64,000 nucleotides of DNA from Tridacna crocea (lineage: Eukaryota; Mollusca; Bivalvia; Cardiida; Cardiidae). The notes beneath the pieces were generated by a model that had not been told where the DNA came from, did not search any database, and saw only the letters and a list, made by a program, of their open reading frames with translations. Position 1 is the first letter of the stretch; every line of letters begins with the position of its first letter. Both the position numbers and the translations under genes were made by a program. The stretch is from assembly GCA_943736015.1 (NCBI GenBank), contig OX031072.1:10257501-10321500 (forward strand). Reading direction: 5' to 3'. This document shows, in pieces, positions 1 to 64,000 of this stretch.

Positions 1-195
1 GACCCTGAGAAAGAAGTCTTTTGAAAAGAATGTAGGAAATGGAGAAAATGCTGATAACCAGCATTTTTTCCTTTTCCCACATTGTTTTCTAACATACTGG
101 AAACAAATTTCAGTTTTTGAGTTACATTTATTTTTTCATCTGCAAGTGCTTTCAATTTGGACAGGTCTTAGATTTGTTGTTTGGTAAAGACTTAA
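1..195 (+). mobile_element. TTAA palindromic MITE, cut by window start
   Basis: First of the dominant family. Full copies are about 225 bp: TTAA, CCCTTTACCA, an asymmetric stretch with AAGCCTTTTGAAAACATTG, a central palindrome around GGAGAAAATGCTGGTAACC, then CTGCAAATGCTTTCAATTTGG and TGGTAAAGGGTTAA. Plus orientation here means that order. Termini starting CCC next to TTAA suggest piggyBac-type mobilisation. The short ORFs in these copies (KGENAGNQHFLLF and similar) are translations of the palindrome, not genes. Confidence 0.8.
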
Positions 196-365
196 ACATT
201 ATGATTTTCTACTTGCTCTCTAAGCAAAGATCAATTTAAAACAAGAGGACCATCATGGTTCTATATCACTCACCTGAGTAGTGTTACGGGAGACCACTCC
301 TTCCTGCATGGCATACTCCCGATTTAAATACAATACCTGGCTACTGCGTCAGGGAGATATCTCTT

Positions 366-420
366 TGGCTCAGTGGTTAGGGTATTGGCTTTGCGTCCGG
401 GAGTTCGGAGTTCGAATCCC
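366..420 (+). promoter_or_regulatory. tRNA-like Pol III promoter inside LTR 1
   Basis: A box TGGCTCAGTGG (366-376) and B box GTTCGAATCCC (410-420) with normal tRNA spacing. The T-arm sequence is tRNA-like, but the acceptor and anticodon stems do not pair well, so this is tRNA-derived and not a functional tRNA gene. Confidence 0.75.
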
Positions 421-592
421 GCTCCGATCCTTATTTCTGCCATGCATTTATTCATTTGTTTCTTTGTTACGGACTTCGTTCGTAAGATGGGGGCTCATCC
501 AGGATTGGCCATTGAGCCATTAATCCCATTTGTTGTCCAAAATCGGACTTCCTGCCTAATAAGGCTTTGAGTCATCAATAAATGATGACTTT

Positions 593-603
593 AAGAGGGG
601 GTG
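593..603 (+). other. Polypurine tract before LTR 2
   Basis: AAGAGGGGG followed by TG and then the LTR start. It is repeated at 915-925 before LTR 3. Just upstream is a short hairpin, AGTCATC / GATGACT, with an AATAAAT-type loop. Confidence 0.65.
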
Positions 604-687
604 TGTTACGGGAGACCACTCCTTCCTGCATGGCATACTCCCGATTTAAATACAATACCTGACTACTGCGTCAGGGAGATATCTCTT

Positions 688-742
688 TGGCTCAGTGGTT
701 AAGGTATTGGCCTTGCGTCCGGGAGTTCGGGGTTCGAATCCC
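688..742 (+). promoter_or_regulatory. tRNA-like Pol III promoter inside LTR 2
   Basis: Same position in LTR 2 (+322 bp). Here the T-arm is the cleanest: CGGGGTTCGAATCCCG can form a full stem-loop. Confidence 0.75.
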
Positions 743-809
743 GCTCGGTACCTTATTTCTGCCATGCATTTATTCATATGTTTCTTTGTTACGGACTTCG
801 TTCGTAAGA

Positions 810-827
810 TGGGGGCTCGTCCGGGAT
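810..827 (+). other. Primer-binding site complementary to tRNA-Pro
   Basis: TGGGGGCTCGTCCGGGAT is a perfect complement of the 3' end of animal proline tRNA (including CCA) and abuts the second LTR. The corresponding site in the first internal domain (488-505) has two G-to-A-type differences. Confidence 0.85.
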
Positions 828-1009
828 TGGCCATTGAGCCATTAGTCCCATTTGTTGTCCAAAATCGGACTTCCTGCCTAATAAGGCTTTGAGTCATCAA
901 TAAATGATGACTTTAAGAGGGGGTGTGTTACGGGAGACCACTCCTTCCTGCATGGCATACTCCCGATTGAAATACAATACCTGGCTACTGCGTCAGGGAG
1001 ATATCTCTT

Positions 1010-1064
1010 TGGCTCAGTGGTTAGGGTATTGGCTTTGCGTCCGGGAGTTCGGAGTTCGAATCCC
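1010..1064 (+). promoter_or_regulatory. tRNA-like Pol III promoter inside LTR 3
   Basis: Same position in LTR 3; A and B boxes are identical to LTR 1. Confidence 0.75.
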
Positions 1065-2894
1065 GCTCCGACCCTTATTTCTGCCATGCATTTATTTATT
1101 TGTTTCTTTGTTACGGACTTCGTTCGTAAGAGTAGTAAGCAGTAAAGGTCAACAATGAAGATAAATACCATATATCAAGTTCAAGGCCAAATGATAATGA
1201 AACTAGAGCAGCAAATTGTTGCAAGATATGCCCGTCTCAAAGCCAGTTGTCAAGGAGGTATAATAAATGCAAAGGGCAGGTAATGCAACAAATATGTTGA
1301 CAAAGTCTCAAGTCAATTTGACTTGAGGTAACAAAGTTCTGTTCCGGACAAGCAAGAAAATTAATACTGTATAAATGAAAATCAAAATGAAATCAGTGTA
1401 AAGTATTGTTCTTGAGCGTAATATTGCAACAAATACCAGTATGCATTCCAAGTTTGAAGTTGGTCTGACTTGAGATGACAAAGTTATATTCCTCACAAGC
1501 ACTAAATGCTGTAAAAATGAAGATCAAAGGGATATAACTCAAAGACAATACAAAGTAGAGTTAAAAATCTTGCACACTGCACTTCAAAATTTTGCAATAA
1601 ATAAGCGTACCATATTTCAAGCTATTCCTACTTAAGATGACAAAGTTTTGCTCCAGACAAGCAAGAAATGCTATAAAAATGAAGATGAAAGGGGGGAATA
1701 ACTCAAAATTCATGCTTGGTAGAGTTTTGGTTCTTTTGCACTGCACTCCGTATTATTGCAACAAACACAAATGCCAAGTTTTAGGTTTGGAGATGACAAA
1801 GTTATGCTCTGAACAAAGAACTACATGTATTTTAAAGAATTTTCATTTCAAGGGCAAATAACTCCAGCCATTCTATAAGACCAATAATAGAACCCGTCTG
1901 AGATCTTATCATCATATATATTTTGACCAAGTTTGGTGCTGATTGGCTAATAATTGTAGATGCTAAAGTGTAAACAAAAAGATTTTTAAAGATTTCCTTC
2001 TCTATGTGAAATCCGAGATACAACAACATAGGGCCAATTTCCATGCCAGGGCCATAATTTGAAGTATTTTGGTAGAGGGCGACTAGATGATGCTACATGC
2101 CAAATATGAAAGCTCTAGCCCTTACGGTTTGGGACAAGAAGATTTTTAAAGATTTTCCTCCTTATCTCTATGTGAAATCTGAGAAAAGGGCCAACTTCCA
2201 CACTGGAGCTATAATTTGAAGTTTTTTGGTAGAGGGCCACTAGATGATGCTACATGCCATATATGAGAGCTCTAGCCCTTAGGGTTTGGGACAAGAAGAT
2301 ATTTAAAGATTTCTTCTTTATTAGTAGAGGGCAACTAGATGATGCTACATGCCATAAATGAAAGCTCGAGCCTTTACGGTTTGGGACAAGAAGATTTTGA
2401 AAGATTTCCTTCTTTATCTCTATGTGAAATCCGAGAACCCACAACATAGGGCCAATTTCAATACCAACGCCATAATTTGAAGTATTTTGGTAGGGGGCGA
2501 CTAGATGATGCTACATGCCATAAATGAAAGCTCTAGCCCTTAAGGTTTGGGACAAGAAGATTTTGAAAGATTTCCTTCTTTATCTCTATGTGAAATCCGA
2601 GAACCCACAACATATGGCCAATTTCAATACCAGCGCCTTAATTTGAAGTATTTTGGTAGAAGGTCACTAGATGATGCTACATGCCAAATATGAAAGCTTT
2701 AGCCCTTACAGTTTGGGACAAGAAGATTTTTACAGTTTTTTTTCTCTTGGTTGCCATGGCAACCAGAGTTCTTCAATGAAATGTGGTTGTTAGTTTAGGA
2801 GGAGAATATTTTTTCTGTAATTGTGAACGGACGGACGACAGACATTGACCAATCACAATAGGTCACTCTGAGCACTTTGTGCTCAGGTGAACTA

Positions 2895-3396
2895 AAAAGA
2901 CGGGGATTTAAAAAAAAAAAATTGTCTAATTACTGTATTGTGTTTGTGATCAGAATCTTTCAGCACAGCTAGCTAACAGTGTAAGACAAGATCGAACAGC
3001 AGGTGTTATGGTCTTATCCATATCTATACTGTGCCATAGATAGCTTTAAAAGGCACCATAAGGCTACATATAATAGTGTCTACACACTTTTCTTCAAAAT
3101 GTGACAACTTGAGATCTGTAACATCATACAAAATTTTTATATCAAATACACAACAAAAATAACAATTACAATCAAAACAAAACTCTTTAAAATATGAAAA
3201 TATATCAAAATATTTATATATACAAAGAAAAAAATATCAATTGTGAAACGATAGTATTTAAGGTGCTACACAAAACAAGGTGTGTAGCTTCACTGAGAGG
3301 TGGCTGATGCCCTTAAAGTTAATAAATGTATTACCCTTTCCAGTGAGCTGTGAACTTGATAACTAAAAAGGAGAAAATGCTGTTACCACATACCAA
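2895..3396. other. AT-rich unique stretch
   Basis: No gene or recognised repeat; homopolymer A/T and a short TTAAGGTGCTACACAAAAC motif only. Confidence 0.4.
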
Positions 3397-3622
3397 ATGC
3401 TCTTTACCACATAGTCCCGACTTAAAGACTCTGAGAAAGAAGCCTATAGAAAACATGATGGGAAAAGGAGAAAATGCTGGTAACCAGCATTTTCTCCTTT
3501 TCCTACAATATTTTCTACCTTATCAAAGTCAGAAATCATCACATTAACATGGTTTAATTTGTTATCTGCAGATGCTATAAATCTGGTCTAGTCCAAAACT
3601 TTGTCATTTGGTAAAGGGTTAA
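3397..3622 (+). mobile_element. TTAA palindromic MITE
   Basis: Perfect centre GGTAACC. Preceded by a stray half-palindrome, GGAGAAAATGCTGTTACC, at 3371-3388. Confidence 0.85.
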
Positions 3623-3725
3623 ACATTTTCTCCTCCCCCCACAAAGTTCTCTTACCTTATGACAATTTAGAAAACACATAACAATTCTTCAAATCATGAA
3701 CTCCTGAAGAAAAAAAAATTCGGCA

Positions 3726-4259
3726 CAGAAAATATGAAACATCAAAAGTGGGTAAAGATTTAAACATCAAGACATATATGAAAACAATGTGGCAAAAGGA
3801 GAAATTGCTTATTAAAAGCAATGTTTCCTTTTGCCACCATGTTTTCAAAAGAGATCTGCTGCAAGTCAAAAGAAGAACTATCACTGAATGTGACTTAATA
3901 CCCCTGCCAGCGCTTTGACAGAAACATGCAATTATTTGTACACACACACGGATGGATGGACAGACAGCACAGAATTAGGAGTACATTGTCTATAAAATAT
4001 AAAACATCAAAAGTGAGTAAACTTTAAAACATCAAGGCATATGAAAACAATGTGTCACAAAGAGAAATTGCTTATAATAAGCCTTTTGCCACAATGTTTT
4101 CAAAAGAGATCTGCTGCAAGACAAAAGTAGAGCTGTCACTGAATGTGACTTGATACCCCCCCAGTGCTTTGACAAACATGCAATTATTTGTACACAGACA
4201 GACACACAGATGGACTGACAGACAGAAATTCAGGCTGATTCCAGTATACCCCCAAAAAC
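3726..4259. repeat. Two tandem units of about 267 bp
   Basis: Each unit starts with ACATCAAAAGTG(A/G)GTAAA, holds a short palindrome around GAGAAATTGCTTAT, then AAGAGATCTGCTGCAAG and a GACAGAC-rich end. The right edge reads CCCCCAAAAACATTCG...GCGGGGGCATAA and may be the 5' end of a minus-strand helentron-like element. Confidence 0.6.
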
Positions 4260-4448
4260 ATTCGTTTTGCGGGGGCATAATTACTGGGGTGGAGGGGTGG
4301 ATAATGGGCTGAATTAGTTTATTACATGTATATGAAGTTATAATTTGAAAGCTAGCATTTCAACTTTGGTCCATGTAAATAGATACAAAAATACACATAA
4401 AATGAAAATATAAACATAAATGTGAGCCATGCTCTGGCAGGAGAAGGT

Positions 4449-4677
4449 TTAACTCAATACCAAACAACAAATTTATAGACTGGTCCAGATCCAAAGCATT
4501 TGCAGACGACAAAATAAAAATGACTGTAAATTTTAGATTTGTTTTTTGAAGGGTAGAAAACATTGTGAGAAAAGGAGAAAATGCTGGTTACCGGCATTTT
4601 CTCCTTTTCCCACAATTTTTTCTAAAGGCTTCTTTTTGAGGGTCTTCAAAAGTAGGGACTGTGTGGTAATGGGTTAA
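4449..4677 (-). mobile_element. TTAA palindromic MITE
   Basis: Complete with TTAA at both ends; centre GGTTACCGGC has one mismatch. Only 38 bp of a GAGCCATGCTCT repeat separate it from the next copy. Confidence 0.88.
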
Positions 4678-4715
4678 TGCATCCCTGTCATGCATGATAG
4701 CAATAAAGTCATCCA

Positions 4716-4945
4716 TTAACTCTTTACCAAACGAGAAAATTTTAGACTGGTCCAAACTTGGAGCATTAAAATTTTGCAGATGAGAAAAGTGACTCGAGAT
4801 TTGAAATTCGTTTGGGAAGGGAAGAAAATACTGTGGGAAAAGGAGAAAATGCTGGTTAGCAGCATTTTCTTCTTTTCCCACAATGTTTTCTCTAGGTTTC
4901 TTTCTCAGGGTCATTAAAACTAGGGATAGTGTGGTAAAGAGTTAA
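4716..4945 (-). mobile_element. TTAA palindromic MITE
   Basis: Complete, CTCTTTACCA/TGGTAAAGAG ends; centre GGTTAGC. Confidence 0.88.
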
Positions 4946-5174
4946 ATTGGATCCATAAAATCCACTTTTAACTCACAGGCTGCTGAGTGTAATCTTATGC
5001 CCTTTTGCCGACAGTGTAGATCAAGATAAGACAGCACAAAACATGCATTCTGTTCTTTGACCTACACTCTCCAATAAGGAGATGTTTACCCCAAAATTTA
5101 AGTTTGCACTAGCATCATTTGATTTTCTACTTTTGGCTGAAAAGTTTCATTTCACTTACTTAGCTGGACAACAT

Positions 5175-5403
5175 TTAAACCTTTCCAAACGAATTCCTGG
5201 TTTATAGGACCCTGAGATAGAAACCTTTTGAAAACATCGTGGGAAAAGGAGAAAATGCTGGTAACCAGCATTTTCTTCTTTTCCCACAATGTTTCCTACC
5301 CTTCCTAAAACATTTTTTTCAATTTTTGAGTTGCGTTTATTTTGTCTTCTGCTAGTGCTTTCAATTTTTCAGTCTGAAATTTTGTTGTTTGGTTAAGGGT
5401 TAA
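5175..5403 (+). mobile_element. TTAA palindromic MITE
   Basis: Complete; lies just past the XXYLT1 stop and offers a sense AATAAA to that gene. Confidence 0.85.
5336..5341 (-). terminator. Candidate XXYLT1 polyadenylation signal supplied by a MITE
   Basis: TTTATT on the plus strand reads AATAAA in the XXYLT1 sense, about 255 nt after its stop, inside the MITE at 5175-5403. Confidence 0.35.
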
Positions 5404-5566
5404 CAACAACTGCGTGAATCATGTGGTAACTATGTCTTTTGACATGCAGGAAGTTGACAAATAGCAAAAAGTTTTGATCAAGGTCAAACTGTGCAGGCTG
5501 ACCTTGTTCGATACTTTTTGTAGATTCTTTGATCTTCCCGTTCAGAGAGCATGGCTCATGTTAACT
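5404..5566 (+). repeat. GAGCCATGCTCT repeat, right part
   Basis: Contains TTTTGACATGCAGGAAGTTG, CTGTGCAGGCTGACC and ends AGAGCATGGCTCA. It directly follows a MITE that probably split it. Confidence 0.55.
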
Positions 5567-5595
5567 CTTCAAATTGACAATTATTCACTGGTAGT

Positions 5596-6282
5596 CTATG
5601 TTTCCCAGGCAAGTTTTGGAATTTCAGTATTACAGTTACCATGGTAAATATTGATGTGCCCTTCACATGTATAATACTGATCAAACACATCAGCGTAGCC
5701 ATGATTTCTCCACCACTGACAAAGCTGTCTGTTCCATGAACAAGGCAACACATGGAACAACTCTTCATTATCCAGTGAAATCAAACTGAAAAAATCTTGA
5801 TCCCCAAGGTGACCTTTAAAAATGTATTTTTCTGTTAACTGTTTGATTTTGTCTGCTGATACTAAACTGTTGTAAGTTTTGGAAGCTCTCATTCTGTCAA
5901 GATCAAGTAACAAAACTCCACTATTGAACCCAGTTAAACCGTCGGGAGGCGGGCTTCCAACTCTTGTGTCTTTGTGCTGGTTTCTGTACATGTGGAAATT
6001 GTGTCTATAGACAGGTTGCATGTCTCTGCCTATTCCAATGATATTCTCAGTGGTAAATCTATCAAAATGGTCATACAGTTCTTTTATATCAGCATTAAAC
6101 TTGAGATCAGCATCCAACATGATCACTTTATGAAGGTCTGGTAAAAGTCTGTGCATCACTATTGAAACAAAAAACAGAGCGTCACTGTAATAGGCACCAG
6201 GTTTGTAACTGAAATACTTCTGCATCTCTGACACTATATCGTGAGCTTGTTTAGCAAGGGAATCCACATCTAAATGAACAAC
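5596..6282 (-). CDS. XXYLT1: XXYLT1 coding exon 2 (catalytic domain)
   Basis: Terminal coding exon, phase 0. The acceptor TTCATTACAG lies at 6283-6292 on the minus strand and the stop codon TAG at 5598-5596. It encodes 228 residues beginning VVHLDVDSLAK and carries the complete glycosyltransferase core, which is divided among more exons in vertebrates. Confidence 0.92.
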   Translation of the reverse strand, partial: VVHLDVDSLAKQAHDIVSEMQKYFSYKPGAYYSDALFFVSIVMHRLLPDLHKVIMLDADLKFNADIKELYDHFDRFTTENIIGIGRDMQPVYRHNFHMYRNQHKDTRVGSPPPDGLTGFNSGVLLLDLDRMRASKTYNSLVSADKIKQLTEKYIFKGHLGDQDFFSLISLDNEELFHVLPCSWNRQLCQWWRNHGYADVFDQYYTCEGHINIYHGNCNTEIPKLAWET

Positions 6283-8821
6283 CTGTAATGAATACATATA
6301 ACTTACTTCATAATTTTCAACAAAGTTTCATGTGTACAGCTATATAAAAAATGATAAGGCCTAACAAAAAAAATCTATGTTAACGGTTTTGGTCTGAGAT
6401 GCTGTAGGTAGAGGAGGTAGGTCGGATAAAAAGTTTATGTTTAGCAGAATTTTCTAGATAAGGTCAGAAAACCCTTCATACAGATTTTTTTTTAAGGCCT
6501 TACAACTCTTGGCCATTCAGTTATGATGACAAATTTTAGATTCATTTGTGAAAGACGAAACCAAACTCCAGTCAGAGAATTGATAACTCTATAATAAATT
6601 ATGAAGGCATTTTATTCAACTTTTCTAAACTAAAAGTAATTGCAGATGACAAACATGGTTTGAATCACAGAATTTGTCTTAAATAAGGCAGAATACATTG
6701 CGGGAAAAGAAGAAAATGTGGGCTACTAACAATTCTTTCCAAATATGACTTGAAATACCTTCTTCCTCAATGTCATATAATCACCAAATCATTTTGCAAA
6801 GGATTAGCAAGATCTTTAATCTACTGTCCACTAGGAATAATTTCTTTCGTCCCTGTTCATCATTTTTTCAATGATGGTTATATGGAAAAGTAGCCAGTGG
6901 TTTGGATAAAATATTATGTAAAGCACTGGTAAAGGAAGTCTGAGGAAGCATGGGTACTAAAGTAGCACTGTTTGCCAAATATTATGAACTAAAATAATTT
7001 TGAAAACGGTGTTAAAAATAATGCAATCAATCACTAGATCCATATAACCCGTAGTGTTCAACAATCTATTGAATCAGAAAGTAGACTGGTCCTTCAACAT
7101 GTAGAAAATCAACTTATGGCGTTGTAATAGGACTTTTAAACCGAATCAACGGCACAGGCTGATCATCGCTTATTATTATCATCAGGAATGCAGGAAAAGT
7201 TTACTACATCGAAATAAGAAACAGGTTCAGAATGGGCAGTCTTACTCACCGATGAGATAATATTGGAAGTGTATACAATAGTCCTGTGTACTACGTCATA
7301 GCACTAATGAGATGCGATGTTATCACATGACTTTCTTGAAGACCTAGTTTTCTCCGATCTTATATATGTGTGTTTTGAGGGGTTATCCTTCATATTTCAA
7401 GTTATAAATGGTGAAAATTAACTATTTTTTAAACTTTACAGAGGCTTTAAGTCTTCAATATCAAAAGTTTCATGCCTCATAGAACTGTCCATAAATAATT
7501 TTAGAGATTTTGTACTGTCTATAAATAATTTTGGAGATTTTGTCAAAAAGTCTGTGAGGAACTGCCATGTCTTGGAACTGTATTGTTCCTTACTAACCCT
7601 TTATCAAATAATCTCTTATTAAGCTACATGTACCTGAATAAGATGGCTTTTGAAAACGTTGTTGGGGAAAGATGATAGTGCAGGAAACCATCACTTTCTC
7701 AAGGTTTCCCGTATTTTCTATCCAGCTTTGACTAATCCCTAGTACATGTACAGATAACTGTCCCCAAATGCGATGTTACTTTTTGACAGGTCACCTCTGG
7801 GTACTGTGACGACCAAGACAACCAGTTGAGAGTTCTGCACAGAGTTTAAACTCTCATAATGTCACAAATAGAGTACAAAACTAGGATTTAAACATACCTG
7901 TTGCTTGTGTATTTAATAATCCTTTGTTTGAAATACAAATATTTTCAATTTAATACATAAGAGAAAACCATGTATTTCATCTGTTACTCGAGTTACTTAC
8001 ATTCCCAAAAATACTCAAAATGGCCGCCTCACACGATAAATTTCGCCAGTATTTTTTCCAAGATTTACATGTTATAAATGACTTCCACAAGATTTTTAGG
8101 TTATGAAAGATTTAATTATTTGTTTTTGGTCATGTTAGTTACTTAAATTTAATTGCATTTGCTGCAATACAGGTTAAACGGACAACAGAGAAAGGTAGTA
8201 TAACGCTTTATCTTTGCCACTGGAAAATTTACGATGGACTTGAGATGGTAAGGCGTACATGAATGTCCAAATATGAAACAAATCACAGTAGTGTCTCATT
8301 ACTGAGATTAGACTAATCCCATGCTTTCAAATCAGACAAATTTAAAGTTTTGTTATCAGTTACGTAACTTACTGAATACTTACTGAATATTTTGACTTGT
8401 CAACTGCATCATGTAATATATCAGCAGCAAGTCTTTCACTGTCTTCATCCCCTAGAATGTGTAAATCTATTGGAACGGTAGAAAAGTTGAAAAGAGAACG
8501 AACTGTAGTTTTGAACTTCTCCTGTAACTTATAATTGTGTTTGGCCTTTGTAAATGTGATCATGACATCAATAGACGTAGACTTTGCATTCTCGCCTATC
8601 ATTTCTTCATTATCCGAAACATGGGTACCGTCCGAAACAACTGATAGTCTGTTCATGCTACCGTGGTCGTTGTCAGGGTGCCTATACTTTGTCGATATCT
8701 CTGTGAAAGTCGGAGATTTGAGCATTCTTCGAGCAACCACGAAGCAAATACCTATAAAAAGAATGATTCCAAGAATTTTTGTATATTTAGAACGGACGAG
8801 ATTTCTGTAGCAGACACCCAT
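5596..8821 (-). CDS. XXYLT1: Xyloside xylosyltransferase 1 (two coding exons)
   Basis: The joined exons (8821-8384, then 6282-5596) encode about 374 residues. XXYLT1 is a GT8-type retaining enzyme of the ER/Golgi lumen that adds the second xylose to O-linked xylose-glucose on Notch EGF repeats. Seen here: a short basic N-terminus, one hydrophobic segment (about residues 15-33, ILGIILFIGICFVVA) fitting a type II membrane anchor, a variable stem, then the catalytic domain. It has a DxD-type metal site as LDADLKF (Asp203/Asp205), GFNSGVLLLDLDRM, HLGDQDFF (about 304-311) and a C-terminal IYHGNCNT block, all familiar from animal XXYLT1 proteins. Vertebrate proteins are near 390 residues, so the length fits. 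An in-frame ATG at 8974 would add 51 residues with a second hydrophobic stretch. I prefer 8821 because it gives the usual short cytoplasmic tail. Family assignment is firm; the exact start is not. Confidence 0.93.
6283..8383 (-). other. XXYLT1 intron
   Basis: Single intron of about 2.1 kb. It contains decayed TTAA-MITE remnants (around 6590-6740 and 7593-7745), a faint SINE-like stretch near 6840-7000, and a short tandem repeat near 7465-7545 (two copies of a phrase around TGTACTGTCTATAAATAATTTT). I see no coding exon in it. Confidence 0.6.
7593..7745 (+). mobile_element. Decayed TTAA MITE
   Basis: CCCTTTATCA end and TTTTGAAAACGTTG remain; the centre is GGAAACC and the right third is lost. 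Confidence 0.5.
8384..8821 (-). CDS. XXYLT1: XXYLT1 coding exon 1 (anchor and stem)
   Basis: Encodes residues 1-146, ending DAVDKSKYS. The donor GTAAGT directly follows at 8383-8378 and joins in phase 0 to exon 2. A second GTAAGT lies 12 bases further on, but its use would put exon 2 out of frame. Confidence 0.88.
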
Positions 8822-9465
8822 TTTGGAGTTTTGTTTATCGCAATTCACAGGTACCCGGCTTTCATTTAGAAAACCCTTCGTATCCATGAACGACGGTAAC
8901 CATTCAATGCGGCTTATTGGTACTCTGCTTTGTCTAGAGATATACCAAAATGCGGCCAATAAGCAGAAAACCATCTAGGGTTATTCGTTTACAAATGGCG
9001 GTTGATGCAGAGTGAAATTAAAGCTTTTCATATTCAAAATTGATGAATTATTGCCAACCATCCTTTCTTGTATAGCATGGTAAAGATTTTTATGCCGATG
9101 TCATTGAAGTTTTTGCTCACCTGGTAGAAAAAGTCGCTGCTCTTAGTATCAGATACTGCGGATGTGCAGACATGTTTGGACGCATTATTACATGATTTTC
9201 AATAGCTTTCTGACTACTCGTTCCTTGGTCAAGTCGTACTTAATTGTCTGTCTTTCAATCCGCTGTCTCTGATGCAATTAGTTGTGTGTTTTGACACATT
9301 TTTGTACCTAATGCCCCGCTGACATTCATCCAGTGCGGGCATTGGACGCAATACAACTTACAAGCAGATATTTGACAATCGCTGTATTTCAGTTGTGAAA
9401 ATATATTAGAGCATATATCCATAGGTACTACATTTCTGTTTTTGTTTGACTGATTGCAGGTTAGT
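8822..9465. promoter_or_regulatory. Shared divergent promoter region of XXYLT1 and MIIP
   Basis: About 640 bp separate the chosen XXYLT1 start (minus) from the MIIP start (plus). It is free of the TTAA MITEs that crowd the rest of the window. A splice acceptor (TGATTGCAG, ending 9459) precedes the MIIP ATG, so a 5' UTR exon for MIIP probably starts within or upstream of this stretch. No clear TATA box was identified. The promoter role is inferred from gene orientation alone. Confidence 0.5.
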
Positions 9466-9722
9466 ATGATGTCAACAAACATTGATCAAAATCTCCGTGA
9501 ACAAAGCAAGCTGTTATTGCGCAAGCTGAAGGAGAAGCAAGGACGTTTACAAAATATCGTTCAAACTTCAGAAACTGAACAGCCTACAAGCGAGACTTTT
9601 GTTAAACAGAAAATTTTAGATATTGAGAATGATGTGCCCTCAAGTCTAACAAATGTAAAGGAAAAACTTGATACATCACTTCGAAAGACTGGTAGGCAAC
9701 CAGCAAAAAATGTTCGATCCAG
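9466..9722 (+). CDS. MIIP: MIIP coding exon 1
   Basis: Starts ATG ATG six bases after the acceptor at 9459 and encodes MMSTNIDQNLREQSKLLL and onward. It ends CGATCCAG before the donor GTTTGT, phase 2. Upstream in-frame TTG and CAG codons belong to the intron end. Confidence 0.8.
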
Positions 9723-12700
9723 GTTTGTATGATTCTGGATTTGTATGGATTTGGTTTTTAATAGTTTTTTTATGACAGTAATTTATTGCCTCCTGAAATA
9801 TAGTTCCTAAAGACATTGTAATATACTTAGAAAATGTGTATGATTTAACTCTTTACCAAATGACAAAATTTTGGACTAGTCCAAATTGAAACCATTTGCA
9901 GACGGCAAAATAAATGTGAATCAAAAATTAAAATTTGATTTGGAAAGGGTAGAAAATATTGTGGGAAAAGGAGAAAATGCTGGTTACCAGCATTTTCTCC
10001 TTTTCCCACAATGTTTTCAAAGGCTCTCTTTTTCAGGGTCATTAAAAGTCGGGATTGTGTGGTAAAGGGTTAAATGAATTAAAATTAACTCCTTTCCACA
10101 CAAAAACAATTTAGCCTTGTCCATATTGAAAGCATTTGAAGAGGACAGTTTCAATCTAGCTCAAATGTACAATTTTTCCTTGATAGGGAAGAAAACATTA
10201 CCAGCATTTTGTCCTTTTCCCACAATGTTTTCAAAGGGCGTCTTTCCCAGGGGCTTTAAAAGTTGTCATTGGGTGGTAATGGGTTAAAGAACTTTTTTGC
10301 TCTCATAGAGGTGTGAGAACAAAACCCGATCACACTGTATAAAAAGAAGATCCAGTACTGCATGTTTTTTTTTTTTGAGCTTTTTCGAAAAAAAAGTTCA
10401 GCCTTTCAAAACTTGCCACTGTTGATGAAAATAACTGTTAATGAATTAAATAACTGTAAAAATTTACTGATTAAAATAGAATGTGCACATTTCAAGCTCG
10501 GTTTGCTGCTTACTAGTAAAAATGGTAAACCTAGCACCAGAAGGACAGGTAACTCTCATTAGTTTAAAAAAGTTATGCTCCAATTTATGACCAAGAATTT
10601 TGCTGAAAAAGCACATGCAGCCTAGCACTGGCACCTGTACAAAAAGCTCTTGTTCCTTTTTATGGCATTGTATTTCAAAAATTGTCATCTGAAAGACAGT
10701 GTTGTACAGAAGTTGTAATCTGTTACGTCTTTCCATACTATAGACAACTCCAGTCTCTTTCGTGGACAGTGTAGATCAAGATCAGACTGCACAGATTGTG
10801 CAGTCTGATCTCTGATCTGCACTGTTTGCTAGTTTACGTATTTATTCAGTGGTGAAACAATTAAATACTACATGAGGTAAAACAAAATTGTTTGAGCTAA
10901 TTGATGCTCAAGTCAAATCCAACAGAGAGCAAGAATTGAGATTGAAATATCTTTGAAATCATTAATTCCTGCTGACTGCATTTCTGGCTTTTCTCACAAT
11001 TGGGGTCAAATGTATCATCTCAATCTCAATCACAGGAGTCTTGTGTGATAAAGTGTGGGACTCATGACCTGGAGACCCCAGAGCAAGCCCCACTGGATCC
11101 ACTGGGTTTTTTAAGGGAGTGTCTTTAGACAAGACACGTCGGAACCCTAGCCTAGTACTGGTGAAATCTAGGGGATACACAAATATGTGAGCTGTCACCA
11201 TGATATGACCTGTCCTGTGTTAGCTGTCACCATGATATGATGGAAACTGTATGTTGAAAGTTGTGTAAACACTGTTAACTCTTTACCAAATGACAATTTT
11301 TTAGATGGGATCAAATTGAAAGCACTTGCAGACCGTGAGACGATGAGTCCATTGGAACTCAACGATAATGTTTCAACTTGGGAGGGTAGAAAATGATGGT
11401 AACCAAAATGTTTTCCAAAGGCCTCTTCACGGGGGTCATTAAAAGTTGGGACTGTGTGGTAAAGAGTTAATCAATCAGTGGCTCACAAAAGCTGAATATA
11501 CAATCAATCAAAACTGGGCAAGATTTTTATCTCATAGATTTTACTTAACACAGAGATGGCATTAATGAAAGGTCAGACTGCACATCTAGGTCATCTTTAA
11601 AAGCTATGCAGCTGAAAGACTTCAAGGTTTTTTTTGGACAGCAAATTCTCAGAATGATCACATGTCAAGAAATTATTTCATTTTTATTTTTAGGTTACAC
11701 CAGAGGTCAAGGTCAAAAGAAGACAAGGAGAATTTCAATCTGAGACGATATGGTAGTGATGGTGAAAAAGTGCCTGTATACTCAGAGGAAACTGTATGTA
11801 AAGAGATCATTGATGGAAAACAATTAGAATTAGAAAGTTTACGAACAGCTGTGAGTAAAGATATGAATACAGAGAGTTTAGAGAAGGAAGACAATATTAC
11901 AGAGAAATCAACAAACAATGACAATGATCATCATACTGACAAAGCAGAGACACCAAGTAATGTGAGGAGAAGAAGGATCATTGATAGAAATGTTAAAGTG
12001 GATGCTCCAAGCTATGCAGATCTGGATGCTAGTACTCTGATCAGAGAGTGTGAAGCAGGTATGCCAAAACTAAATTATAGCTATTCAAATATAGAGGACT
12101 CTGACCTGAAGTTTCTACAAGAGAGACTAGGACCTGATACCAGGCAGGACAGTCAGCCTGATGAAATAGAAGAACCAGTGAGAGACACAGGACTAGAGGC
12201 ATCTGAGAAATATTCACAAGATCTTGAAAATCCAGGAAACAATAGAAAATTTGCCAAATTCATCAGAGATGTGAAGAAACCTAAATCTATCTTACTGTCA
12301 ACTAGTCACAGATCAAATAAGGTAAAGGTTTTGAAGGTGTTGTTATGCTGTCCTCTAGAGCTCTTATTGTCACTTGGTTGCTTTTATGTACAATTTGGAT
12401 CAAGACTATACTGTAAAGAACATGATTCTGATCTTTGGTCTACTCTTTCCAATGTGTAGATACATTGTTGCATCTACAGCTAACTAGAGGTTAGGATATC
12501 ATATTTTTAATTGTATGCCTAAAAAGTTTTGAACTCTTCAGCACTAGGATTTTCTATTTTTGCTTAGCATGCTTCATCAAGGTGTTTTTAAGGTTTTCTC
12601 ACAATGCATTTATTTTGTGGACATTTGCAACAACATAAACAACTACGAGTTAGTAGTGTTATTTCTTGTGTATAATTTCAAGAAGAGAAAGAAAGGGGCA

Positions 12701-15700
12701 GTGTGATCTACGATCTGCATTGTTCTAGAGTTTTTATTAGTAGCATGTACTCTATTCTTCATAAAACTTCCCAGTTAATTTCTCCAATAGTCTATTGAAG
12801 TACTGAGTAATTGAGCTGTGATCTAGCAAAAAGGGGCTTAATACATCTCTGGTATACATGATACTTGTCAAAGCCATCTCATTATTATGGATCCATAGGA
12901 GTCTATTTTTCAAGTAGCCTTAATCTTTAGAAAGTAATACTTAAGTTTGAGGTAGATTGGTCCTTTGACAAACAGAAAACTTACCAATAGTGAAAAGTTT
13001 TGGCAAAGGTCAGCCTGTGCGGACTGCGCAGGCTGACCTAGGCCAATACCTTACACAGATGCATCAGGCCACCGTTTCACAGAGCATGGCTCATATTAAA
13101 TATTTTGTTATTATGTTAATTTTGAAAATGTCCCAGCATAAAGTTTTATACATAAATGTAGTAACATTTTGATTTCACTGTTTTTTCTTTGTTATAGTCC
13201 ACAACAGGAAACTCCAGTCGTGTCAGTTTTAGGAGCCCAACTCGAGAATCTTCTAGCCTAACATATCAGATGGATTCCATGTCAAAACACAACCAAAAAA
13301 TGATGGGATATGATTGGATAGCAGCCTTACTTGATAACGATCCACAAGCTGTCAATCAGTCAGAGACTTTCTTTGAAGACTTAAAGGAATTCCGAAAGGT
13401 TAACCTGGACGAGTGTGTGAATAACATGTATATGGAGTGAGTATTGTATCATGCGATGGTGAGATATTTAAAACTTTATCAATTGTTCCCAAGATTTGAC
13501 AACCGTGAGTATGAGGACTTCTGAAAATGTTGTAGGAAAAAAATTAGAAAAATGCTGGTAATCAGCAATTCCTTTTATTCTCACAAGGTTTTTAAGCTTT
13601 TTAAAGGCAAACCAAATTATTTGAGCCTCATTTGTGATGCAAAACATCATTATTGGTTACTTAACTTCTAGTTTGGAACCATTATTGTCATACCTTGTAA
13701 TATAAAATCTTACCTCCTGATTTACAGCTTAGGGGGTAAGTGTACCCTTCAAATGAAAAGCCAGTGGCAACACTGTTACAAATCAAGCTGTCGCAGCAGT
13801 AAGCAGCAGCTAATATTGTAAAACAATAAATGTATGATGAAATATGTTTTCAGGGGACCCATGGAGTTGTGGGAGCATCCAGAACGGGAACCTTCCCCTG
13901 TTCAAAAAGCACTAGAGGAAACGAGTAAGTCTATCTTTTTTTAGCTAATGATCATTTTCTTGGATAAAAGAGTGTTACAATTCAAGGGACATGTTTGATT
14001 TTATACTCCATGTCCATGATATAGCTGGATCAATCCTCAGCAGTCTTTATATTTGTCTGACAAGAAAATGTTACATCTTCCTATAAAGGACCAGAACTCT
14101 AACAAAAAGAGGTTTAATGCATCTCTCTGATGCATTATTTTATACCAAGGAAGTCACTGCATTGTAAAGATACATAAAATTCATGTACCAGTAATCCAAA
14201 AATTGACTGAGTCTGAAGATAGAATGGTCCGTGGAATGCAAAATGCTTACATATATCAAATAGTTTCAACTCATGTCAGCTTTACTGACTGTGCTGTCTG
14301 ACAAAGGTTGATACTTTTTACAGATGCATTCACTGTTTACCACATAATCCTGACTTTTAATGGTACCCTGAGAAGAAAAACTTTTGAAAACATTGTGGGG
14401 AAAAAGGAAAAAATGCTGGTAACCAGCACTTTCTCCTTTTCCCACAATGTTTTCTACCCTTCATAAATCAAAATTCAATTTTTGATTCACATTTATTTTG
14501 TTGTCTGCAAGTGCTTTCAATTTTGATTAATCCAAAATTTTGTTGTTAGGTAAAGAGTTTAACCCCTTTGTAATTCAGCACAGAATATTCTTGATTGTGT
14601 AATAATCACTGAAAATGATGTCGCTGGGGCAGAAAATGTTCATAATAGACAATCCCTTACTATCCCATGGTTTTTCATCATTTGCGACAATAGAAGTCTA
14701 AAAAAGAGTAGAAAATGATGTGGAAAAAGGTGAAAATGCTGGTTACTAGCATTTTCTTCTTTTTGCACAAAGTTTTCAAAGGTATCCTCTTGTAGGGTCA
14801 TTTAAACTCAGGACTGTTTGGTAAAGGGTTAAGGCTAACTTTCATCTGATGTGTCTGTCAACCTGTCAAGAAAAGAGTTTAAAGAAACATGGAGAATATG
14901 TGTATATCATGTTGTCTAAAATCAATTTGGTGGAGGGCTCTTCTTATAACCTGTTCCTTCCTGTAGATGACTGTTTTTGACGTTCTCACTTTCCTTTAAC
15001 TCTTTACCACACGAGAAAATTTTAGACTGGTCTAAATTGAAAGCATTTGCAAACGATAAAATAAAGGTGACTAAAAAATAGAAATTTATTCTGGGAAGGG
15101 TAGAAAACACTGTGGGAAAAGGAGAAAATGCTGGTTACCAGCATTTTCTCCTTTTCCCATAGTGTTTTCAAAAGGCTTCTTTCTCAGGGGCGTCAAAAGT
15201 AGGGATTGTGTGGTAATGGGTTAAACAACATCCAAAAAAACAAGTAATTCAGTTGGTAGAATACAGGACTTGGGACCAGGGGGAAACTGGTTCAGATTTC
15301 CGGCTAAAACAATTTCTCTCAGAGGATTATTGATAGTCATTGCAACAGTATTCATTCCTTTCTTACAGCTAATTATTGTTTGTCAAAGGCTTTATAGGAA
15401 AGCTATAAACTCCAGGAAAGCTTGGTTAAGTGCACTGGCTACAGTGACCATACAAACAAACACAATCCAAATTTGAAAGAAGACATGTCATGAATTAATC
15501 TTAGGCCCAATGTTTTGAAGTATTTGCCTTTTCTTTATCTATTTTTTTTTTCTGCATCATAGTTTCTTTTGAAAACATTGTGGGAAAAGGAAAAAGTGCT
15601 GGTTACTAGCATTTTCTCCTTTTCCAGCTGTTTTCTACTCTTTCACAGACAAATTACACAATAAGTACTCAGTGTATTTTGTTGTGAGCAAATGCTTTTA

Positions 15701-18700
15701 ATGTGGAACAGTCTTAAATTTTATCTTCTGGTAAAGAGTTTAATGTATGATACATGCACATTTAAGATTTTTGTGTTGATCACTGTTGGAATTAATGTCA
15801 CATTTTCACATGCACAGGACAAAAGGAGGTAGCACCCTCAGGTACCTTAATACTTTGATCTTAGTTGATACTAAATATATTTAACTGTTTTTCCCCTTCT
15901 CTCATTCATTATGGCTTATAGTCTTTGATATCTTCAGACAAAAAAACTCTTGTTGGAGACTGTGTTTGAAAACATTAGAGGGAATTTAGTCAGTACCTGT
16001 AAATAGCACTGGCTCTCTTAAAAGAGGAAATGAAATTTTGAACTTTGATAAAAGACCAAACCTTGTGCTTAGTATGAGGGAAGGGAAACTCTAAATTGAT
16101 AGTTGTGTGGAGTTTCTAATACATGAATATTTCTTATTTGATACTTATCTATATTTTTATGTTGATGTTAGTAAATTCTTGTCATGTTGGGGCCAAATGT
16201 CTTCTAAATGCAATTGTTGCATTGATCACCTAGCTCTACATTTTGAATGTAAAGATTGCTGATATGCCAAACCATTTTGTTTCTTTTAATTAGAATTTTA
16301 ATAAACTGCTATGGCATTTATAATTTGAAGTAGAATACAGTTTAGGTTGGTTTGTGAGTATAGCCCCTGAAGATACTTGAATTGTCTGTTTGATTGGTCT
16401 TTTTGTCTTGAAATGCGGTGGATCTACTGGTAGCTTGACTGGTCCAATATGAGCTGCAACATGTGAAAAAGGACATTCCGACATTTGCGTATAGTGTCGT
16501 CTGAAATGAGCCTACGCAGGCTAATCCAACAGCACCTTTGTTTTTATGTAATTTACTGTTTTGTCTACTATAGCACAAAATCTAATCTTGTCATAAAGTG
16601 CCATCTTAGATTAGCCTTTGCGGACTGCACAGGCTGATCCGAGACGACACTTTATGTAAATGTCTAAATGCCCCTTTTCATGTGTTGCAAGCTATTTATT
16701 CACCTGTCTTAATCCTGCAAAATGTATGTGTAAGACAGAGCAGAAGTTTAAATCATGTTATCCATTCTTAATCCTTTACTACTTGTGTTGGACTCTGAAC
16801 AACATTGAGAGAAGAAGCCTTTTTCAAATATGTTACAGGAGATCACTCCTTCCTTACTGCATAGCTTTCCTGTGTAAAATCAATACCTGATATTAAAGTC
16901 AGAGAGAATTCTCTTTGGCTCAGTGGTATGTTATTGGTCTTTTAAACCTCAAAAAACGAGGATATTTGTCCCTTCAAGGGCTTCAATCCCGCCAGATGTG
17001 ATTTGTATTTGAGCTATGCATTTATTTGTTTCTTTGTTATGGACTTCATTCATAAGAGGTAGGAAAAGGAGAAAGTGCTGGTAACCAGGATTTTCAGTCA
17101 TATTTTGTTTTGTCATCTGTAAATGCTTTCAATTAGGACAAGTCTGAAGTTTTCTCATTTGGTCAAGAAATGAAGCTTAATGGCTTTTTCCTCCATTAAA
17201 AAAGCTTTTTGGGCTATTAACTGGTTACTTCCTGAAAGAAAAAAAGAAAAGGAAAACTAGGTGACAGAATATAACTTTGTAAAATATAGAGAACGATATT
17301 TGTAAAGTTTTAGTTTATTAAAAAATTATGGGAAAAGGAGAAATTGCTCTCAAAATGCTTCACCTTTTATGCGCGGAAGGGTTTTATTTTGTAATGGCGC
17401 TTTCCGTCTGTCCGTTTGTTGGCAATTTCTTCTCCTACACCTTTCATCGGAATAAGTTCAAACTTACCTCAATGAGTCTCTATGATGTGCAGTTGTGCAT
17501 GTGATTCTGAAAATTTGGATCTCTTTAGGCTCTCATTTTACTCAGGTGTATATGCGCTGCTCTGCGAAGCTCTTGTTCCCACAGTGTGGTCAAGAGTGGT
17601 GAACTGAAACCTTCAAAATGTTCTCTTTCAGAGGTATTCACTTGATTCATGCTCTATGACAGTTCTATTTAATTCAAATAGATTTAAGTCATGCTTTGAC
17701 AAAAGGGAGCTTATTGCCAGGATCTTCATGATCCATGGTTCCAAGCAAGCCACCAGTACTTAAGGATCTGTAATATCCACTCTTTTTTAACCCTCCCATA
17801 TGATAAAATTTTAGACTGGTCCATATCGAAAGCATTTGCAGACAAAAAATTAAATGTGGCAGAAATACTTTGATTTTTATGTGAAAGATTAGAAAATATT
17901 GTGGGAAAAAGAAAAAAAACGCTGGTTACAAGCATTTTCTCTTTTTTTCCCATTATGTTTTCAAAGGCCTTCTTCCTAGGGTCCTAAAAACCCAGGATTT
18001 TTTAGTAAAGAGTTAAATAACTGATTCAATCATAAAATAGACTGGTCCTTAGGCATACAAAAAATAGACAAATAGCGAAAAGTTTCGGCCCAGGTAAGCC
18101 TGCGCAGGCTGACCTAGGTTAATAACTGAATACTATTCGCAGATGCATTAAGGCCCCATTTCAAAGAGCATGGCTCTTTTTGTTTTATATAAGTTTGTTC
18201 AAATACGTATGAGGCATGGTTTGGAAAAGGAGGTCTAAAACATCTCAATGACGCGTGATTTTAGCAAGCCATCACATTGTTATGAATTCATAAAATCCAC
18301 TCAGTCTAGCAATGGACAGAATCTTGCAATACATGTGGAATGGTCCTTTCAACGGAGAAAACTTCTGAATGGCATAAAGTTTCGAATCATCTCAGCCTGT
18401 ATTAACTCTCTACCACACAATCCCAGCTTTTAACGACTCTAAATAAAAAAGCCATTGAAAACATTGTTGGAAAAGGAGAAAATGCTGGTAACCAGCATTT
18501 TCTCCTTTTCCCACAATGTTTTCTACACTTCCCAGATCAAATATCATTTTTTAGGCATATTAATTTTGTTGTCTGCAAATGCCTTCAATTTGGACCAGTC
18601 AAAAAATTTGTTCAGTAAAGAGTTAAATAGGCAGACTGACATTGGTTGATACTATTTGTAGATGCATTAGACATTCTTTCAGACCATTGCTCACATTGTT

Positions 18701-21700
18701 TCACATACACTTTTTCGAATTGTTTCACATACACCTTTCGAATACAGTTTGTTTTAACTCTTTACCACACAATCCCGAGTTTTAACACCTCTGTGAAAGA
18801 TGCCTTTTTAAAAACATTGTGGGAAAAGGAGAAAATGCTGGTAATCAGCATTTTCTCCTTTTCCCTCAATGTTTTCTACCTTCCTAAAACAAATCTCATA
18901 TCTTTAATCACTTTTATTTTGTTGTCTGCAAATGCTTTTGAAATTTTTCATTTGGTAAAGAGTTAAATAAGTCACTTAGTAAGTTTTGATTGGGATTTTT
19001 TACTTATTTTGGATCAAGGATCAGTTCTCTGATTGAACTTCAGGGTTAGATTACCCTTTTGCTTTATGGTTTAGGATGCTTTATGTCAGATTCAACTGTA
19101 AACTAAAGGCAAAGGTTGATTTCTTTCTTAATCTATAATCTGGGTTTTGTGTTTATAGCTAATTTGATGTTCACACAGGGCTTGTCACTAACTATAGTGG
19201 CAGGTGTCTTGATACCATTTTACCATTTTCTTGAAAATGCTGATCCTTGGGAGAGCAAAATACAGTCTCACCCTGTTCACATCTTGAATTATCAACCAAC
19301 AAAGTACCGGTACCTATAACAACTGAGAGGCCCTGTATGGCTTACTGTGAAAGTGTAGGTGTGAGCCCTAGAAGACTGGATTTAGACATCTAGCATGTTA
19401 AGAATATCTCTGTCAATATTTATAAAACTATATAAATGTGTGTATTTCATTAAAACGTATGCTCACAAAGCACATTTTAATAGAATTTGTGTATCACTTA
19501 CCCTAAACACATGACTAACCCGCAACAAATTTGTAATTGATATAAAACAATGTATGTGTATATCTATCAAAAAAGGATAAAATATTTGTGTATATTCACC
19601 AGTCTATCTTGATTTTTATATGCCCGTCGAAGATGGGACATATTATGGGATCATCCGTGGCGGGTGGGTGGGTGGCGCCCGGTTCTTTGTCAGGAGCGTA
19701 TCTCTAAAACTATACTAGCTAGGATTATGAAATTTCATGGGTGGATAGATCTCATCAAGGGGGAGTGCAGTGCACAGGAATCATAAATCGTGCTTGCTTA
19801 ATTTTTGAGTTATTGCCCTTTGTTGTTTTTCATACTTGAATTTTGTTCGGAGCATATCTCCAAAACTATACTAGCTAGGGTTATGAAATTTCATGGGTGG
19901 ATAGATCTCATCAAAGGGGAGTGTAGTGCACATGAATCATAACTCTTGCTCACTTAATTATTGAGTTAGTGCCCTTTGTCGTTTTTCATACTTGAATTTT
20001 GTCAGGTGCATGCCCCAGCTTTACAACTTGGGGTAAGACGGGCGTATCTTGCGACAATTTGCCGCTCTTGTTTACTCATTGTAAACACACGTCTAAGAGC
20101 AGCCATTTGATTGTCTCAAATAATCAGATAGTTAGTCTTAGAATACAGAATTGTGAACTTAACTAAGATGATTGTTCAGTTCATCTTCTGCACTTTTCAT
20201 GTTACTATTCAGTGATTACAATGAAATTATAAGATATGTAAAGTTACAAATGAAATGTTTTGTGTGAGAGATTGTCCACTGTAGGCTGTGCTATTTAGAA
20301 GGAATTTTCCTCATGTACTGTTAGTTTAGGCCTAGCCTTGTGCAGGCAGAACTGAAATCCTGGAAACATATGGATGAGGATGCTGTTCGTGGAATGCAGT
20401 ATACCTGAAACACAGTTGGAAAGTGCAAAATATAACACAATCAAACAGACAAAACAAAGACTTATTCTGTTACCAGTCAGTAAAATTTTGGACTCATCCA
20501 TTAGGAAAGCACTGGCAGGCAACGACTAAAGTTACGAATTTGAAATATTTACAACAAACTTTTCCATTCATGTATTCAACAAGTGTAGCAACAAATAACA
20601 GTTGTCCTGAATTCGCAAACATTTCCCTTTGCCAAATGTCCATAACCTGTAATTTGTAAATTTTTCATCATATGTATATACCAGTATATCCACATATGCA
20701 GTAAACTGATTGTGGAAGGAGTCTTGTAAAGCGGTGGGAAACAATGTAGGAAAAAGGAGAAAATTCTGTCAGGGGACTATTTGGTAGGGGTTTAAACACA
20801 ACTAAACTGCTTTTCCAAATAGTTGAAGAATTTCTCCCTTTCTCACATACAGTTTTCTATTACATACAATTTTCTATAGCTTATTCCTGTAATGTAACTG
20901 CATTATCAGTAAATGTGATGGAAATGTATTTGTGTGTATTATAGAAGTAAAACCATACACTGTAAATGACAGACTGTTTGCTGAGCCCATCAAGCGTAGC
21001 CTGTTTGCCCAGTATGACTATGAGGAGCCCCAGGAGAGGAAGGGAAAGGAAAAGGATGGAACTTATGATGAGCCCAGATTTGTCAGGTAGGTATTAAAGT
21101 TAACCCATTACCACACAATCCCTACTTTTGACGACCCTGAGAAAGAAGCCTTTAGAAAACATTGTGGGAAAAAGAGAAAATGCTGGTTACCAGCATTTTC
21201 TCCTTTTCCCACAATGTTTTCTACCCTTCATAAAAGAAATTTAAAAATTTCAGTCACTTTTATTTTGTCGTCTGCAAATGCTTTCAATTTGGATCAGCCA
21301 AAGATTTTGTCGTTTGGTAATGAGTTAAGTAGGAAAAGTTTACTTTTTAACTCACCTGAACATATTGTGCTGCAGGTAAAAGTTTTCTGTTCTCTTTTGA
21401 TTGAATTGTCAGACACCATTAGTCTAGTGTTACAGGGGAAAGCTATTAACCCATTACCACACAATCCCTACTTTTGACGCCCCTGAGAAAGAAGCCTTTA
21501 GAAAACACTGTGGAAATAGGAGAAAATGCTGGTAACCAGCATTTTCTCCTTTTCCCACTGTTTTCTACCCTTTCCAGAACAAATTTCAATTTTTCACCTG
21601 CATTTTGTCGTCTGCAAATACTTTCAATTTGGACTAGTCTAAAATTTTCTTGTGTGGTAAAGAGTTAAACCAGGAAATGGTGGTTAGTTTTTCCTTTTTT

Positions 21701-24438
21701 TTTTTTTTTTTATAATATAGTGGTTTTTTTTTAACTTTTTAACACACTACAAGCATTTTCTCCTTTCCCTGCATTGTTTTCTACCCATTCAAAGACAGTT
21801 TTCACTATTGGACCAGTGTTTATCGTCTGCAAATGTGTTGGATTTTAACTAACGATACACAAAAATTTTGTGATGTTGTAAAGAGTTAAGAAAAAATCTG
21901 AAACAAAATAATGTATTCTTACAGAAAATACCACAAGTGCATAGCTATAAACTGTAGAAAGTTTTAAGTGCACCCAACAGCAACAAGACTGTGTTGAACT
22001 GGTTTTTCCTGCCTAATTGGTGAATTGCCAAAAATATTTTCCATGTACCATTTGGCAAAGGATGATTAATCCTTTAGCAAACAATCCCTGGTTTTTATGG
22101 CCCCTGAGATAGAAGCCTTTTGAAAACATTATGGGAAAAGTAGAAAATGCTAGTAACCAGCATTTTCTCCTTTTCCCACAATGTTTTCTACCCTGTTGGA
22201 AACAAATTTCAATTTCTGAGTTGTGTTAATTTTGTCCTCTGCAAGTGTTTTGAATTTGGACCAGTCTTAAATTTTGTTGTTTGGTTAACCAAACAATCCC
22301 TGGTTTTTACGACACAGAGATAGAAGCCTTTAGCTGGTAACCAGCATTTTCTCCCATTCCCACAATGTTTTCTACCCTGCTAGAAACAAATTTCATTTTC
22401 TTTCAGTTTGGACCTGTCTAAAAATTTTTTGTTTGGTAAAGGGTTAGATACACGAGCAAGTTACTTGACTATTATATTTTGACTTCCTTTTTTCCAGAGT
22501 CAGTATTCCAAGGTCCACTCTAATGGCCCCACATCAAGTGAAGCCACATCGTAGAAACAGTTTTGATGCTGCAGACACAATGGCACTCTCAAGGGTAGGT
22601 AAATCCTGAATGACTGAAAAGCACCATAGAGTCAGTTTGTGAGGTTTTATTTTCATTTTCTCTGAAAAACCATTATATAATCAGTAGTAAGACTCTCTTC
22701 AAAATAGATTGAGAGGCAGTTTTTACAAACCATTATTATAAGCTTTCAACAATTACAGACAATGGTTTCTTGGAAAGCAGTGTCTATCTTTCTATCTTTA
22801 CAAATTCACAGTAGCCCTGGGCTGGTGAGGCAGGGGATGAGAGAGAGAGAGAGAGCGAGCGAGAGAGCTTATGTTGATAAAAGTTATTGGTTTACTGAAC
22901 ATAGCACTTTTATACTAGCCAAACTATACTAAATAAGATAAAGAGCATACATTTACCCTGTACTAAATGGCAAAATTTGAGACTGGTCCAAATTGAGAAC
23001 ACTTGCAGACGACAAAATGAATGCAAGTCAATAATTGAAATTTGTTTCCAGCAGGATCGAAAACATTGTGGGAAAAGGAGAAAATGCTATCATTTTCTCC
23101 TTTTCCCACACTGTTTTGATAGGCTTCTTTCTCAGGGTAGTTAAAAGCTGGGATAGTGTGTAAAGAGTTGAAAGATAGGGCAGTACCATTTTGTACCAAT
23201 ATGGCAAACATCAAGGAAGAATCATTTTAAAATTTTATATTCAGCTAGTCTTTTTCCTCACAATGTATTCATATCTGTTATCTGGTAGTACATAATAGAT
23301 ATTATTGATCTGTTATGGGTGAATCTGTCACCAAACTGTGCTACCTTTTCATGACCCGGAGAAAAAGGACTTCTGAAAACTTGTAAGAAAAGCAGTGGCA
23401 GTATTTCCAACTTTTCTGACAGAAAAATGACATTGAGATACATTTTTATTTGTTATTTGCGAATGCTTTAAACTGAAAGAAGTCTACAAATTTGTTTTTT
23501 AATAAACAATTAAATGTCTGAAATCACTATTAGTCTATCCATTTGTTTCAGCATTGCTTGAAGGGATGGAACACCTCACAACCTTCCATGATGCCAGCAG
23601 CCTCTACTATTGCACTCAGGGATTCAACAGTGGGCATCAAATTTTCCTTGAAAACAGTAAGAACATACATGTACTATATCCTCGTTGTAGCTTTACTTCA
23701 CACCCTGATGCTCTTTCCTTACTTCAACTAGAGAGAATATACAGTAAACTGCACAAAACATGTTCTTTTGAAGCTGAACTCTTTGCCACACATCAGAAAT
23801 CTTCCCCCGGGTCGGTAACAGTCAGGATTGTGTGGGATTGTGTTGTAAAGGGTTATCTTGTTAATATTTTAACAGCCTTGAAACCAAATACTTTTCAAAA
23901 CATTGAAAAAGAGGAAATTGTTGTTAGACATCCCAATTAAATGCATTCTCAGACAAAATTCAAAGCTTTCCATTTAGTTGAGACTAAAATTTATCATATA
24001 GGAAAGAGTTATTACAAGTAAAAAGAACTGAATCAAAAGGAGATTTTGCTCTGTACAAGTGATTTCTCCTCAGACCCCTAGGCATTCAAAAGTGCTCTGC
24101 CACAAAACAAAAAGTTTGGAATACAAAAATTCTTTTCTTTTTTTCTCAAGACACTGCATGATGCTGAGAAACTAGCAGCCAACTATCCATACGAATGGAA
24201 TGCATCTGAACAGACAATCAGTAGACCTGTGATTAAACCAATGTACCGTCCCGAGACAAACTATATGAATGGTACATGGCCATACAACATTCGTGATACT
24301 ACTACAGACAGATCCTACACACAGGCTTCGGCCAGTCTCCAACAAGCTACTGATGATCTTTTGAACTCTACCTACTCTTTAATGTATGAGATGAAGAGAT
24401 TGAAGAATGAAAGAAGTGATCATCCATTGCGTGTGTAA
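9466..24438 (+). CDS. MIIP: Migration and invasion-inhibitory protein homologue
   Basis: Exons 9466-9722, 11694-12321, 13198-13436, 13854-13924, (possible 15818-15841), 20945-21086, 22498-22594, 23552-23656 and 24151-24438 join in one frame to about 608 residues (616 with the microexon), longer than the human protein of about 390. Identity rests on two blocks shared with vertebrate MIIP: GYDWIAALLDNDPQ...ETFFEDLKEFRKVN (around residues 332-365) and VRVSIPRSTLMAPHQ...[22 protein letters not shown]. Vertebrate MIIP binds IGFBP2 and HDAC6 and restrains cell migration; its role in molluscs is unknown. The N-terminus is a charged, probably helical segment (LREQSKLLLRKLKEKQGRLQ); exon 2 is acidic, serine-rich and likely disordered. 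The ATG at 9466 follows a splice acceptor, so the 5' UTR is split. Introns are packed with MITEs and other repeats. Confidence 0.9.
9845..10073 (-). mobile_element. TTAA palindromic MITE
   Basis: Complete, perfect palindrome; MIIP intron 1. Confidence 0.9.
10085..10287 (-). mobile_element. TTAA MITE with half palindrome deleted
   Basis: Only 12 bp after the previous copy. The left arm is missing, leaving GAAAACATTACCAGC. Confidence 0.75.
10768..10824. repeat. GATCAGACTGCAC palindromic repeat
   Basis: Core: GTGTAGATCAAGATCAGAC, TGCACAGATTGTGCA and the reverse arm GTCTGATCTCTGATC. One of about ten dispersed copies; the wider element is perhaps 200 bp. Confidence 0.7.
11275..11470 (-). mobile_element. 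TTAA MITE with collapsed palindrome
   Basis: Palindrome reduced to AAAATGATGGTAACCAAAATG; TTAA ends intact. Confidence 0.75.
11694..12321 (+). CDS. MIIP: MIIP coding exon 2
   Basis: Begins after TTTTTATTTTTAG; the first base completes an Arg codon from exon 1 (SR-LHQRSRSKEDK). Ends HRSNK before the donor GTAAAG, phase 0. It encodes a long charged, low-complexity region without a recognised domain. The open frame running on to 12459 is intron. Confidence 0.85.
12822..13095 (+). repeat. GAGCCATGCTCT repeat, near full length (MIIP intron 2)
   Basis: Runs from AAAAAGGGGCTTAATACATC through TATGGATCCATAG, the central palindrome CAGCCTGTGCGGACTGCGC, to AGAGCATGGCTCA. The GGGCTTAATGCATC phrase contains a TTAA used by MITEs in other copies. 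Confidence 0.65.
13198..13436 (+). CDS. MIIP: MIIP coding exon 3 (GYDWIA block)
   Basis: Acceptor TTCTTTGTTATAG, donor GTGAGT after ATGGA, phase 2. Encodes SRVSFRSPTRE and then the diagnostic GYDWIAALLD block. Its reading frame meets TGA only by running into the donor. Confidence 0.9.
13483..13660 (+). mobile_element. Decayed TTAA MITE
   Basis: AAAATGCTGGTAATCAGCAATT centre and GACAACCGTGAGTATGAGG flank; ends lost. MIIP intron 3. Confidence 0.5.
13854..13924 (+). CDS. MIIP: MIIP coding exon 4
   Basis: Acceptor TATGTTTTCAG, donor GTAAGT, 71 nt. Encodes GPMELWEHPEREPSPVQK and a few more residues, phase 2 in and phase 1 out. No domain is recognised. Confidence 0.8.
14100..14331 (+). repeat. 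GAGCCATGCTCT repeat
   Basis: AAAGAGGTTTAATGCATCTC at the left and TACAGATGCATTC at the right, with a decayed centre. A MITE follows directly. Confidence 0.5.
14332..14562 (+). mobile_element. TTAA palindromic MITE
   Basis: Near complete; right end AGGTAAAGAGTTTAA. Confidence 0.8.
14669..14832 (-). mobile_element. TTAA MITE, left end decayed
   Basis: Centre GGTTACTAGC; right end GGTAAAGGGTTAA kept. Confidence 0.65.
14996..15224 (-). mobile_element. TTAA palindromic MITE, ACTG-arm variant
   Basis: Arms read AAAACACTGTGGG and CCCATAGTGTTTT instead of ATTG/CAAT, so both arms changed. Confidence 0.88.
15243..15476 (+). mobile_element. tRNA-derived SINE
   Basis: A-box-like TTCAGTTGGTAGAATA and B-box-like GGTTCAGATTTCC head, then a body with GATAGTCATTGCAACAG, CTCCAGGAAAGC and GTGCACTGGC ending in an ACAAACACAATCC tail. 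It lies in a MIIP intron between two MITEs. Confidence 0.65.
15561..15743 (+). mobile_element. TTAA MITE, left end lost
   Basis: Begins at TTCTTTTGAAAACATTG; centre GGTTACTAGC; ends GGTAAAGAGTTTAA. Confidence 0.65.
15818..15841 (+). CDS. MIIP: Possible 24-nt MIIP microexon
   Basis: Flanked by CATTTTCACATGCACAG and GTACCT. It is exactly 24 nt, enters and leaves in phase 1, and would insert about eight residues (RQKEVAPS) without disturbing the frame between exons 4 and 5. No homologue supports it, so it could be chance. Confidence 0.35.
16449..16697. mobile_element. TGCAACACGCG long-TIR repeat, copy 1
   Basis: Inverted ends of about 55 bp carrying TGCAACATGTGAAAAAGG, then ACATTTGCGT and AGTGTCGTC, and their reverse at the right end. 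The interior has AGGCTGATCC-type palindromic pieces. No coding capacity. Confidence 0.7.
16768..17180 (+). mobile_element. TTAA MITE split by a solo LTR
   Basis: Left piece 16768-16830 (TTAATCCTTTAC to TTTTTCAAATA), right piece from 17058 (GGTAGGAAAAGGAGAAAG...). The LTR at 16831-17057 is the younger insertion. Confidence 0.65.
16831..17057 (+). mobile_element. Diverged solo LTR of the miniature LTR element
   Basis: Starts TGTTACAGGAGATCACTCC and ends GGACTTCATTCATAAGA, matching both ends of the 206-bp LTR. It is about 20 bp longer because of extra sequence between A box and B box. The A box TGGCTCAGTGG (16916-16926) is intact; the B box has decayed to GCTTCAATCCC. It splits a TTAA MITE (16768-16830 / 17058-17180) inside a MIIP intron. 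Confidence 0.75.
17369..17577 (+). mobile_element. Short helentron-like element inside a MITE
   Basis: Runs from ATGCGCGGAAGG to GCGAAGCTCTTGTT with a TCCGTCTGTCCGTTTG stretch near its start. It interrupts a MITE palindrome between CACCTTTT and CCCACAGTG with no target duplication. The 3' end CTCTTGTT is shared with the elements at 240, 19619 and 49731. Confidence 0.6.
17690..18176 (+). repeat. GAGCCATGCTCT repeat split by a MITE
   Basis: Left part to 17786 and right part from 18017 (GACTGGTCCTTAGGCATAC, CTGCGCAGGCTGACC, AGAGCATGGCTC). The MITE at 17787-18016 lies between. Confidence 0.6.
17787..18016 (-). mobile_element. TTAA palindromic MITE
   Basis: Complete but aged; nested in a GAGCCATGCTCT repeat. 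Confidence 0.8.
18228..18700 (+). repeat. GAGCCATGCTCT repeat split by a MITE in its central palindrome
   Basis: Left part ends CTCAGCCTGTA and right part resumes TAGGCAGACTGACATTG, on either side of the MITE 18402-18626. Confidence 0.6.
18402..18626 (+). mobile_element. TTAA palindromic MITE
   Basis: Complete; nested in the palindrome of a GAGCCATGCTCT repeat. Confidence 0.85.
18754..18966 (+). mobile_element. TTAA palindromic MITE
   Basis: Complete ends; centre GGTAATC. Confidence 0.85.
19619..20072 (+). mobile_element. Helentron/pearl-like element in a MIIP intron
   Basis: Starts TATGCCCGTCGAAGATGGGA and ends GACGGGCGTATCTTGC...CCGCTCTTGTT, so GCCCGTC is inverted near both ends. It contains two tandem units of about 150 bp, each with ACTATACTAGCTAGG and TTATGAAATTTCATGGGTGG. 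Confidence 0.65.
20718..20795 (-). mobile_element. TTAA MITE fragment
   Basis: GGGAAACAATGTAGG and GGTAGGGGTTTAA only. Confidence 0.45.
20945..21086 (+). CDS. MIIP: MIIP coding exon 5
   Basis: Acceptor TATTATAG, donor GTAGGT, 142 nt, phase 1 in and phase 2 out. Encodes VKPYTVNDRLFAEPIKRSLF followed by a lysine/glutamate stretch and PRFV. The YTVNDRLF part resembles the vertebrate segment upstream of the VRVSIP block. Confidence 0.88.
21100..21328 (+). mobile_element. TTAA palindromic MITE
   Basis: Complete, 13 bp after MIIP exon 5, so it forms the start of the following intron. Centre GGTTACC although the flanks are in plus order. Confidence 0.9.
21446..21668 (+). mobile_element. TTAA palindromic MITE, ACTG-arm variant
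   Basis: Left arm AAAACACTGTGG, right arm CCCACTGTTTT. Confidence 0.88.
21731..21889 (+). mobile_element. TTAA MITE, left half deleted
   Basis: AAGCATTTTCTCC onward to GTAAAGAGTTAA. Confidence 0.6.
22066..22288 (+). mobile_element. TTAA palindromic MITE, first of an abutting pair
   Basis: Its right TTAA (22285-22288) is also the left TTAA of the next copy. Confidence 0.85.
22285..22447 (+). mobile_element. TTAA MITE, second of an abutting pair
   Basis: Left palindrome arm deleted (AAGCCTTTAGCTGGTAACC); ends GGTAAAGGGTTAG. Confidence 0.75.
22498..22594 (+). CDS. MIIP: MIIP coding exon 6 (VRVSIP / RRNSFDA block)
   Basis: Acceptor CTTCCTTTTTTCCAG, donor GTAGGT, ends in phase 0. Encodes the most conserved MIIP segment, with VSIPRSTLMAPHQ and [16 protein letters not shown]. 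Confidence 0.92.
22839..22867. repeat. (GA)n microsatellite
   Basis: Interrupted GA run in the MIIP intron between exons 6 and 7. Confidence 0.85.
22953..23171 (-). mobile_element. TTAA palindromic MITE
   Basis: Palindrome tip deleted (GGAGAAAATGCTATCATTTTC), still symmetric. Confidence 0.75.
23552..23656 (+). CDS. MIIP: MIIP coding exon 7
   Basis: Acceptor TTTGTTTCAG, donor GTAAGA, 35 codons in phase 0. Begins HCLKGWNTSQ, matching the HCL-GW start of the vertebrate C-terminal part; the rest is variable. Confidence 0.85.
24151..24438 (+). CDS. MIIP: MIIP terminal coding exon
   Basis: Acceptor TCTTTTTTTCTCAAG, stop TAA at 24436-24438, 95 residues. Encodes TLHDAEKLAANYPYEW and a C-terminal helix-prone tail ending SDHPLRV. 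A sense AATAAA at 24555-24560 lies inside the following MITE. Confidence 0.85.
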   Translation, partial: TLHDAEKLAANYPYEWNASEQTISRPVIKPMYRPETNYMNGTWPYNIRDTTTDRSYTQASASLQQATDDLLNSTYSLMYEMKRLKNERSDHPLRV

Positions 24439-24498
24439 CTCTGTACCATTTTGACAAAAATATTTGAGCTATGCTCTGGAAAAAGCGGGCTTCACTAT

Positions 24499-24722
24499 TT
24501 AACAAATGAGAAAATTTTAGACCAGTCCAAATTGAAAGCATTTGCAGACGACAAAATAAATGTGAATGAAAAATTGAAATTTGGTTTGGGAAGGGTAAAA
24601 AAAAAATTGTGGGGAAAATGAGAAAATGCTGGTTACCAGCATTTTCTCCTTTTCCCACTATGTTTTCAATAGGCCTCCTTCTCAGGGTCATCAAAAGTAG
24701 GAATTGTGTGGTAAAGGGTTAA
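24499..24722 (-). mobile_element. TTAA palindromic MITE after MIIP
   Basis: Complete; 60 bp after the MIIP stop; supplies AATAAA at 24555; inserted at the TTAA of a GAGCCATGCTCT repeat. Confidence 0.88.
24555..24560 (+). terminator. Candidate MIIP polyadenylation signal supplied by a MITE
   Basis: AATAAA in sense orientation about 117 nt after the MIIP stop, inside the MITE at 24499-24722. I saw no closer AATAAA. Use of the site is inferred. Confidence 0.4.
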
Positions 24723-25134
24723 TGCAGCTTCGTGATGCATGATACCCAGCAAGTCATTACTGTATTGTGGGTCCATAAAATCCATTGTGTATAACAGTCG
24801 ACTGAATAATATGGTACAATGCTCCTTTGACATGCAGATAATTGACCAATAGCGAAAAAGTTTTGGTCCAGGTCAGCCTGTGCGCACTGCGCTGGCTGAC
24901 CTGGGTCAATACTTTTTGCAGATGCATTAAGCCCCGTTTTCACAGATTATGGTTCATTTACTTGAGTACTTGATGGTATTTGTGTATAAAAGGGTAGAAA
25001 AAATAGTTGTAAAAGGAGAAAATGCTTGTTAGCAGTCAACAGTGTTTCTAAAGGCATGTAGAGTTGTTGCAAAGTGGGTTTTTTGATAAGGACTAAACCA
25101 TAAAGAATTCAAACCAATTTAGCTTGTTTTTTGT

Positions 25135-25198
25135 GGATGGCGTAGGTCAAGATCAGACTGCACAGAAGGTGCCGTCTGACCTTTGATCTACATTGTCC
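25135..25198. repeat. GATCAGACTGCAC palindromic repeat
   Basis: Arms AGGTCAAGATCAGACTGCAC and GTCTGACCTTTGATCTAC around AGAAGGTGCC. Confidence 0.65.
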
Positions 25199-25434
25199 TC
25201 TATTTTGATACATATCCTGGCCAAAACAACCCAGAAAATGATAATATTTCGGATGTTTAATCTAATCTAAGAAGTCTGTTTCATTGATTCAGCGCTCTTA
25301 ACTGGCAAGTTCATGCAGACATCTGTATCTGTCATTGAAAGTGGTCGAATCCCAAAACATAATGGCTAAGAGACAATTGCTGGGAATGAAAATTTTTTCC
25401 TTCCATTGTAAAGCAGAGTATCAATATGATCTTT

Positions 25435-25665
25435 TTAACCCATTACCAAACGACAATGTTTTAGGCTTGTCCAATTTGAAAACATTTGCAGACGACAAAA
25501 TAAAATGACTGAAAATTTGAATTTTTTTTTTTGTGAAGGGTAGAAAACATTGTGGGAAACCAGAGAAAATGCTGGTTACCAGCATTTTCTCCTTTTCCCA
25601 CAATGTTTTCTAAAGCCTTCTTTCTCAGGGTCATCAAAAGTAGGAATTGTGTGGTAATGGGTTAA
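25435..25665 (-). mobile_element. TTAA palindromic MITE
   Basis: Complete; AACCCATTACCA/TGGTAATGGG end type. Confidence 0.9.
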
Positions 25666-25712
25666 ATAAAGAGAGTTTTGGTCATAGTTTAGTAAAAAGT
25701 ATGGAAGTAGAT

Positions 25713-25860
25713 TTAACCCTGTACCACACCATCCCAAATTTTACAACACTGAGGAAGACTACTTTTGAAAACATTGTGGGAATATTAGAAAATGGTGGTA
25801 AGCAGCATTTTCTCGTTTTCCCGCATTGTTTATTAACCTTTTAAATATAAATTTCAACTG
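25713..25860 (+). mobile_element. TTAA MITE, right end lost
   Basis: CCCTGTACCACACC start; centre GGTAAGC. Confidence 0.65.
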
Positions 25861-25885
25861 TTGAGTCATGTTCAACAATTTCATG

Positions 25886-26069
25886 TTTTAATGACCCCAA
25901 GAAAGAAAGTTTTTGAAAACAATGTGGTAAAATTCAAAAGTCCTTTCCCCGCAATGTTTTCAAACCTTTCAGAGACAATTTTCATCATGAAAGTCACATT
26001 TGATTTATGGTCTGTAATACCTTTCTATTTGGACCTGTCCAAAATCTTTTCATTTGATAAAGAGGTAAA
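25886..26069 (+). mobile_element. TTAA MITE with palindrome mostly deleted
   Basis: GACCCCAAGAAAGAAAG, AAAACAATGTGG and CCGCAATGTTTTC; end GATAAAGAGGTAA. Confidence 0.6.
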
Positions 26070-26076
26070 GGGGGTC

Positions 26077-26305
26077 TTAACCCATTACCACACAATCCCT
26101 GCTTTTGACGCCCCTGAGAAAGAAGCCTTTTGAAAACACTATGTGAAAAGGAGAAAATGCTGGAAACCAGCATTTTCTCCTTTTCCCATAGTGTTTTCTA
26201 TCCTTCACAGAACAAATTTCTATGTTTTGGTCACATTTATTTTGTCATCTGCAATTGCTTTCAATTTGGACCAGTCTAAAATTTTTTCGTGTGGTAAAGG
26301 GTTAA
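26077..26305 (+). mobile_element. TTAA palindromic MITE, ACTATG-arm variant
   Basis: Left arm AAAACACTATG, right arm CATAGTGTTTT: matched changes on both arms. Confidence 0.88.
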
Positions 26306-26639
26306 ACTATGCTGTCTGCAAAAGCAATGTAATCTGTATCAGTAGATGAGGGTCAGGTTGCTACTGGTAAGAAGCTACATTCTAGCATATCAAAAGTCTA
26401 TTCCATTGAGAAAACAAAGTGTAACTTTAACTCCAAACTAGATAATAAAGTGACTTCTCCAAATATAAATGGATTTCCAACAACAAATACAGTGTGACTT
26501 AGATGGTTACATTTTTCCTTTGAAAGGAGAGACAACTTTATGGATAAGGGAGATAAGGGATAATATTCATTATATGTATTTTCTCCCTTACCCACAATGT
26601 TTTCAAAAGCCTTCCTCGTCAGGGTTCTTCTCCAATAGT

Positions 26640-26890
26640 TAGGACCATTGTGGGTTTGATCCCTGCGTTGGCCAATTTCTTTTCTAGGACTGATGATAGT
26701 CATTGTGACAGGATTTATTCTTCTCCCACCGCAGACCACTATCTTGGCGATAGTAATATTTGAAAGCAGCCAGTGGGCTGGAAAGAAAATTGTGCAGAGT
26801 ACTGGTATTAGCCTCCAGGAAAGCATGGACAGGTGCACTGGCCACAGCAATAAAACTGATGTAATTTTGAGATTGGCATTAAACACTGTA
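26640..26890 (+). mobile_element. tRNA-derived SINE, head truncated
   Basis: B box GGGTTTGATCCCTGC remains. The body shares GATAGTCATTGTGACAGG, AGCCAGTGGGCTGGAA and GGTGCACTGGCCAC with the copy at 15243. Confidence 0.6.
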
Positions 26891-27045
26891 CAATCATTAA
26901 TGTACAAGTAAGGATTTTTTGGTGTAGAGTTCATCCATCTGGTCCCAAAGAAAGATGGCAAGACAAGTCTGTTTTGCAAGCTTTTAAGATCAAGATTGGG
27001 AAGCATAGATCATGACGTCTTATATCACACCATCGCTGATTTTTT

Positions 27046-27180
27046 ATGAGATAGTCTGACAAAGAGACAGTATGTAGTTATTGATATAGTCTGACAAAGG
27101 GACAGTTTGTAGTTATTGATATAGTCTGACAAAGAGACCGTATACATGTAGTTATTGATATTACATGTTTTTATTTAGAT
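27046..27180. repeat. Short tandem repeat, about 42-bp unit
   Basis: Three copies of a phrase with TAGTCTGACAAAG(A/G)GACAG and TAGTTATTGATA. Confidence 0.7.
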
Positions 27181-27333
27181 ACATTCATGTAGGCTGCATT
27201 TGTAGGACTTAGTAATCAAATATGACCTGTCAGGCAAAAAGGGACCATCTGGGAACTGCGACAATTGTCGACCTTGGACAAACTGCGTGGATCAACAAAA
27301 GGGTCAACACTTTGCACTTTTATGATACTCTAT

Positions 27334-27588
27334 ATGGCTAGCAACACGCGAAAAGGGGCATTCGAACGTTTGCGTAAAGTGTCGTCTAGGATCAGCCTGG
27401 GCTGTTTGCGCATGACAATTTCAGTTGTAATGTGATTTTCTGTTTCACAAAAGTCTACTAAAGCACAAAATCTATTGTAGTCGTAAAGTGCCATCTCGGA
27501 TTAGCCTGTGCGGACTGTGCAGGCTGATCTGGGACGACACTTTACACAAATGTCCAAATGCTCCTTTTTGTATTTTGCAGGCCATATA
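27334..27588. mobile_element. TGCAACACGCG long-TIR repeat, copy 2
   Basis: Outer ends TATATGGC and GCCATATA enclose GCAACACGCGAAAAGGGGC at the left and its reverse at the right. The interior includes the AAAGTCTACTAAAGCAC phrase shared with copy 1. Confidence 0.7.
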
Positions 27589-27837
27589 TGAATATGGTTG
27601 TTCTACCATACTATACAATTATTTTTGGACTATCAGTTTAAATTGACCTGTACTATCTTTGATCTGTTTACATCTAATTGATATATGAAATTCACAGATT
27701 GTCCCTTTTAGTGCGAGGGGTCACAAATGCCAACATTATTTCATCAGGAGTAGAGTACATGTGCATATTTATACTTATGTAGTTATGCAGCTTTGCATTT
27801 TTAGTTTTGATCTTTTAATGCATAACTATTTTTACTG

Positions 27838-28046
27838 TTAACTCATTACCAAACAACAAAATTTTTGGTTTATCCAAGTCAAAAGCATTTGCAGACTACA
27901 AATTAAAGTGACTGAAAATTTGAATTTTATTTTGTGAAGGGTAGAAAACTTTGTGGGAAAAGCAGAAAATGCTGGTTACCATAATGTTTTCTAAAGGCTT
28001 CTTTCTCCAGGTCATCAAAAGTAGGGATTATGTGGTAATGGGTTAA
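27838..28046 (-). mobile_element. TTAA MITE, one arm deleted
   Basis: Centre GGTTACCATAATG, the right arm largely missing. Confidence 0.75.
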
Positions 28047-28465
28047 GTATTTGGCTGGGAACTAATATGTGATAAAGATGGATAAGATGGTTGGAAAAGA
28101 AGCAATTGCTCCTTAGAAGCAGTCACTCAAGCTGATGCATAACAAGTTGTATGTGTAAATTACTGGATTATTTGATAGCCTGTCTGAAAATATTTGCTAT
28201 GAGCTGTCATAGGTTCAGGTGACCAGATAAGAATGTCAGGATAATACTGTGATATTTTGTGCTGCTATTGAAATGGCATTGTGTTTGAACATGCTATGTT
28301 TTTATAATTAAATTGTAATATTTTAAGATTTAATTTGCTTGTGATGTTATTTGTTGATGTACCACAATGCCCGTTAGAAGTCCTGAACCAGTTCTGTTGT
28401 TGATTTTCGTGCTTTTTGTATACTGGTACTGTACAAGTTTTATGTTCAGTATTCACCAACCAGTC

Positions 28466-28670
28466 TTAACTCTTTACCAAACAAAAAATTTTAGACTAAT
28501 CCAAATTGAAAGCATTTGCAAACGACAAAATAAACTTAACTCAAAAATTGAAACTTGACTTTGGAAGAGTAAAAAGCATTGTGGGAAAGGGAGAAAATGC
28601 TGTTTACCCGCATTTTACCCTTTTCCCACAATGTTTTCAGACGGCCAGGGATTGTTTGGTAAAGGGTTCA
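28466..28670 (-). mobile_element. TTAA palindromic MITE
   Basis: Centre GTTTACCCGC; right terminus TTCA. Confidence 0.8.
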
Positions 28671-28978
28671 GAGCATTTTAAGTCTTATTCTTCATTTCAT
28701 CAATGTGGGAGTAACAGAGCTGATGATTGGCTAAACCAGCTGGTTTTACCCAATCATCAACTCTGTTTCTTTCATAGTTAGAAAATCTTGCAGGATAAGA
28801 CAGACTATGTTCTATAGAATGGTTGGTTGGTAGTCTCAGTAATGAGACGCCCCGGTGATCTTTTTCATATTTGGACATTTACTGTACACCAGAGGCGACC
28901 AGGCGAAAAGTAACATCGCCTTTGGGGACAGTTACTATACTAGGTTGGTTGGTGGATACAGACTGAGCTGATTGTGTC

Positions 28979-29207
28979 TTAACTCATTACCAAATGACAA
29001 AATTTAATGTGTGTCCAAATCGAAAGTAGTTGCAGACGACAAAATAAAACTGACTGATAATTTGAAATTTGTTTTGTGAAGGGTCAAAAATATGGTGGGT
29101 AAAGGAGAAAATGCTGGTTACCAGTATTCTCTCCTTTTCCCACAATGTTTTCCAAAGACTTCATTCTCAGGATCGTCAAAAGTAGGGATTGTGTGGTAAG
29201 GGGTTAA
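28979..29207 (-). mobile_element. TTAA palindromic MITE
   Basis: Complete with TTAA ends. Confidence 0.88.
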
Positions 29208-29339
29208 CACCTTACCAACCAATCTCATGTTTAACCTTAATCCTGCTAAATAAGTAAAATAAAATTTGAAATTTGATGTTAAAAACTTATACCCGTGTTA
29301 ATATTGCAATATGTTTTGGGGAATATCATCTCCTTATGA

Positions 29340-29398
29340 GACAGTGTAGATCCAAGGTCAGACTGCACATTTTGTGGAGTCTGATCTTTATCTACATC
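29340..29398. repeat. GATCAGACTGCAC palindromic repeat, core
   Basis: GTAGATCCAAGGTCAGACTG and GAGTCTGATCTTTATCTAC arms. Confidence 0.6.
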
Positions 29399-29689
29399 TG
29401 CAAATGAAGGCTTTATGTTTGGATCAGTCAAAAAATGTATCCCCTGGTACAGAGATAAACTGTACATCCTCTGAATCAAATTAGGTCTTGTCATTCAAGA
29501 GAATAAAAATTAAAGATCTTCAAGCACAAAGAAAAAGATAAATAGGTGTGTGAACTCCTGGAATATGAGTACAGTATTGACATCGCCTTTTGTAGGTCAA
29601 TATTAAAAGAAATAATTAACAGTAACCCTGCCAGGAATTGCCTTTGTTATTCATTGTTGCGCATACTGAAAAGTAAATTTTTCATTTTC

Positions 29690-29919
29690 TTAACCCTTTA
29701 CTCCATAGATACTCAATTTGACGTATGAACTACTGACAACTTTTGAAAACATTGTGGGAAAAGGAGAAATTGCTCGTAACGAGCAATTTCTCCTTTTCCC
29801 ACAATGTTTTCCACTCATTCAGATATTTGTATCCTCATTTGTCGATATTTTTGACATCATATCTTTATTTGCTGCTGAAATGGAAGAGCCTCAAATTGGC
29901 ATATCGGGTAAAGGGTTAA
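29690..29919 (+). mobile_element. TTAA MITE, CTCCATA subfamily
   Basis: Starts TTAACCCTTTACTCCATAG. Centre is GAAATTGCTCGTAACGAGC, both arms altered relative to the main family. The middle flanks are unlike the main family (TTTGCTGCTGAAATGG). Confidence 0.8.
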
Positions 29920-29998
29920 GAGACAAAGCTGTGTATTGTATGTCTCTGATTCCAGAGATGTTAATCCGGCTCAACATTGGAAAAGAATAAGGTGCTGC

Positions 29999-30226
29999 TT
30001 AACCCTTAACCAAACAATCCCTGGTTTTTACGACCCTGAGATATAAGCCTTCTGAAAACATTTTGGGAAAAGGAGAAAATGCTGGTAACCAGCATTTTCT
30101 TCTTTTCCCAAAATGTTTCCACCCTCCTGGAAACAGTATTTGGTTTTAGAGTTACATCAATTTTGTCATCTGCAAATGCTTTCAATTTTGACCAGTACCA
30201 AATTTCGTTGTTTGGTAAAGGGTTAA
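29999..30226 (+). mobile_element. TTAA palindromic MITE, TTTT-arm variant
   Basis: Arms AAAACATTTTGGG and CCCAAAATGTTT, a matched G-to-T / C-to-A pair. Confidence 0.88.
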
Positions 30227-30359
30227 AACACTGTGCCCAAAACCACATGTAGACTGCCATAATGGGTAACATTGTCGTGCATCTATCTTACTATGAGTCA
30301 TACTTTGGCAAAGAGGGGGCTTAATGCATCCCTTAGATCCATGGTACCAAGCTAGCTGT

Positions 30360-30600
30360 CAAATATATATGGATCCATTACAACAACTTCTGTTTACCCA
30401 TATTCTGCTAAAAAAAAAACTATAATGAAATTTTCAATTAACAGTAAAAACCTAACTATTGCTACATGTATTTCAAAGTTATGCTTTGAATAATAACATT
30501 TCCTTGTTATTTCCTCTGTGCTGTCTGATCTTGATCTACACTGTCCACAAAATGTCAGTGAGTCGTGTTTAGCTGCCTAAGGGTTAACAAATGACTTAAT
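30360..30600. repeat. GATCAGACTGCAC repeat nested in a GAGCCATGCTCT repeat
   Basis: Longer copy including the common left part ACCCATATTCTGCTAAA and right end AGCTGCCTAAGGGTTAAC. It interrupts a GAGCCATGCTCT-family element (30290-30727). Confidence 0.55.
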
Positions 30601-30727
30601 CATGAGGTAGACTGTTCCTAATATGCACAGAAAATTGACTAATGGCGAAAATTTTCAGTCTGCACCGGCTGCCCTGAGCCTATACTTTACACAGATGCAT
30701 TTAACCCCCTTTTTATAGAGCATGACT

Positions 30728-31296
30728 CAATATATAGAATCACCAAATAGTCCACGAAAAGGAATATACTCTAACATATCCGTTGCCTGGGTGTGCCTAT
30801 GGGCGATTGGTAGCAAATATAGGTAGCAACCCTTGTAAATTTGTGTCGTAAATGGACAGGTGAAAAGACTTGTAGTGGCTCGCAGATTCAACATGTCCAC
30901 ACTTTTTAAAACCAATCGCAATTCACTACAAGAAAACAAGTTAGCAGGTCAAAATCAAAACTTTAACTGTTTTTTTTTTTTTTTTTATAAGAAAAATTCA
31001 AAAAAATCCAAATCAGCTGTAGTGCTGAACGTAAAGGTGCGAACTGTACGTGGTACGAAAGGCGTTATCTAAGGAGGTCAAATAAAGTTCACAAACCCCG
31101 GGTACCAGTTTCGCGCTATATTCTTGTTGCTCAATTATGTAAACAAAATCGATTTTACATAAAAGAATAATTCACAACCGGTCAAAGACCCAGCTTGCCA
31201 CTCTGGTCACATTTCCCTACATGTGATTGTACTGGAGTTGGATAGAGGTACGTGAAATTTGTATTTGTGAATTATTTCATTTTGCAGAATTAATAG
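30728..31296. other. Unique intergenic stretch
   Basis: No repeat family member and no exon recognised. It ends at the target duplication of the 95-bp palindrome. Confidence 0.4.
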
Positions 31297-31304
31297 GGTG
31301 CCTT

Positions 31305-31399
31305 CACTGGCGCTCGATCTTAATTTAGTATCGTTGTGTGTATATAATCTAATAGATTATATACACACAACGATACTAAATTAAGATCGAGCGCCAGTG
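31305..31399. mobile_element. 95-bp perfect palindrome with 8-bp target duplication
   Basis: Arms 31305-31351 and 31353-31399 (47 bp each) are exact reverse complements around a single central base. The direct repeat GGTGCCTT flanks it (31297-31304, 31400-31407). The outer end is CACTGGCGCTCGATC. The 8-bp duplication fits hAT-type or other 8-bp transposases; no coding sequence is present. Confidence 0.85.
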
Positions 31400-31609
31400 G
31401 GTGCCTTTTTGTGTCTCTCTGAGTCTCGACATGTTTTTCCCTTATACAGCCTTGTGGTGAATTTTTTTCGAACACAAATGTTATTGTCTTGAGGAATCAC
31501 TGTCAGGAAATTCTACGCAAAAACTTCGCATTATTGTCATCAATATTTTTTTTTATTTTTTAATGAGCTGCAGTAAATTTCCTCCTAAACTAAAGAGCAT
31601 ATACATGCT

Positions 31610-32399
31610 TACCTTCAGTCTGAAGGTGTCTGCTCCGATGCTATTTTTGTGACTGGTCTTCGCTAACACCTTCAGTCCAGCCATTCATTGAACCCGCATG
31701 GAAAAAATATGATTTTACCCGCATCTTTTCGAACGTCTCAATTCGACAAAAATTCCAATGACAGCTAATAAAATGGGTATGGATCGTTAGATAAATGATT
31801 AATCTTTAAGAGCACACAAAATATGCTGCAAAATACTAATTAAATCAATGGGAATTTACCTTTTTCCCAACGTAAATAAATCCAGCATAATTTGTAAACA
31901 ACTAACACGGCGACTTCTGTTAGTCAGGCATGCGCACTCAACGGAATTTGAAATTTGTACAGTCTGGTTCCCTAACCCTACACAGCCAAGTTCGATCAAG
32001 GTGCGTTTATTTACAGCAAAATTCGCAACTAAACCATCCTGTAGCGTGTCAGAGATACTGCGATTTCTGCCGAGACATGCGCATTGAAAAGATAACCATG
32101 TTTTGATTTCTGGTGAAGTAGGTCAACGATTATTTACGTTGAAAAGTACAGATTTGCACAAAGGTAAGAGTTGGATATTAACTAACATCAGTTTTTTTTG
32201 TAAAGATTAATCATTTATCTAACAATCCATGCTCATTTTAGTAGTTGTCATTTGAAATTCTGTCGCATAGAGCCGTTCGAAAAGATGCGGGTAAAATCGT
32301 ATATTTTCCAGAAGCCTTGAATGAATGGCTGGACTGAAGGTGTTAGCGAAGACCAGTCACAAAAATAGCATCGGAGCAGACGCCTTCAGACTGAAGGTA
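31610..32399. mobile_element. 790-bp long-TIR DNA element with 9-bp target duplication
   Basis: Inverted arms of about 200 bp start TACCTTCAGTCTGAAGG and end CAGACTGAAGGTA, with a nested inverted copy of ACCTTCAGTC/GACTGAAGGT within each arm. ATACATGCT flanks both sides (31601-31609 and 32400-32408). Long TIRs plus a 9-bp duplication suggest a Mutator-like non-autonomous element. The internal ORF at 31848-32087 shows no recognisable domain. Confidence 0.8.
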
Positions 32400-32736
32400 A
32401 TACATGCTCAGAGGTTATATGACTAAGTGTTCCCTTGCTATCTATAGAATCTCTGAAATGATATCCGAGCAACTCCCAAATCAGCAGTGCATGCACTACT
32501 GCTGTAGAGTATCTGAATGAATAGTACCACATTACAATTTACATGACTTGGCCTAATGCTTCAAGAACACTGAGGGAAAGGGGTGGACAAATCAGTTGAG
32601 ATACATTGAAAATGCCTCTTTTGCTTATCTGTTTTTAATGTTTTTTTTGTTTTTTATCGCTTTTTCCCTATGGCTTTCTTTGTGTCTCTATTGATATTTT
32701 GAATTCCGCAGGTCTAGGTAAAACGTTGTGAAGGTT

Positions 32737-32863
32737 ATGATCATGGCAAGAAAAAGAGTCCTGATAGTTGGCGCTGGAGCTGCAGGAACTGCCGCTGTAT
32801 ACAGCTTATGTAAGAATCCTGATAAATTTGAGGTCCACATCTGGGAAAGATGCAAGGTGCCAG
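32737..32863 (+). CDS. FAD oxidoreductase coding exon 1
   Basis: Encodes the GAGAAG dinucleotide-binding loop and ends CKVPG before the donor GTAATT, phase 1. The in-frame GTG at 32728 is not needed as a start because two ATGs follow. Confidence 0.82.
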
Positions 32864-35800
32864 GTAATTTAATTTGTGTTTCACTTGGCCCGGCTTCAAA
32901 AATAGTTATGACGCTTAATAGTTCATTTGGTCCCATTAAGGGCTTGAAACCAGAGAAAAACTAGTTCGAATTCTCAGTAGGGCCTATTTATTTTTTTGTG
33001 AAAGAACGATGATGATTGATGATGTCATGGTGACAGGGCACATTCCTCTTCCACTACTTATCATTTATTTTTTGGACAGTTACTATATATGAGAAAGCAG
33101 CCACTGGCTGTAATAGGAAAAGAAACCCTAGGAAAACTGTGGATAGTTGCACTGGTTGTCAAAACTTGAGGACTGGGTGGGAAGAGTTAGCTGGTATTGC
33201 TAAATCAATGATACTGGCTTTCTTGATTATTTAGCAAAAAAGAGTAACTATGTATAAACTAATTCAAACATATTCTAAATATGCGGCTGCTACACATGAT
33301 TTACAGTGCTGCCGAATACACTGTTACGTGTACCACACAATCCAAAACGGTAGCAACCCCGAGGAGTAAGGTTCTTGAAAACATTGTCGGAAAAGTAGAC
33401 TGCTGGTAACCAGCATTTTCTCCTTTTTCCACAAAGTTTTCTTTCCTATCAAGGACAAGTTATTTGAACCACATCTAACGTATAGTCTGCAAGTGCTTCC
33501 GGTTTTGGAAAAGTGGAAAAAATTTTCATGTGTTAAAGGATTCATGTGTAAAAATTTATCAATTTACCACATGCTTCTACAATGGTCTTCTTCTGTGTGG
33601 CGTAGGTGGGGTTGCCTGTACAGCTGACATATCCAAACAGCGTGGAACATTTGTCAACTATGGGGTTCAGGGAGGTACACCAACCTACAGAAACATGATG
33701 AATCTCATTCATGAACACGGCTTTGAAACATCCCCTGTACACATGATGATTTCATTTGGAAAAGATAAAACAGCTTGGACTAACTATTCTGGCTCAGACC
33801 TGACCGATAGGCTTCGTAAGGATATTGCCAGGTTTGAAGGCACTTTGAAGTTCATTAATAGACTGGAAGCTATTTTCATATTTTTGCCCATTTCCAAAGT
33901 TCTGAAATGGTTTGGCTACTCTGAGGAGTTCATGTATCACATGGTGTTTCCTCTAACAGCATTGTTCTTTGGAACAGGAAACCAAACTCCAAATGTCTCT
34001 GCTGCAATTGTTGCTCGTGTTTTTCTCGATGATGACCTTAGACTCTTTGATTATGATACAGAAAGATTATTGAGTCAAACTCCTGAAATGTTTGCATTTC
34101 CTAATCTAGAAGAAATGTATGAGGTAATCATAAAGAAATCTGGAGCTGTGTTCAATAGAAACAGACCCCTACAGAAAGTTGACAGAGTTGGCGGGAAGGT
34201 TTATGTCACAGATGGGAATGGTGAAACAGAGGTATTTGATGAGATTGTGTTTGCTTGTGATGCTGAAACTGCTCTGAAAACCCTGGAGAAGCCTTCTTTT
34301 ATGGAACAGCAAGTGCTGGGAAATGTACGCTACTTTAATGACCTCATAGTCACACACGATGATGAAGAGTACATGAGAGAACACTATGAACTGCATAAGG
34401 ATATTGATCAATATTTGGTCAGAACTGACAAAAAGGATTTCTCCAAAATAGAAATGTCTTTTGATTTATCAAACTATCAGAAGCAGTTAAAAGCAATTAA
34501 AGATGAGCAACAGCATGTTTTTCAGACCATTTTCTTGGATGACCAGTGTATGGACAAATGGACATATAAGAAAATCAAGCCAGATAAAATCATGTTAGAG
34601 CACTGGTGGAGGCAGTTTTCTCATACATGGCGTCATTTTGCATTTTCAGTTCCAGTTATGCGATATATTCAAGGTCATCAGAACACATATTACTGTGGAT
34701 CATATACACTCGTCAACACACATGAAGCTGCTGTCATGTCAGGCCTTGCGGCAGCATACAGACTTGGAGCTCCGTACCCATTTGATCATGACAAATTAGC
34801 TCAGAAGCAGTTCAACAACTATTTAATGGTCATCCATGGAAAACCTAGAAAATATGGCTTGAATGTAGATACAGTGAAGGCAGGGTTTCTTGGCTTCTTC
34901 ATGGCCATCTTTGCGCTGGTGTCACTCTTTGCTCGAGTCCTTGTAGACTGGTGGACACATGATTCCAAACCATTGTGAGTAACAGTTTCTCTTTTGATGC
35001 ATTTATCATCCCTTTATCGGGTTAAACCCATGTTTAGACAACTTGAAAGAGAGTGCATTTTCTCCTTATCTTTTACAAAGATTGCTCTTCTTTCAATAAA
35101 GAGCTGTCTTTCAGTCTTAACTTCTGCTGTCTAGAAACCATATAATGACTTAATTTTTACCAAAACAACAGAATTTTAGACTGGTCCAAATTAACATAAC
35201 ACAAAAATAGAAAGGGTGGAAAACCTGGTGGGAAATGGAGAAAATGCTAATAACCAGCATTTTCTCCTTTTCTCACAATGTTTTCAAAAGGCTTCTATCT
35301 CAGGTTTGTAAAAACCAGGGATTGTTTAGTACATGTACAGGGTAAAGATACAGTTTTGAAATGCTGATGAAAATTGACGGCAAAAGCGTTTTTCAATGAA
35401 TACAATACTATGGTGAGTACTTTTGCAGTGTTGGGTTTTTTTTTGTTTTAATCAGTCAAGTATTATGATAATGATATTTCAAAAAATAACTATTTGGTGC
35501 CTCCGAAGTTTGCAGTCATTTACTTATTAGACATGCAATAAGCTTACTGGACATTTTCATTCAAGAAAATGACCATGATAATTGCAATGTCATTGTTCCT
35601 TTTTATCTACAGTGATTCAGCAAAACGGTCATCATCATTGAAGATCTAAGATCAGACTGCACATTTTGTGCCTACTTGATCTAAACTGGCCACAAAAGAT
35701 ACCATGAAAGTGAAAGAATGAATAGCTACTTATGTTGCAGTAGAATTATAAATGCAAAGAATAGTATAGAAAAGGGAGCAATTTCAAAGAACTCTAATTT

Positions 35801-36230
35801 GCCCACAATTAACTCCTTCAGACACAATCCCAACTTTTTGACAACCCTGGAGTTCAGGGCTTTTGAAAACATTGTTGGAAAAGGAGAAAATGCTGGTAAC
35901 CAGCATTTTCTCCTTTTCCCACAATGTTTTCTTCCCTGTCACAGACAATTTTCATCATATAAGTCACATTCAAAAAACATTCACAATCCACGAACTAAAT
36001 ATAGATTGAATAATGCGATCAGTCAATGAAATGATAGAAAACCTTGCGGAAAAAAGGAGAAAATGTTGGATACCAGCATTTCTTCCTTTCTCGAATGTTT
36101 TCCAAAACCTTCCTCAAGGTCATCAAAATTGGGAACCATCAGTGAAGGGTTATCATGATTAGTGTTTATTTACAGGAAAGGTTATGGGAAGTCTGTGTAC
36201 AATGGCTTAGAGGGATGGAAAAGCTTATGA
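32737..36230 (+). CDS. Membrane-anchored FAD-dependent amine-oxidase-like oxidoreductase
   Basis: Exons 32737-32863, 33606-34974 and 36176-36230 give 516 residues. The N-terminus is a Rossmann FAD/NAD-binding motif, RVLIVGAGAAGTAAVYSL (GxGxxG at about 12-17), followed by HIWER, whose Glu would bind the ribose. The C-terminal part has the second FAD-contact block of amine-oxidase-like flavoproteins (YYCGSYTLVNTHEAAVMSG then AAAYRLGAPYPF). Overall it resembles predicted NAD/FAD-binding proteins of the COG2907/amino-oxidase class. A hydrophobic stretch at about 468-490 (GFLGFFMAIFALVSLFARVL) suggests a C-terminal membrane anchor. Substrate unknown; I do not recognise a named animal orthologue. 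The start could be the ATG at 32737 or 32743. A splice acceptor at about 32710 suggests a non-coding first exon. Confidence 0.85.
33322..33543 (+). mobile_element. TTAA MITE in FAD gene intron 1
   Basis: GTACCACACAATCC start; left arm partly deleted (GTAGACTGCTGGTAACC). Confidence 0.65.
33606..34974 (+). CDS. FAD oxidoreductase coding exon 2
   Basis: Acceptor TGTGGCGTAG. The join restores K-V-P-G-G-V-A-C-T-A-D, as expected for a flavoprotein with a GG after the first FAD loop. The exon holds almost the whole enzyme. It reads into a TGA at 34976, but that TGA is part of a strong donor, GTGAGT at 34975-34980. Confidence 0.88.
35150..35347 (-). mobile_element. TTAA palindromic MITE in FAD gene last intron
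   Basis: TTAATTTTTACCAAAAC start; left flank shortened by about 25 bp. Confidence 0.7.
35809..35970 (+). mobile_element. TTAA MITE, right end replaced
   Basis: Perfect centre; changes to unrelated sequence after TCACATTC. Confidence 0.65.
36176..36230 (+). CDS. FAD oxidoreductase short terminal exon
   Basis: Acceptor GTGTTTATTTACAG at 36162-36175. In the frame left by the donor at 34975 it reads KGYGKSVYNGLEGWKSL and then TGA at 36228-36230. It supplies an 18-19 residue cytosolic-type tail after the membrane segment. Supported by matching splice phase and signals, not by homology. Confidence 0.6.
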
Positions 36231-36530
36231 GAGCAGGGATAAGATGGTGATGAATGTCATTCAAACAGCCACATTGAACTGAACTAGAAGTGCATGGAAA
36301 AACTGAACATAAATCTGCCTGCTGATGGCCCTTGCTGCTTCGTGTTTTTATTCTTCAAATGAAAAAAACAATTGTGTCAAAAGGAGAATAAGATTGATTC
36401 AAGCAATTCTTTGTCATTGTTTGATATTTTCTCAAATATTCATCTTTATAATGTTTATATACTAAGGTTGGCAGATAGACTCTGCATGTTGCTCTGATTG
36501 TCCAACTGCAGATGGATGAAGAAATGGCCA

Positions 36531-36762
36531 GACTTTACCAAATGAAAAGACATAAGATAAGATCAAATTAAAGTATTTGCAGATAACAAATGTTGCTTAA
36601 AATGTTCCTTTTCACACACTGATCTCTGTCTCTGGTAAGGAAAATATTGTAGAAGAAGGAGAAATTGCTGGTTTCCAGCATTTCTCCTTTATGCACAATG
36701 TTTTCAATAGCCATTTTTTTTTTAGGGTTGTTAAAAGCTGAGACTGTTTGGTAAAGGGTTAA
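36531..36762 (-). mobile_element. TTAA palindromic MITE
   Basis: Aged; centre GAAATTGCTGGTTTCCAGC is still symmetric. Confidence 0.75.
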
Positions 36763-36944
36763 CAGCAATGCATGGTCAGTTTTTCATTCATGGACTAGTA
36801 TGCTTACTTTTGATGAAGAATGCAATGTTATAACATCTAGTTGAAACCTCTTGAAACCATTTTTGGAAACACAGTATTTGCTTGTACGAATCAATTAGTT
36901 CCTTTCTTACAGTGTTTCTAAATCTGTTATTTGCAGTTGAGATG

Positions 36945-37134
36945 CAAGAAAAGAGGCACTGGCAGATGACGAAATAAATGTGACAAAGATAATAGAAATT
37001 TGATTATGGATAGCTAGAAAACATTGTGGGAAGAGAAGAAAATGCTTGTTACCAGCATTTTCTCGTTTTCCTACAATTTTCAAGAACTCTCTTGCAGAGT
37101 CTTTAAAAGTCTGGATTGTGTGGTAAAGAGTTAA
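36945..37134 (-). mobile_element. TTAA MITE, left end decayed
   Basis: Centre GGAGAAAATGCTTGTTACC-like; ends TGGTAAAGAGTTAA. Confidence 0.65.
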
Positions 37135-37271
37135 CAACCCAGAGGAAAAAAACTTTTAGAAACATTATGGTAAAAGGCGAGTATGCTGGTTAATCAGGAC
37201 TTGTTCCTGTTCCCACAATATTTTCTGCCCTGTTAAAACACAATATCATTTTACGGCCCAAACCAGTGCTT

Positions 37272-37499
37272 TTAACCCTTTACCACGCAATGACAACTTT
37301 TGACGATCCTGAGGTAAAAGCCTTTTGAAAACATTGTGGGAAAAGGAGAAAATGTTTGTGACAAGCATTTTCTCCTTTTCCCACAATGTTTTCTACCCTT
37401 TGAAAATCAAATGTCAATTTTGAGTCGCATTTATTTTGTCGTCTGCAATTGCTCTGAATTTGGACTAGTCCAAAATTTCCTCATGTGGTAAAGAGTTAA
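37272..37499 (+). mobile_element. TTAA palindromic MITE
   Basis: Complete; centre AATGTTTGTGACAAGCATT. Confidence 0.88.
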
Positions 37500-37523
37500 G
37501 TTATACAAGTCAATATTTTCTTG

Positions 37524-37732
37524 TTAACTCTTTACCAAATAACAAAATTGTAGACTGGTCCAAATTGAAAGCACTTGCAGACAACAAAATAGATAAAACT
37601 CTGTAACTAAAATTTGTTTTCATCAGGGTTGGAAACATTGTGGGAAAAGGAGATAATGCTGGTTTCCCACACTGTTTTCAAAAGGCTCTTATCTTGGGGT
37701 CTTAAAAGCCAGGGATTGTTTGGGAAAGGGTT
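37524..37732 (-). mobile_element. TTAA MITE, right arm partly deleted
   Basis: GGAGATAATGCTGGTTTCCC centre; 25 bp after the previous copy. Confidence 0.7.
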
Positions 37733-38537
37733 GTGCAACCAAATGCTTTTTGTGTATGCTTTTGCTGATAATACTCACATTGTCTTTTATACTGATGATA
37801 GACGTCTATATTCGCAGTGTTCTGCCACAGATCTTTCCGAGGGGGGAAATAAGTCCCCAGACCTTGGAGGAATGGGGGGTCACTATCAAAACATATGAGG
37901 CAACAGGCTCTGAAGCCTAGAACTAAGAGTGGATTAAATGTTAAAGGAACAGAGTCCCGTCTGTGTACCTTACTGAATGAGTCTGACAGGAGCACAGTTT
38001 CACCTGAATGCCCTACATTAGGACATTTTCCAAAATCATTCAGGCAGTGTCTCTCAGCTGAATGAATTCGAATGAAACTGGGTCCCACCTGTGTGTTAAT
38101 CAATGGAATAGTGCCCTGGAATCTTCACATTAGCAGAACACTGATTTTTTTTTTTGATAAAATTATAATTACATTTACATAAATGTATATATAACAATAA
38201 GAAGATTGTACTGGATGTATTTTTCTTACATTGCCTGTGATATTTATCTTTGTATTTTTGTCATTTTGAATTTACTAATGGGAAATTACCATAATCATGT
38301 TATTGTGTATCCTAGACATTTTCATTAGGACCAAATTAAGATGAAATGACAAAACTAAATATTTGACTTACTTGAAAGCAATTGCAGACAAGCCAAAGAA
38401 AAATTTAATGGAAACTTTTTAATCAAAGAAATTAGTCTTTAATTCTTTACAAAACAACAACAACAACAAGAAAGCGGACGACGAGTTAAATTTGGTGAAA
38501 TGATGTGGATTGACCGTAAAAGGGTAGTAAGTATTTT

Positions 38538-39671
38538 TAGCTCCACTGGCCAAAGGCCAGCGGGCTTATGTCATTGCCCATTGTCCGTCGTGTGTCCATC
38601 CGTCCGTCTGTGCTTGCGTGCGTCCGTGCGTGCGTTAACTTTTATTTCAAACATCTTCTTCTCTGAAACTACCCATCCAATTTTGATGAAACTTCACAGA
38701 AATGATCCTGCCATGATCCTCTTCAGAATTCCTTGAAAGAATTTTATTCTTTTAAAAACTCTGGTTGCCATGGCAACAAAACTGAAAAATATTGAAAATT
38801 TTTAAAAATCTTCTTCTCTGAAACCATAAGGCCTAGGGCTACCAAATTTGGCATGTAGCTTTATCTGGTGGACCTCTACCAAGTTCCTTCAAATAATAGC
38901 CCTGGGGTCAAAATTGGCTCCACCCCGGGGGTCACAAGTTTTATATGGGCTTATATAGGGAAAACTTTAAAATCCTTCTGGTACCTAGCCATAGAGCCTA
39001 GGGCTACCAAATTTGGCATGTAGCTTTATCTAGTAAACCTCTACCCAGAGTGCCCAAATGATAGCCCAGAGGTCAAATTTGGCCCGGCCCCAGGGGTCAC
39101 AAGTTTTATATGAGCTTATATAGTGAAAACTTTAAAAAACTTCTCGTACCAAGCCATAAGGCCTAGGGCTACTAAATTTTGCATGTAGCTTTATCTAGTG
39201 GGCCTCTACCAGGAGGGCCCAAATTATAGCCTTAGGGTCAAGTTTGTCCCCACACCAGGGGTCACAAGTTTTACACGGGCTTTTGTGGTGAAAACTTTCT
39301 AAGTCATCTTGTTACTAACCAAAATAAAGACTAGGACCACTAAATTTAGCCTTGTCTCATGGATTTTATGTTTTACAGGGCCTTTTATTGAGAAAACTTT
39401 GAAAATCTTCTTGTTTATAACCACACATTCTAGACCTGTATTATTTAGTATGGGGCTTTATCTTGTAGACCTCCACCGGTATCAAGTAATTATAGCTTTG
39501 TGGTCAAAATTGGATTTGCCCAGGGGTCACAACTTTTTTGTAGGTTTTTATGGAAAAAAATTGTATGCCCTCAAGTTTGAAACCAGTTGGCCAAATAACG
39601 TAATGTTTGGCTTGTAGTGTTTTTACGAATGAGCCAGTGGAGCGATACAGGGCCATGATGGCCCTATTGTT
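38538..39671 (+). mobile_element. Helentron/pearl-like element, AGCTCCACTGG family, copy 1
   Basis: Begins TTAGCTCCACTGGCC and ends GCCAGTGGAGCGATACAGGG followed by a hairpin AGGGCC-ATGAT-GGCCCT and ATTGTT. It contains a GTCCGTCC-rich start, GTTGCCATGGCAAC (about 38766-38779), and about four tandem units of 160-170 bp, each with CCTAGGGCTAC and GGGGTCACAAGTTTTA. Confidence 0.7.
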
Positions 39672-39900
39672 TGAAATGGTGAAACTGCTGGTTATCGGCA
39701 TTTTCCACTTATCCCACAATGTTAACAAATGCCCCTTTCGTTAAAACACAGAATTTAGTGATAAAAGTTAAACATACTGGGAAATGGAGATAATGTTGGT
39801 TACCAACACTTTTGAAAACATTTTTGGAAAAGGAGAGGAAACAATGGTAATTGATTTTTTTATCCTTTTTTCACAGTGGTTGAAAGGCTTTCTTCCTGAA
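39672..39900. mobile_element. Two TTAA MITE fragments
   Basis: Pieces around GAAACTGCTGGTTATCGGC (39680s) and GATAATGTTGGTTACCAAC (39790s), following the helentron-like element. Confidence 0.45.
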
Positions 39901-40012
39901 GGTACTGGAAACATAGTTTTGTTCACCAAGTACCTGGGTGCTCCAGCCCTCATTATGCTAAGTAACACATCACTTAACCCTTTACCAGACTACACAAAAT
40001 TCAAGCCTTGTC

Positions 40013-40241
40013 TTAACTCATTACCAAACGACAAAATTTTAGACTTGTCCAAATCGAAAGCATTTGCAGACGACAAAATAAAAGTGACTGAAAATTTGAA
40101 ATTTGTTTTGTGAAGGGTAGAAAACATTGTGGGAAAAGGAGAAAATGCTGGTTACCAGCATTTTCTCCTTTTTCCACAATGTTTTCAAAAGGCTTCTTTC
40201 TCAGGGGCGTCAAAAGTAGGGATTGTGTGGTAATGGGTTAA
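40013..40241 (-). mobile_element. TTAA palindromic MITE
   Basis: Complete; a stub of another copy (TTAACCCTTTACCAGAC) precedes it at 39974. Confidence 0.9.
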
Positions 40242-41402
40242 TTGAAAGCATTTGCAGATGATAATTTCAGTGTGGATCAAATGGTTTAATTTTTAACTCT
40301 TCTGGCTTTCAGCCAGCAGAGCTTATGTCATGGCATGGTTTCCGTCGTCTGTCCGTCCGTCCATCCGTCTGTCCATCCGTTACTCTTTTTCTTGTTTACG
40401 CGATAAAGTCTGTATTTGTTGCCCGATTTTCGTGAAACTTGCACAGTTTGTGTATCTCATCAATAGCTTCAACCCTATTGATTTTGAGAAAAATCCAACA
40501 AACAGTATGGGAAAAGGAGCCATTTCAATTTGAAAATTTCAAATTCTTGTTTATGCGATAAAGTCTGTATTTGTGGCCTGATTTTCATGAAACTTGCACA
40601 GTGTATTTATCTCATCAATAGCTTCAACCCTATTGATTTTGAAAAAAAATCCAACAAACAGTATGGGAAAAGTAGCCATTTCAAGTTGGAAATTTCAAAT
40701 TCTTGTTTACGTGATAAAGTCTGCATTTGTTGCCTGATTTTCGTGAAACTTGCACAGTTTGTTTATCTCATCAATAGCTTCAACTCTATTGATTTTGAGA
40801 AAAATCCAACAAACAGTATGGAAAAAGTAGCCATTTCAAGTTGAAAATTTCTAATTCTTGTTTATGCAATAGAGTCTGCATTTGTGGCCAGATTTTCATG
40901 AAAATCACACAGTTTCTTATCAGTAGCTTCAACCCTATTGATTTTGAGAAAAATCCAACAAACAGAATGGGAAAAGTAGCCATTTCAATTTGAAAATTTT
41001 AAATTCTTGTTTACGGGATAAAGTATGCATTTGTAATTAGATTTTTGTGAAACTTGCACAGTTTGTTTATCTCACCAATAGCTTCAACCCTTTCTATTTT
41101 GAAATAAATCCAACAAATATTTTGGGAAAAGAAACCATTTCAAGTTAAAATTTACCAATTCTTGTTTTCGTGACAAAGTATGCATTTCTTGACAGATCTT
41201 CATGAAAAAAGGAAAATTGAATTCTCTGCTATTAGAGCGTATTCAGGCCCTTCAGGGCCTTCTAGTTCTTTGATAGGGTAGAAAGCATTGTGGGGAAAGG
41301 AGAAAATGCTTGCTACCAGCATTTTCTTCTTTTTCCAAAATGTTTTCAGAAGGCTTCTTTTCCAGGAGAGTCAAAAGTCAGCATTGTGTTGTAAAGGGTT
41401 AA
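40242..41402 (-). mobile_element. TTAA MITE split by a helentron-like element (copy A)
   Basis: Left piece to 40294, right piece 41266-41402. The unsplit counterpart is 44655-44837. Confidence 0.8.
40295..41265 (+). mobile_element. Helentron/pearl-like element with 155-bp tandem units
   Basis: Starts AACTCTTCTGGCTTTCAGCC and ends with hairpin AGGCCCT-TC-AGGGCCT then TCTAG. Five to six tandem units of about 155 bp, each with TTCTTGTTTACG and GCTTCAACCCTATTGATTTTG. It interrupts a MITE that is intact in the duplicated segment (44655-44837), which shows insertion in a T-run without target duplication. Confidence 0.7.
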
Positions 41403-41492
41403 ATATGGATCCACACAATTTATTTTGTTCAACAACCAACCAAGTTATGAGGAAGACTAGTCCTTAGACATGCAGAAACTTGACCATTTGCA

Positions 41493-41721
41493 TTAACCCA
41501 TTACCACACAATCCCTACTTTTGACGCCTCTGAGAAAGAAGCCTTTTGAAAACACTGTGGGAAAAGGAGAAAATGCTGGTAACCAGCATTTTCTCCTTTT
41601 CCCACAGTGTTTTCTACCCTTCCCAGAACAAATTTCAAAATTTCAGTCAGCTTTATTTTGTCGTCTGCAAATGCTTTCAATTTGAACCAGTCTAAAATTT
41701 TGTTGTGTGGTAAAGAGTTTA
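41493..41721 (+). mobile_element. TTAA palindromic MITE, ACTG-arm variant (copy A)
   Basis: AAAACACTGTGGG / CCCACAGTGTTTT, both arms matched. Abuts the next copy. Confidence 0.9.
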
Positions 41722-41948
41722 TTAACCCTTTCCCAAACAAGCCCTGGTTTTTCCATGTCTGCAGAAAAAGTCTTTTGAAAACAATGTGGGAAAAGGAGAA
41801 AATGCTGGTAACGAGCAATTTCTCCTTTTCCCACAGTGTTTCCTACCCTTTAGGAGAACTTTCTACCATTTTCATCAACTTTAAAATTGTTGCATGCAAA
41901 CTATTCAGTTTGGAAGAGTCTAAAATTTGTCATTTGGGGAATGGTTAA
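41722..41948 (+). mobile_element. TTAA palindromic MITE, abutting (copy A)
   Basis: CCCTTTCCCAAAC end type. Centre GCTGGTAACGAGC is a chimera of the CTGG and CTCG centre types. Confidence 0.85.
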
Positions 41949-42104
41949 GTTTCGGCTCAGGTCAGCCAGCAGAGGCTCAACTGGGTCAATGCTTTTTCAT
42001 GAGGCCTTTAGGTCATTTTCACAAAGTATGACTCACTAAGTGTGACCAAGTAACAAAATTGTGATATCAACCAAAACTGAAAGCATTAGCAGACACCATA
42101 ATTA

Positions 42105-42326
42105 TTAACCCTTTACCAAGCAATCCCCCATTTAGCCTTATTTGGAAATAGTATCTTTGAATTTGAAGACATTGTGGGGAAAAAAATGCTGGTTACCAGC
42201 ATTTTTTCCCGCAATGTCTTCTACTTGGCTGGAAACAAAATTCAGTTTTTGAGGTAGGTTTATTTTGTCGTCTGCAAATGCTTTCAGTTTGGGCCAATTT
42301 AAAATTTTGTTAGGTAAAGAGTTTAA
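42105..42326 (+). mobile_element. TTAA palindromic MITE, short hairpin (copy A)
   Basis: GAAGACATTGTGGGGAAA arm, tip CTGGTTACCAG. The duplicate at 45526-45781 has a much longer hairpin. Confidence 0.85.
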
Positions 42327-42329
42327 TTC

Positions 42330-43896
42330 GGTCGAGTCTGTGATTTTGTTATTGGTATAGTTTAACCCTTTAGCACACAAGCCCGTGTCCCCGTTTGTGA
42401 AAGGAGGAACTGTCTCGGTGAAGCCACTGTGATACACCTACTCTATGTGTTCGGCGAGTGGATGAATGATCATCAGTCGCATGGCCAGGGTCCTTGTCGA
42501 TGTGGGAGAGACCAGCCAGAAGCTTGAAAACCACTTTACGTGCACCTTCTTTGTTTAGTGTGCGAGGGGGAAAAATTTGGTACTTTCTCCCAGATTAATT
42601 AATTGCTGTTCATAGGTTTTGAAGCCACTCAGAATGCGCCCCCTTCCTCCGTCTCCCCACTTAGGGAGGAGAGGAACGGTCATCAATGGCGAAGGCCGAG
42701 CCTGTGTTGCCACTGGCAGCCATCACCCGCTTCGCGCTCAGAAGGGGACGCTCTTTCTCGTCCTCGTGGTTTCAGTTCTCGTCAGTTTTGTCTGACGACC
42801 TCTTGATACATACTATAGAAATGATCCCTAAGAGTATGATCTTAATATTACGGGTGTAATTTGAGTTTATAAAGAACTTCTTCATTGTTCATGCTACAGG
42901 TTGAATGTGTTTTCTGTTGCATTTTCTGTGTAATCTGACTGTGTGTCAATGTTAAATGTAACTGAAGTACTTCAGTATTTGTTTCTTTTTTTTGGAAAGT
43001 TGTCACGTTCTAGGAAATTTAGGTAGTTTGTGTTGAATTGGCACTTACCTCCCTTTTAAGAGCCCAAAACATAACACCCCACCCACAACGCCCACGTTTG
43101 GCATTTCTCATGATTCAAAGTTATTTATAGATGTTAGCCTTTGATAGTGTATGAAATTCACGGTGTGTATACATGTAGTCAACCATGCGGTTCTCGACAT
43201 AGATCTACTATCTGTCCGGCGATCAAGATTAGACTTTTCACGTTCTGCGCATATCAGGATCAGATTGTACATTGATTCCAGCTATGCTGCCAGAACCGAA
43301 ACAGCTGTGAAATTACAATTTAGTGATCTATCTTTGTTCGCTGCCAAACAAATTGGTTTGATGTCGATCTATTTCGAGGGCTAAAATTATACATTTTCTT
43401 TGTGTTTGAATCTGATTTTGGTCAAGTTTACTGTCAGGTAGTGCATGTGATCAATGGTGTAGATCAAAGATCAGACTGCACGTTTTGCAGTCTTGTATTG
43501 ATCCACGTTGTATTACATAGGGTACTCGAGGCAAATCATAATTTACACTCTACCTAACATTGTGTTACGCATGCGTATTAGATAAATACTTAGTTGTGAA
43601 AACGAAAGTAGAACGAATGCTGTTGAATAATTATTGAACTGATTAATAAAATCTGTGTTCCCTAGGTTATTTATCGGGCCATCGATACATTACACACGCC
43701 ATCCACAAAGATATCCAAGGCGACATATTGAGAGTGGAATAGATCTAGGCATATAGTTAACCCTAGTCTCAATAATGAGGCGCTCCGGTGATCTTTTTCA
43801 TATTTGGACATTTACAGGGGCGACCAGTCGAAAAGTAGCATCGCCTTTGGGGACAGTTATCTGTACTTTAGTTAACCCCTACTAGAACTAAGCAGC

Positions 43897-43900
<4 letters not shown>
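42330..43900 (+). other. Non-MITE part of duplication copy A
   Basis: Holds a GC-richer block (about 42630-42790) nearly identical in copy B, with a TCGTCAG/CTGACGA hairpin, and an open frame 43151-43384. The two differences I noticed in that frame between copies both change the amino acid, and no domain is seen, so I do not call it a gene. A GATCAGACTGCAC fragment is at about 43459-43510. Confidence 0.5.

Positions 43901-43931
<31 letters not shown>
43901..43931. repeat. (TA)15 microsatellite
   Basis: Present in copy A only; copy B has AATATAGAGATACTTA at the same place. Confidence 0.9.
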
Positions 43932-43934
<3 letters not shown>

Positions 43935-44200
43935 TCCATAAAATCCATTTCGTCCAACCGTCAGAATCATGTAGACTCTACACATAAAAATATAATTGAG
44001 CCATGCTCTCTGTAAAGGGGGTTTAATGCAACTGCGAAAAGTTTGTAGGTCAGCCTGCGTAGGCAGACCTGGACCGTCAACTTTCGCTATTGGTCACTTT
44101 TCTGTTTGTCAAAGGACCTATATACCTCATGATAAAGTTGATTATTCAAAAAATGGCTCTTATGGATCCATAAAATTTATGTGATTGCTCGGGCCTGTAT
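43932..44200 (-). repeat. GAGCCATGCTCT repeat (copy A)
   Basis: Minus orientation: GAGCCATGCTCTCTGTAAAG (43997 on), AGGTCAGCCTGCGTAGGC, CTCATGATAAAG. The partner in copy B is at 47352-47620. Confidence 0.6.
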
Positions 44201-44654
44201 TAGAATCTGTGTATAACCACAGGAATCTGACATTCTATAACCAAAATAAATGATTAAAAAATGAAGAAAAAAATCACCCCTATATAATATAAACACAAGG
44301 AATGCAACGTCTCGATTGCTGGCGCTAGCACTCGACTGCCTTTCCCAACCAAAATCACCCACGAAACAAACATTGATCATAATCTCATTTAGCCTAGCGA
44401 TAGACAAGATAATAATGTACCTGCGACATCCGGCGATACCTCAGTAGACACCTTTCAACCAGAGATATCCGTCATGATTTACAGCTCTATCAGGACATTT
44501 TGATTTATCTGGGTAGCCATTCGCTGACGTCACAAGAAGTGTAAGGAAGCGTATTTTCGTAAATACTTATTACTATCATTATTTTCGTTTTTAAGATATT
44601 TATGGACATCAAATGATACTAAAGATTCTAGAAAAATCTTTAGTATCATGTGAT

Positions 44655-44837
44655 GCCATTTGCAGATGATAATTTCAGTGTGGCTCAAATGGTTTAATTT
44701 TTCTTCGATAGGGTAGAAAACATTGTGGGAAAAGGAGAAAATGCTTGTAACCAGCATTTTCTTCTTTTTCCACAATTTTTTCAAGAGGCTTCTTTTCCAG
44801 GAGCGTCAAAAGTCAGCATTGTGTGGTAAAGGGTTAA
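44655..44837 (-). mobile_element. TTAA palindromic MITE, unsplit (copy B)
   Basis: Empty-site counterpart of 40242-41402. GGTTTAATTTTTCTTCGATAG shows the uninterrupted sequence. Confidence 0.8.
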
Positions 44838-44926
44838 ATATGGATCCATAAAATCCATTTTGTTCAACAACCAACCAAATTATGAGGAAGACTAGTCCTT
44901 AGACATGCAGAAACTTGACCATTTGC

Positions 44927-45148
44927 ATTACCACACAATCCCTACTTTTGACGCCCCTGAGAAAGAAGCCTTTTGAAAACACTGTGTGAAAAGGAGAAAA
45001 TGCTGGTAACCAGCATTTTCTCCTTTTCCCACAGTGTTTTCTACCCTTCCCAGAACAAATTTCAAAATTTCAGTCAGCTTTATTTTGTCGTCTGCAAATG
45101 CTTTTAATTTGAACCAGTCTAAAATTTTGTTGTGTGGTGAAGAGTTAA
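44927..45148 (+). mobile_element. TTAA palindromic MITE (copy B)
   Basis: Counterpart of 41493-41721; left TTAA lost. Confidence 0.88.
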
Positions 45149-45374
45149 TTAACCCTTTCCCAAACAAGCCCTGGCTTTTCCATGTCTGCAGAACAAGTCT
45201 TTTGAAAACACTGTGGAAAAAGGAGAAATTGCCTATAACGAGCAATTTCTCCTTTTCCCAAAGTGTTTCTACCCTTTAGGAGAACTTTCTACCATTTTCA
45301 TCAACTTTAAAATTGTTGCATGCAAACTCTACAGTTTGGAAGAGGCTAAAATTTGTCATTTGGGAAATGGTTAA
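45149..45374 (+). mobile_element. TTAA palindromic MITE (copy B)
   Basis: Counterpart of 41722-41948. Centre GAAATTGCCTATAACGAGC. Confidence 0.85.
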
Positions 45375-45525
45375 GTTTCGGCTCAGGTCAGCCAGCAGAG
45401 GCTCAACTGGGTCAATGCTTTTTCATGAGGCCTTTAGGTCATTTTCACAAAGTATGACTCACTAAGTGTGACCAAGTAACAAAATTGTGATATCAACCAA
45501 AACTGAAAGCATTAGCAGACACCAT

Positions 45526-45781
45526 ATAAACCCTTTACCAAGCAATCTCCCATTTAGCCTTATTTGGAAGTATCTTTGAATTTGAAGACATTGTGGGGAA
45601 AAAAATGCTGGTAACCAGATTTTCTCAAAGGAGAAAATCTGGTTACCAGCATTTTTTTCCCACAATGTCTTCTACTTGGCTGTCCAGAAACAAAATTCGG
45701 TTTTTGAGGTAGGTTTATTTCGTCGTCTGCAAATGCTTTCAATTTGGGCCAATTTTAAATTTTGTTCGGTAAAGAGTTTAA
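45526..45781 (+). mobile_element. TTAA palindromic MITE with expanded hairpin (copy B)
   Basis: Arms continue past CTGGTAACCAG into ATTTTCTC-AAA-GGAGAAAAT, giving arms of about 43 bp with one single-base gap. Confidence 0.88.
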
Positions 45782-47351
45782 TTCGGTTGAGTCTGTGATT
45801 TTGTTATTGGTATAGTTTAACCCTTTAGCACACAAGCCCGTGTCCCCGTTTGTGAAAGGAGGAACTGTCTTGGTGAAGCCACTGTGAGTCACCTACTCTT
45901 GTGTTCGGCGAGTGGAAGAATGATCATCAGTCGCTTGGCCAGGGTCCTTGTCGATGTGGGAGAGACCAGCCAGAAGCTTGAAAACCACTTTACCTCTTTG
46001 TTTAGAGTGCGAGGGGAAAAAGTTGATACTCTCTCCAGTGTAATTGTTGTTTTTTAAGTTCTGAAGCCACTCAGAATGCGCCCCCTTCCTCCGTCTCCCC
46101 ACTTAGGGAGGAGAGGAACGGTCATCAATGGCGAAGGCCGAGCCTGTGTTGCCACTGGCAGCCATCACCCGCTTCGCGCTCAGAAGGGGACGCTCTTTCT
46201 CGTCCTCGTGGTTTCAGTTCTCGTCAGTTTTGTCTGACGACCTCTTGATACATACTATAGAAATGATCCCTAAGAGTATGATCTTAATGTCTTGGGTGTA
46301 ATTTGAGTTTATAAAAAACTTCTTCATTGTTCACGCTACAGGTTGAATGTGTTTTCTGTTGCATTTCCTGTGTAATCTGACTGTGTGTCAATATTGAATG
46401 TAATAGAAGTACTTCAGTATTTGTTTCTTTTTTTTGGAAAGTTGTCACGTTCTAGGAAATTTAGGTAGTTTGTGTTGAATTTACACTTACCTCCCTTTTA
46501 AGAGCCCAAAACATAACACCCCACCCACAACGCCCACGTTTGGCATTTCTCATGATTCAAAGTTATTTATAGATGTATTAGCCTTTGACAGTGTATGAAA
46601 TTCACGGTGTGTATACATGTAGTCAACCATGCGGTTCTCGACATAGATCTACTATTTGTCCGGCGATCAAGATTAGACTTTTCACGTTCTGCGCATATCA
46701 GGATCAGATTGTACATTGATTCCAGCTATGCTGTCAGAACCGAAACAGCTGTGAAATTACAATTTAGTGATCTATCTTTGTTCGCTGCCAAACAAATTGG
46801 TTTGATGTCGATCTATTTCGAGGGCTAAAATTATACATTTTCGTTGTGTTTGAATCTGATTTTGGTCAAGTTTACTGTCAGGTAGTGCATGTGAAGGTAT
46901 AGATCAAAGATCAGACTGCAGGTTTTGCAGTCTTATATTGATCCACGTTGTATTACATAGGGTACTCGAGGCAAATCATAATTTACACTCTACCTAACAT
47001 TGTGTTACGCATGCGTATTAGATAAATACTTAGTTGTGAAAACGAAAGTAGAACGAATGCTGTTGAACAATTATTGAATTGATAATAAAATCCGTGTTCC
47101 CTAGGTTATTTATCGGGCCACCGATACATTACACACGCCATCCACAAAGATACCCAAGGCGACATATTGAGAGTGGAATAGATCTAGGCCTACAGTAAAC
47201 CCTAGTTTCAATAATGAGACGCTCCGGTGATCTTTTTCATATTTGGACATTTACAGAGGCGACCAGTCGAAAAGTAGCATCGCCTTATAGACTATCTGTA
47301 CTTTAGTTAACCCCTATAAGATCTACTAAGCAGCACACAATATAGAGATAC

Positions 47352-47620
47352 TTATGCGTCCATAAAATCCACTTCGTCAAACCGTCAGAATCATGTTGTA
47401 CACATAAAAATATAATCGAGACATACTCTCTGAAAAAGGGGGTTTAATGCAACTGCGAAAATTATTTAGGTCAGCCTGCGTAGGCAGACCTGGACCGACA
47501 ACTTTCGCTATTGGTCACTTTTCTGTTTGTCAAAGGACCTATATACCTCATGATTAAGTTGATTATTCAAAAAATGGCTCTTCTGGATCCATAAAATTTA
47601 TGTGACATGGCTCGGGCCTG
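47352..47620 (-). repeat. GAGCCATGCTCT repeat (copy B)
   Basis: Counterpart of 43932-44200 in the duplication. Confidence 0.6.
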
Positions 47621-47702
47621 CATTAGAATCTATGTATAACGGAGATCTGCATTAATCTCCCTGTAGGGTCGTGAAAACCACGGATTGTTTGGGAAAGGCT
47701 TA

Positions 47703-48437
47703 AGATATGATAAAAGCTAAAAATGTGGCGATTCAAAGGTTGTTTTCTGAAGAAGGATCTTATAGATCCGTATAATTACGTACGATCCTTGATCTCGTAT
47801 GAAGGGCGTCTTAAGTGTCAGAAATTTGACTTACATTTTCACTGAAAATCTTACAAAATATATCAATGATTGGATGGTATCTTATATCAACTTAATATTT
47901 AGGTTATGAATATAAAAATCCATTTAAAAATGAATGTCTCCAACGTAAATTACGCAAGGAGAAGGGGCGTGAGGACAGCTAATTCTATTAATTCTCTATG
48001 TCACTCGGGTTGACTCGATCGAAAATAGTGTTATGAAATGCCACTTCTCTGACTTTGTGGTGACAAACTCTACTCTAACGTTATAAACTGACTTAAAGGT
48101 ACTGATAACGTGTTAATGCTTTTCAAAAAGCTGTCAAAGATCACTAAAATGCAATAGCTACACCATTATCAGTTCTGAACGAACTTTTCAATACGCTTTG
48201 TAGCTGTTGTGTATTCGTCCCCATTATTTTTCACACCTGTTTTTAACAAGAGAGGTAATGGATGATATCGCCGAGAGAACTTTATTGTAGGTTGTAGAAC
48301 GTAGATTATTTAAACAAAAGTTATTGCTGTAGATGTAATTTTAGATTGAGTATTATCTAACTAAATTGTCTGTGTAAAGTTTCACGTTCAGGAATTTTAA
48401 TTGAATACCCTGAACTTCTTTATATTGCAGACAGACA
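47703..48437. other. Region upstream of CMC2
   Basis: Mostly unique sequence with few repeats; it probably contains the CMC2 promoter and a 5' UTR exon. No firm motif was identified. Confidence 0.4.
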
Positions 48438-48518
48438 ATGAAGTACAGCTTGAAGGAGCATCTTCACACACCAGAGTGTATTTCATTAATAAGAGAGTAT
48501 AAGAAATGTCATCAAGAG
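48438..48518 (+). CDS. CMC2: CMC2 exon 1
   Basis: ATG directly follows an acceptor-like TTTATATTGCAG at 48420-48431, so a 5' UTR exon is likely upstream. Encodes 27 residues with the first CX9C; donor GTGGGT, phase 0. Confidence 0.9.
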
Positions 48519-51500
48519 GTGGGTTCACAGTGCTCAACTCTTTATCAATTATTGATTTTCAACATTATATTAATTTCACTGGGGCGGCCAATGCACCTAT
48601 CCATGTATCCCTGGAGTTTGTTTTGCCAGTACTTCCCACAATATTCTTTCCAAGCCACTAGCTGCTATCTCACATGCTTGAAACAATGGTTGGCGATGGG
48701 AGAGGAATGAATCCTGTTGCAGTGACTATCATCAATCCTTAAAAAGAAATTGGCAGAGCCAGGGGTTCATATCCAGGGATCAAAGCGTGGACCCTGATCA
48801 AAATTTATTTAGACCAGTTACAGATTTGAATTACCTTTATACCACTTTTTCCTTTTGTCAAAGACATGCAGATGTGTCAAATTTGTCTAAAATCTATCGA
48901 TCTGTAAAGGATTAACATTGTGTTAACACTTTACCGAAGGACACATTTTTAGACTAGTCTAAATTTAGACTAGTCGAAATTGAAAGCATATTTGCATTAG
49001 AGAAAATAAATGAAATTCAAAAATTGCAATTCATTTCCAGAAGGATACAAAAATACATGGGAAATCCGAAAAGAAGAAAAATGTTGGTTACCAGCATTTT
49101 CTCCTTTTTTTCTCAGTGTTTTCAAAAGGCATCATTGTCGGGGTCAGTAAAAGTTGGGATTGTGCTGTGGAAGGTTCAAATCAATGTGGTTTCCGTACCT
49201 TTTTGCCATCCTAATATCCATGCCTATATGAGAATGAAATATTAAGTTAACCCATATACTGCTAAATTTTTTATAACAAAAATGAAATTTTCAATTCAAT
49301 ATTAATAACCTGAATATTGCTGTTTCAAAGTTATGTCTTTGGAAATACCGGTAATATCTCCTTATTGGTTAATGTAGATCAAAGATCAGACTGCACATTC
49401 TGTGCTGTCTGATCTTGATCTACATCATCCACAAAAGGCCAGCAAGGCGCGCTTAGCAGCCTAGGGGTTAGTGTGATGAATTGTATTTTCATTATTTCAT
49501 ATCACACGTGTCTGTCTGTGTATTTTTCAGAATAAGTTCATGAAATTTCTAGGTGTCTGTAACAACATAGAGGCTGAGGCAGACAAATGTATACAAGAAG
49601 AGGTAGGTAAAAACTAATACATGTATCTACCTTTTGAGCATCTTTCAGTAACAGAGTTTGAAGATTATGATGTTTACTATGTACTCACTTTGTGCTTAAG
49701 AAACTTTGGTATACATGTACCATTCTTTTTTAGCTCCACTAGCCGAAGGCCAGCGGGCTTATGTCATGGCCCGGTGTCCGTTGTGCGTCTGTCCGTGCGT
49801 GCGTGCGTCCGTGCGTGCGTTAATTTTTATTTCAAACATCTTCTTCTCTGAAATTACCCATCCAATTTTGATGAAACTTCACAGAAATGATCCTGCCATG
49901 GTCCTCTTCAGAATTCCTTGAAAGAATTTTATTCCTTCAAAAACTCTGGTTGCCATGGCAACAAAACTGAAAAATATTGAAAATTTTAAAAAATCTTCTT
50001 CTCTGAAACCATAAGGCCTAGGGCTACCAAATTTGGCATGTAGCTTTATCTAGTGGACCTCTACCAAGTTCCTTCAAATAATAGCCCTGGGATCAAAATT
50101 GGCCCCGCCCCGGGGGTCACAAGTTTTATATGGGCTTATAAAGGGAAAACTTTAAAATCCCTCTGGTACCTAGCCATAGGGCCTAGGGCTACCAAATTTG
50201 GCATGTAGCTTTATCTAATAGACCTCTACCCAGAGTGCCCAAATGATATCCCAGAGGTCAAATTTGGCCCGGCCCTGGGGGTCACAAGTTTTATATGGGC
50301 TTATATAGTGAAAACTATAAAAATCTGTTCATACCAAGCCATAAGGCCTAGGGCTACTCAATTTTGCATCTAGCTTTATCAAGTGGTTGTCTACCAAAGG
50401 TGCCCAAATTGTAGCCCTGGGGTCAAATTTGGTTCTGTCCTAGGGGTCACAAGTTTTACATGGGCTCATATTGGGAATTTTTTAAAAATCTACTTGTACC
50501 TAGCCATAAGGCCTAGGGCTACCAAATTTTGCATGTAGCTTTATCTAGTGGGCCTCTACCAAGAGGGCCCAAATTATATCCTTAGGGTCAAGTTTGTCCC
50601 CACACCAGGGGTCACAAGTTTTACATTGGCTTTTGTGGTGAAAACTTTCTAAGTCATCTTGTTACTAACCATAATAAAGACTATGACCACTAGATTTAGC
50701 CCTGTCTCATTGGTTTTATGTTTTACAGGGCCTTTTATTGAGAAAACTTTGAAAATCTTCTTGTTTATAACCACACATTCTAAACCTGTATTATTTGGTA
50801 TGGGGCTTTATCTTGTAGACTTCCACCAGGATTCAAGTAATTATAGCTTTGTGGTCAAAACTGGATTTGCCCAGGGGTCACAACTTTTTTGTAGGTTTTT
50901 GTGGAAAAAAATTGTATGCCCTCAAGTTAGAAACCAATTGGCCAAATAATGTAATGTTTGGCTTGTAGTGTTTTTACGAATTAGCCAGTGGACCGATACA
51001 GGGCCATCATGGCCCTCTTGTTACCAAACCTATGGTTAAAAAAATCCACTTGTCCACTCGTACAAGTTTACTAGTAAAATTTTGTTTAGGGCAAGTGGAT
51101 TATCCTACTTTGTCTAAATGTAGGACAAGAGCAAAATGGCAGAAGGACAAGTAACAATTCTGATTTTTTGTTTGACCCTGCAAACCTCAAAACATTTTAC
51201 CTGTCCAAAATGATAGTGTTTGGACACAACCAATAGAATGTAGCTCAAATTTAAATGATGGTATCTGTCTTCTGAAGGGTAGACAACATTGCAGGTAAAA
51301 GCAGAAAATGCTGGAAGTATGATGTATGCTTGATTACCTCTTTTCCTGTCTTTGATAGAAACATTTCCCCTATTCCCAAAATATTCTCTACCCACCCAAA
51401 AATAAATATATCTATTTTTGAGTTACATTAGTTTTGTATTTTGCAGATGCTCTCAGTTTTGATGTGTTTAAGATTTCATCATTTGATGAAAAATTAACTC

Positions 51501-52065
51501 CTTACCCCCACAAACACATTTTGGAATGACCCAAAGAAAGAAGCCTTTTAAAAACATTTCTGGAAAAGGAGAAAATGCTAGTAACTAGCATTTTGTCTGT
51601 TTCCCACAATTCTTTCTATGTAGGCAAAGAAAAAAACATGCCATTTGAGCCAAATTGAAATAGTCATCTGCAAATGCTGTAAATTTGCACAAGGCTAAAA
51701 TTTTGTCGTCTAATGAAGGTTTAACCCTTTGCCGCACAATCCCGAGTTTAAATGACCCTGAGCAAGAAAGCTGTTGAAAAAATTGTGGGAAAAGGAGAAA
51801 ATGCTGGTAACCAGCATTTTTCTCCTTTTTCCACAATGTTTTCTAACCTTTCAGAGACAAATGTCAGCAATTCAGCCTAATTCCATTTGTCGTCTGCAAA
51901 GGCTTTCATTTTGGACCAGTCCAAAACTTAGATATTTGACAAAGGTTTAAAGAGGGGTATTTTTTGTATTACTTTCAGCTCCGGATGAAAAGGGCTATGA
52001 ATAAATTTCTGAAAGGACCAAGAAGACCCAATGTAATTAAAAAGGAGGTGGAAGAAACAGACTAA
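48438..52065 (+). CDS. CMC2: COX assembly mitochondrial protein 2 homologue (twin CX9C)
   Basis: Exons 48438-48518, 49531-49602 and 51979-52065 encode 79 residues, the same length as human CMC2. CMC2 is a small intermembrane-space protein needed for cytochrome c oxidase biogenesis and is imported through the Mia40 relay. Two CX9C motifs are visible: C14-ISLIREYKK-C24 in exon 1 and C-NNIEAEADK-C in exon 2. The N-terminus (LKEHLHTPEC) and the KFLGVCN and LRMKRAMNKFL segments match the family. The tail is basic (KGPRRPNVIKK). There is no cleavable targeting signal, as usual for this class. METTL1 follows 200 bp downstream on the same strand. Confidence 0.93.
48560..48790 (-). mobile_element. tRNA-derived SINE in CMC2 intron 1
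   Basis: Minus-strand copy. The B-box region reads TTTGATCCCTGGATATGAACC and the body has GATAGTCACTGCAACAGG and GATTCATTCCTCTCCC. The small ORF at 48438-48710 runs into it and is not real beyond 48518. Confidence 0.6.
48923..49177 (-). mobile_element. TTAA MITE in CMC2 intron 1
   Basis: TTAACACTTTACCG start, with a short internal duplication of TTAGACTAGTC. Confidence 0.7.
49256..49470. repeat. GATCAGACTGCAC repeat, full-length example
   Basis: Starts TTAACCCATATACTGC and ends GCAGCCTAGGGGTTAG, so it also has ends resembling TTAACCC/GGGTTA(A). Core AGATCAGACTGCACATTCTG. This is the best copy for defining the family. Confidence 0.65.
49531..49602 (+). CDS. CMC2: CMC2 exon 2
   Basis: Acceptor TGTATTTTTCAG, donor GTAGGT, 24 codons in phase 0. 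Encodes NKFMKFLGVCNNIEAEADKC with the second CX9C. Confidence 0.92.
49731..51022 (+). mobile_element. Helentron/pearl-like element, AGCTCCACTGG family, copy 2 (CMC2 intron 2)
   Basis: Same ends and order as the copy at 38538, but with one extra internal unit (about 50336-50500), making it about 160 bp longer. The 3' hairpin AGGGCC-ATCAT-GGCCCT is followed by CTTGTT. It lies in CMC2 intron 2 in the gene's orientation. Unit number differs while the flanks stay aligned, showing slippage or unequal exchange within the array. Confidence 0.7.
51494..51724 (+). mobile_element. TTAA palindromic MITE, first of an abutting pair in CMC2 intron 2
   Basis: Aged; shares its right TTAA with the next copy. 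Confidence 0.75.
51721..51950 (+). mobile_element. TTAA palindromic MITE, second of an abutting pair
   Basis: Ends 28 bp before CMC2 exon 3 and so contributes the branch-point region. Confidence 0.85.
51979..52065 (+). CDS. CMC2: CMC2 exon 3
   Basis: Acceptor TTACTTTCAG, stop TAA at 52063-52065, 28 residues (LRMKRAMNKFLKGPRRPNVI and an acidic end). A TTAA MITE ends only 28 bp before the exon. Confidence 0.9.
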   Translation, partial: LRMKRAMNKFLKGPRRPNVIKKEVEETD

Positions 52066-52265
52066 GGAAAACAGTCAAGGAAAAAAGATTTTTTCTTTCA
52101 ATGAGAGGATCAGTGCTAAGTGATATTAAATGATCTAGTGAATTTGTCAGCTGCAGACCTTTCAGTGAAAGACTTCGATGTAATTGTCACATTCATATTT
52201 GACTTCTTGTACAATTTCTCTTCTAATCTTTTGCTCTGTGTGTGATAATAGTGCTGATTAAGTAA
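52066..52265 (+). promoter_or_regulatory. CMC2-METTL1 intergenic spacer
   Basis: Only 200 bp. It has an ATTAAA variant polyadenylation signal (52125-52130) and a pyrimidine tract leading to GATAATAG at about 52244-52251, a possible acceptor for a METTL1 5' UTR exon. No repeats are present. Either METTL1 has its own promoter here or the two genes share a transcript. Confidence 0.45.
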
Positions 52266-53063
<798 letters not shown>

Positions 53064-53331
53064 ATTGTTTGACTGTAAACTGTCAAGAACTGTTTTTCCA
53101 TCGGTTGGAAATTTACATTTTAGTTTTCTGCACAGTTTTAGGTTCAATCATGAAAAACTGAGTTGATCTTAAAAGTGATAAAAGAATGTTAAACCTGTTC
53201 TCATTTTTTCTATACTTACACACTTGCGTATCAGTAGCTCATATTGGTACATCCCTGTTCCCTTACAAGGCATGGTAATTGGATAAACTTTTTCAGTCAG
53301 GAAAAAAGGAATCAGAAATGCTATTCTAACT
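53064..53331 (+). other. METTL1 3' flank
   Basis: Unique AT-rich sequence up to the next MITE. No canonical AATAAA was seen, and no other gene. Confidence 0.4.
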
Positions 53332-53567
53332 TTAACGCTTTAGCAGACAACAAAATTTTAGACTTGTCCAAATTGAGGGCATGTTGCAAATGACAAAACA
53401 GATGTGACTCAAAACATGAAACTTGACTTTCAAAGAGTAGAAAAAAAAAAACCATAGGAAAAGGAGAAAATGCTGGTTACCAGCATTTTCGCCTTTCTTA
53501 TAATGTTTTCAGAAGGCTTCTTCCTCAGGGGCATGAAAAACCAGGGACTGTTTGGTAAAGGGGTAAG
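53332..53567 (-). mobile_element. TTAA palindromic MITE after METTL1
   Basis: CGCTTTAGCAGAC start; right end GGTAAAGGGGTAA. Confidence 0.8.
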
Positions 53568-53687
53568 ACTGCTTTTTACAAGTAACAATATCCCACTCAA
53601 TATAAGACTGCCTAGATTTAAGATCAGACTACACACTTTTGTATTCTGATCTGTGTGGTAGCAATGAAAATTCTTGTGGATTTTTAT

Positions 53688-53895
53688 CTCTTTGCCACAC
53701 TTTTCAGTGTTAAAATAATCTACTTGGAACCTACTGAAAATATAAGAAAAGGAGAAAATGCTGGTAAGTACCATTTTCTCCTTTTCCCACAATACATGTA
53801 TTTCTTACTCTTTTGAAAACAAATACCATTACTTGACCCACAACTGTTGTCTGAGAATACCAGTAAATTCAATTTGGATAAATTTTGGAGTTAAG
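53688..53895 (+). mobile_element. Decayed TTAA MITE
   Basis: Centre GGTAAGTACC; ends lost. Confidence 0.55.
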
Positions 53896-54135
53896 GGGAT
53901 ATTTCATGTTCTAATATTAGGATGGCTATTATTTCTATAATAATGGAACTTTTTTTTTTTTCAAATTTCTTAACACCAATTCATGGATAGCTGTATTTTT
54001 ACATACTCTGGAAGAAATAAGCTTGTGTTGACTTATTCGAATATGTAATTGAAGTAAAGATTTTGTATAGTGTTTACTCTTTGAAAGTCATAACCTCTGT
54101 TCCCTATGATTGCTTGGTACTGAGACATTTTCAAT

Positions 54136-54401
54136 ATGGAGTGCAACACACGAAAAGGTGCATTCGGACATTTGCGTAAAGTGTCGTCCCGGATTAGCCT
54201 GCGCAGTCCGCGCAGGCTAATCCGAGACGGCACTTTACAACTACATTAGATTTTGTGCTACAGTAGACTTGCGTAAAACAGAAAATCACATAAAATCGGA
54301 GAGTGTCGTTTTGGATTAGCCTCTGCGGACTGCGCAGGCGAATCCGAGACGACACTTTACGCAAATGTCCGAATGACCCTTTTCGCGTGTTGCACCCCAT
54401 A
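54136..54401. mobile_element. TGCAACACGCG long-TIR repeat, copy 3
   Basis: Best-preserved copy. The ends ATATGG and CCATAT enclose inverted TIRs of about 60 bp. Both halves contain their own GGATTAGCCT...GCGCAGGC palindrome, giving a repeat-within-repeat hairpin design. Confidence 0.75.
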
Positions 54402-54403
54402 TC

Positions 54404-54690
54404 ATGTCAGTTGTATCGTGGTGGCCAGCACACCTATTCACACTCTCCAGGAGTTTCATTTAGCAGCACTCTGCACAATACACTATCTAAGCCATTGGTT
54501 CCTTTCCTACATAATGATCATCTAAACAACTGTCAGTGGTGAGAGAGTATTGATTTATGCGGCAATTACTAGAACTATAATTACCGATACTTCTCATAAA
54601 GAAAAGTGGCCAAAGGGAGTTTCAAACCAGTGTCCTCTTGGTTAATCTCTCTCTGCTACAAACTAAGCTACCAGGGTTGGCTACCATTTC
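54404..54690 (-). mobile_element. tRNA-derived SINE
   Basis: Minus-strand copy. A-box-like TAGCTTAGTTTGTAGCAGAG and B-box-like GGTTTGAAACTCC are followed by the common SINE body up to GGTGTGCTGGCCACCAC. It abuts the long-TIR repeat ending at 54401. Confidence 0.55.
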
Positions 54691-54958
54691 ATTTTGTCAT
54701 TTGTAAAAAATCTGAACATGTCATCTTGAATGTCAACCAGCGTAAGTGCCACAGCAATTCAGGGTTCGGAGTTAACATTTTTTTCAACTAGACCAGTGGA
54801 CTAGTAATTTGAAATTTTTACTAGACCACAGTCTATTTATGTAGGACAGCTTAGCGATAACTTCAGTTGTTTGTGCTTCACACCTTAGGTCTTTTAATTT
54901 GAGCGGATTTCTTAGACAACTTATTGAACGCTTGAAAGTTAATTCCTTCTAGGTAGTT

Positions 54959-55181
54959 TTAAACCTTTATCAAATAATCCTAAATTTTAGTGACCCTAAA
55001 GAAAGAGGCTTTTGAAAGCATTCAGGGAAAACTGAATATGCTAGAAACCAGCATTTTCTCCTTTTCCCATAATGTTTTCATCCCTTTCACAAAGAGTTTC
55101 ATAACTTGAGCCACAGTAAATTTGTTATCTGCAAATGCTTTCAAATTGGACTAGTCTAAAATTGTTATTAAAGGGTTGTAA
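54959..55181 (+). mobile_element. TTAA MITE
   Basis: Aged; centre GCTAGAAACCAGC; right end AAAGGGTTGTAA. Confidence 0.7.
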
Positions 55182-55281
55182 CAGGCAAAAAACGTAACAG
55201 CTTGATAGCCATGAGGACACATGCTCACCTATAATAATTATCGAACTCACAATAAAGGGCAAAAGTAAACAAAGGTGGTGT

Positions 55282-55493
55282 TTAAACCATTACCACACAA
55301 AATCGCCACTTTTAACAAACCTGAGCGAGAAGCCTTCAGAGAACATGGTGGGAAAAGGAGAAAATGCTGGTAACCCGCATTTTCTTCTTTTTCACACCAT
55401 GTTTTCTGCCCTTCACAAAAGAAATTTCAAATTTTCAGTCACTTTTATTTTGTCGTCTGCAAATGCTTTGGATTTGGACAAACCCAAAATTAA
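55282..55493 (+). mobile_element. TTAA MITE, right terminus lost
   Basis: Centre GGTAACCCGC; right arm CACACCATGTTTTC matches left arm GAACATGGTGGG, another paired change. Confidence 0.75.
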
Positions 55494-55621
55494 ATGCATT
55501 TGAATTTACATCATACCATTTAAAAGTATGGAAATTATTGTGAAGATAACAATCTTTCATTGTATGGTCGGTCAAAATGTTATTTGTTTACAGAGAAATT
55601 AATTTCTGAACTACCAGTAGG

Positions 55622-55836
55622 GTAACTCTTTACCACACTGCAAAATTTTCGACCTGTCCAAATTTAAGTCATTTGCAGATAACTGGGTCAAATGACACAA
55701 TTTTTCTTTGATAGGGTACAAGACATTGTGGGAAAAGGAGAAAATGTTGGTTACCAGTATTTTCTCCTTTTCCCACAAAGGGAAAGGCTTCTTTCTCAGG
55801 GTCGCTAAAAGTGATCATTGTGTGGTAAAGGGTTAA
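55622..55836 (-). mobile_element. TTAA palindromic MITE
   Basis: Right arm shortened after CCCACAAAG. Confidence 0.8.
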
Positions 55837-55879
55837 AACTTGCCAAATAGCTCTGTCTTTTGTTAACATTACCCTGATT

Positions 55880-56107
55880 TTAACCCTTTACTCCATAAGG
55901 CATTTCTATTGTATCTCTAATTGACCCTAAATAATAGCAAGGATGAAGCTGTTTCTTATGTGTATATGACACCTTTTGATAGCACAGAAAACATTGTGAC
56001 AAAAGGTGAAATTGCTCGTCACGAGCAATTTCACCTTTTGCCACAATGTTTTCAAGTGCTCATACAAGCATTGCGTAGAAATGAGCATCTATGGAGTAAA
56101 GGGTTAA
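55880..56107 (+). mobile_element. TTAA MITE, CTCCATA subfamily with altered arms
   Basis: Ends TTAACCCTTTACTCCATAAG / CTATGGAGTAAAGGGTTAA. Arms ACAAAAGGTGAAATTGCTCG and CGAGCAATTTCACCTTTTG are changed together relative to AAAAGGAGAAAATGCTGG. Confidence 0.88.
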
Positions 56108-56514
56108 AACATTTTTTCTGCCAGTGACTAACACGTGGCCAAACCACACAGTGACAGACTTATAAATGATATGATTTGAATTCAAATGTATTGTGACACC
56201 TGCTTTGATATATTGACCTTTACTGGGCCTTTAAAAGCCAACTTGCTGACTGGAGTCACCTGAAAGTAATTGTAAATACTCAGACTTCAGATGAGCCTGG
56301 CTTGAACTAAGGTTTGCACAGACTTCATGTCAACTCATTGTAACGGTTTTAAACAGCAGTTCACACAAACTCGGATTTAAGCTAAATTGAATTGTGTAAC
56401 TTAAAGTTGAGACGAGTTCTATGCTCCTATATGACACATGTTTGAAATTCTGTCATTTGGTAAAGAGTGAAGACAAAGTGAAAAATGTAGGAGCCATATC
56501 AAATGAAAAGATTC
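56108..56514. other. Unique stretch
   Basis: Only a MITE end remnant (CATTTGGTAAAGAGTGAAG at about 56453); otherwise nothing recognised. Confidence 0.4.
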
Positions 56515-56719
56515 TTAACTCTATACAAAAGGACAAATTTTTGGACTGGACCAAATTGAAAGCACTTGCAGACGACAAAATAAGTGAGACTGAAAAATAG
56601 AAATATGGTTTAAGAAGGGTAGAAACATTGTGGGAAAAGTAGAAAATGCTGGTTACCAGTTTTTAAAAGCTGTCTTATTCAGGGTTGTCAAAAATCGGGA
56701 TTGTGTGGTAAAGAGTTAA
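56515..56719 (-). mobile_element. TTAA MITE, right arm deleted
   Basis: Centre GGTTACCAGTTTTTAAAAGC; TTAA ends intact. Confidence 0.75.
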
Positions 56720-56930
56720 TGCATTTGCAGAATTTAAGGATTGGGAGAAAAAATCAAAGCGTCTGCAGGTGTGTATTAGTCGCTGCATCTAGAATTGTTC
56801 TACAATACAGAAGAATATCTATTTAGCAAGGATAAACACCAAAGAATCGACCTAGGTTCAACCAATGGATGATTATTTATCGTGACACATCGAGACCACT
56901 TTTCACAGGAGATGGCTGCATGAATTTGAG

Positions 56931-57158
56931 TTAACCCTCTACCAAACAGTCCTAAATTTTAACAACCTTAAAAAAAAGCTTTTTGAAAACACCGTGGGAA
57001 AAGGAGAAAATGCTAGTAACCAGCATTTTTTCCTTTTCCCTCAATGTTTTCTACTCTGCAGGAAGAGAAATTCAAACTATAAGTTACATTTATTTTGTCG
57101 TCTGCAAGTGCTTTCAGTTTGGACAAGCCTTACATTTTGTCGTTTGGTAAGGAGTTAA
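56931..57158 (+). mobile_element. TTAA palindromic MITE
   Basis: AAAACACCGTGGG left arm but CCCTCAATG right arm, unmatched. Confidence 0.88.
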
Positions 57159-57224
57159 GGAACCTTTCCACAGTAATGGTTATTTGCTAGGATATAGGAG
57201 AAAATCTGACCTTTCCAGTGTTAT

Positions 57225-57452
57225 TTAACCCTTTACCAAATGACAGAATTTTAGACAGGTCCAAATTGAAAGCATTTGCTGACAACAAAATGAACATAAC
57301 TCAAAAATTCAAATTTGTTTCTAGTAGGGTAGAAAACATTTTGGGAAAAGGAGAAAATGCTGGTTACCAGCATTTTCTCATTTTCCCAAAATGTTTCCAA
57401 AAGGCGTCTTTCACTTGGTCGCAAAAACCACGGATTGTTTGGTAAAGGTACA
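57225..57452 (-). mobile_element. TTAA palindromic MITE, TTTT-arm variant
   Basis: AAAACATTTTGGG / CCCAAAATGTTT, the same paired change as 29999-30226 but in the opposite orientation. Confidence 0.88.
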
Positions 57453-57454
57453 AC

Positions 57455-57660
57455 TCTTATTCTGACGAAAACATTTTTGGCTGTTCCAAATTGAAAGCCT
57501 GAGCAGACAACAAAATGAAAGCGACTCAAAAATAGAAATTTGTTTCGGGAAAGGTAGAAAACATTGTGGAAAAAGGAGAAAATGCGGGTAACATTTTCTC
57601 TTTTTCCAACAATGTTTTCAAAAGGCTTCCCTCATAGAGTCGTGAAAATCAGAGATCTTA
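57455..57660 (-). mobile_element. TTAA MITE, ends decayed
   Basis: Centre GCGGGTAACATTTTC; adjoins the previous copy. Confidence 0.6.
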
Positions 57661-57947
57661 TCCTTTTCTAGAAGCTATAAAAAGAAATAAAAAGATATTT
57701 TGTCCCATCAGATATTGCCAGTGTTGGTAACAACAACTTTTATTGAATTATTTCAAAATAAGATGTGTGTGACTCATCGAGAAAATAATGATTTATCTGT
57801 AAAATGCTGTTTATGGAATAAAAACATCTCTGCTTCAACAGCTGTTGTGATACACAAACTTCAAAGTTTGTTCTTTTAAGGTTCAAGTAGAGACAGCATC
57901 TCGTCAGTAGAGGTAAGATATTAGCAATTTCAGAATTTCTTCAACGA

Positions 57948-58127
57948 TTAATCTTTTCCCAAACGACAAACTTTTGGACTAGACCAAATTCAAAGCATTT
58001 GCAGAGAAAACATTGTTGGAAAAGGATAAAATGCTGGTTACCAGCATTTTCTCCTTTTCCCACAATGTTTTCAAAAGGCTACTATTCCAGACCTGTAAAA
58101 ACCAGGGATTGTTTGGGAAAGGGTTAA
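57948..58127 (-). mobile_element. TTAA palindromic MITE, internal deletion
   Basis: Lacks the ACAAAATAAA to GGGTAG stretch; CTTTTCCCAAAC / GTTTGGGAAAG ends. Confidence 0.8.
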
Positions 58128-58620
58128 ATTGAGAATAATGAACTAGTTGTGTTTGGTATTACAATTCTGTCACCAGGATGGGTGTGATGCGGTTGGAAAA
58201 AAGACCGAGTCCTAATGACCCAGTTCGAGTGATAGATTTTCAATATCAGACACAACCAGTTGATTATTCTATTTATTAGATCTCTTATTCACCTCTTTTT
58301 ATTCTAATAATTAGCAAGAATGGTAAAATGTGACCAATATAGAAAAAAAAAAGTAGTTCCGACAAATATCTAAAACTTCAGCATCACTAGTGGTGTTATT
58401 CACTCAGAAATCTAAGTAATTTGGTAATAGGAATACATGTATAATAAATTTCAATAATGCTGAGTGAAAAACAGGTTTGATGCATCTGTTATAAAGTTTT
58501 ACCCAGTCCAGCCTGCGCGATCCATATTACGCAGTAAGATGCTTGACTTTGTGCTTTATAAAAAGGCATTAAGCTCCTCTTTTCAAGAGGATGGCACATT
58601 TTGTCCTTGGGGCTGTGTTG

Positions 58621-59846
58621 CGTCAGTTCTGGTGTGAGAAAGCCAGGAAACTTTTGGTGTGAGAAAGCCAGGAAACAACTGCATAAGTGCACTGGCCGGT
58701 GTGATATAAGCTGTTAAAATGGCGTTAAACTCCAATACAATCCAAACAATTGTCTGCCAATCAAGCGGCTTTAAAAAATGGCAGTTTTATACTTGTAAGC
58801 GTTTGCACCAACAATTTATAAGCTGCTGGGAAAAAAATGAAATTAGTTATTTGAATTGAAAAAAAAAAAACAACAAACAATGCAAGTAAAGGAGAATATG
58901 CTGGTTAGATTGGCGATTTTCTCTAAAGAGCATAAAGGGACCACATGGAAAAGAGCAGTTAAATTCGCCCGTGTAGCTCGGGCAAATCCAACTGTGGTAT
59001 GGCAATAGGTACCCGACAAAAAGTTACACCGATGCGCGACAAGGAGAATGTCCCTTTTATGGTGATGCGAAAGTTTTACCCGATATCCGGCCATAATGAA
59101 GAAAAACTTTTGCCCCACGAGAAGAGGGACCACATGGAAAATTCTCAATTTGCAAGCACAAGAGATGCAGTTCTTGTATCTTAATGCTGCCAAAAGTTAC
59201 TTGGAAATACTCTAGATCACACAGCAAGCTTTTGATGCTGAGAAAATGATAAAATGTAGGGGAAATAATTGGTCAAACTTTCGGTCCCCTTTTCTCGTGG
59301 CGCGTTTTTTGTGCTCGCAATCAAGAAAAATTTTCGTTAAACTGTTCGGCCCCTGACTAATCGTACCCTAAGTAAAATTAAACTGTTTTTACAGGACGAA
59401 TGTTGCTTTTAATGTTTGTTTTTCCCCTGTCTTTGGATTGTGTGGTCTTTAACTCCATTTAATTATATTTTAGGCCATGTATATCAATAGAAACAGTGCA
59501 GCTTTGCAAATGTGTCTGATGTTCCCTTACCGATCACAAGGCACGTTATTTCATTCATACTATGGGCTGTTTCTGAGAGATTAAGCTCCTATTTTTCAGA
59601 GAATAGTACTTTTCGTTTATTGGTCGCTGTGTTGTAACAAAAAATGTATTTTTTCATGTCTCAAGACAGGCCCCGAAGAAAATGAAGACGAGTCCACTGG
59701 TTGGTTTAGATGTAAGCGTATCTTACACATGACCTGATTGTTGCGAGTCCGATACCTGGTTGAAGCGAACTTTTTTTTTTCGGCCATTTTTGCCTCTCAT
59801 CTCATGCATTTAAGAAAAGTAGACAGTGACTTGGATAGAACGTCGC
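58621..59846 (+). repeat. 1.2-kb tandem duplication, copy 1
   Basis: Begins CGTCAGTTCTGGTGTGAGAAA and matches 59847-61100. Contains GGCAATAGGTACCCGAC (58999) and TTCTCGTGGCGCG (59292). It carries the empty site GGCGTTAAACTCC for the MITE in copy 2. No domain recognised in its short ORFs. Confidence 0.8.
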
Positions 59847-61100
59847 GTCAGTTCTGGTGTGAGAAAGCCAGGGAGCACTGGTCGGTCGGTGTGATATAAG
59901 CTGTAAAAAAGGTGTTTAACCCTTTCCCAAACAAGAAATTTTGGACTCTTCCAAACTGAAAGAGTTTGCAGACGACAATTTTAGATTTTGAGAAAATGGC
60001 AGAAAGTTCTCATAAAGGGTAGAAAACACCGTGGGAAAAGGAGAAATTGCTCGTTACGAGCAATTTCTCCTTTTCCTACAGTGTTTTCAAAAGACCTTTA
60101 CTGCAGACATGTAAAAACCAGGACTTGTTTGGGAAAGGGTCAACTCCAATACAATCCAAACAATTGTCTGCCAGTCAAGCGGCTTTTCCTAAAGACAGTT
60201 TTATACTTATCGTAAATGGAAACATTTGCACCAACAGTGTACAAGTTACTAAAAAATAATTATTTGAATAGAGAAAAGAAAAAATAATGCGAGTAAAGGG
60301 AAAAAAATCTGGTTAGATAGTCGATTTTCTCTAAGTAGAAAAAATAAACAGTTTAGTTCCCTCTCCCTGGTGGCGCGGTAAATATAGCCCAAAGCGCCCG
60401 TGTAGCTCGTGCAAATCTAATTGCGGCATGGCAATAGGTACCCGACAAAAAGTTACACCGATGCGCGACAAGGAGAATACCCCTTTTATAGTGCTGCGAA
60501 AGTTTTACCCGATATCCGGCCATATCGAAGAAAAACTTTTGCCCCACGAGAAGAGGGACCACATGGAAAATTCTCAGTTTGCAAGCACAAGAGATGCAAT
60601 TATTGTATCTTAATGCTGCCAAAAGTTACTTGGAAATACTCTGGATCACACAGCAAGCTTTTGATGCTAAGAAAATGATAAACTGTAGGGGAAATAATTG
60701 GTCAAACTTTCGGTCCCCTTTTCTCGTGGCGCGTTTTTTGTGCTCGCAATCAAGAAAAATTTTCGTTAAACTGTTCGGCCCCTGACTAATCGTACCCTAA
60801 GCAAAATTAAACTGTTTTTACAGGACGAATGTTGCTTTTAATGTTTGTTTTTCCTTTTTTTTGGATTGTGTGGTCTTTAACTCCATTTTATTATATTTTA
60901 GGCCATGTATATATGTACAAACAGTGCAGCTTTGCCAATGTTTCTGATGTTGATTACCGATTACAATGCACATTATTTCATTCACACTACTAGCTGTTTT
61001 TAAGACATTAAGCTCCAATTTTTAGAGAATGGCACTTTTCGTGTATTGGTCGCTGTGTTGTGAGAAAAATTGTATTTTTTTTTTGTCCGAAGACGGGCCT
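59847..61100 (+). repeat. 1.2-kb tandem duplication, copy 2
   Basis: Same order of landmarks as copy 1, with a MITE inserted at 59916-60143. Differences from copy 1 are scattered substitutions and small indels. Confidence 0.8.
59916..60143 (-). mobile_element. TTAA MITE with natural empty site
   Basis: TTAACCCTTTCCC ... GGGAAAGGGTCAA; centre GAAATTGCTCGTTACGAGC. The duplicated segment at 58721-58732 has the uninterrupted GGCGTTAAACTCC. Confidence 0.9.
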
Positions 61101-61319
61101 TGAAGAAAATGAAGACGAGTTCACTGGTTGATTTAGATTTAAGCTTATCTTACGGGTCGTGGTTTTCACGTGTCACCTTTGTTTAACCGGCTTGTATGCT
61201 CTCAATATATTATTCATTTAAAAAAAAAACGAGGAGTTTGGTGCACCAAATCCTTTACTAGTTGACAAAATAATATATGTTTAAAAAAAATGTTTAAGAT
61301 ATATGTGGCAAAAACATTA
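61101..61319. other. AT-rich spacer
   Basis: A-rich runs; probably the 3' tail of the minus-strand SINE whose head is at 61320-61390. Confidence 0.35.
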
Positions 61320-61390
61320 TCCATTCACGACTCGAACGTGGGAGTCCAAGTATGTGGGGCGAGTAACTTTACCACTGTACCACGCAGAAC
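61320..61390 (-). mobile_element. tRNA-like SINE head
   Basis: On the minus strand: TGGTACAGTGGTAAAG (A box) and ACGTTCGAGTCGTG (B box) about 40 nt apart. The acceptor ends do not pair, so this is a tRNA-derived head, not a tRNA gene. Confidence 0.5.
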
Positions 61391-61604
61391 ATTGCATATT
61401 CACCTTACTATTTATTTATAGCTTTTTGTGAACAAAAATGGTAAAAAAAAAACACGAAAGAATGATATATATCAGTATTTCCTTATTTCCCCACAATGCT
61501 CTCCAAGGCCTTATTTTGCAAGGTCTTTACATGCTAGAATTGTTTGGTTCGGTAAAAAAAAATGCTACAAGACATTTGGAGAGACATGTGGGTTATATTT
61601 GTAC

Positions 61605-61722
61605 TTAACTCATTACCAAACGACAAGATTTTAGCGTTGTCTAAATCGAAAGCATCTGCAGACGACAAAATAAATTTGACTGAAATTTTGAAATGTTTTG
61701 AGAAGGGTAGAAAACAATGTGG
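61605..61722 (-). mobile_element. TTAA MITE, left half
   Basis: TTAACTCATTACCA to GTAGAAAACAATGTGGG, then joined to a SINE. Confidence 0.6.
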
Positions 61723-61726
61723 GTAT

Positions 61727-61905
61727 TGCATTGGCCAGTGCACCTATCCACGGATTCCTTTACATGTTAATGAAATTCAATACGACACGATTCGTTCCTC
61801 TCTCATTGCAGACTTTAGTGCCAATTTGGGTTGTCGAAAGTCAGCCATTGGCTTGCAAAGAACTGTAGGAACGTATGCTAAAGGGTGTACTGTCCGTTGT
61901 GACAA
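61727..61905 (-). mobile_element. 5'-truncated SINE
   Basis: Minus-strand body with GGATAGGTGCACTGGCC at its end, joined to a half MITE (61605-61722). Confidence 0.45.
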
Positions 61906-62250
61906 CTGAACCAACAAAACGACAAAATATTGGACAAGTCCGAATTCAAAGCATTAGCTGAAGTCAACTACAAAATAAATCAGACATAATGAAGTATTCC
62001 TTGAATGGTGAAACTTTTGGCGAAATTTGAAAGCCAACAGGGATCTCTTCCTTGAAAAGGGTCCACTTACCTGTTACATGGGGTCCATTCTGTCGTTTAT
62101 ATCTGCATTTCTTGCAAATTCTCTTTGTCTCCCTTCTTTCTCGCCTGCGATCAGAATTTATTTTTCATGAGTCCCGATGTACAGCTGGATTTTTTTTTAC
62201 GTTTAATTAGAAATATTTTTTTCCTGTTCTTCGGCATTCATGCACCTGCA

Positions 62251-62460
62251 TCAACCCTTTCCCAAACAATCCCTGGTTTTAACGGGTACGGAATAGTAGC
62301 TTTTTGAAAACATTGTGGTTACCAGCATTTTCTCCTTTTCACACAATGTTTTCTACCCAATCAAAGACAGAAATCACCTTTTCAGCAAGAGTTGAACTGT
62401 CATCTGCAAATGCTTTCAATTTGGTCTAGCCAAAAAGTTAGTCGTTTCGGAAAGGGTTAA
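62251..62460 (+). mobile_element. TTAA MITE, left arm deleted
   Basis: AAAACATTGTGGTTACCAGC centre; ends CGGAAAGGGTTAA. Confidence 0.78.
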
Positions 62461-62464
62461 GAGT

Positions 62465-62660
62465 GTTTAACCCTTTCGAATCCATAGGCGAAATCCGTGA
62501 CTTTTGTGGACGACATAGATCAAGATCAGACTGCACAGAACGTGTAGTCTGATCTTTTATCTATACCATCCGCTGGTATAGTCAAGCCTATACAATGAAA
62601 TTCTTTGTATGTTTCAATGGGTTGTATTGGTAGCCGTCGAAAGGGATCTAGTTTATTCGT
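62465..62660. repeat. GATCAGACTGCAC repeat variant
   Basis: Starts TTTAACCCTTTCGAATCC and ends GCCGTCGAAAGGGATC; core AGATCAGACTGCACAGAACG. Its outer ends form an inverted pair, ATCCC/CCTTTCGA-like. Confidence 0.6.
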
Positions 62661-62843
62661 TTGGCGTAAAATAGTTAAGTATTTTTATTGTTTTGTTTTC
62701 AAATTTTCATGCTCCTAACATTTAAAACCAACCCATTTCTAAAACTGCTTTTCAACTCGTTACCAGGTAACACAATTTTAGACTTATCCAATGAAAACAT
62801 TTGCAGATGGCAAAGAAAATGAATAATGCCCTGGAATACTGGG

Positions 62844-63046
62844 TTTAACCGGTTCAAATTGATAGCATTTGCAGACGACAAAATAAATGCAACTCAAAAA
62901 TTGAAATTTGTTACCAGTAGGGTAGAAAACATTGTGGAAAAAGGAGAAAATGCTGGTAACCAGCATTTTCTCCTTTTCCCACAATGTTTTCACAAGGCTT
63001 CTATCTCCTTGTCGTACAAAGCAGGAATTGTTTGGTAAAGGGTGAA
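62844..63046 (-). mobile_element. TTAA palindromic MITE
   Basis: Perfect centre; a fragment of another copy (GTTACCAGGTAACAC) is at 62760. Confidence 0.8.
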
Positions 63047-63049
63047 TGT

Positions 63050-63260
63050 ATCACAGTGGTACATTTTACTGAGCAAGTCATCACATAATTCTTGACAAAC
63101 AGACAGACAAGATGATCCATGAAATCTACTATGTCTAACAAAGCAACTGAATCATGAGATACGCTGGTCCTTTGGTCAGCAGAGAACTTACTGATAGAAG
63201 AAAAAAACGAACCACGTCTACCTGAACAGACTGTGTTCAGATTCTATTATGAGTCATTGG
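63050..63260 (+). repeat. Decayed GAGCCATGCTCT repeat
   Basis: ATCCATGAAATCTACTATG, GATACGCTGGTCCTTTGG and GAACTTACTGATAG phrases only. Confidence 0.4.
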
Positions 63261-63448
63261 TAGAAAAGGAGCAGTTGCCGTTAAGATTTTCGTGTCAAAA
63301 ATAGCGATAGCAGATCTTTACGTCTGCACGGGCCAGGAGAATATACATAACCCTATTTTTGACCAATCATAATACAGTGTTTATTCATTCTATATTAATA
63401 CCAAGACATGTATAGGTCTCTCAGTTGGTCAAATCTCTGATTGTAGTT

Positions 63449-63677
63449 TTAACTCTTTACCACACGACAAAATTTTAGACTGGTTCAACTTGAAAGCATT
63501 TGCAAATGACAAAATAAAGGTGACTGAAAAATTGAAATTTGTTCTGGAAAGGGTAGAAAACACTGTGGGAAAAGAAGAAAATGCTGGTTACCAGCATTTT
63601 CTCCTTTTCCCATAGTGTTTTCAAAAAGCTTCTTTCTCAGGGACATCAAAAGTAGGGATTGTGTGGTAACGGGTTAA
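63449..63677 (-). mobile_element. TTAA palindromic MITE, ACTG-arm variant
   Basis: AAAACACTGTGGG / CCCATAGTGTTTT. Confidence 0.9.
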
Positions 63678-63846
63678 AGGTTGTGGGCTTGATTCCTGCA
63701 AGAGGAATATAGTTTTTATCGTTGTCCAAATGTCTGTTCCTTCGTCTGTCCAGACTGGGAGGGGGGGGGGGGGCTAGATATGTATTTCCATTATGGTTCA
63801 ATCCCTCTTCAACTACTGGACAAAATTGTATACAGAGCTTCAGATA

Positions 63847-63988
63847 AGAGGGAGTGATGATATTCTTTATCCATTATTTCCCTTTTAAATCCTATGTTTT
63901 GGGTACTCATATAAGAACTGTCTTACATTGGGTTTGGTACAGAATATCTAATATTTTTTTTATTGTAAAAATCAAAATCACTCCCTCT
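63847..63988. mobile_element. Possible small TIR element AGAGGGAGTGAT
   Basis: Inverted 12-bp ends AGAGGGAGTGAT (63847-63858) and ATCACTCCCTCT (63977-63988), total 142 bp, AT-rich interior. It is a single copy in the window with no convincing target duplication. Confidence 0.4.
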
Positions 63989-64000
63989 ACCCTGGTATGA

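What the first reader, a model, noticed from the sequence alone, without database searches (positions are those of the whole stretch)
282..1131. Miniature LTR retrotransposon whose LTR contains a tRNA-like Pol III promoter
Seen: three 206-bp LTRs and two 116-bp internal domains at an exact 322-bp period, a proline-tRNA primer-binding site, purine tracts before LTRs 2 and 3, and a flanking GTAG direct repeat. Each LTR also has an A box (TGGCTCAGTGG) and B box (GTTCGAATCCC) with tRNA spacing. Known: TRIM elements form such tandem arrays, and plant Cassandra TRIMs carry 5S rRNA with its internal Pol III promoter in the LTR. I know of no described animal TRIM with a tRNA-like LTR. Inference: the element may be transcribed by Pol III, or a SINE head was captured by an LTR element.
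Basis: partly seen in the sequence, partly recalled or inferred. Interest (0 to 1): 0.88.

Follow-up and report, generated by a model that had tools for sequence, protein, structure and literature searches.

The report
Clam mini-retrotransposon with tRNA-like promoter
A tiny non-coding LTR retrotransposon in a clam-lineage bivalve carries a tRNA-like start signal in its ends; this kind of element (Helenus) was described in 2024, so it is a new member of a known kind, in a bivalve group not listed there.

Summary
Window 282-1131 is LTR-INT-LTR-INT-LTR (206/116/206/116/206 bp, 322-bp period). It has an 18/18 tRNA-Pro primer-binding site, purine tracts before LTR2 and LTR3, a flanking GTAG repeat, and A/B boxes 44 bp apart in each LTR. 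That argues against a mere tandem satellite.

Kojima 2024 (PMC10886601) named such elements Helenus and reports them from six animal phyla, including 51 bivalve families, with 4-bp target duplications, tRNA-Pro among the primers, and tandem arrays in zebrafish.

Two details go beyond what I read there. Two genes place the host with Mya, Mactra and venerid clams (Imparidentia), whereas the paper's bivalve hosts are all Pteriomorphia. The sense strand has no TTTT (the Pol III stop): unit 1 has 11 T-runs of exactly three and none longer. A, G and C runs show no significant cap. This fits Pol III read-through, but it is one family and a post-hoc test.

Verdict: a new member of a known kind. Pol III transcription is inferred, not shown; genome-wide copies could not be checked.

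The parts
282..487 (+). LTR1 (206 bp)
366..376 (+). A box TGGCTCAGTGG in LTR1 (also 688-698 and 1010-1020)
410..418 (+). B box GTTCGAATC in LTR1 (also 732-740 and 1054-1062)
488..603 (+). INT1, internal domain (116 bp), PBS copy with 16 of 18 matches at 488-505
593..601 (+). Purine tract AAGAGGGGG before LTR2 (second copy 915-923)
604..809 (+). LTR2
810..925 (+). INT2, internal domain (116 bp)
810..827 (+). tRNA-Pro primer-binding site, 18 of 18
926..1131 (+). LTR3
278..281 (+). GTAG, left copy of the presumed 4-bp target duplication
1132..1135 (+). GTAG, right copy
16831..17057 (+). Old solo LTR of the same family, about 69% identical to LTR1, inserted in another dispersed repeat

Best explanation
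A Helenus-type TRIM: a 528-bp non-autonomous LTR retrotransposon, here in tandem form (three LTRs, two internal domains), in an imparidentian (heterodont) bivalve. Shown from sequence: LTRs, tRNA-Pro PBS, purine tract, a 4-bp flanking repeat, A/B boxes in each array LTR, and a second LTR insertion elsewhere. Inferred mechanism: Pol III starts near the tRNA-like head inside the 5' LTR and reads through the terminator-free internal domain and 3' LTR. It stops in flanking DNA, giving an RNA with LTR sequence at both ends. A Gypsy-type helper supplies particle, reverse transcriptase (primed by tRNA-Pro) and integrase. The three-LTR form arose by recombination with a sister copy, since the outer LTRs match each other better than the middle one (inferred).
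For: Array anatomy. PBS 18/18. A/B boxes in 3 of 3 array LTRs and no other pair in the window. Solo LTR starting TGTTAC and ending TAAGA like the array LTRs, whose joined flanks match uninterrupted copies of its host repeat across the junction. No AATAAA or ATTAAA in the three array LTRs. No TTTT on the sense strand: unit 1 expects 3.12 runs of four or more T and has 0 (33 of 3000 shuffles as low) with 11 runs of exactly three (29 of 3000 as many); unit 2 expects 2.62 and has 0 (73 of 3000) with 9 runs of three (141 of 3000); A, G and C runs show no significant cap, C also having none but in 789 and 867 of 3000 shuffles. Published Helenus agrees in size, 4-bp TSD, tRNA-Pro priming, Gypsy link and tandem arrays.
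Against: Only two insertions seen; the solo copy has no intact A/B pair, no visible target duplication, one TTTT at 16940 and an ATTAAA. LTR ends TG...GA, not TG...CA, and the purine tract is two bases off the LTR. TTTAAATA, 43 bases upstream of the A box in LTR1 and LTR2 but changed in LTR3, could serve Pol II; AATAAA is present in each internal domain. No transcript data; no helper seen; membership by sequence to a named Helenus family not tested.
Confidence: 0.87

Rival explanations
1. An ordinary Pol II-transcribed TRIM that carries a dead SINE remnant in its LTR: TTTAAATA acts as TATA box and the tRNA-like part does nothing.
For: TTTAAATA 43 bases before the A box in LTR1 and LTR2; AATAAA in the internal domain; tRNA-like part does not fold or score as tRNA; the solo LTR lacks an intact A/B pair.
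Against: No AATAAA or ATTAAA in the array LTRs; both boxes intact in 3 of 3 array LTRs; T-runs capped at three; the 18 columns covering the A box are invariant even in the old solo LTR.
Confidence: 0.2
2. A tandem tRNA-derived SINE or SINE-derived satellite, with the LTR look an accident of tandem repetition.
For: Tandem arrangement at an exact 322-bp period; tRNA-like boxes.
Against: 18/18 PBS directly after the LTR, purine tract before it; a separate solo copy that begins and ends at the LTR borders and lacks the internal domain.
Confidence: 0.03
3. A variant of biv-TRIM, the bivalve TRIM of Satovic 2019.
For: Similar LTR length (206 against 202-218 bp), tandem and solo forms, heterodont hosts.
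Against: Internal domain 116 against 77-80 bp; biv-TRIM's conserved 14-base internal segment and GGGGAGA tract are absent (best match 6 mismatches in 14); biv-TRIM has no clear PBS. The biv-TRIM LTR itself was not compared.
Confidence: 0.03

Closest known systems
Helenus (Kojima 2024, PMC10886601; group TRIMp3)
   Same: TRIM with tRNA-like A/B boxes in the LTR, PBS and PPT, 4-bp TSD in animals, tRNA-Pro among bivalve primers, total size 311-1263 bp, mostly not a functional tRNA, tandem arrays in zebrafish LTR-11_DR.
   Different: Bivalve hosts listed there are all Pteriomorphia; this host groups with Imparidentia. Sequence relation to any named family not tested (Repbase and the paper's supplement not seen).
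Cassandra (plants)
   Same: TRIM with a Pol III promoter in the LTR; long tandem arrays (PMC7215508: search listing and start of abstract only).
   Different: 5S rRNA-derived. According to Kojima's introduction (passage) its RNA ends in the 5S sequence of the 3' LTR; this element has no TTTT at all on the sense strand.
biv-TRIM (Satovic 2019, PMC6934838)
   Same: Bivalve TRIM of similar LTR length (202-218 bp), tandem and solo forms, present in heterodonts.
   Different: 77-80 bp internal domain, no clear PBS, PPT GGGGAGA and a conserved 14-base internal segment, both absent here. No tRNA-like LTR is mentioned in the first part of the Results and the Discussion, which are what I read.

Membership tests
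Helenus | tRNA-like sequence (A and B box) within the LTR | tested here: met
   3 of 3 array LTRs; the solo LTR keeps the A box, B box decayed
Helenus | two LTRs flanking a short non-coding internal part, under 1000 bp in the first screen | tested here: met
   528 bp LTR-INT-LTR; screen limit
Helenus | PBS complementary to a tRNA 3' end (animals) | tested here: met
   18/18 tRNA-Pro in INT2, 16/18 in INT1
Helenus | polypurine tract before the 3' LTR | tested here: met
   AAGAGGGGG, two bases from the LTR
Helenus | 4-bp target duplication (animals) | tested here: inconclusive
   GTAG on both sides of the array; none visible at the old solo LTR
Helenus | many dispersed copies in the genome | tested here: inconclusive
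   2 insertions in 64 kb; the own-genome search did not complete in 10 tries
Helenus | PBS region shared with an autonomous Gypsy (animals) | not testable with these tools
   no bivalve genome collection or Repbase held
Helenus | sequence similarity to a published Helenus consensus | not testable with these tools
   supplement look-ups capped at 0; Repbase not held
TRIMp3 | actual Pol III transcription | not testable with these tools
   only indirect: T-run cap, no LTR poly(A) signal
biv-TRIM | 77-80 bp internal domain with PPT GGGGAGA | tested here: not met
   116 bp; GGGGAGA absent from the array
tRNA-derived SINE | no LTR, PBS or PPT | tested here: not met
   LTRs, PBS and PPT present

The most novel reading that the evidence does not exclude
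Helenus is older in bivalves than the published origin in Pteriomorphia, or moves between bivalve lineages. Its members are true Pol III read-through retrotransposons, selected to keep every sense-strand T-run at three or fewer across LTR and internal domain, so that the RNA ends in flanking DNA, unlike Cassandra, which stops inside its own 3' LTR.
Probability: 0.35. Interest if true: 0.5.

Novelty: new member of a known kind. Interest (0 to 1): 0.3.

Why it matters
It adds an imparidentian bivalve to the hosts of Helenus, so the published date of origin in Pteriomorphia may be too young, or transfer between lineages may have occurred. It also suggests a simple sequence test, absence of TTTT on the sense strand, for whether tRNA-headed TRIMs are really made by RNA polymerase III, a point that Kojima 2024 leaves unproven.

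Tried and rejected
Real tRNA gene: rejected. Fold of LTR2's tRNA-like stretch: no better than shuffles. biv-TRIM: rejected on internal length, PPT, PBS and the 14-base segment. Copies in other collections: exact patterns found 0 in viral contigs and 0 in genome contigs, and a 528-base blastn against phages found none. These are viral, prokaryote and phage collections, so this says little. A free-standing tRNA-like SINE in the window: the tRNA-like stretch of LTR1 hits only the three array LTRs and the solo LTR. Comparing solo and array LTRs for selection on the boxes: dropped, because old copies decay neutrally.

Host: the METTL1 tree of 43 rows was not decisive. The window grouped with unnamed rows at 88/75, outside the Mya-Mercenaria group. 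The amine-oxidase tree of 20 rows and the xylosyltransferase tree of 21 rows both place it with Imparidentia. In the trees I used selected rows, not all of the 120 listed per search.

Counting TTTT over LTR-INT-LTR (2 of 5000 shuffles free of it; 0 of 3000 from base 347 on) overstates the case because the LTR is counted twice; the single-unit figures are the ones to use. The comparison with other 322-base stretches of the window (3 of 193 on +, 2 of 193 on - without TTTT; 11 of 614 overlapping ones) is biased, since the element is less AT-rich than the window.

Full report
What is there. The window holds, at 282-1131, a 322-bp tandem array of about two and a half units: LTR1 282-487, INT1 488-603, LTR2 604-809, INT2 810-925, LTR3 926-1131. 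Directly after LTR2 comes TGGGGGCTCGTCCGGGAT, the same 18 letters that a murine leukaemia virus paper calls the tRNA-Pro primer-binding site (PMC1769482; one passage seen). INT1 matches 16 of the 18. Before LTR2 and LTR3 lies AAGAGGGGG, with TG between it and the LTR. GTAG flanks the array on both sides. The only stop-to-stop frame of at least 90 aa that touches the array has 98 aa and runs out of it; I see no gene.

The promoter-like part. Each array LTR has TGGCTCAGTGG and, 44 bases on, GTTCGAATC. Under one fixed pattern these three are the only A/B pairs in 64 kb on either strand; 5 of 200 shuffled windows have any pair. The stretch is not a recognisable tRNA gene: ARAGORN 0, no Rfam tRNA match in the region or the window, fold z-score -0.32 for LTR2's stretch.

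A second insertion. A pattern search and blastn found a 227-bp solo LTR at 16831-17057, about 69% identical to LTR1 over 237 columns. It has the same TGTTAC start and TAAGA end, and an unbroken run of 18 invariant columns that includes the A box. It sits inside a dispersed repeat with dozens of matches in the window. The joined flanks align across the junction to uninterrupted copies such as 35301-35240 and 29168-29107 at 79%. No target duplication is visible there, its B box is decayed, and it has a TTTT at 16940. So of two independent insertions one has both boxes intact and one has the A box only.

How the array arose. LTR1 and LTR3 differ at 3 of 206 sites, while LTR2 differs from LTR1 at 8 and from LTR3 at 10. 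The outer pair are the sisters. The middle LTR with one internal domain was probably added by recombination with another copy (inference).

Is it made by Pol III? There are two indirect signs. The array LTRs have no AATAAA or ATTAAA. On the sense strand unit 1 has no run of four or more T but 11 runs of exactly three; 33 of 3000 dinucleotide shuffles lack longer runs (mean 3.12). For unit 2 it is 73 of 3000 (mean 2.62), with 9 runs of three. A and G runs are as expected; C runs of four or more are also absent, but so they are in 789 and 867 of 3000 shuffles. TTTT is the usual Pol III stop (recalled). The first TTTT after LTR3 is at 1590. This is a post-hoc test on one family, and the two units are not independent. 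Against it stand the TTTAAATA motif in LTR1 and LTR2 and the AATAAA in each internal domain.

Host. The amine-oxidase-like protein at 33479-34975 is 77, 76 and 76% identical to Mercenaria, Mactra and Mya proteins and 62% to those of Pinctada and Mytilus. In a tree of 20 rows it falls with the first three and five unnamed rows at 100/100, apart from Pinctada and Mytilus. The xylosyltransferase-like protein at 5596-6324 (-) is 77% identical to Mya, 75% to Ruditapes, 71% to Mactra and to Dreissena polymorpha, 70% to Potamilus, and 64-65% to Argopecten, Pecten and Pinctada. In a tree of 21 rows it falls with Mya, Ruditapes, Mactra and Dreissena at 96/98, a rough value. Mya and Ruditapes are Imparidentia, Pinctada is Pteriomorphia. 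The METTL1 tree of 43 rows was not decisive.

What is known. For Kojima 2024 (PMC10886601) I read the abstract, Methods, Results, Discussion, figure legends and tables, and passages from other parts. Helenus is defined there as TRIMs with tRNA-derived sequence in the LTR, found in fungi, animals and plants, with six animal phyla. In bivalves 51 families are reported from five orders of Pteriomorphia, with tRNA-Pro among the primers; Gypsy is the likely helper and animal TSDs are 4 bp. Ruditapes, Dreissena, Venerida, Mercenaria, Cardiida and Heterodonta do not occur in the main text. Searches for Helenus with retrotransposon, TRIMp3, and Helenus with Bivalvia and two broader searches listed no report of Helenus from heterodonts in the open-licence library. 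The supplement and Repbase were not seen, so the family may be registered there. For biv-TRIM (PMC6934838) I read the first part of the Results and the Discussion; it is a different bivalve TRIM.

Limits. The own-genome search did not complete in ten tries, so copy number, target duplications across copies and the helper are unknown.

Noticed in passing
window 42624-42843 and 46066-46285, - strand: Two U3 snoRNA genes with equal scores (157.9 bits) in a roughly 3.4-kb direct duplication; the three 300-nt stretches reported are 97-99% identical.
   Followed up: partly
whole window, e.g. 52-195, 22154-22288, 40013-40157, 57224-57369: A dispersed repeat with a foldback core (like GGAAAAGGAGAAAATGCTGGTTACCAGCATTTTC) matches dozens of places in both orientations; read as protein it gives recurring ENIVGKGENAGNQHF-like frames.
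   Followed up: no
window 570-590 and 892-912: A perfect 8-bp hairpin just before each purine tract, with AATAAA across its loop.
   Followed up: no
window 52266-53060, 33479-34975, 5596-6324 (-): Host genes: tRNA (guanine-N7) methyltransferase, amine-oxidase-like flavoprotein, xyloside xylosyltransferase-like protein.
   Followed up: partly
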